Shown here piece after piece: positions 1 to 64,000 of a stretch of 64,000 bases of DNA. A program made the position numbers and the translations under genes. The stretch is from positions 243,785 to 307,784 of the forward strand of contig NW_003147276.1 of the NCBI RefSeq assembly GCF_000003605.2, in the 5' to 3' direction. The stretch is from Saccoglossus kowalevskii. Its lineage: Eukaryota; Hemichordata; Enteropneusta; Harrimaniidae. The notes beneath the pieces were generated by a model, which made no database searches, was not told the DNA's origin, and worked only from the letters and a program-made list of their open reading frames with translations. Within the stretch, counting starts at the first letter, position 1, and the number at the start of each line of letters is the position of its first letter.

Positions 1-173
1 ATCATAAAACATTCTGTATTTTAGACCAATCTTGAGCATTCTATTGTCTTTATACCATGTAATGAGTGGTTCAGTTAATGCTGATACTTCACATTCAAAT
101 CTACCAGCATGTCCTTCCAATGCAGATTGGTTCTCCAATGGGATCACAAATCTTGGTGCAGCGTCAAGAATAT
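1..173 (-). CDS. Ig (I-set) domain exon after the kinase, 3' part beyond window
   Basis: After a TTCTGTAG acceptor the frame reads ILDAAPRFVIPL, then a Cys in the FECEVS strand and the Trp of ITWYKDN, the typical B and C strands of an I-set Ig domain. The codon split with the previous exon gives Asp. A single Ig domain directly after the kinase regulatory tail is the arrangement of twitchin, projectin and titin. The second cysteine strand and further domains lie outside the window. Confidence 0.85.
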
Positions 174-3100
174 CTACAGAACAAAGAATGAAATTTAATT
201 TCATTAGTTTTGAAAATCCATGACTTCCCAGTACTGTAAAATAATTTACTTTCGCTTGGAATTAATTTTCGCTGAAGGAATGATTCAGTGAAAATAAAAT
301 CCAGCGAATATACCTTTTTTTCCTATATATTACATTCAACTTATCAAAAATTAGTGAAAATAAATTCCATACAAAACACCCAAAAAGTCTTTTCAGTGAA
401 AATGAATTCCACCTAAAATATTTACAGTATCTGTTGTTTTATTAGCTGCCACCACATATATCTTAATCCAGTTCGTTTAGATTATTATTAATAATCTTTT
501 GCTTGCTCTTCATTAATGAATGTGAGTAATCCATGGATCTGATTCTGAACCCAACCCAATCTAAACTAATCCAATCTTTTCTTTTTCAATCCAATCGAGT
601 CCAGTATAATTTAATTCATTCCACTCTCAACTCCCAATAATTTAGTGCAATTTAATCCAATCAAAACCAATACAGTCTTATCCAATTTAATCCAGTCTAA
701 TCAAATCTATTGTAATCTTAACCAATTTAATCTATAATTCTATCAAATCTCAACCAATTAAGTATACTCTAATATAATCTAGAGAGCTCCAATTTCAAGT
801 TTAATCTAATACAATGCAGTCTAACCTTTTCATGTCACATGATCAACAATATACACAAGTTCATGTACCATGACTTACCCATATATAGTAGTCTTTCATA
901 AAGTGACTTGCCACGATATGCTTTATGTACAGCTTGTAAGCTACCCATGTGTGCCAGTCTACCAATACCAAGTAATGTATCACCAGCACCGTGTGGGCGA
1001 CGTCTTTCATGGAATTCACGAAGTTTGTCGGTGCATAATTTTCTAGCTTTTCGTCTAGCATCTTCGTCAGTTTGCATTTTCAACCATGGATGACGGATGG
1101 CTTCCTGTACACTCATACGTTGTGGTTTTTCTTTCACCAGTAGTTTTTCAATGAAATCTAAGGCTTCATCTGATATATCGTCGAATGCCTCTTCATCAAA
1201 GTCCCACTCAGATTTTGAAACGTTACGAAGAGTTTCTTGGTCATCATCACCCAAGAATGGAGAAAGACCACTCAGCCTGAATAAAAGGTGCAAATATCAT
1301 TAAAATTCCACCAAGAGAATAAGTTTTTGTTTTTGATTAAGTAGTTAGGAAACAATACACAATATCAATCAAATTAATTTAACTATTTTAAATTTGTCAT
1401 GTAACTTATTTATCTTAAAATATTATGGCAAGCGATTACCGTAACCCTTTGAAAGTTGGTGCAACATTTTCAATTTTCTGTGTATTTTTCATAATTTTGC
1501 TGTTAATTTTCGACCAAACAGACATGTTTTTAGAAGATAATTGGAAATAAATTAGGTGGTAAATAGCAATTTTATCATTCAAAGTGTTACAACTGAGAAT
1601 AAACATATAAACAAAGCTGAGTAAACAATTGGGAAAATTCTAGAACATAGACAAGAGAAAAAGTTAATCACAATTGCTTGGTGACCATAGTTCTAGTGAA
1701 AGCTTTGTAAGTAGACATATGGCATGGATAACATTACAAAAATCAAATTAAATAGTTAGTCAACCATTTCATCTAAATTAGTTTAACTGCTTACATTCTT
1801 TGCAAGATTGACTCATGAGTAAACAAAACAAAAACTACAGGCATAATAACTGATATGTTTGTATTTTATTCCCTGAAAAGCAATTGTCTGGAACAGACAT
1901 ATTTTCCTAAATACAGGAGCATATATTGAAACTGTTTTCATCCATGTGTGACTCATTTTCCGTTTTTTAATGATCAAAATAAATAGAGGAACTCTCACAA
2001 ACAAACAATTTATCGGTTCAAGTAACATTTCAAATTATATTGAAGAACAACAAATTTAAATGGTAATTTACTTTCACAATGAGCAAAACTTCATGTAACA
2101 GAGTTCTTTTTCACTACACCACATTATTTCAGCAAAAATACATAAATATTGAAAACATGATGAACTTACAATATATATGCCATGACTCCAACAGTCCACA
2201 TATCAGTCGGTAAACCAATAGGTTCAAAGTTGACAACTTCTGGTGCCACGAATTCAGGTGTACCAAACATTACTTTGATTTGTTCACCAGGATCCATATG
2301 GCGTGCGAGACCGAAGTCAATCAACTTGATGTCATAACCAGTACGTGTTGCACATAAGATGTTCTCAGGCTGAAAATAAATAAACACACAACATCAGTTT
2401 AGAAAAATCAGTAGAATACTGGACAGAATGAACATACAATAATCTGTTATGGTTTTTTTTTTTTTTTAAATATTATTACCGATACCAACTATTTGTATCA
2501 ATGAACTCAAAATGTGATCTTTTCACCAGAGTTTATGTTTTTGCTATAGAAGGCTCACTTATTTGTAATTCATGATCCAATAAAAAAGGATGCTGCTTTG
2601 ATTTTTTGATAAAAGATGCGGCATGGCATCATATTTGATCAAGGCAGTAAATGTGTTCTGATTCAGTAAATGCATATATTAGTATTCGTGTATACAAAAT
2701 GCATACAGGCACTGCATGTAATGACTATGGTATTTTGAGATGTGCACTTTGATGCTTCACATGCAGGCACTGCATGTAATGACTGTGGTATTTTGAGATG
2801 TGCACTTTGATGCGTCACATGCAGGCATTGCATGTAATGACTGTGGTATTTTGAGATGTGCACTTTGATGCGTCACATGCAGGCACTACATGCAATGACT
2901 GTGGTATTTTGAGATGTGCACTTTGATGCGTCACATGCAGGCACTGCATGTAATGACTGTGGTATTTTGAGATGTGCACTTTGATGCGTCACATGCAGGC
3001 ACTACATGTAATGACTGGTATTTTGAGATGTGCACTTTGATGCGTCACATGCAGGCACTGCATGTAATGACTGTGGTATTTTGAGATGTGCACTTTGATG

Positions 3101-6100
3101 CGTCACATGCAGGCACTGCATGTAATGACTGTGGTATTTTGAGATGTGCACTTTGATGCGTCACATGCAGGCACTGCATGTAATGACTGTGGTATTTTGA
3201 GATGTGTACTTTGATGCGTCACATGCAGGCACTGCATGTAATGACTGTGGTATTTTGAGATGTGTACTTTGATGCGTCACATGCAGGCACTGCATGTAAT
3301 GACTGTGGTATTTTGAGATGTGCACTTTGATGCGTCACATGCAGGCATTGCATGTAATGACTGTGGTATTTTGAGATGTGCACTTTGATGCGTCACATGC
3401 AGGCACTGTATGTAATGACTGTAGTATTTTGAGATGTGTACTTTGATGCGTTTCTAATCGAGCAAATACTTACCTTGATATCAAGATGTAGAATATTCTT
3501 TTCATGCATATATTTGATGCCATCACACAACTGTCTCATGTATATCACAACCTCAGGCTCAGTTAGGACGTAGTTTTCGTCAATTAAACGTTCAAAGAGT
3601 TCACCACCAGACAAGCTTTAAATGAAATATTCAAACAAATTGTTATACAAGCAGAAAAGATTGTGAGTTTTACTATCAGAGGAATTTAATTAAATTTTCT
3701 CACTATGCCACTATAATAGAAAGATGATCACACAGTCCTGTCATGTAGTCCGAAACTGGATGATGATCTCTATTGCAAAATGCACTATATGTCAGCTCTC
3801 GCACTTGGACAATGCACAAAAAACGTCAGGAGAGACAAGAGTGGCATTCAATGTTCGACAGTGTCGACTGGCACAAAAAAAAATAAATGTAATTATCCAA
3901 CTTACAATTCTAGAACCATGATAATTTCTTCATCCGTTTCAAATACTTCATGTAATTGCAATAAGCGTTTATGATGTAACTGACACATTATTTCAATTTC
4001 TTTTTTAACGGCTTTTCTTTCATCTTCTCCAACTGTAATAAACTTAGCAGCCCAAGTCTTGGTGGTTGTTTTCTCAATTGCACGATAGACAACACCATAT
4101 GCTCCCCTAGAATCCAATGAATAGTTAGTTTTAATACTCACAAAAGAAGGAAGGAAAATAAAAATAATGTGCACTGGTGGGGAAAAGAAAATCATAAAAA
4201 TTTGTACAACTGACAATTCACATTTTAGACCTCATGAATGGTTATAAATAGTATCAAAATAATGTTAATAAAATAATAGTGGCTATGGGTAATTTCCAAC
4301 TCGATCCTTACCTGCCAAGTTCTTCACATATTTCATAATGATCATACACAGATCCAGGTCGGCCACGTATCACATCGTATGGCAAGAAATCCAAATCAAC
4401 TTGATTATCATAGAATTTACGCTTGTATTCATAATCTTCAAATTCAGGTCTTTCAGGTGAACGTGCTGAAAAAAAAGAACAATCATATTTCTGTCAAGAA
4501 TACTGTAGAACTGTTGCTATTTCGCAAGACACAATTTTTCATTAATTATGCAAATATGAATAAATCTTTGAAGTATCTAGCTGCGAATATTTCCCTATGG
4601 TCTTTGAGACTGAAAGTTACAGTCACTTTCACAAATGTCTTAAAATTAATATGAAATTAGCAATTTTCTGATACATTTTATTATCCAGCGTGTATCCCTA
4701 ACGTATGCAAGCATCTCTGAAAAGCTGATTTATACAGGGTCTTCTGGTTTGCAAAGAATCAACATTCAAGACAAGCCAAGTCCAAAATAATCAATATGCA
4801 CAATGAAATGGATTCAGCAAAGAGGCAATCGTTTTTATACATTTTTATTTTTTTTATACCTAAACTTTAAAAGCCACAAAGATATAGACCATAGGATGTG
4901 ACACCAGTACGAGGACGTATCAGACACAATAATTACAAAAACATAGAAAAATATAAAATTTAACTTTCTTTATACCAATTCTTTGAAGGTAAGGTTAGAC
5001 ATTTTAAACTTACGTGTGGTCTTTATAGTTTTACTAACTTCTGATGATTCACTTTCACCGTGGAGATTGAGAGCTCTAGTTCTGAACTGATACTCAGTGT
5101 GTTCCTTCAATCCAAGGATAGTATGTGATGTATTCCTTGTTGTTATACACCTTGTCCATGTATCAGTACCCACTTCACGTTTCTCAACAAAGAAAGACGA
5201 GACACGTGAACCGCCATCATACACAGGTGGCAACCAAGACAGACGAACTGAGTCTTTTGATACATCCATCACTTCAAGCTCCCTTGGAGGATCTGGATAC
5301 CGGAGAATCTTCAGCGTTACCGTACCAGTATCATGCCCAAGGCAATTGGAAGCTACGATAGCATACTGACCAGAATCCTCTTTGGTCACTTTGCGGATCG
5401 TGAGGTAAGTTTCATTGTCTGTTGTGTTGATTTCATAATGATCTTTATGTGCCAAATCAACACCATCCTTATCCCATGCAATAGTTGGTGTTGGTATACC
5501 AGAGTATGGTATGCGTAGTTTCACCATCTCACCTTGAACACACACCAAAGGTACTCTCAGACGAGCTGGTGGAGTTACTTTGGGTGCAACTGTTGAAAAA
5601 TTGAAAAAAAAGTGCATCAAGTTTACAAATCTCAGTACAAAGTATCTAATTTTACCCTACAAGTTTTTAGTTTGTATTTTTAAATAACAATTAAAAGTTT
5701 GCATTGCATTTCTGATAGTAATTTGAACAAATTGTGCTCCAAGTTACATGAACATTAATTTGCTGTTAATCACTAGAAACAGAATGAGTGTAGTTATTTT
5801 GTTTGCATCTACAAATGGCTCTAAGTATAATGTAGAAATGAGAAGAGTCAATAAAACAAGTTGTATTGTTTTGGTCTTTCTAAAAAACTAAATAAATACT
5901 GCACTGTTGTGTACATCGACAAAAATAAAAAGCTGATAGAATATAAAAGATCCATAAAAATTGTAGATGACTGTTACCTTGTATGAATAGCTGAGCTCTG
6001 GATGATATTGTAGCAGCTTTGTTATTGCATCTGATAGCATAGTCACCAGTATCCTCATTGTAAACATCTTTGATTGTCAGTGTATGAATATTACCATATG

Positions 6101-9100
6101 CTTCAATCTTATATTTGAGACTATGTTGAATATGTCTGCCGTGACGGAACCACTGTACTTCGGGTTGTGGATAACCAGCAACCTCTGCGGTGAATGTTGC
6201 CACTTTACCACACACAACATACGTTGTTTCAAGTTCTTTCACAAAGTGGGCTGGTATAGGCTCTATTGTCAAATAAATACATTATATTAAAAACAAATTA
6301 AATTAACATAGTAGCTATAAAAGCAGCAAGGAATTTCTACAAGTCCCTTGGCTTAATTTTGCCAAATATACTGGTATATAACTAGCCTCAGAATAAAATG
6401 TCAACTAACCAACAAGATCCTTGATGAGTACAGCCTTAGACGAGAAACTTGGTTCGCTAAGTCCAGCTCTGTTTTCGGCAACAATACGGAATTCATATGC
6501 AGAGTCTTCAATAAGATTGACAACGTTATACTGAGTGTCTGTCAATTCACTGCGACTTGCACGGAACCAACGACGACTTGTAGTTTCACGTTTCTCCACA
6601 ATGTAGCCAGTGATTGGACTGCCACCGTCAGAGACAGGTGGTTGCCATGACAGATGAACACTATCTCTTGTAATGTTAGTCACAGTGGGAATGCCAGGTT
6701 GACCTGGTTTATCTGTTGGTTGCATAGAAAAAAGACAAATGTTGCATTATCACTGGTAATTAATTTTAGGTATTTTACATTTCATCACATTTACTGGATT
6801 TTAAATTTTAGTCAATGAGTTCAATCAATCCCTTCAGTATGTTCAAATTTAGTGGATTTCCCATCAACAAAATTAGAGAAATTAAAACCAGGTGTAGAAT
6901 TAATGAACTTTCTCCTGTCAAAATTATGATGCATTTTTTCACTCAATAATGTATTTTTGTCAATTTAGAATTGAATGAACATAACCTCCTACTGCTTATG
7001 GGTTTTGTTTTGTTGTTTTTGAAAAATTTGAAAAATTTTATTTTGTAAAAGACACCTTCAGTGTTTAAAAAGGTTGAGTAACACAATAGATAAACATTTG
7101 TATGAAAAATGAGGAGGAATACTGATTTTTGTCATTTACATACACAACAGCTGAGTTGAATACTTTTCACCTAAAATGGGCAAAATATGTGAATTTTTTC
7201 TCTAAACTCTACATAGATTTTAATCAGCACACAAAATTTGGAATTATTTCAGAGTTATAAGAAAACAAAATGTTATTACATACCATAAGGCCTCTTAGCT
7301 AATACAGACTCCATAGCTTCTAAGTGATGGCCAATTCCATGAATATTCTCAGCGCAGACACGGAACACATAATGATGTCCTTCAATGAGATTGATGACTC
7401 TGTGTTCTAGTAATGGTGTAGTGCCAACTCTTAACCAGGAACCTTTGTTAGTTTCTCTCATCTCAATGATGTAACGGAGGATGGACGATCCACCATCATC
7501 ACTTGGTGGCTCCCAAGATATGGTCATGGCGTCCTTAGCTACATCAAAGCATCTAAGAGGACCAGTTGGTGGACCAGGTTTATCTGTTAAATACAACATT
7601 ATTGCATCATTAGGAATAGTTTTCATTGGTTGACAGCAGTAAAATCAGGAGAGGGCAACTGAAGCGTGTGATCAGTCCATTTTTTTTCTTGAGTGTGCCA
7701 ACATTATTTCCTTGCAACACTTTGCATACAATTTTTCTCACTCTGTCTTGCGATTTTTTTTTAACAAATCCCCCTCCATGATTTCTAATCGCCAACGTCT
7801 AATGGGAGCTTGCAGTGATGATAACTTACCTTGTACAATAAGTTTTGGTGAGACAGACAGTCTACCCTGTGGATTTGACACTGTCATGGTGTATTCCCCT
7901 TCATCTTCTCTCTCAATATCTCGTATTGTCAAATAACAGACATTACCCATCACTTCCAGTCTGTATCTTCCTTTACCAATTATTTCTGTATCTCCATGAT
8001 ACCACTGTATATATGGTCTAGGTACGCCACCAAAGCTCACAGATATTCGCACAGTAGAACCAGCCTTTGCTGACACTTCACGGTTTCTGTGATCTAGCTC
8101 AAGGGTTGGTGGTGCTGAAAGATGAACATGTTATGTTAATTTCCATTCCTATGTGATGCATTGGTAAATGTTGTCATGACAACAGTCCTAGTTGGTTTAA
8201 TCAGAACTTGTGAAAGTCGTTAAGTTTGTTGCAATTATTCAAAGCTGATATGGCTCATTAAACTATTTTGACTCATCTACCCAATCACTTACTTTGTATA
8301 ATGAGTTGCGCAGATGTCTTTGCTTTTCCCTTTCTGTTAGATGCTTCCACTGTGTACATGCCAGCATCAGCTAAGCCTGCCTTCGGTATCAATAGAGTGT
8401 AAACATTATCCTCTTCTTCCAAGATGTGATAACGACGTCCAGCAAATATGTCATGTCCGCGACGAATCCTGAAAGATTCAAGAACTTGGTTAACCAGAAG
8501 CCAAAAAACAACTGTTTGAATTTACAGTCTTTCACTAAATATCTATTTAGTTCTGCACTTTTGAAATCTATAACAAACGCATTACAAATACATTGACCAA
8601 TCAGATGCCATAAATATTCAAATTTATGCAAATGACTTACCATCTTATTGTTGGTTTTGGTACACCTGTAACGATGCAACTGAACATTGCTTGGCTGCCT
8701 TCGCTCGCTGGTACATCAACAAGCTCTTCAACAAAAACTGGCGCCATTCCAGCTGTGGAGAGGATACCAAAGAATATTCATGATTAATCAAACTGTATCA
8801 TATTACAATTAGTTCAGGAAAATTAGCCTTGACTTTAATGAAATTTTGTCCATGTGACAGAACACTTACCTGAGACGTCTTCTGCAATGACAGGTTCTGA
8901 TGCTCTGCTTGGGTCACTTTCTCCAGCAGCATTGACAGCTCTGACACGGAATGAATACTCAACCTCCTCAAACAGATCATTCAGGAAACAGTGTGATTCC
9001 TCAACATGTTGTCTGTGTGTCCATTCGAAACTGCCTTTGACTCGTCTTTCAATGATGTAACCAGTGATTGGACTACCACCATTAGAGATGGGGAGTAACC

Positions 9101-12100
9101 ATGACAATCGGGCAGTGGTTGGAGTGATTTCACGAATGGTTGGAATACCAGGTGGTGATGGAATACCTGTATTTTAAAAATTATGAATGTCAGTTTAAAA
9201 CAACTTCAACACTACATCATGAGGTTATTGGATTCAGAACAACCAAAGTCAACACATGAGTGTGACATGCGACAGAGAGGTTAACAAATTTAACGATTCA
9301 CATTGACCAAAAACCAAAATGAAGTTGTGCATTTCACTTTTGAGGCTGCATTAATTTATGTCTGCATAGATTATCTACTTTTGTGCACACACCGTTCAAC
9401 ATTCTGCAATCAAAGCAATCATTACAAAAACAATTCACATTCAGTATTATTCCTGTCATACAGAATATCAATCAATTTTCTACTTGACCATCTGTTCTGA
9501 TAGACATGATAACATGGTAACATTGGTTTTAGCCAATTCTTTCAAAATGACTCAACATTCATCTATATTTGCTGGTAGCCAGCATCACATGTCTTAAAGG
9601 TCAAATTCAGTATTGTGCCAACAAATTAATGACGGTAAACTTACGGATATACTCTCTGGCAACCCTTGGTGGTGAAGTAGCTTCACTTGGAGTGCCAACA
9701 CCTTCAGCATTCACTGCAGCAACACGGAATTCATACTCGTATCCTTCAGTCAACATAGTGACAGTGTACATGGTATCTTCTATTATCTCAGGGTTTATCT
9801 TAATCCATCTAAGACTGTGTCTCTCATGCCTCTCCATGTTGTAGCCAATGATTGGAGTACCACCATCAAATCTGGGTTCAGTCCAAGTCAGCGTCATACG
9901 ATCTTTCTTGATCTGGTAAATTTCTGGTGTGCCTGGTATACTTGGCGTAGCTGTAACACAGAAAATAAAAGTCATGAAAATTCCTCTTTTTTTACCTTGC
10001 AAGCTGTTTTAACAGGGACAACAGTGATGATTAAATACGAAAATGTAAATGTTGTCTTTGTCAAAATCAAAACCACTATATTCCAGCTGTAATTCTCAAC
10101 TGCTGATTGATACCACACTTTTCAACTTTAGCATGGCAGTCTATAGAGTAAAACTGGTAAAACACAGGTGACTGATTAACTTTTTTTGTGCAGTAATAAA
10201 TGAGCATTAAAATTATAAAATATGAACAAAGAATATTATTACATTGTTAAGGAATCTTTTGGTCTGATATAAACATGATATCAACATGAATATCATCACT
10301 AACTTTCTTTGTTTAATTGTTTGTTGTAAAACACATGAATGACCTGTGGTCAATAATATTTGTATTACATGCCTCGATGTCAATATAGCTGAAATTTATT
10401 CTTTAAAACAATCACAGTTCATAAAATCATTTTGTGGTGGTCACCATTTTGGAACAACCATTCGTATATAGTAGCGGGTAAATAATATTTGGTAAGCTGT
10501 GTTCTAAGTAACTATTCAAAATATTTAAACAATTCAAGCAATGATTCTTTTATTGATAGCATAGAAGAAAATAAAATTAGCTTGAATGTTCCATTCTAAA
10601 TGTATTTGTGTGAAAGTGAAGGTAGAGAAATCTCATGAATCATTATAGTATTTATAAATATACAGGTACTTACTGAACGGACTCTTGCATACAACTGGTT
10701 CTTGTCCTTCTAAAGGTGGACCGACTCCATACATGTTCTCAGCACAAACTCTGAACTCATACGCGGTATTTTCATTGAGTCTTGTCACTGTGTATGAAGT
10801 ATTCATTACAGCGTTACTCTCAAGTATCCAAGTCTTCATAAATTTCTCACGACGTTCAACAGAATAGCATTCCACCTTGCTGCCACCATTTTCTTTCGGT
10901 GGTTCCCATGATAGGCTGACACTGTATTTGCCTACATCGGAGATCATTAATGGACCAGTTGGTGCACCAGGAGCATCTGAAGGAATAAAATAAACATTAA
11001 AATTGTTATTTAACAATATTCTAAAAAAATATTTAACACTCTTCACCATACATGAATTGATTGTCATCTACTTTCAAAAAGTCAGTGGTGTTGTGTTCAT
11101 TGATATTATAAGAATAAGCAAGATGATGATTTGTCATAGATATGAATTGCTCACAGAAATTACATTAACTAATGCAGGAGATAAATTGAGTAATTTTATA
11201 TTTTTGATGAGCAACAAGGACTCCAAGGCAATTAAATGTATGGGGACCTATCTACTTAAAGCCATGGAGTACAGAAAACTTTAACGTATCTATTTATATT
11301 GTATTGTAATTGTGTTGTGTTGTGTACGGATATATTTATTGCTTTTTACCAAAAGAAATATTGTAATTTCTAAGGATGCAATAAAATTTGATTATTATTA
11401 TTATTATTATAGATACTGGTAGGTTAATACAGTTAATAATTTATTACCTGCTTCTCATAATTTTCAGAGCTTTTGACAACAATTTAAATTTAAGAAAAAT
11501 AAATTATCTTAGAAAGCATAGAAAGACCTTCCTTGTGTTGAGGGTATGGAAGGCATCAAATTGTATGAGAAATATTTAACATTAATTATTTAAAATATGA
11601 ACTCACCTAAAACATTTACATGGATGTCTGCGGTGATTTTACCAGCTGAGTTGCTTGCTGTGACTGAATATTTACCAGAATCACTTCTCAGTGTATCCTT
11701 AACAACCAAAGTTGTTTTATTATCAAAGCAATCAATACGAGTTCTTCTATCTTCTTTGACTTTGACATCATACCTGTACCATGCGATATTGGGAGTTGGT
11801 ACGCCAGTGTATGGTACAATGAGACGCAGTACATTACCTGCCTTCAGTGTTACCACATCAGGTACAGAATCCATGTCCAGTGTTGGGATAGCTGAATAAA
11901 AAAAAAAAAAAAATAATAATCTATAATGGTAAACATCTTTTTAATTTAGTGAAAGTCATGGAAATTCCAAAATTTGTAGCAGAGAAATTTTTATAGACAG
12001 GAAGTCACAGTGACATTCTCTCTTCACGAATGTGTTTTTTTTAATTATTGAAATGTTTTTTCCAAAGAAACAGTTTGTAGTAGTTGTTGACATGAAGTCT

Positions 12101-15100
12101 TTCAAAAACAATGAGAAACTCTACTTCTATTTCTTATTACATGACAGACAGATGTGTAATAAATTGATGAATTGTTTTGTTCAAGCCAAAAACCTTCCCT
12201 GTTACAAGAGGAGAGGCTGAATAAATTCATGACTGTTTCGCTCATGTCAGAATACCTACCTGTTACAAAAAGAGAAGCTGAAGTCCTCAAGTCAACACAT
12301 ACTGCGGTGTATTTAGCAATATCTCGGGGACCAACATTCTGGATAACGAGGGCACGTCTGTCACCATCAATGACAAAGTGTACTCTGTCAGTTTCGAAAA
12401 ACTGGATTCCATCCTTTTCCCATTTCACTTCAGCATTTTCATTGGATATAACACATTCAAATGTAACATTTTGTCCGACAGTGGCTCTGGTGTCATATAG
12501 TGATGTAATAAATTCAGCAAGTTCTAAAAAGAAGAGAAAAACATTAGTGATTACGACATCATAGACGGGGGTAAATGTAAATGAGTTTGGGCTTACACCG
12601 ACCATAACCATACACAGGTTAACAATGTATATAGTTATCAAATAAACCATCTAATTTTCACTGCAAACAATTCTCATGGTATTCGTTCATGAGGACAAAA
12701 TTTCTTGAAAGTCACTAACACTACATGTTCATAGAACTCACACAAAATTTTCACTGCTATAAAATTTCCCAACATTCACAAAATTGACTAAAAACAGTTT
12801 ACAGATGTTATCAACTAAAGAGAATTATCAAAACAGCAATATCAACTATCTTTAGTGTCTAGTAACCATGCTTGCCAGCGATCATTAGGCAATACTAAAC
12901 TTGAAATTTCATATGAGGGAGGGAGGGGACTATTATTAGTGGAGGTGTATAAACCCCAATGTAAGTATCCAACTTACCAACTGGTTCTCTTGCCTTTTCT
13001 GGTGCTGATGGTGCACTACATTGACTGACACCAGCTTCGTTCTCTGCAAATACTCTGAATTCATACTCATAACCATCAATCAATCCAGTTACTGTATGTG
13101 TAGTGTCAGTGATCAGTGTTCTATTGACAGGCATCCAGCGAGTAGCATGTGTCTCTTTTCTTTCAATCAAGTAACCTAGGATGTCCGCACCGCCATCATT
13201 ACGAGGTGGGCGCCATGAAAGCACCATCGAATCAGATCGATATTCTGTTACTTTTACATTTCCAGCTGGATCAGGTACATCTAGACAATCACAGAAAGTA
13301 TAGATACATTTAAGCTTTATAAATACATTCTAGAAACGAATACAAAATACTGCCCTCTATAGTATACTAGTGCCCTCTATAGAGTTTAATAATCTTAAGA
13401 GTAACCAAGTAATATTTTTGAAAGTCTAAGAGGTACATCTAAAACAAAGAATCCAGAGTTAAGTGTTAGATGTATAAACAGATAATGTAGCAATTAATAA
13501 CAAAAGCTGCCCTTTTTTATCATAGATTGTCATACCTATTGTCTTTATTAAACACAAGAGTTCATGTGTTTGTTAGGTAAATCTATTATCAATGAACTAC
13601 TGATAGCTATATAACATGAGCAATTTATAATACAGCTAATCAACAATATGTTTTGGATTATTTTAATATCCACGTAGCTAAAATGCTATACCTTACACAG
13701 AGTTGTGCATAGAATAAATAATATGAGGTTATTACCACAATACTGAATACACAAAAGAAGTACAGTCATCATGTCAACTGAGGTATAGCACAGGTTAATG
13801 CGACCCATGCTGCCTGAGTGCATTATTTGCAGTATTCTCGTAATAACCTTATCTTTTTCCTGCTTGTAGTGATAATTTATTAAGAGATAACAGGCCGAAA
13901 TGACATCAAAAAATGTTTTGTATTGTCCGAGCGTATGCGTGGTTGATGGAATTCTATTTCTATCATGCGCTAGTTCAAAGTAAACAGAGGAAAGTGTTTC
14001 AATATGATGTCAATAACTGGGAACATGTTAATGTTGGTGATGAAGTTTACTCCTTATAAAGGAAAATTGAAACTGATATATTTTGGAATAAGTGTGTTTT
14101 ACGGAACGGGAAAGTCTATTGTTTTTGCTGCTAGATGTACAATACTAAGTCTTACCATATGGACTTCTGACGAGTACAGGTTCTACTCCTTCTAATGCTT
14201 CACTGATACCATATTGATTCTGTGCCATAACACGGAACTGATATGCTGTACCATCAAGTAAACTGGTAACTGTGTATTTTGTACCAGTAACAGTCGATGA
14301 AACACGGCTCCATAGTGTACGACCATGGTCACGTTTTTCAAGAATATAATTGGTTATTTCACTTCCTCCATCTTCAAGTGGGGGCTGCCATTCTAAAGTT
14401 ACTGATGCTTTGGTGATATTGGAGAAGGACAGTGGTGGCTGTGGTGGTCCTGGTTTGTCTGTGTTTGGGAAACAATATTTATTCATTTGTTGTAAAATTA
14501 ATTTGTCAATTATTAGTAACTAAGTTCCAATTGTAGCACCGATTACAAAAGATAACAATTTTTTTGCAGGAATCTGCTACTCACTGTACAGTGTTACATT
14601 ACAAATATACAGCAATACTAAATGAATTGAAACACACATGGTGAGACAAAATTAATGTAGATTTGCAAGACTTACCAAGAACCATAACAGTAATGGTTGC
14701 GGTATCAGTACCAGCTTCATTACGTGCTTGTACAACGTACTCTCCACCATCTCGTCTTTCAGCTTGTTTGATCAGCAATGAACATCCATGCTCTGTTGTC
14801 TCAAGTCTTACTCTCAATACAGTCTTCATGACTTGACCATCTTTGTACCAGATAACAGTTGGTTCAGGAACACCAGAGATTGGTATATCCAATCGTAACA
14901 TTGTGCCAGCTTTGACGATGACAACATCAGTGTACTGGGATGGAAGTCTAATCTTGGAGGCAACTACAAATGAAAGAATAACATTTTGTGAGCTAAGTCT
15001 CCTACTCTCAATCCCCCTTTGCCAGAATTACAGCATTTTATTTAGACAGTAAGGTGACAGCCTTTGATCAAAATATTTTACCTGCAGGTTCCTTAGCTTT

Positions 15101-18100
15101 AGTCAACACTGATGGTGCACTTGGTTTACCAATACCAGCCTTGTTTTCAGCACTGACACGGAATTCATACTCTGCTCCTCTGATTAACCTGATTGCTCTG
15201 TACGACTTCTCTTTAATCACACTGAGTGACACTCTGGACCACATTGTGCTCATCCTTTCTTTCTTTTCTAGGTAATATCCGGTAATCTGGGTACCACCGT
15301 CATAACCTGGTGCACTCCAGGTGAGAGTCATGGAATCAGCATGGACATTGGAAACCTCAGGAATTCCTGGTTGCCCTGGTACATCTGAAATTGAAAATGA
15401 AGTTGGTTTTTGAAATTACTATGTCAAAATAAATAGACAATTTGCTTTCTATAACATAATAAATTATATAATTATCATTAATTATTTTGTCAATGGAGTC
15501 CGTATGATGTGTTAACTCAGACATCAGAGAAACCAGAGAGCTTTTCAAGTTTAACTTCTTGTTTATTACGCCATTTTCGGTTACATCAATGGCACTAATT
15601 TTTACATATCAATACACTCGAGTGATAAGGTGACAAATAAGAGCATTACAAAGGTATGTATTCTGACACATGAAATAAAGTAGTCCATAAAATGTCACAG
15701 TCTGCAAGACAGGGAGGAAATCATACTGACTTTTGTAATATTTTCTATGCCTATATGAACATGTACTTACCATATTCACTCTTTGGTCTGACACGGTCAC
15801 TAACCAGAGGTTCACTCACACCATACATATTCTCAGCACTGACACGGAATTGATATTCCATTCCTTCAATGAGATTTCCAACTCGCATTGTTGTATCTGT
15901 TTTAACACCAGGCACTTTAGTCCACATTCTGGAAGCAGTCTCACGTCTTTCTAGAATGTAGTTGATGATTGGACTAGAACCATCATTAGCAGGTGGTTGC
16001 CATGCCAATGTCACATTGGTGCTTGTTACACTGAGTAATTCCATTGGTCCACGTGGTGGGCTGGGTCTGTCCACTACCTTGACTGTGAATGCAGCACGAT
16101 CGCTTCCGGCTTTGTTAGATACAGAGATTTGATATACACCTGAATCTTCTGGCTCTGAGTTGAATGTTATTAACTCACTTGATGAATCAGACGCATCAAC
16201 TCTAACTCTCAATGAAGATGCTGCTATATGGTCATCTTTCGTCCACTTCACAGTTGGCATTGGTACTCCATAGTAAGATGCTTCCAAATGGAATGTTGTT
16301 CCAGCCTTTACAATGATTGGTTTCTTGAATCGGGCGTCAAGTTTCAGTTTAGGTGCAACTATGGAGAAATAGAAATAAGTTTTTACTGCTGGCATAACCA
16401 GTGGAACATTGTATTTTTACAAATCTTTATTTCACAACAGCACATTCAAAATTTCAGGTTGACTAGGGGGTTCAGCAGGGGGGTTGTACCACTCATATAT
16501 AGGTAAGATTGGTGTGAATCTGAGGGATGCTCACCTGCTGGTTCTTCAGCTCTCACTGTTCTTGATGGTCCACTGGGTAAACTCACTCCAGCTTTATTCT
16601 CAGCTAAAATACGGAACTCATACTCTGCACCTCTGGTTAGTCTGGATACTCTGAATGTAGTGCCGACAACTGGCAAACCAGTTGCTTTGATCCATCGTGG
16701 ACTTGTAGTCTGTCTCATTTCAATGATATAACCAATAATATGAGCACCTCCATCATGAGATGGTTCATTCCATGTCAAAAGCATAGACTCTCCAGTAGTT
16801 TCTGTCACATCTGGTGCACTTGGGGATCCAGGTACATCTGGATAACAAGAAAAACAAGTACCACATCATATCTATTCTATTCTATATTTCCATTCTACTC
16901 TGCACTACTGTTCTGTAGTTTTGTATTGTATTGTATTGTATTGTAGTGTAGTGTAGTGTAGTGTAGTGTAGTGTAGTGTAGTGTAGTGTAGTGTAGTGTA
17001 GTGTAGTGTAGTGTAGTGTAGTGTATTGTAGTGTAGTGTAGTGTAGCGTAGCGTAGTGTAGTATAGATTTAAATACTAACCATAGTGTCCTCTTGGTACA
17101 ACTCTTTCACTTTCCAGGGGTTCACTGATACCATATCTATTCTGTGCCATAACACGGAACTGACACTGTGAGTCTTCTGTCAGGTGTGTAACTCGATACG
17201 ATGTATCTATTTGATCTGATGTCACAGTAGACCACATATAATGTGTTGTGTCTCTCTTCTCAATAATGTAATTAGTAATTGGACTTCCTCCATCATCACG
17301 AGGCGCTAACCATGACAATGTGACTGATGTACTTGCAATGTTACTTGCTTCTAATGGTCCGCGTGGAGTTCCTGGTTTGTCTAATACTTGGACATTAATG
17401 TTGGCAGTGTCGCTACCAGCTTCATTGGTTAGATGCAAAGTATAATGACCACCATCTGATCTGTCTGTATCTTTCACTGTGATTGCTGTATGATCTTCAG
17501 TACTTTCAAGTCTGATTCTCCATGATGACTGCAATGGTACGCCATCTTTGCTCCATTTGATGGTTGGGATAGGCGATGCTTTGTAGGGTACATCTATGCG
17601 GAATGTTGTACCAGCCTTCAGGATAAGAGTGTCTCTGTATTTGACATCCAACATTAGTTTAGGTGCAACTGTACAAGAAAAGAAATCATTTTTATGAGAT
17701 GCTGATGATAATTAAAAAATGCTGCATCATTACATCAATGCCAAAATATACTACAATGTCTGACAGTCAATAAGTATAAAGTTGAACATCTCACCTGCAG
17801 GTTCGACTGCTCGGACAACCTGTGATGGTTGACTTGGTTGACCAACCCCAGCTTTGTTTTCAGCCAATATACAGAATTCATACTCTGATCCCTTGAGTAG
17901 TCTGTTAACTATACATGATGTTTCAGATATCGAGGCAAGGTTGACTCTATTCCACTGTGCCATGTGACGATCTCGCTTCTCAATGAAGTAGCCAGTGATA
18001 GGAGTTCCACCATTAAATGACGGTGGTTCCCAAGACAGTTCTATATAGTCTGATCCAACAGATAGAATCTCTGGCATACTTGGTGGACCTGGCTTGTCTG

Positions 18101-21100
18101 CAAAAATATAAATGAAATTTTGTTAATATGAAAGCAATTATATGAAAATTGTTACTAAGGTAATTTTATTACATAACCAAAATGTCAAATTATTATGTGA
18201 GTAATTATATGACTCACCATATTTGCTCTTGAGGTGTACTTTCTCAATAGTCTGAACAGGTTCACTCTCACCGACTTTATTGACAGCAATAATACGGAAA
18301 CCATAATCATAGCCTTCCATCAGATTAGTTACTCTGTGCGTAGTATCAGTGACGTTAGTGATACGTGCCCACACAGTTCGGGACATGTCGCGTTTCTCAA
18401 TAACGTAGTGGGTAACTTTGCTACCTCCATCATCACGAGGTGGTTCCCATGACAATGTGACTTGAGTACTGTTGATGTCTGAGACCATCAAATTCTTAGG
18501 TGGTGCTGGTCGATCTAACACTTCGACACGTACGGTTGTTGACGTATCACCAGCTTCATTAGACAACTTGAGTGTGTATGTACCAGAGTCAGCACGTACA
18601 CAATTCTTTGTTGTTAAGATGGTACTCCTGTCAGTACAATCTGATTTTACCCGGAAGCTTGTATCCAGTGGAAGGCCATCTTTCAACCATGTGACTGTGG
18701 GTTTGGGTGATGCTCTGTATGGCACATCAAGATGGAAAGTATTGTCCACTTTCACAACAACTGTGTCTTTTATCTTGCTTGTGTCAAGTTGTGGGGCAAC
18801 TGAAATAATCAAAGTTTGGGGTCAGTACATTTACAGGAACAGTTTGTGCATGAGGATCAGACATATTAACCTTAACACCTGAAATAAATATACAACCACA
18901 GAACAAGATGATAGGCAGCCTCTTCCAAGGACTTACTTTAAATAACTTAACCATCATACTGAAAACTAATATTTGAGGGTGCATCAGACTTTATAATTTA
19001 TTTCTGCTCATAAAATTATTGTTATGGTATGTGGGAACTATTTTCTTCTTCTTCAAATTAGCTTGGTACATGTAACTACCGTATATTACAAAGCACAATA
19101 AACTGGTTTGTACCAGAAAGGACATGAAAATAGCAATGGATAATGTACATGTACTCTCAGTAATTAGCCAGGAGTGTCTGGGTGCAGACACTAATACTTG
19201 ATCCGTTAGAGTGACTGAATGCACACCTCAAGATAACCGTCATCAGTATAATGTGTTTAAATCAATGAGAATATTTGGAAGACACTGCATGAGTCAATGC
19301 AAGCAAGCAAATTTATGTTAATGGAGAATTTATTTGGAAATTTTGAAAATTAGACTGATCGTTTTGCAAGTGTGATGTGTGTTTTTTCATGCATGTTGGG
19401 GTTGAGAAAGGAATGTAACATGCGTACATGAATAGGAGGTGAATTTTAATATTTTGTCACATAGAGGGATTTTAGTAGTATTGTGAAATGTGGTGACTGT
19501 TTTGAGTTATTTTTCTTAACAAATTAGGAATTAATCGGAAGACACATGCCATGGGGAGCACTGTGAGTCATGTCATCGATTAGTCTTCGGCTTATTGGTG
19601 CATTCAAGCTAATAATTGGTCGTTCCTCAAGTTCGTAATATGTTGGTGATGTCATCAATTTACTACTACTGTAGTTTTTAGCCATCACACTAGCATAGCT
19701 ACTTAGTATAGGTCTGTCATCCCATTTAAAAATCCCAGAGTCTGAAAACACAAAATATAAACCTTGGTTTTCTTGACATTAACATTAATAATCACACTTT
19801 TTCTATACCTTGTAACCCATTAGAATCTTAAAGATCACCACCAACTTACTACTCACTATTGTAAACCATGTTTCACTGAAGGTAAAATATTTGCGATTTG
19901 ACAATTTTATAGCATAGCATTTTATGAATGTCACTGATAATACTGTACATGTTGTATAACCCAAAATAAAATGTCACTGTTACAAAATTTCAAGATTTTC
20001 ACTGACTTGCGAAATTCACAAACATTTGCCTCTTGCAAAGTTAATGGTTTACAAACTCCCTCCACCTATGTATACAACTCAGTGCTTGAAATTCTGAGGT
20101 CATTCAAACTCGTCAACATTTTCTCATTCTGATTCAATTATTTTTAGGAGTTTTTGTCCCGAAAATGGCTGTGGATGCCTTCTGAATACTGAAGTTCAAG
20201 CTCTGAATTTCCTACACCCAATGATTCAATCTTTCCAGTTAATTCAGCTTTGAACCACATTCACAAGCTCATCTCGACCCATTATCTGAGATACTATTGT
20301 CCATCACTATATAGGCAATTAAAACCAAGATAAGTATACCACACTGTTATTAATCAATTAGTATTGGCAATGTCCTAAACAATATACAAACTGATAACAC
20401 AATATAGCTTTAAACACACTTCTACTCATAGTGGACAATCCAGTTGGAAAACAATCTTAAAACTCAGATTCTCAATGTACTCATTTCAGGTAGCAAGTTT
20501 GAATAGAAAGTAAGCAGCTATATATATATAGATATATATATAAAGGGAGCTTGTACAAACTTTTATTTATAGTTTTACAATAAATGTACATAATTTTACA
20601 GTTTTAGGAATAAGTTTATAAGTATACACAGATAAATTATGCAGGTTAACTTAATATAAAGTGCACACATGTTGACTTTGGTGCCTAAAGTTTTCATGAA
20701 AATAAGTGATGGCAGTTGTTGAATCAATGCATACCACTTATATTATACTCCTAAAATTGAAAGTACAATAAATTAGGTACATACCTGCTACTGCTCTTGG
20801 TTCAGTTGGTCTGCTGGATTTACCAATACCTGCTTTGTTCTCAGCAGCAACACGGAACTGATAGTCAATATTTTCTCTCAAACTTGTGGCTGTGTATGTG
20901 GTGGTTTTCACAACATCTGTGTTCATTCTGACCCAGTGTGTGGAGTATCTCTCAGATTTTTCAACGATGTAACCAGTGATTGGAGCACCTCCATCATTAA
21001 GTGGAGGAAGCCATGTTAGAGTCATTGTGCTGTTGGTCATGTTGGATAATTCAGGTTTTTCTGGTGCACCTGGTACATCTATGAAATATAAATCAGTGAG

Positions 21101-24100
21101 TTTAGTGACTGCAAATGCTGGGATATTTGACTGTCAATGAATACCATGACAAACACAAAATTAAATCATGAATTGTATTCTGTATTAAACCAGACTTTTA
21201 TAATTTTACTATCCAAGTAATACTTGCGAGATATACCAAATGTCTTGAACTAAAAATCCCTTTTAGTATTGAGACCTTACACAGATGGGATTTCTTCCAA
21301 CATACACTTTCTTCAACTGTCCTAGAACAACTCATTATTCAAAACAATAAATGCATATGGCATCACACATACTTGATTTGATGACATATTTTAATTATGG
21401 AATAAAACTGAATGTGAAAATAAACCTTTACTGTACCTCAAATACATGAATGGGCAGTTGTTCAAAAAATATGTATTAATATAATTGAAAACTGTACATT
21501 ACTCACCCAGTATGCAAAGCAATTTTTTGACAAATTGACTTACCATATGGTGCCTTTGCAAGTCTTGTCTGTGATGATTGACTTGGTGAGCCAATACCTG
21601 CTTTATTGAAAGCACTAACTCTGAACATATACTCCCTACTTTCTTTTAAGTCTGTGACAGTATATGATGTGTTATGTATATCCTCCCTGTGGGCTTTTTC
21701 CCACATAATGCTGAAGCCATCTTTCTTTTCAATCACGTATCCCAATACTTTACTGCCACCATCAGAGGTTGGTGGTTTCCATGACAATGTCATTGTCGTC
21801 TTGGTAACATTGTCGATTGATGGTTGACTTGGTGGGCTAGGTACATCTGTTTGCATAATAGTAAGATTGGTATGAGCTCCAGCACTTACCTGGGTTATAT
21901 GAAGCCATGCGATGGATCCATGCAGTTAGGAACCAACATGCTAGGAATTACACTCTCACATTCTTGGCAACCAACAATATTTTATATTCATTTTAGGTCA
22001 AATCGCTAACTGTTAATTGTTGATGGGGGTTTTAATCAATAGTTTTCAAATTTGCAGTAAATATTTAGGTTGAAAACATGTAGCCTGAGATACCTCAAGA
22101 GAAGGCATGTGTTTTCAGACATCATGAGCCTATCACATTTGAAAATAAGCAATTTTCAAAAATATAAAATAAGAATTCAATGGTTGAAAGTCAACAAAAA
22201 AAAAAGTTCAGGTATTCTAATTCCAGATATTGATGTTCTTGTTGTTACAGTGTTTTCAACTCGAGTTAACACCAAGGATACATACACATGCAAAGTTAGA
22301 GATGCAACACTTTTCAGAAACACACATGAAGCAGAACAACAATTACAACCACTTCCATGATCCTTTAACAGCTAAGCACACAAGTATAAACTATATATGA
22401 ATACATACAGCTACATGCTCAAAACAATATCAAGCACAAAAGGACAAACATGCTATCACTTTTTAAAAGTTATTTTCAATACAGACAATACAAATCACAC
22501 AGTTGTTAGAATTGTAACTTTATTCATAAATGTAATGAAACATGCTGTTATTTTGGAAAACACCATGCTGTCTTCACGATGGGGGTCTTACCATAGGGTG
22601 GTTTGGCTAGCATGGGAGCCGTTGCTTCACTTGGTGGACCCAATCCAGCCTTGTTCTCGGCCATAACACGGAACTCATATTCGCTATGAGATATCAGACC
22701 ACTAACTGTATAGGTAAGTTCAGGTATTGCAATCTGATTGACTGGTGTCCATCGGTATTCAAATCGTTCCTTTTTCTCAATATAGTACCCAATAATTGCC
22801 GCACCTCCATCTGCTGCAGGCGCTCTCCAAGTAAGCGTCATTGATGTGTCTGTGATGTCAGACACGGCTGGTTTGCTTGGAGCACCTGGTATATCTGCAA
22901 AATAAATAAAAGTCATGAATGAAACTGAATCAAGTACATTATAGAAACTCTTAGTAGTTAACCACAAAGTACACAAGGTGAGAGAGTTCAGATGATGAAA
23001 ATCCAGTTCACAAAAGAACTTGCAAACTAAGATGTCTGAATTAAGTCCAACCGGATTTTCTGTGTAACGAAAACTAGAAGGAGCTTCAATCCATATGTTT
23101 GTTAAATGTTCCTGGACTTGTCAAATGAGTAGAACATTGTTTCTACCTTTCTCAATCATCCATAGTAGATTGAACAGTATACAGTGTACAAAGCGAAAAT
23201 CAATACTTACCATATGGTGGTTTAGCTACTGTTGATTTTGATGGGTAGCTTGGTTTGCCGATACCAGCACGGTTTTCAGCAGCAACTCGGAATTCATACT
23301 CATGATATTCATGCAGACCAGTTACCATGGATGTTGTTTCTGGTACTTTGTGAACAAAAGTCCATCTGTTTGTAAATGGTTCTTTCTTTTCAATAATATA
23401 GCTTGTGATAGGACTGCCACCATCAGAGGCTGGGCGTGTCCAGGAGATAGTAATGGATCTAGCTGTAACCTCTGTCACATCGGGTGTTCCAGGCATACCT
23501 GGTACATCTAATAAAGTGGTAACAAGAAAGCATTTGTAATATAAATCTTATGTGTGAAATTATTATAATTGTATATTAATAAAAACTAACTGTACATCTA
23601 ATAAAGTGGTAACAAGAAAGCATTTTTAATATAAATCTTTAGTGCGAAATTATTATAATTGTATATTAATAAAAACTAACTGTACATCTAATAAAGTGGT
23701 AACAAGAAAGCATTTTTAATATAACTCTTAAGTGCGAAATTATTATAATTGTATATTGAAAACTGTAACTTTTTCTGATCTTTTAAATTTAGAAAACATT
23801 GATTGGTTAGAAGGTCAATCCACCCTGCTAGCAACCAATCGGAATGATAGATAACTCACCATAAGGTGGTTTAGCGACTCTGGGTCCAGCAATTTCACTT
23901 GATTTACCAATGCCAGCTTTGTTTTCAGCAGTCACACGGAACTCGTATTCATGTCCTTCCCGGAGATCACCAACACTTAAAGTTAGATCTGCTACACTAA
24001 AACGGTTTACTCTGGCCCATCGCATAGTACCTTGATCTTTCTTCTCAACATAGTAGCCAGTAATTGGAGAACCTCCATCAGATGAAGGTTTAGACCATGT

Positions 24101-27100
24101 TAGTGTCATGGTTTTACCAGTGACACAGTCGATATTAGGAAGTCCAGGGGAACTGGGCACATCTGAAAATTGAAATTTATATTCAAATATGAATATCATA
24201 TTTGCTCATTTAGAACAGGGCTCAAAATTCAAACTATTGTTTTGGGAAACCAAATATTAAAACTGGTTTCCCACATATTTATTTGTTAATTTTGGATTAA
24301 ATGAACATAATTTCCCATTGCCAATAGTTCTTGATCAAATATTAATCTTATTTAGTAAATGATGACTGAATTAAACTATGCCACTCCAAGGAGCATATGT
24401 GTTAAAAAGTTTTGAAATAGTCATAGAGAAAAATGAAAAAAAAAAACAGCTTTAATTTTGCACAAGAAAACTTTCATGAAATATAATAACATTTTGCAAT
24501 GGTTATTTATGTTAAATTTGTTCCATTTGATCTGAAATTATCAGAGTATAATAATTTCAAGCAGAAAATTGGAACTTACCATATGGCAGCTTAGCAATGA
24601 CATAATCTGATGGTTGACTTGGTTTACCAACACCAGCTTTGTTTTCAGCCATTACTCTGAATTCATACACTGATTTTTCAATTAATCCAGTTACAGTGAA
24701 GGATGTGCCTGTTACTACATCTCTGTTTGCTTTCATCCATCGTGTACCATGTTTTTCTTTTCTTTCAATGATGTAGCCAAGTATTCTGCTGCCTCCATCT
24801 GATATGGGTGGAGTCCAGGTGATGCTGGCTTTATTGATATCATAAGATGTAATCTCAGGTTTACCAGGTGCATCAGGCACGTCTGTGATGGTGAAAACAT
24901 ACAAAATTATAAACTCCAGTTCATGGGCAAATGGCTACAATTCAGAAGTATCAATAGAAAATTAAATTTGAAAGAGACTTATTGTTTATTTTGAATATAA
25001 CACTGCATTTTTACAGTTTTAACCAAATCTGGCTTTTGCCATCTAATGTGACACACACCTACTATTTAGATTTTTATCTAAAAACATTTAAAAATGTTGT
25101 TCAATTCAATGGGTGCAATATTTTTTCATGCAGTATATCAGTTGTTGTTTTAGTTTTAAAATCTGAATACAACAACTCATTAAGTATCTAACAAAATATT
25201 AATTGCCTACCATATGGTGGTCTTGCAATTCTCACAGCTGATGGTTCACTAGGTTTACCAACGCCAGCAGCATTTTCAGCAGACACACGGAACTCATACT
25301 TGCTATCTTCAATCAAATCCTTGACTGTGAATGTAGTATCAGTGATAACATCCCTGTGTGCTTTGGTCCATCGTCCGGTTCTTACATCGCGTTTCTCAAT
25401 GATGTATCCAGTAACATGTGCTCCACCATCCTGAACAGGTGGTGTCCAGGTCACAGCCATTGTACTGCTGGTGACATCCAGGATGGAAGGCACACCAGGA
25501 GCACTTGGAACAACTGAAATTAGGAGAAATTGTAGGTTACAATATATGAATCAAAGCAAAATAATTCACCAGAAAGTAACAACAATTTTCAACAAGAATT
25601 TCCAGAATGAATGGCTTGACAAATATTTCAGCCAGATCTGCCAATATCGATGGAAATTACAAATTTCAATAAGAATTGATACTCACCATATTTTGGTTTT
25701 GGTGTAATAGGCACGGACGGTTCACTTGGTTTACCAAAGCCAGCCTTATTCTCAGCAAGTATTCTAAACTCATAAATATTGCCTTCTGCTAGTTTATGAA
25801 TAGTAGCCTTTGTCGCTGAAGTTGTTAGTTGTTCTGCTTTGCTGTATCGGGTGGCAAATCTGTCTTTCTTTTCAATGATATAACCGATTACTGGGCTTCC
25901 ACCATCAGATGAAGGTGGTGACCAGTTCAAAGTTACTGATGTATTGGTGATGTTTGAGACCTCTGGTGAACCTGGAGCAGCTGGAACATCTATTGAGAGA
26001 ATATATTAATTTTAGTGACATATCCAAGATCAGACAAGCTATTTAATACATATTGTTGGTACCATAGTCAATGGAACATTCAATGTACATGTACGCTGAC
26101 AATTTACTGAATTAAGCTCTTTAATTGCCTAAAGTTTGTATGTATTAAAAAATGTAAGTTCACACATTTGTGTGTGCACTTGAACACCAAATAACCGAAT
26201 AACCTGAAGAATGGTATTCTTTCCATCTTCACCCTTAACACATTAAGTCATTTTTTCAAACCCACACATTTTTATAGACAATAAAAGTTATGTTTGCTCT
26301 AGGCGTTGTCCATTTTGCACAAAAATAATGAAGGAACTAATATAGTAACTAGCTATATGCAAAATGTTGCACCAAAACATTGGTTTGAAAAAAATAATGG
26401 CATTTGAAGGATCAAGAAACTCCAAAGACTAATGCAAGTTTGTGGGCAGCGTCTACTTACCATATGGTGGTTTTGCTAATCTTGCTTCGGATGGACTGCT
26501 TGGTTTGCCCAGACCAGCTTTGTTCTCTGCAATCACCCTGAATTCATATGTATGACCTTCTTTGAGATGAGTCACAGTTGCCATAGTTCCAGTGATAGCT
26601 GTTTTTACAATATGCCATCTGGTTGCGAATGAGGCTTTAGCTTCTATGATATATCCAGTGACTGGATTGCCACCATCAGTGGTGGGAGGGGTCCATGATA
26701 ATGTCATTTCTGTGCTGTCTACATTAGATATCATTGGTGTACTTGGTGAATCAGGTGCATCTGAATAGAGGTAATCAACATACAGAATTATAAGTAATAC
26801 CATGTGCATGTACATTAGCAAAGAACTATGGTTTTACCAATGTGTCTATTTGTATGATCTATTCATCTTTGAGGAGACTGACTGTTATATAGTATGAATA
26901 ACAAATTTCAAGTGTCTGAATTGAATTACGAACATACAAATCATAAATTTTGCCAAACTTTTCATTTACAATGGCAAAGAAAATCAGTCAACAAGCATGG
27001 GCCATTCCTTTTTTATATTTTTTCCTTTAAGATGGCCAATACAAGAAGATCACTGTTATTTGATGTATTCATTTATCATGGCCACTTAATTTACTGAAAT

Positions 27101-30100
27101 TTTTTCAGTTAGTTATTAAATTTAGTATCATACTAAGAATAACTAAGAATAAAATAAATATTTATAATTGGTTATAGAAAACAAACCAACTAGTATGCTT
27201 AATTAAACCTCAAGAGATATAAATATCTTACCATATGGTGGTTTGGCTACTTTAGCAGCTGAGGGATAACTTGGTTTGCCAACACCAGCTTTGTTCTCAG
27301 CACTGACTCTAAACTCATATCTAGTTCCCTGGATCAGATCTGTCACAGTGTATGTCAAATCTTTGACCGGTTTTCTGGTTGCTAATGTCCACTTAGCTTT
27401 GCTTGTGTCCTTCTTTTCAATGATGTAGCCAGTTATAGGTGCACCACCATCAGATACAGGGGGTGTCCAGGTGATGGTCATGAATGATGCATCAACACCA
27501 GATACGGAAGGTGATCCAGGTTGTCCGGGTACATCTGAAAAGATTAGAAATCCAGTTCATGTAATGTCTTTAAGAAATACAGCAGTAACTTTCTTTTCTA
27601 ATTTTGGGAAATAAATCACTGCTGATAATTGTTTGACAATACCTTGTCTATTCATCGGGAAGTGTATATAAATAAATCAATGTAACAATGCAGGATTCTA
27701 GATCTACATATTAATGGTCCAATTATATAGAAAATAATGCTTTATCTGCCTCATTAGGGTACCCTAGAGAATTAATGTGAAATAATGAAGACTATGCCAA
27801 CATACCATATGGTGGTTTAGCAACATGGGCTTCTGATGCTTCACTGGGTGTTCCAACACCTGCAGCATTCTCAGCACAAACACGGAATTCATACTGGTTA
27901 CCCTCAGACAAACCAGTGGCTTTAAATGTTGTATCTGTCAGAGCCATTCTGTTGATAGCCTGCCATCTTGTACTGAAGCGTTCACGTCTTTCAACAATGA
28001 AGCCAGTAATATCAGCGCCACCATCTGAGGTTGGTTTGGTCCAGCTCAAAGTCATAGATGTCTCGGTGACATCTGATACAACTGGTTTACCAGGAGGACT
28101 TGCAAGCTCTATAAGAATGAACATAAATTAGGGTTTAAAACTTCCGCTTTCATGTCTGTGTGTTTATATTCCAGCAAACATGTACACGCAATGATTATTC
28201 TTTCAACAAAAGTAGACAGGTATGCAAATCAGTCATTATGTATAGAACTCTATAGATAATGATTGATTTGCATATTAACTTTCTTATTTGAGTAATTAAT
28301 TTATAGTTATAATTAATTATGCAACTAAGAAAATTAATATGTAATAACAATATTTCATTTTGCTTTCAAACTTACGATAAGGTGACTTGGCCACTTCTAT
28401 TTCCGATGGATTACTGTATGGTCCAACACCAGCTTTATTCTCAGCAGCAATCTTGAATTGGTACTTTGTACCTTCCGTTAGTCCAGTAACCTTATAAGAT
28501 GTGTCCAGAACTTCTTCAAAATTTACACGACTCCAGTAGAATCCAAATGCTTCTTTCTTTTCTATGATGTAATTAGTGATTGGAGCTCCACCATCTGATT
28601 TAGGTTTTGTCCAAGTCAGTGTCATATTTGTTTTATTGATGTTTGAAATTTGAGGCATACCAGGTGCTTCAGGTGGATCTGAAAGAACGTAATTTAAGAC
28701 AACAGCTATAACAGGGTCCATAGCACCAAGAGCCAAATAATTTCCAAGACTTTTTCAGACCTTTTCCCAAACTTTCTTGCATTTTTCCCAGGACATTTTG
28801 ACCCTTAATTCAGGCCAACATCATCACCAAAGTTCTGAGGATATGGTAGTTCCCTGGAGAAAATGGGCCTTTCTAAAAATGAATTAATAACTATGAAGAA
28901 ATTCTTTTATTTTTCCTGTAATTTAAAGACAACCCAAATACTTTCCAAACACTTTCAAAGAATGTTCCTGACGTTTTGGTCTCTGTGTAAAAATGTGCCT
29001 ATACATACAAACTGTGTTTAACCTTTGAAGTATGCTATCATTTTGTCTGTGAATTGGTAAAAATCACATGACCATATTTACTGGTAAAAGTAAACAACAT
29101 CTGTTTATATATTACACTCACCATATGGTGCTTTAGCAGTTTTGAGTTCAGATGCTTCACTAGGCTTGCCAACACCAGCTTTGTTCTCAGCAGCAACTCG
29201 GAATTGATAGGCAGTTCCTTCAGACAAGCCAGTAACAGTGAATGTAGTGTCTAGTACAGCATCTCTAGAAGCTCTCATCCATCGAGAGGAGTAGCAATCT
29301 TTGCGATCAATGTAATATCCAGTCACAGGACTGCCTCCATCATTGACAGGTGGAGTCCATGTCACAGTCATCTCATGACAATCAGCAGCAACAATGTTAG
29401 GTTTTCCAGGTGGCATTGGTAAGCCTGAAAAATAAAAGTGGATATAATAAACCATTTCAACATACAGAAGCTGTTTTCACTTCAGAACATAGCACCGACT
29501 TTTCGTCAACTTGACTGAATCTACATAATGCACAAGTATGCAGTATGTGAAGTGAGTTTAAAGTGCACCAGTCTTAGTTCACTTTAAAAAAATATTTCCA
29601 TACTTAACCTAGAAAAATAACTACTTACCATATGGTGGTTTAGCAACAACACTTCTTGATGGTTGACTTGGACTACTTAATCCAGCTTTGTTTTCAGCTA
29701 ACACACGGTAAACATACTCATTGTTCTCCAATAAGTCTGAGACTTTTAACATTGTGGCTTTCATGGGTGTAGCATTCACTCTGGTCCATCTGGTAGCAAA
29801 CTTGTCCTTCTTTTCAACATAGTAACCGGTAACGGCAGCACCACCAGTTGACTCTGGAGGTGTCCAGTTGAGGATCATCGAATTTGCAGTAACGTCACTG
29901 ACAGAGGTTGTTCCAGGTTGGCTTGGTACATCTACACCGAGGTAGAGATTGTTGGCAAAAATTGTTGAAGTGGTCATCAAATCCATACAGCACTTCATGC
30001 AACAGCGTGCACCATAAAAATCAGGAACACTTTCATGCGTTTACCAGATGAATTGCACTCATGCGCATGCAGATTATGCAGCACTGATGATGGCAGAAAA

Positions 30101-33100
30101 CATTGCACCATACATCTGTGTATCTATTCACTTTACAAAAACAGCTAACTAACTTTGATAACATTGTCAATCCATGCAACTAGTTTAATTGCATATTAAC
30201 CACACAACTGAGAAATCATACTTTTTTGATATCACATATACTCAGAACTTTTAGTATCATTCTACAATCATTGCAAGCACTTACCTCTAAGTTCCTAGGA
30301 ATGGTGACTGTTAGATTTCCTACCTTAAGCACATGCACATATTTGATGTCTGTTACTTTCCATGCTGTTATTTTAACTCCCAAATAAGTATTTGTCACCA
30401 TACTTACCATAAGGTGGTTTGGCAATTCTGGGATCGGATGGTTCACTAGCTTCACCAACTCCAGCTTTGTTTTCAGCACAAACACGGAATTCATACTCCT
30501 GCCCTTGTACAAGTTCAGAAACGGTAGCAAAGGTTTCTTCAACAGTCTCAATCATAGCTCTACTCCATCGACCAAACTTCACACGCTTTTCAATTGTATA
30601 ACCAGTAACTGGGCTGCCACCATCTTCATCAGGTGCAAACCATTTCAATGCCATGCTCGTACTATCAGCTGTTGTCACTCTAGGTTGAGCTGGTGGCCCA
30701 GGCACATCTGGCAAAAAAGAATAAGTATAGTGCGAAGAAATGAATGAATGGGCACACACATACAGAAAGGTTTTCTTCCAAAATTGGACATACAGAACAA
30801 CATGCTAAATTTTATGTGATGTGCAAAATCAGACTGGACCTTAATTGAAGTTCCTAAAACACAGAAATGTGTTTCATATTTAACACAATAAATTGTACTC
30901 CATACACTGTGGGCAGTTTGAGGGATCGGCATGCATGACTTGAATTATTCAACCCAGTCTTACCATATGGTGGTTTAGCTATCCTTCCAACTGAATCAGG
31001 ACTAGGTTTGCCAACTCCAGCTGCATTCAGAGCACTGACGCGCAACTTGTATTCTGCGCCTGTGATCAGTTCAGTCACGGTGTACGTTGTTTCACGCACA
31101 GGAGCAATAGTTACTTTGATCCACCTGTGTTTTGCGGTCTCAAGCAATTCAACAATGTAACCGATGATTGGACTACCACCATCAGAAACAGGTGGAGACC
31201 ATGTAATTGTCATATCATGTGCATTAATCTGGATAATGTCAGGTCTGCCAGGTGAATCAGGAACATCTAGAGTGTTTTGAAATATGAGAAGCATGAAGAT
31301 GAGGTACAGAAGAAGAGAATTGCAAAATATAAGAAAGAATGAAGAAGAAGAAGAGCTTGTACATGTTGTGTATCAACTTACCATACGGATGCTTAGCAAT
31401 AGTTGGTGCAGTTGGTTCACTGAATTTGCCAACACCAGCTTTGTTTTCAGCGGCAACTCTGAACTCGTATTCAGTACCTTCCTTAAGACCATCAGCTGTG
31501 TAGGATGTTTCAGGCACAACTGAGATGTTTATTCTTGTCCATCTGGTGTCAAACTTCTCACGTCTTTCAATAATGTAACCAATTACAGGTGCTCCGCCAT
31601 CGTCCAGAGGTGTATTCCATGTCAAGTTCATCTTGTTAGCACTTACTGCTGGGAGCTGTGGTTTTCTAGGTGCATCAGGAACAGTGTAAGGTGCTTTGGC
31701 AACAACATTAACAGATGGTTCTCCTGGTTTACCAACACCAGCTTTGTTCACAGCAGCAACACGGAAGTAGTATTCAGTGCCCTCATTAAGGCTGTGTACA
31801 GTTGTCGTTGTGCTTGTACTGGTATCTGTCATAGTCCATCTGGCGCTGAATTGTTCCTTTCTTTCAATAACATACTCAGTCACTGGACTTCCGCCATCAT
31901 CTTTGGGCGCTTTCCATTTGAGAGTTGCACTTCTTGCTGTGATGTTAGAGATATCTGGTTTGCTAGGACTACCAGGAGGATCTAGTGAAGTTAATGATGA
32001 GGAGAGCAGAGTAGACAGTCAAGAAAGAAGTTTCAGATGAACATGTAAAAGTAGCATTTATGTTATGAGTTCAAGATGGCAGACCAGACATGCTGAAAGA
32101 AGTTAAGCAGCAATAAAACTTACCATATGGTGGTTTCACTAAGACTGGTCCTGTTGAAGTACTTGGTTTGCCAACACCAGCAAGGTTCTCAGCAGTTATT
32201 CTGAAGTCGTAATCTGTTCCTTCTTTCAAGTCACCCACATTGCAGTGAGCATCAGAAACAGGGTATTTCACTGCTCTTACCCATCTGGAAGAGAAGGGCT
32301 CTTTCTTCTCCACTATATAGCTGGTTACAGGTGATCCTCCATCAGAGATTGGTGGCGACCACTGAAGAGAAACTGAGGTTGATGTTGTTGACTGAACAAT
32401 TGGTTTTCCAGGTGCATCAGGTATATCTGAAAAAGAGTGAATACAACCTAAATGAGTATGACATATTTTAATGATGATAAGATCACTTAAACCTGTAAGA
32501 GAGTTTCCATGCATGAAGACATGCAGAGACAGAGAGGTACTTTTCTTACCATACGGATGTCTAACGAGCACTGGAGGTGTATGTCCACTTGGTTTACCCA
32601 CACCTGCTTTGTTTTCAGCACACACCCTGAACTGGTACTCAGATCCTTCTCTGAGATTAGGAACAGTGAATGATGTATGCAGGATGTTTTCTGTATTGGA
32701 TTGCAGCCATTTGACAGAGAAATGTTCTTTCTGTTCAACACGATAACCAGTGATTTTACTGCCACCGTCTGAATCTGGTGCTGTCCAGTTAAGTGTCACA
32801 GAATTGTGCGTGACATTAGAGACTTGAGGGACACTTGGAGCATCAGGTGTGGCTAAGAAGAGGAAGATGTATGAAAGAACCATCACAATGGAGATCAACG
32901 AATAATATGACTCAGACACAATGAAACCATTTGCATGGAGTCATCTGAGTCAAGAAAAAGATAAAACAAGGTGCATGCAGTTACTTGAGTGAAGAAAAAG
33001 ATAAGACCGGTTGCATGCAGTCACTTAATAAGACCATGTAAGAAAGATGATAAAACTAGCTGCATGCAGTCACCTGAGTCAGGAAAGATCCTACATGTAG

Positions 33101-36100
33101 TTAAATGAATCAAGATTGGCAAGACCACCAGTTTCAATGGTTTAGGAAGTAAAACTATAAATGATATTACAACAAGCCTTTTAAATCCATATAAATGGTA
33201 AAAAACCAAGGTTTATATAAGAAGCAGAGAATGTAGTTTTCTGGGTAAGAATCATGCTAGATTGGAAATTTGAAATGTTGTAATAAATTAAATATATGTC
33301 AGAGTTGCTATAAAACAAAGAACAGAAGACCTAATGTGAGGTGTAGGAATGACAAGAACCATGCAGACAAGTCTTCATGTGACGAGTAAGGATGCACACA
33401 CTCCAAGAGCCATGCAGAGAGTCTTGTGGTCCACTTACTATACGGATCCTTAGCAACAGTTGGTCTAGAAGGCTCGCTTGGAACACTAATACCTGCAGCA
33501 TTTTGGGCACTAACACGGAACTGGTATTCAGAGTTTTCCCTCAGATCAGTGGCATTGTAGACAAGATCTGTTGTCCTAGCAGCTGGCATCCATCGTGAGC
33601 TGAATTTTTCTTTTTTGTCAATGACATAGTTGGTGATAGCACTACCCCCATCAGAGTGGGGAGCAGCCCAAGTTAATGTCATGGTCATTTTTGAGACATT
33701 AGACACCAATGGTGTTCCAGGAGTATCAGGAATATCTGGTAAGTATGTGGAGACAGATTAAGTCAATGAAGAATGAAGATAAGAATACACAAAAGAAGCT
33801 TATTGTATCATTGAATTGGCAATATAGCAAGAGAAGACAAGTCATTGTCAATGACACGTCCCCGTTCCGTTCATATTTGAGTGACATATACATTCAAAGC
33901 AGCAACAATATGGATGTTGAACTGCATTCAGTAAAACAAAACAGCCACCAGTCAGCCATTTTCAACACATTCCAAAAAAAAATTTAAACTAAATTTGCCC
34001 ACGCATGACATAGATTCAGTTCCGGTATGGTGAAAATGTGCAATTTTTGTGAATTTTTGACCTTAAAAGGACTGGCCCAAATGCACAGGCATATGTATGA
34101 TATAATGTATGATGTGTATGTGAAGTTTGAACTTGATCTGCCCAGGCATGTCCGAGATATGGATCGAAAACTAAATTCTTTAAAACAAAATGGCCGCCAG
34201 GTGGTCATTTTGAACTTGATCCGAAGAAAAATTGGTATGCATCAAGCTTATATTATGTTTAATATATGCACTAAATCTGAACAAAATCCATCCATGCATG
34301 ACTGAGATCCGGTTCCGGAATTGTGAAAATACGTGATTTTGATGCATTTTTGGCCTTAAAATGGCCATCATTCAGCTATTGTTAAGCGGATCATGAAACA
34401 AATGCACATATCTATTTGTGACATGATATACNNNNNNNNNNNNNNNNNNNNNNNNNNNNNNNNNNNNNNNNNNNNNNNNNNNNNNNNNNNNNNNNNNNNN
34501 NNNNNNNNNNNNNNNNNNNNNNNNNNNNNNNNNNNNNNNNNNNNNNNNNNNNNNNNNNNNNNNNNNNNNNNNNNNNNNNNNNNNNNNNNNNNNNNNNNNN
34601 NNNNNNNNNNNNNNNNNNNNNNNNNNNNNNNNNNNNNNNNNNNNNNNNNNNNNNNNNNNNNNNNNNNNNNNNNNNNNNNNNNNNNNNNNNNNNNNNNNNN
34701 NNNNNNNNNNNNNNNNNNNNNNNNNNNNNNNNNNNNNNNNNNNNNNNNNNNNNNNNNNNNNNNNNNNNNNNNNNNNNNNNNNNNNNNTGAACTTGATCCG
34801 AAAAAAAAAATGACGTGCATCAAGGCCCTATTATGTTTAATGTATGTACCAAATTTGAACAAAATCCGTCCATGCATAACTGAGATCGGGTCCGGAATGG
34901 TGAAAATGTGCAATTTCAATGCATTTTTGGCCTTAAAGCGGTTGCATTTTGGCTATCGTTAATGAGATCATGAAACAAATGCACATACATATTTGTGACA
35001 TGATGTACCTTGTGTGTGTGAAGTTTGAACTTGATCAATCCAGACATGTTTCAGATACGGATCCAGAACTGAATTCTTTAAAACAAAATGACGTGCATCA
35101 AGGTCCTATTATGTTTAATGTATGTACCAAATTTGAACAAAATCTGTCCATGCATAACTGAGATCCGGGTCCAGAATGCTGAAAATGTAAGATTTTAATG
35201 CATTTTCGGCCTTAAAATGGCCGCTATTCGGCTATCGTTAATCGGATCATGAAAAAAATACATGTGCGTATGTCCCATATAATGTGTGATGTATGAGTGA
35301 AGTTTGAACTTAATCGGTCCATGCATGTTCGAGATACAGGTGATCACGGACGCACAGACGCACGCACAGACGCACACAGGGCAAAACATAAGTCCTTGTT
35401 TTCGGACTACGTCTGAACGGGGACTAACAAGCAAATCAAAACAGTACAGTATAAGTTTAGGGTATGGGAGTGGGCGACATAGTCCAAGAAGAATCTAGAA
35501 GGTTACAAAAGATTGTGTGTACTTACCATATGGTGGCTTAGCAATAACTGGTTTTGATGGTTTACTTGGTTCACCAACACCAACATTATTCTCAGCTGAC
35601 ACTCTAAACTCATACTCAGCTCCTTTAATCAGTTCTGTTACTGTCTGTACAGTTTCTTTCACAGATGTTCTTGTGGTTCTTACCCAACGCTCTTTGCTTG
35701 TATCATGCCTTTCAACATAATACCCTGTGATTCTAGCTCCTCCATCTGATTCTGGTGGTGTCCACTGTACAGTTGCCTGCGTTGCCTTAACACCATACAC
35801 AGTTGGTATTCCAGGTGCCTCAGGAACAGATAGTTTCAGAGTCACTGGATTGCTAGGTGTGCCAGCACCAGCTTTGTTCACAGCTAATACACGGAATTCA
35901 TAGTCACTTCCTTCTGTCAAGTCTCTTACAGTGTAAGAGGCATCAAGAACAGGTGTTTTGTTATCCTTTACCCATCTGGTGCCGAATTTCTCTCTCTTTT
36001 CAATGATATATCCGGTAACAGGAGATCCACCATCATCAGTAGGGGCTGTCCAGGTCAGATGCAAGGATGTTGGCTTCACATCGGACATCGATGGAATACC

Positions 36101-38202
36101 AGGTGCACCCGGTACATCTATTTAAAAACAAATAAGGGCAATTAAAAGCAGGAAGGATATAGCATGTGCAAACTTCAAAGTAATGTTGGTTCCATGCATG
36201 CATGCAGTAATATGTAGACATCTTACCATATGGTGGTTTAGCTAATATAGGTCTGCTAGATGGACTTGGTTTACTGATACCGGCTTTGTTCTCAGCACTG
36301 ACCCGGAACTCATACTCATTTCCTTTATGCAATCCAGTCACAATGAGATGTGTATCACTGACATTGTAATCATTTACTTTCATAAATTTGACACTAAATT
36401 TATCTTTCTTCTCAACCACATAGTTAAATATTGGAGAACCACCGTCTGATGGTGGTGCTTCCCAGTTGAGAGTCATAGATTTGTCAGATACTTGAGAGAT
36501 CACAGGTTGACTAGGTGTATCAGGTTTATCTGAGTTGTAGAGAGAGGAATAAAGTGAAGTAAAGTGAGTATAAACAGAGAAATAATGTTACTTGACAGCA
36601 AGAAAGGTGCATATCAGTTAGATGCCCATTTTGAGCAGTGCATTTAGTCTCGCAGTATGCATGTCAGTCTTCAAAGTTCAGCATTGAGTCATGGTGTTAG
36701 CACGATGCCAAATGAAGTGTACCATACTTGCTTGATTAGAAGCACCTCTTCCACACAGGAGAGCCAGAAGTTTTTGTTTTATCAGATTTGAAGTACACCA
36801 AACGCAAAATAAAGCACTAACACTACCTTTTTTAACTTTTAGTGCTTCTAAAATAAGCTAATGTATGAAAAACAAAATTAAATTACACAAAGAATGAAGA
36901 GAGATGCTAAATATAGAGTATGCAATATAAAAACTTAGTGAAAATCATGGTGAAAACTTACCATATGGTGGTTTTGCCATATGTGGGGCAGTCGGTTCAC
37001 TTGGTGGACCAACACCTGCTTTATTTTCCGCTGACACTCTGAATTCGTATTCACTGCGTTCAACCAAGTCTGCAACTCTGTATGTGGTGTCCATGATATC
37101 GGCATGACAAGCTCGGATCCATCTGGTACTGAATTTCTCTCTTCGTTCAATAATGTAGTTGGTTATCACAGCCCCACCATCGGTGTGAGGAGCTGACCAA
37201 GATAATGTCATAGCAGTAGCAATGACATCAGAAATCTTAGGTTTGCCTGGTGGACCTGGAATATCTACAATAAAACAGGAAAACATTCAAAAGTCTAGAA
37301 ATATTTCATAATCTTGCGGGTTTTTTTCATAGATGAAAAAGGCATATATGCATATATATCAGAGTAGAAATGACATACCCAAACATAAATTGTCAACATA
37401 AGTCATATATAGAAATTTAAACAAAAGAACACGAAAGAAATGACTGAAAAACAAAACAATTAACTGACGAGTACATTAAACAAGATATTCAAACCAGTAA
37501 GAGACAGACAAGATATTGTATAACCAAGTAAAGCATTGCTGCATTCAAAGCTCATTTGAGAGCTCTGAAGTTATGATCAAACTACAAACTAAGCAAAACT
37601 CATGTTCAGTCAACTGTCAGTGTGTTAGTTTGATTTGGTGACAATCGCATGTCTTTTCAAATGTAAGGATCTACACAGATTTGCCAGAGGTGTGTAGAAT
37701 AGATATTAACTGAACTCAGTTGAACAGGAATTTAAGAAAGTACTAGACTTACCATATGGTGGTTTTGCTCTCATTTTTTCACTTGGTTCACTAAATGGAC
37801 CAACACCCGCTTTGTTTTCAGCAGCCACTTTGTATTGGTATTCCGTGCCTTCAACAAGTTCAGTAATAGTATATTGGACATTGGTGATCTTCTCTCTATG
37901 AGCTCTACTCCATCGTCCTCGGCTGGTATCGTACTTCTCCACAATATAGTTAGTGACTGGACTACCACCATCAGACTTTGGTGGTACCCAGGATATCGTC
38001 ATGTAGGTTGCATCAACTTCAATCACTCGTGGTTTGGTTGGTGCACCAGGAACATCTAGAACAGAAACAATAGTGCATTTGTTATACCTATGTCAAAATT
38101 TTGACTACTACATTTTGTAGTTAAATTCATCAACACACATGATCTGACTTTGTTCTATTTGTTTTACTACTTTTCAAATATCACAATTCCATTTCATAGA
38201 CA

Positions 38203-38238
<36 letters not shown>

Positions 38239-41200
38239 TGCATGCTTATCATTATAGAACTACTATCACCAATTTATGATGATGTGCCTGTCTTACAGCG
38301 CAATGTAACATTATATACTGAATTAATATCAGATAGGGTCAGTGGGATTTAAAATATTAAATAAAAAAATACCATATGGAGGTTTGGCAATCCTAGGATC
38401 TGATGGTTCACTATATTTGCCGACACCAGCTTTGTTCTCAGCAGCAACACGGAATTGGTATTCAGTTCCTTCTCTGAGTCCAGATAACGTTGCACTTGTC
38501 TCTGGTGTTGTTAAATGTGCAGCTTTGGACCAAAATGATGAGAATGCTTCTTTCTTTTCAATGATGTATCCCGTAATAGGGCTTCCATCATCCTTTGCTG
38601 GTGAAATCCATGTCAAGATCATTTCATTGCTGTCAACTTTAGTGACTCTAGGCTTGTCAGGTGGGCCAGGTACATCTGCAAATATTAAGATAATATTGTT
38701 TGAGTATATGTATTCATATATAATGCATCATTTTGTAATGATTATTTTGAGTCAAGTTCTGACCAAGACCTGTCTGTAAAAAATGGTAATTTATGTTCAT
38801 TTAAGAGCCATATTATCACAATTCTGAGTTTAGATGAAGTTTGCTTACCATATGGTGGTTTGGCCTTTACAAGATCTGATGGTTCACTATATATACCAAT
38901 ACCCGCTTTGTTTTCAGCTGCAACTCGGAAATGATATACAGACCCTTGAGTGAGTCCAGTGATTGAATAGTGAGTATCCATAATATTGGCATCAGTTGCC
39001 ACCTTGATCCATCTCGTTGAAAACTCTTCCTTCTTCTCAATGATGTAGTTTGTGATACGGTTACCACCATCATATTCTGGTTCAGTCCATCTAATTGTCA
39101 CGGTTGTGGCTGTTGTATCCACCACTTTAGGTGCTGATGGAGGTCCGGGCACATCTGTGAATGTGGTTGGAAGACAACATTTATTACATGGAAAACTAAA
39201 TGTGTATAATTTCGGAAATTAACACATTTACATACAACTTATTATTGGTATGCAAAGAATACAAATAATTAACTGAATTGAAAAAAAAAGTGACCAAGCC
39301 TCACCATATGGTGGTTTAGCTGTGAATGGACCACTGGAATGGCTTGGTTGACCAACACCAGCTTTGTTCTCAGCACAGACACGGAATTCATACACAGAAT
39401 TTTCCTTCAAATCTTGAACAGTCAAATGCAAGTCTGGTACACGGAACTGGTTTAGTCTGGACCATCTGTATGTAAATTGTTCTTTTACTTCTACAAAGTA
39501 TCCAGTTACTGGTGAACCGCCGTCATTTTCAGGTGGTGTCCAGTTAAGTTTCATTGAGGTTGCAGTAATTTCAGACACTTTAGGAATACCTGGTGGTCCT
39601 GGTACATCTGCAATAAAGAAATATAATTATAAGTGGCTTTCCACCATGCAGCAAAAATGGCATTCTATGGGTACTTTGCATTGTTTGAGAATTATACATG
39701 ACACATTACATACATGTGCAGCCTTAATTTTGATATGGACCAGTGAAATTAACACTAGATGAGAAGAGTAAAGAAGTTACTGTTTTGGTATCAAATCATT
39801 TAAACTAATTGAATAACCTTGCATGTAAAGTGAAATTAAAATTTCATGAAAACAGATGCAGAGACAAGGGGGGGGGGGGGCTTATATTGATAAATACACA
39901 CAAACATGTAGCATTTTCACATCGTGCACTATTTGACAAGTTAGAACCTACCAAATGGCATCTTGGCAATTCTTGAGTCAGATGGTTCGCTGTATTTGCC
40001 AACACCAGCTTTGTTCTCAGCGGCAACTCTGAACTCGTATTCAGATCCTTGTTTTAAGTCAGTCACTGTAAATCTTGTATCCTTAACATCAAATCTGTTG
40101 GCCTTGGTCCAGAAACTGGAACGTTTTTCTTTCTTTTCTACTGTATATCCTGTGACAGGTGAGCCTCCGTCCTTCTGAGGTGGAGTCCAATTGAGCGTCA
40201 TCTGGGTAGCATCGATGTCTGAGACAACTGGTTTACCAGGAGAACCTGGTACGCCTAAATTAATCAAAAGAAAACAGAAAAATATCTAAACATTCTATAA
40301 TTATAAATGGGAATAATATTTCTTAAATGGAAATAGAACACGACAACATCACCTTGCAGTGAGAAAATAAATACTTGGTAGCACATAATTTTATTAAAGT
40401 ACTAGCCAGCACATTAAGTAATAACTACTGTTTCTTTCTAAAAGGAGTATAGAAAGTTCCAACTATCCAATGGTAAGGATACTGGTCCAGATAGTCTACA
40501 CACCCTCCAATAAGACACCATTCTCTAAAGTTTTACTGCTGAATATGTAATCAACCACAAGTCAAACATAAAATCTCAATGATGCCCGGTAGACACACTA
40601 CTGTAAGAATTACACCACACATCATTACATGAACTTGAACTTACCATATGGTGGTTTAGCTTGTCTGACATCAGATGGTTCACTGAATTTACCACTTCCA
40701 GCTTTATTTTGAGCTGCTACTCGGAATTGATATTCAGATCCTTCAATCAGATCATGAACAGTGTAAGTCATTTCCGTAACATTCTCATCTCTACTGACTG
40801 GAGCCCATCTCAGACCAAATGGTTCTTTCTTTTCAATAACATAATTAGTTATCCTGCTGCCACCATCAGATAATGGTGGAGACCAATTGATGGTCATGGT
40901 TGTTGCAGTCACAGATGTTATCTTAGGTTTCCCAGGTGCGTCTGGTACATCTGAAGAGAAAATTGTAACAGTAAGATTTCTGCAGAGAATGGGATTTCTG
41001 AATCATAGAAATATTAGGATTGAAATACATAATTGGAAAATCTATTGTAAATTAATCTAAAGTAGAGAGTACATACTGAATGGCGGCTTGGCTGTATGTG
41101 GACCAGTGGAATCACTAGGTTTACCAATTCCAGCTTTGTTCTCAGCAGCCACTCGGAACTCATAGACAGAATTCTGCTTCAGATTACCAACAGTGAAAGA

Positions 41201-44200
41201 AAGATCTGGTATGCTCATCTTGTTGACTTTTGCCCATCTGGTGCTGAATTGCTCTTTGACTTCAATGATATATCCAGTTACAGGAGAACCACCATCAACT
41301 CTAGGTGGTGTCCAGGTTAGTGTCATTGATGTTGATGTAGTATCAGATACATCAGGTGTGCCAGGTGGACCAGGTACATCTGTACAGATAGAATCAATAT
41401 CAGGAGACTATAGGAGATTGTTCAAATGGGGGTAGAATTTATACCCCTGTGTTTATGTTGTAATGCCACTGATACATACAAACACAAACATTGGGATTGT
41501 GTCAAAACAAATGTTTGGCAATTTGTAGAAAAGATTTTGAGCATGATTTTAAATTGTCAAATAATATTGGACTTTGGAAGTCATATTGGTGGCTTGCCTT
41601 TGAAAAAAATTAATAACTAGCAAGAATATCAAATTCTGTAATTCTGATAGCTGGATAGTCTATTCACAAATACCATATATGCAATCTAATCAAAATATTA
41701 GTTTTTAAATACAAAGTGTATCAAAGAAAGAGGTTCAACAAATCCTATTAGACGCATATTCTTAACTTTAATTACTGTGTATATTTGCTAATGCCATTAT
41801 TTTCAATTTAGTTATGTACACTACAATGAGTAAAATAAATATTTTAAATAAAAAAAATAATTGTATGTCGATGATTTTATCATTGTATTAATGTTTATAA
41901 TCAGTCTGATTCTATCATTGTATTATTGTTTATATTGTTTATAATCAGTCTGGATATTTGGAGAGTGCCACATGTGCAGTAAGATGCGTTTTTGAAACAT
42001 CTGAAATGATTTTTTGAGTTTCAGTCATTTTTATTTCACTGACTTGAACATGTACATGCATTGTGGGAGAATCAGTCCATTGTGTTCTTGGAGTTGTTAT
42101 GGATTTTGATTTCATCTTCCAAAGAGTATTGAAACTTTGTATAGTCCATTGCATGGATTTTTGGAACACTGAAATAATAAGACAAAAAAACCAACATTCA
42201 AAATTTACAACAAAATATCACTGCAGTCTTACCGTATGGTGGTTTGGCAATGACCGGGCCAGCTGGTTCACTTGGTTTTCCAACACCTGCTTTGTTTTCT
42301 GCAGCAACACGGAATTCATATTCAGTTCCATGTTTTAGATCTGTTACTTTAAATGATGTTTCTGTCACGGCAAATTTATTTGTTTTGACCCATCGAGTTG
42401 AGAATTTCTCCCTCTTTTCAATTACATAGCTTGTAATGAGAGCACCTCCATCTGAGAGTGGAGCTCTCCAGTTGAGGGTAACAGTTGTTGATGTAACATC
42501 TGTAATGTTGGGTTTACCAGGAGCATCAGGTACACCTACAATATAGATACATAACCAGTAAGCAACAATATAATTAACCGCTTTGTTTGAAAGATTTTCT
42601 TCCTAATTAATATTATATTAATAAGAATGTCTCAAGTAGGCACAAACCCATGAAAGTGGATATGACCATGTACTGTCCGAGTTTAAACTTTCATTACGTT
42701 TTTTTGGTAAAGAAATAATGTGGATTTTTTGTGAAGTTCACTTTGTAACTTAAATCATTAATGAAACCATGAACATGTATTGTGTACAATGTGTAGTATG
42801 GAAATGCCATGAGATAAACCGACTTGCTAAGAAAAAAACAAAAAAAACATTGCACTTACCATATGGTGGTTTGGCCTTTCTTGGGTCAGATGGCTCACTT
42901 GGTGGTCCAACACCAGCTTTGTTCTCAGCACTGACTCTAAACTCATACTCGCTTCCTTCAAATAGATCTTTAATCATGAAGTGAAGATCAGGTAGTGCAT
43001 CTCTATTACATCTAATCCATCTTGATGTGCTTGTATCCTTCCTTTCAATGATATATCCAATAATGGGACTTCCACCATCATTTCTAGGTGGTTTCCATGA
43101 GATACTGATAGTTGTGGCATGTGAATCAGTCACATCTGGTCTGCCAGGGGCACCAGGTAAGTCTGTTAAAAAAAATGAATTAAAACCTCATAAAATGAGA
43201 TTTTTTCATTCCCTTAAAAAATAGGTAAATTCCACAAGATCATTTTTGAAAGCTAGATTTCTTAAAATAATTTAAGTTTGAGTCAGATCATATTATTTTT
43301 GAGGTTGTGTATTGGCCATTAAAATGTCAAACAGTTTGAAAGTTGCTGGTGCCCGGTCAACTGGTTTGTGATCTTTGATTGTCGAGGGAAAGTGTTCCAG
43401 TCAATGAGCTGGAGAGCAAATTTCACTGATAAACACAATTTGATGGATAATTTGTGTATAGCTAGGCTGCAGGAAACCAATAATGGTTTGCCTCAAACAA
43501 AGTTTTGAATAGTGATATTAGATCAAACACCGTTGTCTATACACATTTGCATAATATTGGCTACAATATCATAAAAACACACATCTTGTCTGATAACAAC
43601 CCAGGACAGGTGACTGTGATCTCATTTTCTTCTGTTGAAAGAATACATTGAAATTTTAACGGGGAAATTTTCAGTTTTGGTGACTGTACTCACCATATGG
43701 TGGTTTAGCAACCTTAGAATCAGTTGCATCACTTGGTTTGCCTACACCCACTTTGTTCTCAGCACACACTCTAAACTCATATGTGCTACCCTCTCTGAGA
43801 CTCTCAACAACAAAGGTGGTCTCAGTGATTTTGTATAGATTGACTTTTTCCCATCTGGAGCTGAACTGATCTTTCTTCTGAATGATGTAGCCTGTAACGG
43901 GACTACCACCGTCTTTTTCAGGGGGTGTCCATTTGAGGGTCATTGACGTAGCGGTGATGTCAGAGACAGAAGGTTTACCAGGGGCGTCTGGGACTTCTAC
44001 AGTGAGATGAAGGGGATGAAAGATAAAAAGAAAGATTTTGAAGACAAAAGACAAAGCAATACCTGTCAATGAGAGAAATTAGCAGAAGTGCAAGTGTAAA
44101 AGAAGAAAAGATAATAGTGCATGAATCCCTACTTATGAACAAGACACTGGCAAATACAAAGTTGATATAGAAAGGCACTAGGTACATCACATGTGTCGCA

Positions 44201-47200
44201 GCATTATTCTTACCATGAGCAGCCTTAGTAAGAACTGCTTTTGTTGGCTCACTTGGTTTACCAACACCTGCTTTGTTCACTGCAGCAACTCTGAACTGAT
44301 ACTCAGTCATCTGTTCGAGATTGCTAACAGTGCATGTCAAGTCTGGGACTTTCTCACGTGTTGCTGGGACCCATTTAGTGCTGAACTTCTGTTTCTTTTC
44401 CACCAAATAGCTAATAATAGGAGCACCACCATCAGATGTAGGGGGATTCCATTGTAAATTTACTGAATGATGAGTGACTTCAGTAACACGAGGAACATCA
44501 GGAGCCCCTGGAACATCTAGTTGGATGATAGGAAAAGAGGCTAAGAACCTGACTGAATACAAATGGGTGTTAGAAGAAAACTACACAAACAAGAATTCTG
44601 GTATTGCTAGATCAAATTAGACAGATAACAGAAAGCAGTTACCGATTAGAGAACAAAAAAAGTGTATTGGGATGTGTCAGTATAAAGTGGTAGCTAAAAT
44701 CCAAGCAGCATAAGTATATGCTTTAAACCTTCCTACTAGGAAGCATAACAGCAGAGAATAGTTAAGATGTATATCCTTCCAATGAATCAAAATAACAGAA
44801 AATTATCAGAAGAAATGAGAGATCCCCATGCATAGTATCCACATGTCTCACCGTAAGGATCTTTAGCAGTGACAGTCACTGATGGACTAGCTGGACCAAC
44901 ACCAGCTTTGTTCTCAGCAGACACTTTGAATTCATAAACAGACCCTTCTTTCATATCAGTCACAACATATTTAGCATCAGGAACTCTGGCTTTTACAGTC
45001 CATCGCATGGAAAACTGTTCTTTCATTTGAAGAATGTACTGAGATATTGGACTACCACCATCAGAGAGAGGTGGGTTCCATGTGAGTGTCACAGACTTCT
45101 TAGTAACGTTGTATACATCAGGCTTATTTGGAGCCTCAGGAACATCTTTATTGGTGAATAGATACAGACATAGAGGTCAGGAAGATGAAAAGTGAATGAA
45201 AGGAAGATGAAGTAAAGGGATCAATAATTGATTTACAATGGAATAAGATTATGCTGTTCAATCATTATCCCAGTAAATCCTCAGAAAAGTCTTCAAAGAA
45301 CCACTGTGCAAAGAGAGGAAAACACAATGATACAACTGTCTTCATACTGGATCCTGCATCATCATGTACAGAAGATAGAGAAATGTTGCTCACCACCCCA
45401 ACCTGGAATTAAATTATTTTATTGACGAACAGTTTTATTTACATGTTAAATAACTCACCATATGGTGGTTTCACAACCACAGGTCGAGATGGTTTGCTTG
45501 GTTCACTGATTCCAGCCTTATTTTCTGCGGAAACACGGAACTCATATTCAGCTCCTCGTATTAAATCAGCAGCAGATACAAAAGTCTCTTTCACTGGTGT
45601 ACGGTTCACTCTTGTCCAGTGATCTTTACTGGTTTCTCGCTTCTCCACAATGTAGCCAGTTATTCTAGCACCTCCATCATACTCTGGTGCTGCCCATTTC
45701 ATACTGGCTGATGACTCAGTGACTTCAATAACTTCTGGTCTTTCTGGTGCCTCTGGTACAGAAATCTTTAAGGTGGCTGGGAAGCTAGGCTTTCCTGATC
45801 CAGCTTTGTTCTCTGCTAGAATACGGAATTCATAGTCTTTACCTTCAGTCAGTCCCGAGACTTGGTATGTTGTTTCTTTGACTGGTGTAATATTTTCTTT
45901 CACCCAGCGAGAGCTGAATTTTTCTTTCTTTTCAACCATGTATCCAGTGATTGGCGTTCCACCATCATCCTTTGGAGGAGTCCATTTCAGAGTTAAAGAT
46001 GAAGGCTTAGCATCAACTATGTCTGGTGCACCTGGTGAATCTGGTGAATCTGAAAATAGACAACATTGGTTACACTATTAAATACTGTAAGGTTGTAAAT
46101 ACAAGTCCTAGCTAACAACAGTCATTTTTATACATGTACGCAACATAAATTTGATGCATTGTTTTACAGTGATTAGCACATTAGGCACTAAATACCAGAA
46201 ACCATGTCTTTTGGTAAAAACGTTGAACAAAATTCGAAGCTAGCAGGCTCAATGTCAGATGGGATCAACAGCATAAACACCTGAGATTGAGTATACAAAT
46301 ATTGACAAACAAAATTTAGAAGAAAATATTTTGAAAGGCATCAATGCATTTGAATGGGACATCTAGGCAACTGTCTCCATGGCCTTCCTAAGGTAGAAGC
46401 CTAGTCATAATTTTTGACAAAATTGGTCATAAATCGCATGACAATGTTCATTAATTTATTATGTACAATCATGAAGCTAACGTCTCATGGGAAAATGAAA
46501 TAGCATTATTTTGTGTGTTACAGTTATGCTTTTTGAGAAACGTGTCCTAATATTTTTTGAAAATTGCTATTTTTAGAACAGTTTCCATGGAACACAATGT
46601 TAAAGAAAAATTGCATTTTTTGACTTTTTAAAACACAGATTTTTTAAATAATTCAGAACAACAAAAAGTACTCCATGATTAACAATATGATTTTTTCAGC
46701 CTATGTCACCAGGCTAGATTTTGAGATATTGCATACTATCTCTGCCATAGGATCCTGTGGTAAAAGTGTTATACACATGTAATAGTGTCAAAATGGCGAC
46801 TTTCCACTAAAATGCAACCATCAATTTCCTTGAAAAAAGGTTGGTGACCCCCAACTTTTTTTAGGTCAATATTCTTATATTACCTTGGAGTACATTTTAT
46901 TGCAAAATGAATACATTCTGTTGCTTTTTTAATTTATGAGTAGGCTTCTACTATAAGGCAGTGAGACTGAAATGTACAATTAGATTTTTAAACACAAGAC
47001 ATAATTACATGTAGCTTACCATATGGTGGTTTAGCGATCCTTGGGCCAGATGAATCACTGGGTGGACCAACTCCTGCTTTGTTTTCGGCACTCACTCTGA
47101 ATTCATATTCATTGCCTTTTTGTAATCCTGTTGCTGTGAATGTTGTATCAGACACTGTAACATTGCTGATTCGAGACCATCTAGTTGTGAACTTTTCTCT

Positions 47201-50200
47201 TCTTTCAATGATATAGTTGAAAACTGGACTGCCTCCGTCATCTGTAGGTGGAGTCCATTTCAAGCTCATGGCTATATCAGTTACATCAAACAAAGTTGGT
47301 TTTCCAGGTGCGCCAGGTTTGTCTAAAAATAAAAATAACAATTATTTTACTCTTTTGGTTTTCGTGTACAAAAGCTGGTTAATATGCATAACAGAGAGAT
47401 TTATAAATAATTCTGACATAATCTACTAATTGTAGCACAATTATCTGCCATGAAACCAAAAGCACTTTCATTTACATTGTAGGCACTGAGATTTAAGTGT
47501 ACAAATTCTACTATGTCATTCAAGACAGAGTTCAGTGATTAGTGAGAAAACAGCAATAGATTATTTGTTACTTACCATATGGTGGTTTGGCAATCCTTGG
47601 ATCCGATGGTTCACTTGGTTTACCAACCCCAGCTTTGTTCTCAGCAGCAACTCTGAATTCATATTCGGTACCTTCGGTCAATCCAGTGACTCTGTAGGTG
47701 GTGTCTGGGATAGTGTCTTTGGTAAGTCTTACCCAGCGAGAACTGAATTTTTCTTTCTTCTCGATGACATAACTGATGATTCTTGCTCCACCATCAGATG
47801 ATGGCTCAGACCAGGTGAGTGTCATTGCAGTAGCTTCTACGGATGAAACCTTTGGTTTACCTGGAGGACCTGGAACATCTGAAACATAAATTATCATCAG
47901 ATTAGAGGTTTTGTAATAATAAAGAAAAATTGAGAAAAAATTGCAATGGTGTGATTGAAATAAAGAAAGTAGTTCCATGGGTTGAATGATCCAGATTTCT
48001 GCAATAAATGATAGCTGGTATACTTACCATAAGGTGGCTTAGCTAGTTTCTTATCGCTAGGCTCACTGAATGGTCCCATTCCTGCTTTGTTCTCTGCAGC
48101 CACTCTAAACTGATATTCGGTGTGTTCTGTCAGCTCGGTCACTGTATGTGTAGTTTCAGTGATTTTCCCATGATGCGCTTTAGTCCATCTTCGCCTAGTT
48201 ACATCAAACTTCTCAATAATGTATGAAGTAATAGGACTGCCGCCATCAGAGTATGGTGGTCTCCATGTAAGTGTCATGTGAGTTGCATCAATCTTGGTAA
48301 CATCAGGTTGATTTGGTGCACCAGGAAGATCTGAAATTGCGAATACAACAGAATATTATGATTTATAACTTTTGAAATGTCACCATATATCGAATACAGT
48401 ACACGATGAATATACGTATCAATCAATTAACTTGAGATACTATACTATAACCCCCATTGACATTTTTCAAATTTTTTGTTATTTTTTTGATAATTTTTGA
48501 AAAAATGCATATAAAAACTTACTGCAAAATTAATCAAAGCTTATTGCATATTAATCAAAATGTATGTGACAATTCACGTGTTGGTAAAAGTACTCACCAT
48601 ATGGTGGTTTGGCTTTTCTTGGTTCGCTTGGTTCACTTGGTTTACCAGGACCAGCCTTATTCTCAGCAATTACACGGAATTGATAATCAGAGCCTTCCTT
48701 CAATTGAGAAACGTTCAAAGATGTCTCTTTCACTGAATATGTATTAACTCTAGTCCACATCGTTGAGAATTGTTCTTTTCTTTCTACAAAGTATCCAGTT
48801 ACAGGTGAACCACCGTCATTATCAGGTGGATACCAGCTAACAGTCATACTAGTAGCAGTCACATCAGATGTACTGGGCTTGTCAGGAGCTCCGGGAACAT
48901 CTGTAACCACAAACATAATAATTGTAATTACTATTAATTTTGTTCCATGCAATATATTTTACCCAAGGTACACATCAGAGTTTTCAGCATAGGCAACAAT
49001 AATCAGATATTATGTATATTACAGTTATGAAATTGACTTACCATATGGTGGTTTGGCAACTTTAGGATCTGATGGTTCACTGTATTTGCCAACACCAGCT
49101 TTGTTCTCAGCAGCAACACGGAATTGGTATTCTGATTTCTCTTTCAGACCAGTCACTGTGTATTCAGTATCAGCTAATTTGTCTGTGTACAATTTTGTCC
49201 ATCTTGTACTGAAATCTTCTTTCTTCTCAATGACATAGTTGGTGATCTTAGCTCCTCCATCAGATTCTGGTTCTGTCCATTTAATGGTCATAGTAGTTGC
49301 AGTGATACCAGATACAAGTGGTTTACCAGGGGCACTTGGTAGATCTGTGAATAAAACAACATTAATTTTTTTTTAAATGATGGTAATTTAATAAATATGC
49401 AAAATATCAGAATATCACATCCCACATGAACTAATGGCAATAGAGGTCAGTTGTCTTTACTGTGTCAAAGTACACTTAACTAAATGTACCATACTGTAAA
49501 TATGAAACAAGTTTTTAGATGAGAAATGAGACAGATGAAAAAAGAAATAAATCATGTTGTATTAAACAAATGATCTGGCTGCAGCTTGTGAACTCACCAT
49601 AAGGTGCCTTAGCTGTATGTGGTCCAGTGGATTGGCTTGGTTGACCAACACCAGCTTTGTTCTCAGCACAGACACGGAACTCATATACAGAATTTTCCTT
49701 CAAGTCTTGAACAGTCAAGTGTAGATCTGGGATGGAGAACTTGTTAATGTGAGTCCATCTTGTTCCGTACTGATCTTTACGCTCAACAACATATCCGGTT
49801 ATAGGAGACCCACCATCATTATGTGGTGTTGTCCAGGTCAGTTTCATGGATGTAGCTGTAATTTCTGATACCTTCGGAGTGCCTGGTGGACCTGGTACAT
49901 CTATTGAGAAATTATTCCAATACTATTAGTACTGATTAATTTTAAACTTGTTTGCCAATTTATAAATATTCATACATAATAGAAGAACATAAGACAATAG
50001 AAAGACTTACCATATGGTGGCTTGGCTGTCTTAGTATCTGATGGTTCACTGTATTTGCCAACACCAGCTTTGTTCTCAGCAGCAATTCGGAATTGGTATT
50101 CTGATTTTTCCTTTAGGTCAGTCACTGTGAATGTTGTATCAGTAACATCTAATTTGTTTACTTTGTTCCAGAAAGTTGAGAATCCTTCTTTCTTTTCAAT

Positions 50201-53200
50201 GATATATCCCTTAACAGGTGCACCACCATCATCCAAAGGTGGAGTCCAGTTCAGAGTCATCTTGGTAGCATCAATGTCAGAGACAACTGGCTTACCAGGA
50301 GCATCAGGTAGACCTAAATAGAATGAGTTACATTACAGAGATTAATAAAAAACATAGTAAATGAAATATTTCCACAGTTTAATATATCAAACACAAAGCA
50401 TGAAATATATTATACAGTGAATAAATTGACTTACCATATGGTGGTTTGGCAACTTTAGGATCTGATGGCTCACTATATTTGCCAACACCAGCTTTGTTTT
50501 CAGCAGCAACACGGAATTGATATTCTGAGCCCTCAGTGAGTCCAGTAACAATAAAAGCAGTATCCACAATTGTTTCATCAGTGTACACCTTGGACCAGCG
50601 TGTGCCAAATTGTTCTTTTCGTTCAATGATGTAATGAGTAATTCTAGCACCTCCATCAGAATCTGGTTCTGTCCATTTCAGTGTCATAGTTGATGCCTGG
50701 ACTTCCATTACTTTAGGTTTACCAGGTGCATCTGGTACAGCTGGAGATAAAACAATTCAATGATTAATTTCAGAGTCATTATAGCAGGTGAACAAATGTG
50801 CTACTAAGAGCTCATCCATACAATCACCACTTGAATACATTGTGACTACCTTTTGAGCAGGACAAAGAAGCGACAGCTTCATTGACAACAATCACATGAA
50901 TTACTGATAGCTATAAAATAATGTTGCTCTTAAAATATGAAATAACAGTGAATAGAAATATCACACTTACTGTATGGTGCCTTGGCTGTTTGTGGTCCCG
51001 TAGATTGGCTTGGTTTACCAACACCAGCTTTGTTCTCTGCACATACTCTGAATTCATAAACTGAGTTTTCTTTCAGATCTTTAACAGTCATATGTAAATC
51101 TGTTATGGTGAACTTGTTGACTCTGGACCATCGGAATGCAAACTGTTCTTTAACTTCCACAACATATCCGGTTACAGGAGAACCACCATCATCTTCCGGT
51201 GCTGTCCATGTCAGTTTCATGGATGTAGCAGCAACGTCAGATACTTTTGGGGTACCTGGTGGACCTGGAACATCTATGAAAACAAAGTGTGAATAATGTC
51301 AAAAACAAGTCACAATGTTTTATTTTATAAAAAGAAAAAGACTTCACATAGAATGTACAAAGAATTTGAGATGCAGCTAGGAAAAAGTTTTATTTTCCAT
51401 GGATATACAGTGTAATGATTAGTTGTTAAATAAATCACAAAGTCACTTACCATATGGTGGTTTGGCAATCCTTGGATCTGATGGTTCACTGTATTTGCCA
51501 ACACCAGCTTTGTTCTCAGCAGCAACTCGGAATTGGTATTCAGTGCCTTCTTTCAGATCAGTGACTGTATATTTTGTATCTGAGACATCAAATCTATTGA
51601 CCTTGTTCCAAAAAGTTGAGAATCCTTCTTTCTTTTCAATGATATATCCCTTAACAGGTGCACCACCATCATCCAAAGGTGGAGTCCAGTTCAGAGTCAT
51701 CTTGGTAGCATCAATGTCAGAGACAACTGGCTTACCAGGAGCATCAGGCAGGCCTAATGATAGAAGAAGAAAATATAGTTTAATATAATTTATATTAAGT
51801 AGCTGTGGAATACATGATTGCCTTTAATTTCATAAAATACAAACTGAGCATTACACAGGGTTATTGTGGCATTAAGTTGTAGTGACTTTCCTGTGATTTC
51901 AGTCAATGATTCTAGATCACAAATGAATGAAGTCTACACACAAAAAATATACTGAATAAACCCAAAGCCAAAATACTCACCATATGGATGTTTGGCAGTC
52001 TTAGTATCAGATGGTTCACTATATTTGCCAATGCCAGCTTTGTTCTCAGCAGCAACATGGTATTGATAGTCAGTGCCTTCTGTTAAACCAGGAACTATAC
52101 AGCTTGTGTCCACAATTGGTTCATCAAGATGAATCTTTCCCCATCTTGTGCTGAACTCTTCTTTCTTCTCAATGACGTAGTTGGTGATTCTTGCTCCACC
52201 ATCAGATTCTGGCTCTGTCCATTTCACCGTCATACTTGTTGCCTGTACTTCAGTTACCTTAGGTTTGCCGGGTGCATCAGGAACAGCTGGAATGTGGAAA
52301 AGCAAATCATAAATATCTTAATGATGGACACCGTAGTATTGTGATTTTGATATATCATAAATATTAATGAATAAATCAAATGAAGGTTTAATATTCACTA
52401 TTTTATGCTCACACCATAATCCTCAAAATATTTCAGCATTATCATATCCATCTAGCTTCAATCAAGTTTAGTTCATAAACCTGCTCAACATGTCTAACTT
52501 CCTACTGAATACAACTCATAAGGTTACGCTGTATAAATATTTTAAAATCGCTTACTGTATGGTGCCTTGGCTGTGTGTGGTCCTGTAGATTGGCTTGGTT
52601 TACCAACACCAGCTTTGTTCTCAGCACATACTCTGAATTCATAAACTGAGTTTTCTTTCAGATCTTTAACAGTCATGTGTAAATCTGTTATGGTGAATTT
52701 GTTGACTCTGGACCATCGGAATGCAAACTGTTCTTTAACTTCCACAACATATCCGGTCACAGGAGAACCACCATCATCTTCCGGTGCTGTCCAAGTCAGT
52801 TTCATGGATGTAGCAGCAACGTCAGATACTTTTGGGGTACCTGGTGGACCTGGAACATCTATGAAAACAAAGTGTGGATAATGTCAAAAACAAGTCACAA
52901 TGTTTTATTTTAAAGTAAGAAAGAGACTTCACATAGGAATGTGAGTATATAGGCAAACTTATGTCCAAGAACACAATACAGCCATGAGTGATGTCAGGTC
53001 TTTCATAAAGAGTGAAGTATTCCCTTTTCTAAATTTTATGTGTCTTTCACAGTTACTAGCTAATGTGAAATAATACAAGACGGTGTATCTCAGAGAACCA
53101 TACACCAATTTTAAAAAAAAGACTTCACATAGAATGTACAAAGAATTTGAGATGCAGCTAGGAAAAAAGTTTTATTGTAACTTTTCCATGGATATACAGT

Positions 53201-56200
53201 GTAATGATTAGTTGTTAAATAAATCACAAAGTCACTTACCATATGGTGGTTTGGCAACTTTAGGATCTGATGGTTCACTATATTTGCCAACACCAGCTTT
53301 GTTCTCAGCAGCAATTCGGAATTGATATTCAGATTTTTCCTTCAGGTCAGTTACGGTGTATGTTGTTTCTGTCACATCAAATCTATTGACTTTAGTCCAG
53401 AGTGATGAGAATCCTTCTTTCTTCTCAATGATATATCCTTTAACAGGTGCACCACCATCATCCAAAGGTGGAGTCCAGTTCAGAGTCATCTTGGTAGCAT
53501 CAATGTCAGAGACAACTGGCTTACCAGGAGCATCAGGCAGACCTAAGAATTGAACAAACCAAAATAAGTGAGATAATAATTATAGAACAATTATTACAGT
53601 ATAACCATCCAGACTAAAATTTTTTTTTTTAAATTTTCAGCAACTTTACCCTTTCACTTACCATATGGTGGCTTGGCAGTCTTAATATCTGATGGTTCAC
53701 TGTATTTGCCAACACCAGCTTTGTTTTCAGCAGCAACTCGGAACTGATAGTTAGATCCTTCATTGAGACCAGTGACAGTAAATGCTGTATCAAGTGATTT
53801 CTCATCTGTAAAAACTTTACTCCATCTGGAGGAGAATTCATCTTTCCTTTCAACAACATAATTGGTGATTTTACTTCCCCCATCAGATTCTGGTTCCATC
53901 CACTTGATGGTCATGGATGTAGCTTGGACTTCCATTACTTTGGGCTTTCCGGGAGCATCAGGAACAGCTGGAAAAGGAAAGGGTGAATTTTATTAATTTA
54001 TTGTTGTGTGTTACTGTAAAAACATCTCAATCAGAATCTTTTGTAAATGTTGTGTTTAGAAGTAGAATGTACTTACTGTATGGTGCCTTGGCTGTGTGTG
54101 GTCCAGTTGAATCACTTGGTTTGCCAACACCAGCTTTGTTCTCCGCACATATTCTGAATTCATATGGTGAGCCTTCAGTGAGTCTTTCAACACTGTAACT
54201 GATGTCTGTCACAGGCATTGTGTTGACACGTGCCCATCTTGCAGAGAATTGTTCCTTCTTTTCGATATAGTATCCGGTTACAGGAGAACCACCATCATCC
54301 TGAGGTGGTGTCCAGGTCAGCTTCATGGATGTAGCATTAACGTCAGATACTTTAGGAGTACCTGGTGGGCCTGGCACATCTGAAATTAAACAAGTAGCAA
54401 TATTGTTACAGTATTTCTGTGAAATTATTATGAAATTCAGGCTTTCTTATTCCAACATTGTGGCAACACTACAAATACGTGGCAATATTCCTACCAACAT
54501 TTTGAACATGTTTTTTTTGTTCTTTCCTTTAATTTTGGACCAATCAGGGATAATTTTCAAATTACAATTATGCAGGTTAATCATGTGAAAGGTGACAACA
54601 TATTTGTTGTTATTTGCATTCAAAGGATGAAAGTAAACATGACTTTGTGATACAGAAAAAGATTGAGTTCATTTCACTCACCATATGGTGGCTTGGCAAT
54701 CCTTGATTCTGAAGGGTCACTTGGTTTTCCAACACCTGCTTTGTTTTCTGCAGTGACTCTAAATTCATATTCCTTGCCCTGTTTTAAATCAGTAACTTTG
54801 AACTGTGTATCTGTCACATTGTATCTATTGGCTTTGTCCCACCTTGTGGAGAACTTCTCTCGTTTTTCAACAATATATCCAGTGACAGGTGACCCACCAT
54901 CATTGTGAGGGGGTTTCCAGGTCAAATTCATGGTAGTGGCAGTGATGTCTGAAACCTGTGGTTTACTTGGAGCATCCGGTGCATCTAAGAAAGAATACAT
55001 TTCATAAAAATTTCATCAGACACTTCAATGATTAAATCAAAGCTTTCCATTGCTGCAAGAGCAAAACACATGATATTATGCATTTGTATAACAAACAATT
55101 CACTTTATATCAAACAAAATTTAGCATGGTGACTGTGGCACTTATAAATTAACAATACTCTGTGGTAGGTCTTTATTTTCTATAATAATCTATTTCTCCT
55201 GCTGACAATATTAAAAAAAATCATTTACCATATGGAGGTTTCGCTTTTCTTCTATCTGATGGTTCACTAGGAGGTCCAACACCAGCTTTGTTTTCAGCAG
55301 AAACTCTAAATTCATACTCAGATCCTTCTACAAGATCTCGCACAGTGAATCTCATATCAGAGACAGTATCTCTGTTAGATTTAATCCATCTGTTACTGCT
55401 GGTATCTTTTCTTTCAATGATGTAACCAATGATTGGACTTCCTCCATCATTCCTGGGTGGTCTCCATGTAACAGTCATGTGTGTTGCATTGACATCGCTC
55501 ACTTCAGGAGTCATTGGTGCTCCAGGTAAATCTGTATATAAGGAGATGTGACTGTTAAAACTTGCGCAAGGGAAACATTCAGGATTGTCATAGAGATTCA
55601 TCATTTTAAATGATTTTGTACAAGTCATGTATTTACACTAAGAATACATGACCAATCCAGACACTCAACTTTTTTATATTAACTTATTTGACCTGACATT
55701 TTATAGGCACAACATCATTGTGTGTTGTCAATTTGATCACAATAGTTTACGTCATTTTGGATAAACAAGACTTCCTCAACGTTTTGGAGGCTGCAACTTT
55801 TTCCACCAAAGGTTTGGTGTAATATTTTGCACATTTTTCACAAGTTCAAGCTTTCTTTATTTAGTATCACATGAACATAATTTATGATTTCTAACTGTCA
55901 AGTCCTAATCAACATTTATGTTTAGCATTTAGGATACATAAACACTGAATAAAGATATACTTACCATATGGTGGTTTTGCAATCCTTGGTTCTGATGACT
56001 CACTGGGTTTGCTAGTACCTGCTTGGTTCTCAGCAAGTACTCTGAACTCATACTCATTACCTTCCTTTAGATTTCTGACAGTGAATACTGTTTCAATCAC
56101 TGTGTAATCATTAACTTGTTCCCATCGTGTTTTATACTGCTCTTTCTTCTCAATGATGTAAGTGATAATTTTATTGCCACCATCAGACTGAGGTGGCACC

Positions 56201-59200
56201 CATTTTATTGTCATGAATACCTCCGTGATGTCCGTGACAGATGGTTTCCCTGGGGCATCTGGGACTTCTATATATGTGTGGTAGGATGTGAAGAATAAAA
56301 AGAGATAGAGGAAGCATAGTGTAAGGGTACTTAATGGCGAGACAAAGTAGGAATATCCTTACCTTTCTAACATGGTAATCACACTGAGCAGAATCTTGAA
56401 CTTGCAGACCATGCAAATAGTACTGTAGCAGCAGGATTAAGTGCTGCATTATGTCAACATGCAGCCATTGCATAGCCAATGCGAAGGCAAAAACATTATG
56501 CACACCTGATAAGCACATGATGCACATCTGGTGAGCACATGATGATCACATGATGTACACCTGACGAGCATGTCATAAACATGAGTAGGCAACATAGAGC
56601 AGTCTTACCAGAGAAAATACAGTTCATTCAGTGATAGCATTGCAAGTTTGTAGACACATGTAACAATAAGATGCAGATAACACTCAAGTGCATACAAGAC
56701 ATAATTCTAGTATGCTAGAGCAAAGAATTTAAGAGACAAATTACAAAGAGTGCACATTCAGCATTAAGGTACAGAAGTATATTAATATAGCCAGTGCCTT
56801 TATATCATACATAACATTGTATACTGCCAGTGTATTGTTCAAAGCAAAGAGTGCAATAATATATAATATGAATGCAAGATAAAATGCAAAGAAACAAGCA
56901 ATATTAAGGCTACATAGTATAAATGCAAGTGGAATATAATGCAATATATATAAAGAGTGCAATATACATCATATAGAATGCAAGATAAAATGCATAGAAA
57001 CAAGCAATATTGAAGCTGCATTACAGTGCAGTGCTTACCATAGGGAGGTTTCAAAGTGATAGGAAGAGTGGCATCACTTGGTTTACCAACGCCAGCTTTG
57101 TTCTCAGCAGCTATTTTGAACTGATACACACATCGCTCTCGTAGATCAGACACTGTATGTGTCAAGCATTCCAACATTTGTGAAGATTGTACCCAAAGTT
57201 TATCCAATCTCTCTTTGGAATACAACACATAACCAAGGATTGGTGCACCACCATCAGACTCGGGTGGTGTCCATTCCAATGTGACAGAGTGATGGGTCAC
57301 ATCAAGAACTTTAGGAACTGGTGGAGCTCCTGGTGCATCTGGGTAAAAGGGAAGCATTGATTGTAGGGAATAATGAGAAACCTGATGTGAATTAAGTGTG
57401 GGTTAGAGGAGTAGTGACACACGACAATGAACGGCAAACCACTAGAAACATATTAGATGATTAACAAAACCTAGTTTCACAAAATCACTAGACTATATTC
57501 TTATTTCTCGAAAGCCAATATTATATCATGAAATGACAAGCAAATTCATTGTTAACGAGAGACCAGAAAAAAACTTCAAAGGACTAGTTAAACTGTATTC
57601 CTTGTTACTAATATTTTAGTATAATTTTAGTTCACAAAAACCAAAATGTCAAACTCAAATATTATTACAGTCCTTACCATAAGGATTTTTTGCTTTTGTT
57701 GGTTTTGATGACTGACTTGGTTTACCAGCTCCTGCTTTGTTCTCAGCAGAAACCCTAAACTCGTAAATTGTATTTTCTTTTAAGTCAGAGACTGTGCATG
57801 TTGGTTGTGCAACGTTAGCTGTGAGCGTCCACTTTGTACTGAACTGATCTTTCATCTCAACTATGTAAGAGATGATGGGATTACCACCATCTGATGCAGG
57901 TGGTTTCCATTCTAGAGTCATTGAAGACCTGGTCACATGAGATACATCAGGTTTGCTTGGTGCATCGGGCACATCTAAGGTGCAGGGGAGAAGTAGAAGA
58001 TGTGGTGAGAGAATACACAGAGCAGACATGGAGGGTGAAAATAGAAAGATGAAGATAAGGAAGATAAACTTGTCTGTGACACATTAGGGATATCAGACTT
58101 ATCGCAGTGTTCTACCAGAATCAGACCTACCTTATCGCAGTGGTCCATCAGAATGAGACCTACCTTATTGCAGCGTTACATCAGAATGAGACTTACCTTA
58201 TTGCAGCGTTACATCAGAATCATACCTACCATAGAACTAGGTTAATAATGACTAACTCGTACTTACCATAGGGTGGTTTGGCAACAACAGGTTTAGATGG
58301 TTTGCTAGGTTCACTGATTCCAGCCTTATTTTCCGCCGACACACGGAAAATGTATTCTGTTCCTTTGATTAGGTCTTCAGCAATGATGAAAGGCTCTTTA
58401 ACTGGTGTTCTATTGACTCTTATCCAACGATCTTTACTGGTGTCACACCTTTCAACAATGTAGCCTGTGACTCTAGCTCCTCCATCGGATTCTGGTACAG
58501 TCCATTTGATACGGGCTGATGACTCAGTTACTTCAATAACATCAGGTCTGCCAGGGGCATCTGGTACAGAGATTTTCAGTGTAGCAGGGAAGCTTGGCTT
58601 TCCTTCTCCAGCTTTGTTTTCCGCAACAATACGGAATTCATAATCAGTACCTTCAGTCAGACCAGTAGACTTATAAATTGTATCTGTAACAGGCATGGCA
58701 CTGTCTTTTACCCAGCGTGAACTGAATTTCTCTTTTCGTTCGATTGAATATCCGGTAACTGGTGAACCACCATCGTCTTTTGGTGGTGTCCACAGCAGAG
58801 TAATGGAGCTGCCTTCAACTTTTGTGATATCTGGTGCACCAGGTGAATCTGGCACATCTGGAAAAGAAAACGAGGAATATCATTAAACGATCGGAGAAGA
58901 AAGTAAATGTGAAAGTAGGAAAGTTCCCTGAGACAACATGTAACACTTACCATATGGTGGTTTGGCAATTCTTGGGTCTGATGGTGAGCTTGGTTTGCCA
59001 ACGCCAGCCTTGTTCTCAGCAGACACACGGAACTGATATTCATTACCTTTTTCCAAACCAGTTACTGTAAATGTTGTGTCAGATATTGTAACATCACTAA
59101 CTCTGATAAACCGTGTACTGAATTTCTCTCTCTTTTCAACCACATAGTTAAATATAGGACTACCACCATCATCCATTGGTGGGCTCCAGGTTAGTGTTAT

Positions 59201-62200
59201 TGATTTCTCAGTCACACCTGAGACTGATGGCTTTTCTGGGGCATCAGGTTTATCTGTGTTGAAAGAAGAAAATCAGTAAGCATTGTGAAACTTGTAATGC
59301 TTTATAGATTATTTTATTCTGCCCTTGGACAGTATCATCATGACAATGTCACATACAAAGACATAATGTAATCTATAACTTACCATATGGTGGTTTGGCT
59401 ACTCTTGCTTCTGATGGTTCACTGAATTTGCCAACACCAGCCTTATTTTCAGCAGCAACTCGGAATTCATATTCAGTACCCTCTGTGAGATGAGTGACTT
59501 GGTATTCTGTGTCAGAGATGTTGTCCTTGGTTACTCGAATCCATCTGGAGCTGAATTTTTCTTTCCTCTCAATAACATAGTTGATAATCTTTGAATCTCC
59601 ATCAGTGTCTGGAACAGACCACTTAAGATGCATGGATGTTGCTGTAACATCTGAGATCTTTGGTTTTCCAGGAGGGCCTGGTACATCTATAGAAGTTAAA
59701 CACATATTTGTAAGATATATGCTTAGCCATATATGTGCTTGAGGAATCAGCAGTACCTATGCTAACCTTCTTGGCAATGTAGACATGATCCCTTCAATAA
59801 ACAGAATGTAGAGACACTTACCATAAGGTGGCTTAGCTAGTCTCTTATCGCTAGGCTCACTGAATGGTCCCATTCCTGCTTTGTTCTCTGCAGCCACTCT
59901 GAACAGATATTCAGTACCTTCCATTAAATCAGTTACAGTGTATGTTGTATCAGTTATTGTCTCTCTATGTGCTTTGGACCATCTTAGTCTTGAAGCATCT
60001 GATTTCTCAATGATGTAACCAGTGATAGGGCTGCCTCCATCAGAGAATGGTGTTGTCCACAACAGAGTCATGTGTGTTGCATCAACCTTGTTGACGTCTG
60101 GTTTTCCAGGTGCTTTTGGAACATCTGTTTTTAATAGAGACAATGTAGAAGTTTCGCTCAATGAAAAATATGTGAAATCAAATCACTGGTTGTGTCATCT
60201 AATGTATATATGCTATAAGCTAAGTGTTATAAGGCTTTTTAAAATTAATTCATGATCATGCTTGCAAGAGTATACTCACCATATGGTGGTTTGGCTTTTC
60301 TTGGTTCGCTTGGTTCACTTGGTTTACCAGGACCAGCCTTATTCTCAGCAATTACACGGAATTGATAATCAGAGCCTTCCTTCAATTGAGAAACTTTCAA
60401 AGATGTCTCTTTAACTGAATATGTATTAACTCTAGTCCACATTGTTGAGAATTGTTCTTTTCTTTCTACAAAGTATCCAGTTACAGGTGAACCACCATCA
60501 TTATCAGGTGGATACCAGCTAACAGTCATACTAGTAGCAGTCACATCGGATGTACTGGGCTTGTCAGAAGCTCCGGGAACACCTTGAAATACAAATATTA
60601 CTTTTAATTAACATAACAAAATTGATAAGATTTATAACCATATCTTAACAGCCACAAATGAACATTGATAATAATTATAAATAAAGATAAATAATGCACA
60701 ATGAATGTAAGTTTTTAATTTTGAAATATTTCTTAGTTCCTTTAGTTGTTCAGATTGGACAACTTCCAATAAAAAACACATACAGAAACCTGTTGTTACT
60801 AGAGAGGAAAATATGAAGAAGACTTACCATATGGTGGTTTGGCAGTTACAGTATCTGATGGTTCACTGTATTTGCTAACACCAGCTTTGTTCTCAGCAGC
60901 AACATGGAATTGATATTGTGATCCCTCAGTGAGTCCAGTCACATGGTATTCAGTGTCAGTCACCTTTTCATCAAGGAACACCTTAGACCAGCGAGTAGCA
61001 AATTCTTCTTTCTTCTCTATGAGGTAGTTAGTGATCTTACTTCCACCATCTGAATCAGGCTCTGTCCATTTTAGAGTCATCGAAGTCGCACTCACATTGG
61101 ATATTTTTGGTTTGCCAGGTTTATCTGGAACATCTAGAGAAAAAACAAAAATTGAGTTAGGGAATGAGAAAAAATATGAAAATGGAAACCCAGTATGTGC
61201 ATGTCACGTATGAAAGCTTATAACACTATTAATTATTTTATCAATTATTTTTCACTATTTTATGTGAATTAAATTAAATTCAACTTTATTTGTTTAATTT
61301 TCAGTGAATAGACAAGTTTTAAGTCAGTAAAAATAAATAACATGATTGATAACTTCCAGCCAAAATAAAGAATTCTTCAGTAATTAAAAGTATAATACAT
61401 AATTTTTATGAATACACAAGCAATACAAATTTGTTATGAATATCTTATCTGAATAGTTGTTGTTGATGAGCAAGTAAACTTACCATATGGTGGTTTGGCC
61501 TTCTTGACACCACTAGAGTCACTTGGTTTACCAACTCCAGCTTTGTTCTCTGCACATACTCTGAATTCATATTCATTTCCTTCCTTCAAACCTTCCACTT
61601 TATATGATGTGTCTGTTACACTGATTTTATTAACTTTACTCCATCTGAATCCAAACTGTTCTTTCATTTCCACGGTGTACCCAGTGATAGGAGAACCACC
61701 ATCTTCATCAGGTGGTGACCAGTTGAGTTTCATGGATGTTGCATCAATCTCAGATACAGTTGGTTTTCCAGGAGGACCAGGAACATCTGAATAAAGTAAT
61801 ACAGATTACAGTTAAAATGGAAACCCTGCCCACTGAAAGCCACAGATCCTGAGCAATCTTAGAATATCACCTTATGACTATATATTCCCTTCACCCCTGA
61901 ACCTGAATATTCAATCAGTAGGCTTGTTACTTATCAAAAGTTAAAACAAAGTAGAATCACTCGGATGTACATTTTCATATATATACATATACTCACCATA
62001 TGGTGGTTTAGCAATCCTTGGATCTGATGGGTCACTATATTTGTCAACACCAGCTTTGTTCTCAGCAGCAACTCGGAACTGATATTCTGAACCCTGTTGG
62101 AGGTCGGTAACAACATATGTCAAGTCAGTCACATCAAATCTGTTAGCTTTCATCCATCTGGAAGAAACCTTGTCCCTTTTCTCAATGATATATCCCTTAA

Positions 62201-64000: not shown

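Follow-up and report, generated by a model that had tools for sequence, protein, structure and literature searches.

A candidate alternative last exon that would give a kinase-less isoform of a titin/twitchin-type gene in Saccoglossus kowalevskii

The giant gene and its longest intron

A single giant gene lies on the minus strand of the window, that is, the whole stretch of 64,000 nucleotides analysed here, and the DNA is AT-rich (31-41% G+C in 2-kb steps). An FN3 array, mostly with one domain per exon, runs from 63.7 to 20.8 kb (-) and holds 69 of the 81 pattern anchors. Two FN3 domains missed by the pattern, at 59686 and 28108, match Pfam fn3 at E = 3.1e-20 and 1.5e-18, respectively, and the array as a whole amounts to at least 71 FN3 domains in the window (20785-63740 (-)); Pfam was run on four frames of the array and the remainder was read by pattern and by eye. 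Downstream of the array on this strand, from 18799 onward, are Ig and FN3 exons, followed by kinase exons with approximate outer limits of 880 and 4120 (-), in which four frames match Pfam Pkinase and HLDIK, PEN, DFG and APE pieces are seen by eye (about 4.1-0.9 kb). An Ig-like exon extends beyond the end of the window, as judged by eye. A 58-bp tandem unit in 13 copies with 96% matches lies inside a kinase intron (2702-3451 of the window).

In the frames tested, the gene carries Ig, FN3 and kinase domains by Pfam I-set, fn3 and Pkinase matches. Against the PDB, the frame of the kinase C-lobe scores 82.7 bits with twitchin (1kob), 81.7 with MYLK4, 80.0 with DAPK1 and 78.1 with titin; because the last three score nearly as well as twitchin, and with the C-lobe frame only, twitchin orthology is not settled. 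The domain content points to a giant gene of the titin/twitchin type, an assignment which is probable to the same degree as, and jointly with, the reading of the exon described below.

The last FN3 exon of the array (20785..21078 (-), Pfam fn3 E = 2e-18) ends at base 20785 in phase 1, with the donor CAG|gtatgt, and the next exon on the normal route is an Ig-FN3 exon at 18218..18799 (-) (Pfam I-set E = 6e-16, fn3 E = 1.6e-18). The normal splice from 20785 to 18799 would read RAVA-VAPQLD, which resembles the way in which other Ig exons of the gene begin (VAPKL), so this splice is also plausible. The intron between donor 20785 and acceptor 18799 is 1985 nt long, the longest of 81 introns in a gene model which leaves out the kinase introns; the second longest (1791 nt) contains an N gap at about 34415-34830 (356 N in the window). 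Rfam gave no match at the gathering threshold in 18800-20784.

Within this intron the sequence-only reading had pointed out a 71-codon frame with an acceptor in the matching phase, a TAA and an AATAAA, exactly where the FN3 array meets the Ig-FN3/kinase half, and all of these are read directly in the sequence. The candidate acceptor is tttatattttgtgttttcag|AC at 19742/19741 (-), with the last 20 intron bases at 19742..19761. After splicing to 20785 the junction codon would be G|AC (Asp), followed by 71 full codons (19739-19527, peptide P0001) and TAA (19526-19524); the coding part of the candidate last exon thus spans 19524..19741 (-). The putative 3' UTR is 19310..19523 (-), in which two poly(A)-type hexamers follow the stop, ATTAAA at 19450 and AATAAA at 19334-19329. 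The T/G-rich stretch which had been claimed behind AATAAA is there, to a moderate degree and not beyond it, as judged by eye.

Splice signals and coding content

Splice signals were scored with weight matrices whose training set, 75 acceptors and 74 donors from the host gene, is in phase 1 by construction; the candidate acceptor was outside the training set and the real sites were scored leave-one-out. The acceptor at 19741 is in phase 1 with the host donor and scores 11.0, which is higher than 67 of the 75 real acceptors, so that its description as strong was justified. The host donor 20785 itself is among the ten lowest of the 74 donors (7.05 leave-one-out). A score of 11.0 is reached by seven of 1183 intronic AGs, 19741 included: three open Ig exons missed by the pattern (11891, 12523 and 14963, Pfam I-set), two (32944 and 33307) open nothing (15 and 5 codons), and 19741 and 42168 open long frames which are neither Ig exons nor empty.

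One rival explanation is chance, with a fortuitous open frame that happens to follow a good acceptor in this long intron and is rarely or never spliced, and the two strong AGs which lead nowhere speak for it. Its expectation was estimated from 200 first-order Markov runs modelled on the intron sequence (28,218 nt), counting AGs followed by at least 70 in-phase open codons. With an AG score of at least 10.9 the mean was 0.03 per run and six of 200 runs had any, while the real introns have two; however, this threshold was set just below the candidate after seeing it, and therefore the threshold of at least 8 is fairer (mean 0.23, 39 of 200 runs, two in the real introns). At a score of at least 5 such hits are no longer rare (mean 0.77, 103 of 200 runs, three in the real introns), which again speaks for chance. 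A 93-codon frame at 13969, with an acceptor of 5.9, was rejected as chance on its codon score of -0.479.

The codon score is the per-codon log-odds of exons of the host gene versus introns. It is 0.078 for the 19741 frame and -0.020 for that at 42168, and the maximum of 80 control intronic frames of at least 40 codons is -0.072; the only control frame above zero, 8521-8288, holds a piece of an Ig exon by eye and was masked in the final scoring. None of 1500 stop-free order-2 Markov frames reaches the score of either exon. Training on Ig-containing exons gave 0.063 (19741) and 0.011 (42168) against 0.011 for the best control, and these scores were reached by none and by one of 1500 simulations, respectively. 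For reference, under FN3 training the scores ranged from -0.091 to 0.452 in a set of eight Ig-type exons plus two kinase frames. Among 66 acceptor-led closed frames of at least 20 codons in any phase, 19741 ranks second by codon score. The top one, a 21-codon frame at 28807-28872 (-) with an acceptor of 8.5 and a score of 0.099, is too short to judge.

Furthermore, the protein-like content is bounded by the acceptor and the stop. The codon score is 0.095 in the first 26 codons and 0.067 in the last 45, and outside the exon it falls to -0.789 upstream in frame (-0.347 in the best of three frames) and to -0.341 in frame after the stop. The frame contrast gives less: it is 0.337 at 19741 and 0.336 at 42168, six of 80 controls reach 0.30, and the references are 0.39-0.72 for eight Ig exons and 0.57 for the 5th percentile of FN3 exons. 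With Ig-only training it is 0.171 (19741) and 0.24 (42168), with a control 95th percentile of 0.26, and synonymous codon choice is non-discriminating (0.005 per codon at 19741). The amino-acid composition at 19741 is thus protein-like, the frame contrast is borderline and the coding case is not closed. The borderline contrast is a further point for chance; against it stand the strong acceptor, a codon score which tops all 80 controls with its edges at the acceptor and the stop, the G-poor 3' flank and the second case at 42168 (see below). Taken together, a chance origin of the 19741 frame seems unlikely.

Probable terminal nature of the exon and its 3' flank

The only donor-like site scoring above 3 between 19741 and 19300 is at 19664; its score of 3.3 is exceeded by every one of the 74 real donors (the weakest has 4.3 leave-one-out), and the in-frame TAA precedes any donor of normal strength. 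Since the site at 19664 is in phase 1, a symmetric cassette exon of 78 nt (19741-19664) might be considered, which would insert 26 residues and keep the kinase, but with such a weak donor and a codon score which stays up from 19664 to the stop it is scarcely tenable. The inclusion of the 19741 exon, as its frame is read, would truncate the protein whatever follows downstream. This property would also suit a poison exon, whose premature stop would lead to RNA decay and tune the amount of the giant protein with no stable product, and a normal-strength donor for it is present at 18937, the next of at least 7.3 after the stop and 587 nt beyond it. On the other hand, a poison exon reaching 18937 would be 805 nt long, no weaker donors (3 to 7.3) follow the stop in the stretch screened to 19300, and coding-like content up to the stop would be unnecessary; a poison exon is accordingly very improbable. 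The donor-free gap of 587 nt is unremarkable alone, because the density of such donors in introns is 0.64 per kb.

Past the TAA, G makes up 6.1% of 214 nt, a content lower than in any of 2070 overlapping intron windows, whose median is 16.4%. We read the G-poor flanks after the stops of both exons as 3' UTR-like in composition, the comparison being with introns and not with confirmed 3' UTRs of this genome. An AATAAA within 206 nt of a stop has a chance of 0.23, or 0.39 if ATTAAA is also counted, which is not significant; the AATAAA at 19334 is by itself weak evidence, and its chance frequency counts for the fortuitous frame rather than against it.

An internal promoter in the host intron, similar to that of Cronos (PMC4720518), was also considered. 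It is unsupported: of the three normal-strength donors in this intron, 19850 and 18937 have no ATG in the preceding open phase-1 frame and 19857 is preceded by an ATG-started phase-1 frame of four codons only, and the eight open codons upstream of the 18799 exon contain no ATG.

The tail peptide and a second exon of like design

P0001 has a pI of 6.7 and 12 Ser in 71 residues. It has no significant relative in Pfam or the PDB, and Pfam gives no fn3 or Ig family for it, in agreement with the view of the sequence-only reading that the peptide is unrelated to Ig and FN3. A Pfam Beta-lactamase match (E = 0.16) was dismissed as chance. The unlikeness of P0001 to the rest of the host gene would fit the remains of an exon from some other gene, or a gene nested in the intron, in either case without relation to the FN3 gene, and so would a weak match of residues 19-70 to the C. 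elegans CED-3 caspase in the PDB. That match is not significant (E = 0.074) and by eye is discontinued past the stop; moreover, the acceptor is intact and in the host phase and the frame is unbroken, so that a foreign remnant or nested gene has only a remote chance of being correct.

The stretch KLMTSPTYYELEERPI in P0001 aligns with all three RPEL motifs of PHACTR1 (4b1z), within residues 19-45. The whole-chain E value of 4b1z with P0001 is 1.8 and single motifs give 2.5-3.8 bits; the best ungapped RPEL alignment scores 35, and the highest value among 20000 shuffles of P0001 was 29. The RPEL core is RPxxxEL, as is also visible in the PDB motifs, and P0001 departs from it: SPTYYEL keeps P, E and L and has S in place of R. 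Pfam RPEL gives no match to P0001 at E up to 10 with the HMMER filters on, while a 20-aa PHACTR1 peptide used as a positive control matches at E = 6.5e-9. The RPEL resemblance is therefore a post-hoc lead only, as the family was chosen once 177635 sequences had been searched, and the stretch lacks the core Arg and leaves Pfam silent.

A second exon of the same design, absent from the earlier finding on 19741, lies inside the array, where an intron of 853 nt separates two FN3 exons and contains it. Its host FN3 exon is 42233..42535 (-) (Pfam fn3 E = 6.8e-20), with a donor at 42233 scoring 10.3, and the candidate last exon, 73 codons and TGA (P0002), is 41945..42168 (-) with an acceptor score of 11.6. 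No donor-like site above 3 follows down to 41700. The putative 3' UTR (41767..41944 (-)) is G-poor and has ATTAAA at 41772, about 175 nt past the TGA; the 173 nt of 41944-41772 contain 8.1% G, and 0.85% of 2482 intron windows are as low. Over codons 1-31 a different frame has the higher score (0.029 versus -0.083; 0.046 for that other frame alone), though the 73-codon frame is the sole one in phase with donor 42233. The reading frame of the 42168 exon is accordingly less certain than that of 19741.

P0002 has no Pfam family, no PDB match and no resemblance to the RPEL motifs, and the two tails look unlike each other. Within the window, tblastn of P0001 and P0002 gave no non-self match below E = 0.35, and the two host introns, searched by blastn, matched AT-rich simple repeats and, over 74 nt with 73% identity, the stretch 12768-12700, apart from themselves; from these searches no copies of either exon were found along the array. 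No relative was confirmed for P0001 in prokaryote and virus contig collections or for P0002 in virus contigs, and the neighbouring Ig-FN3 exon, searched in prokaryote contigs for a contaminating animal contig, likewise had none confirmed. The contig scans are silent on conservation, because the collections consist of prokaryotes and viruses.

A probable kinase-less isoform and its counterparts

We consider 19741-19310 to be probably (roughly 0.7) a genuine alternative last exon which would yield a kinase-less isoform of a titin/twitchin-type gene. The acceptor, its phase, the bounded codon score, the lack of a normal donor and the G-poor flank support this proposal of the sequence-only reading, and the borderline frame contrast is a point against it. 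We infer the use of the junction, the place of cleavage and the stability and role of the product as follows. Donor 20785 of the host FN3 exon would be joined to 19741 in place of 18799, translation would continue for 72 residues into a non-modular tail and end at the TAA at 19526, and the RNA would be cleaved after the AATAAA at 19334. The product would retain the FN3 array, at least 71 domains in the window, and be without the Ig-FN3 half and the kinase, while a product of like build but shorter would result from use of the second exit at 42168. Most likely, the isoform would serve in some muscles or stages as an FN3 scaffold which lacks the signalling end and has a C-terminal tail of its own. 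The term elastic rod which had been applied to the FN3 array is not supported: in titin the FN3 domains are in the A-band and elasticity resides in the Ig/PEVK regions of the I-band.

A more elaborate scheme is also conceivable, in which two or more exits (42168 and 19741) would give FN3 rods of differing length, each with its own short tail, and the diverged RPEL-like stretch of the 19741 tail would anchor the rod without the kinase to actin, with the thick filament and the kinase being served by the full-length protein; we regard this scheme as highly doubtful. If the 19741 exon is used, a titin/twitchin-type gene would separate its FN3 scaffold from its kinase by the choice of the last exon, and the contribution of the kinase half to an A-band-type scaffold could be tested cleanly. 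In addition, a gene with two such exits would suggest that the length of the scaffold is set likewise.

In having Ig and FN3 modules ahead of a kinase, the host gene resembles twitchin and projectin. The Fn domains of long projectin total 39 (PMC9886281), and the host gene, with at least 71 FN3 domains before the Ig-FN3 part, is far above this number. In the sections of PMC12198301 seen, no gene with such an FN3 array appears, and those of PMC3859903 do not name novex. Literature searches found no paper on such an isoform, which does not in itself show its absence from the literature.

A close counterpart in logic is novex-3 of human titin, in which a stop-bearing exon (exon 48) cuts the protein short at about 700 kDa (PMC5852582 and PMC4720518); the comparison drawn at the outset was apt in this respect. 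In both, an isoform-specific exon in a giant gene for Ig, FN3 and kinase domains brings, or in the present gene would bring, a stop which truncates the protein. However, novex-3 ends in the proximal part of the I-band region, while the candidate exit follows a long FN3 array and adjoins the Ig-FN3/kinase half. The likeness is one of logic.

Sls of Drosophila is composed mainly of Ig domains and PEVK, has a small number of Fn domains and is not known to carry a kinase, unlike the host gene with its FN3 array and kinase. An Sls isoform has an early alternative stop codon and kettin has been proposed as a short form (PMC9886281). In unc-89 (obscurin) of C. elegans, promoters, splicing and 3' UTRs differ to give isoforms with and without the kinase domains (PMC3388081, in part), although its domain order, Ig-rich with DH-PH and two kinases, differs from that of the host gene. 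The 19741 exon would work like the novex-3, Sls and unc-89 cases, at another place in the gene.
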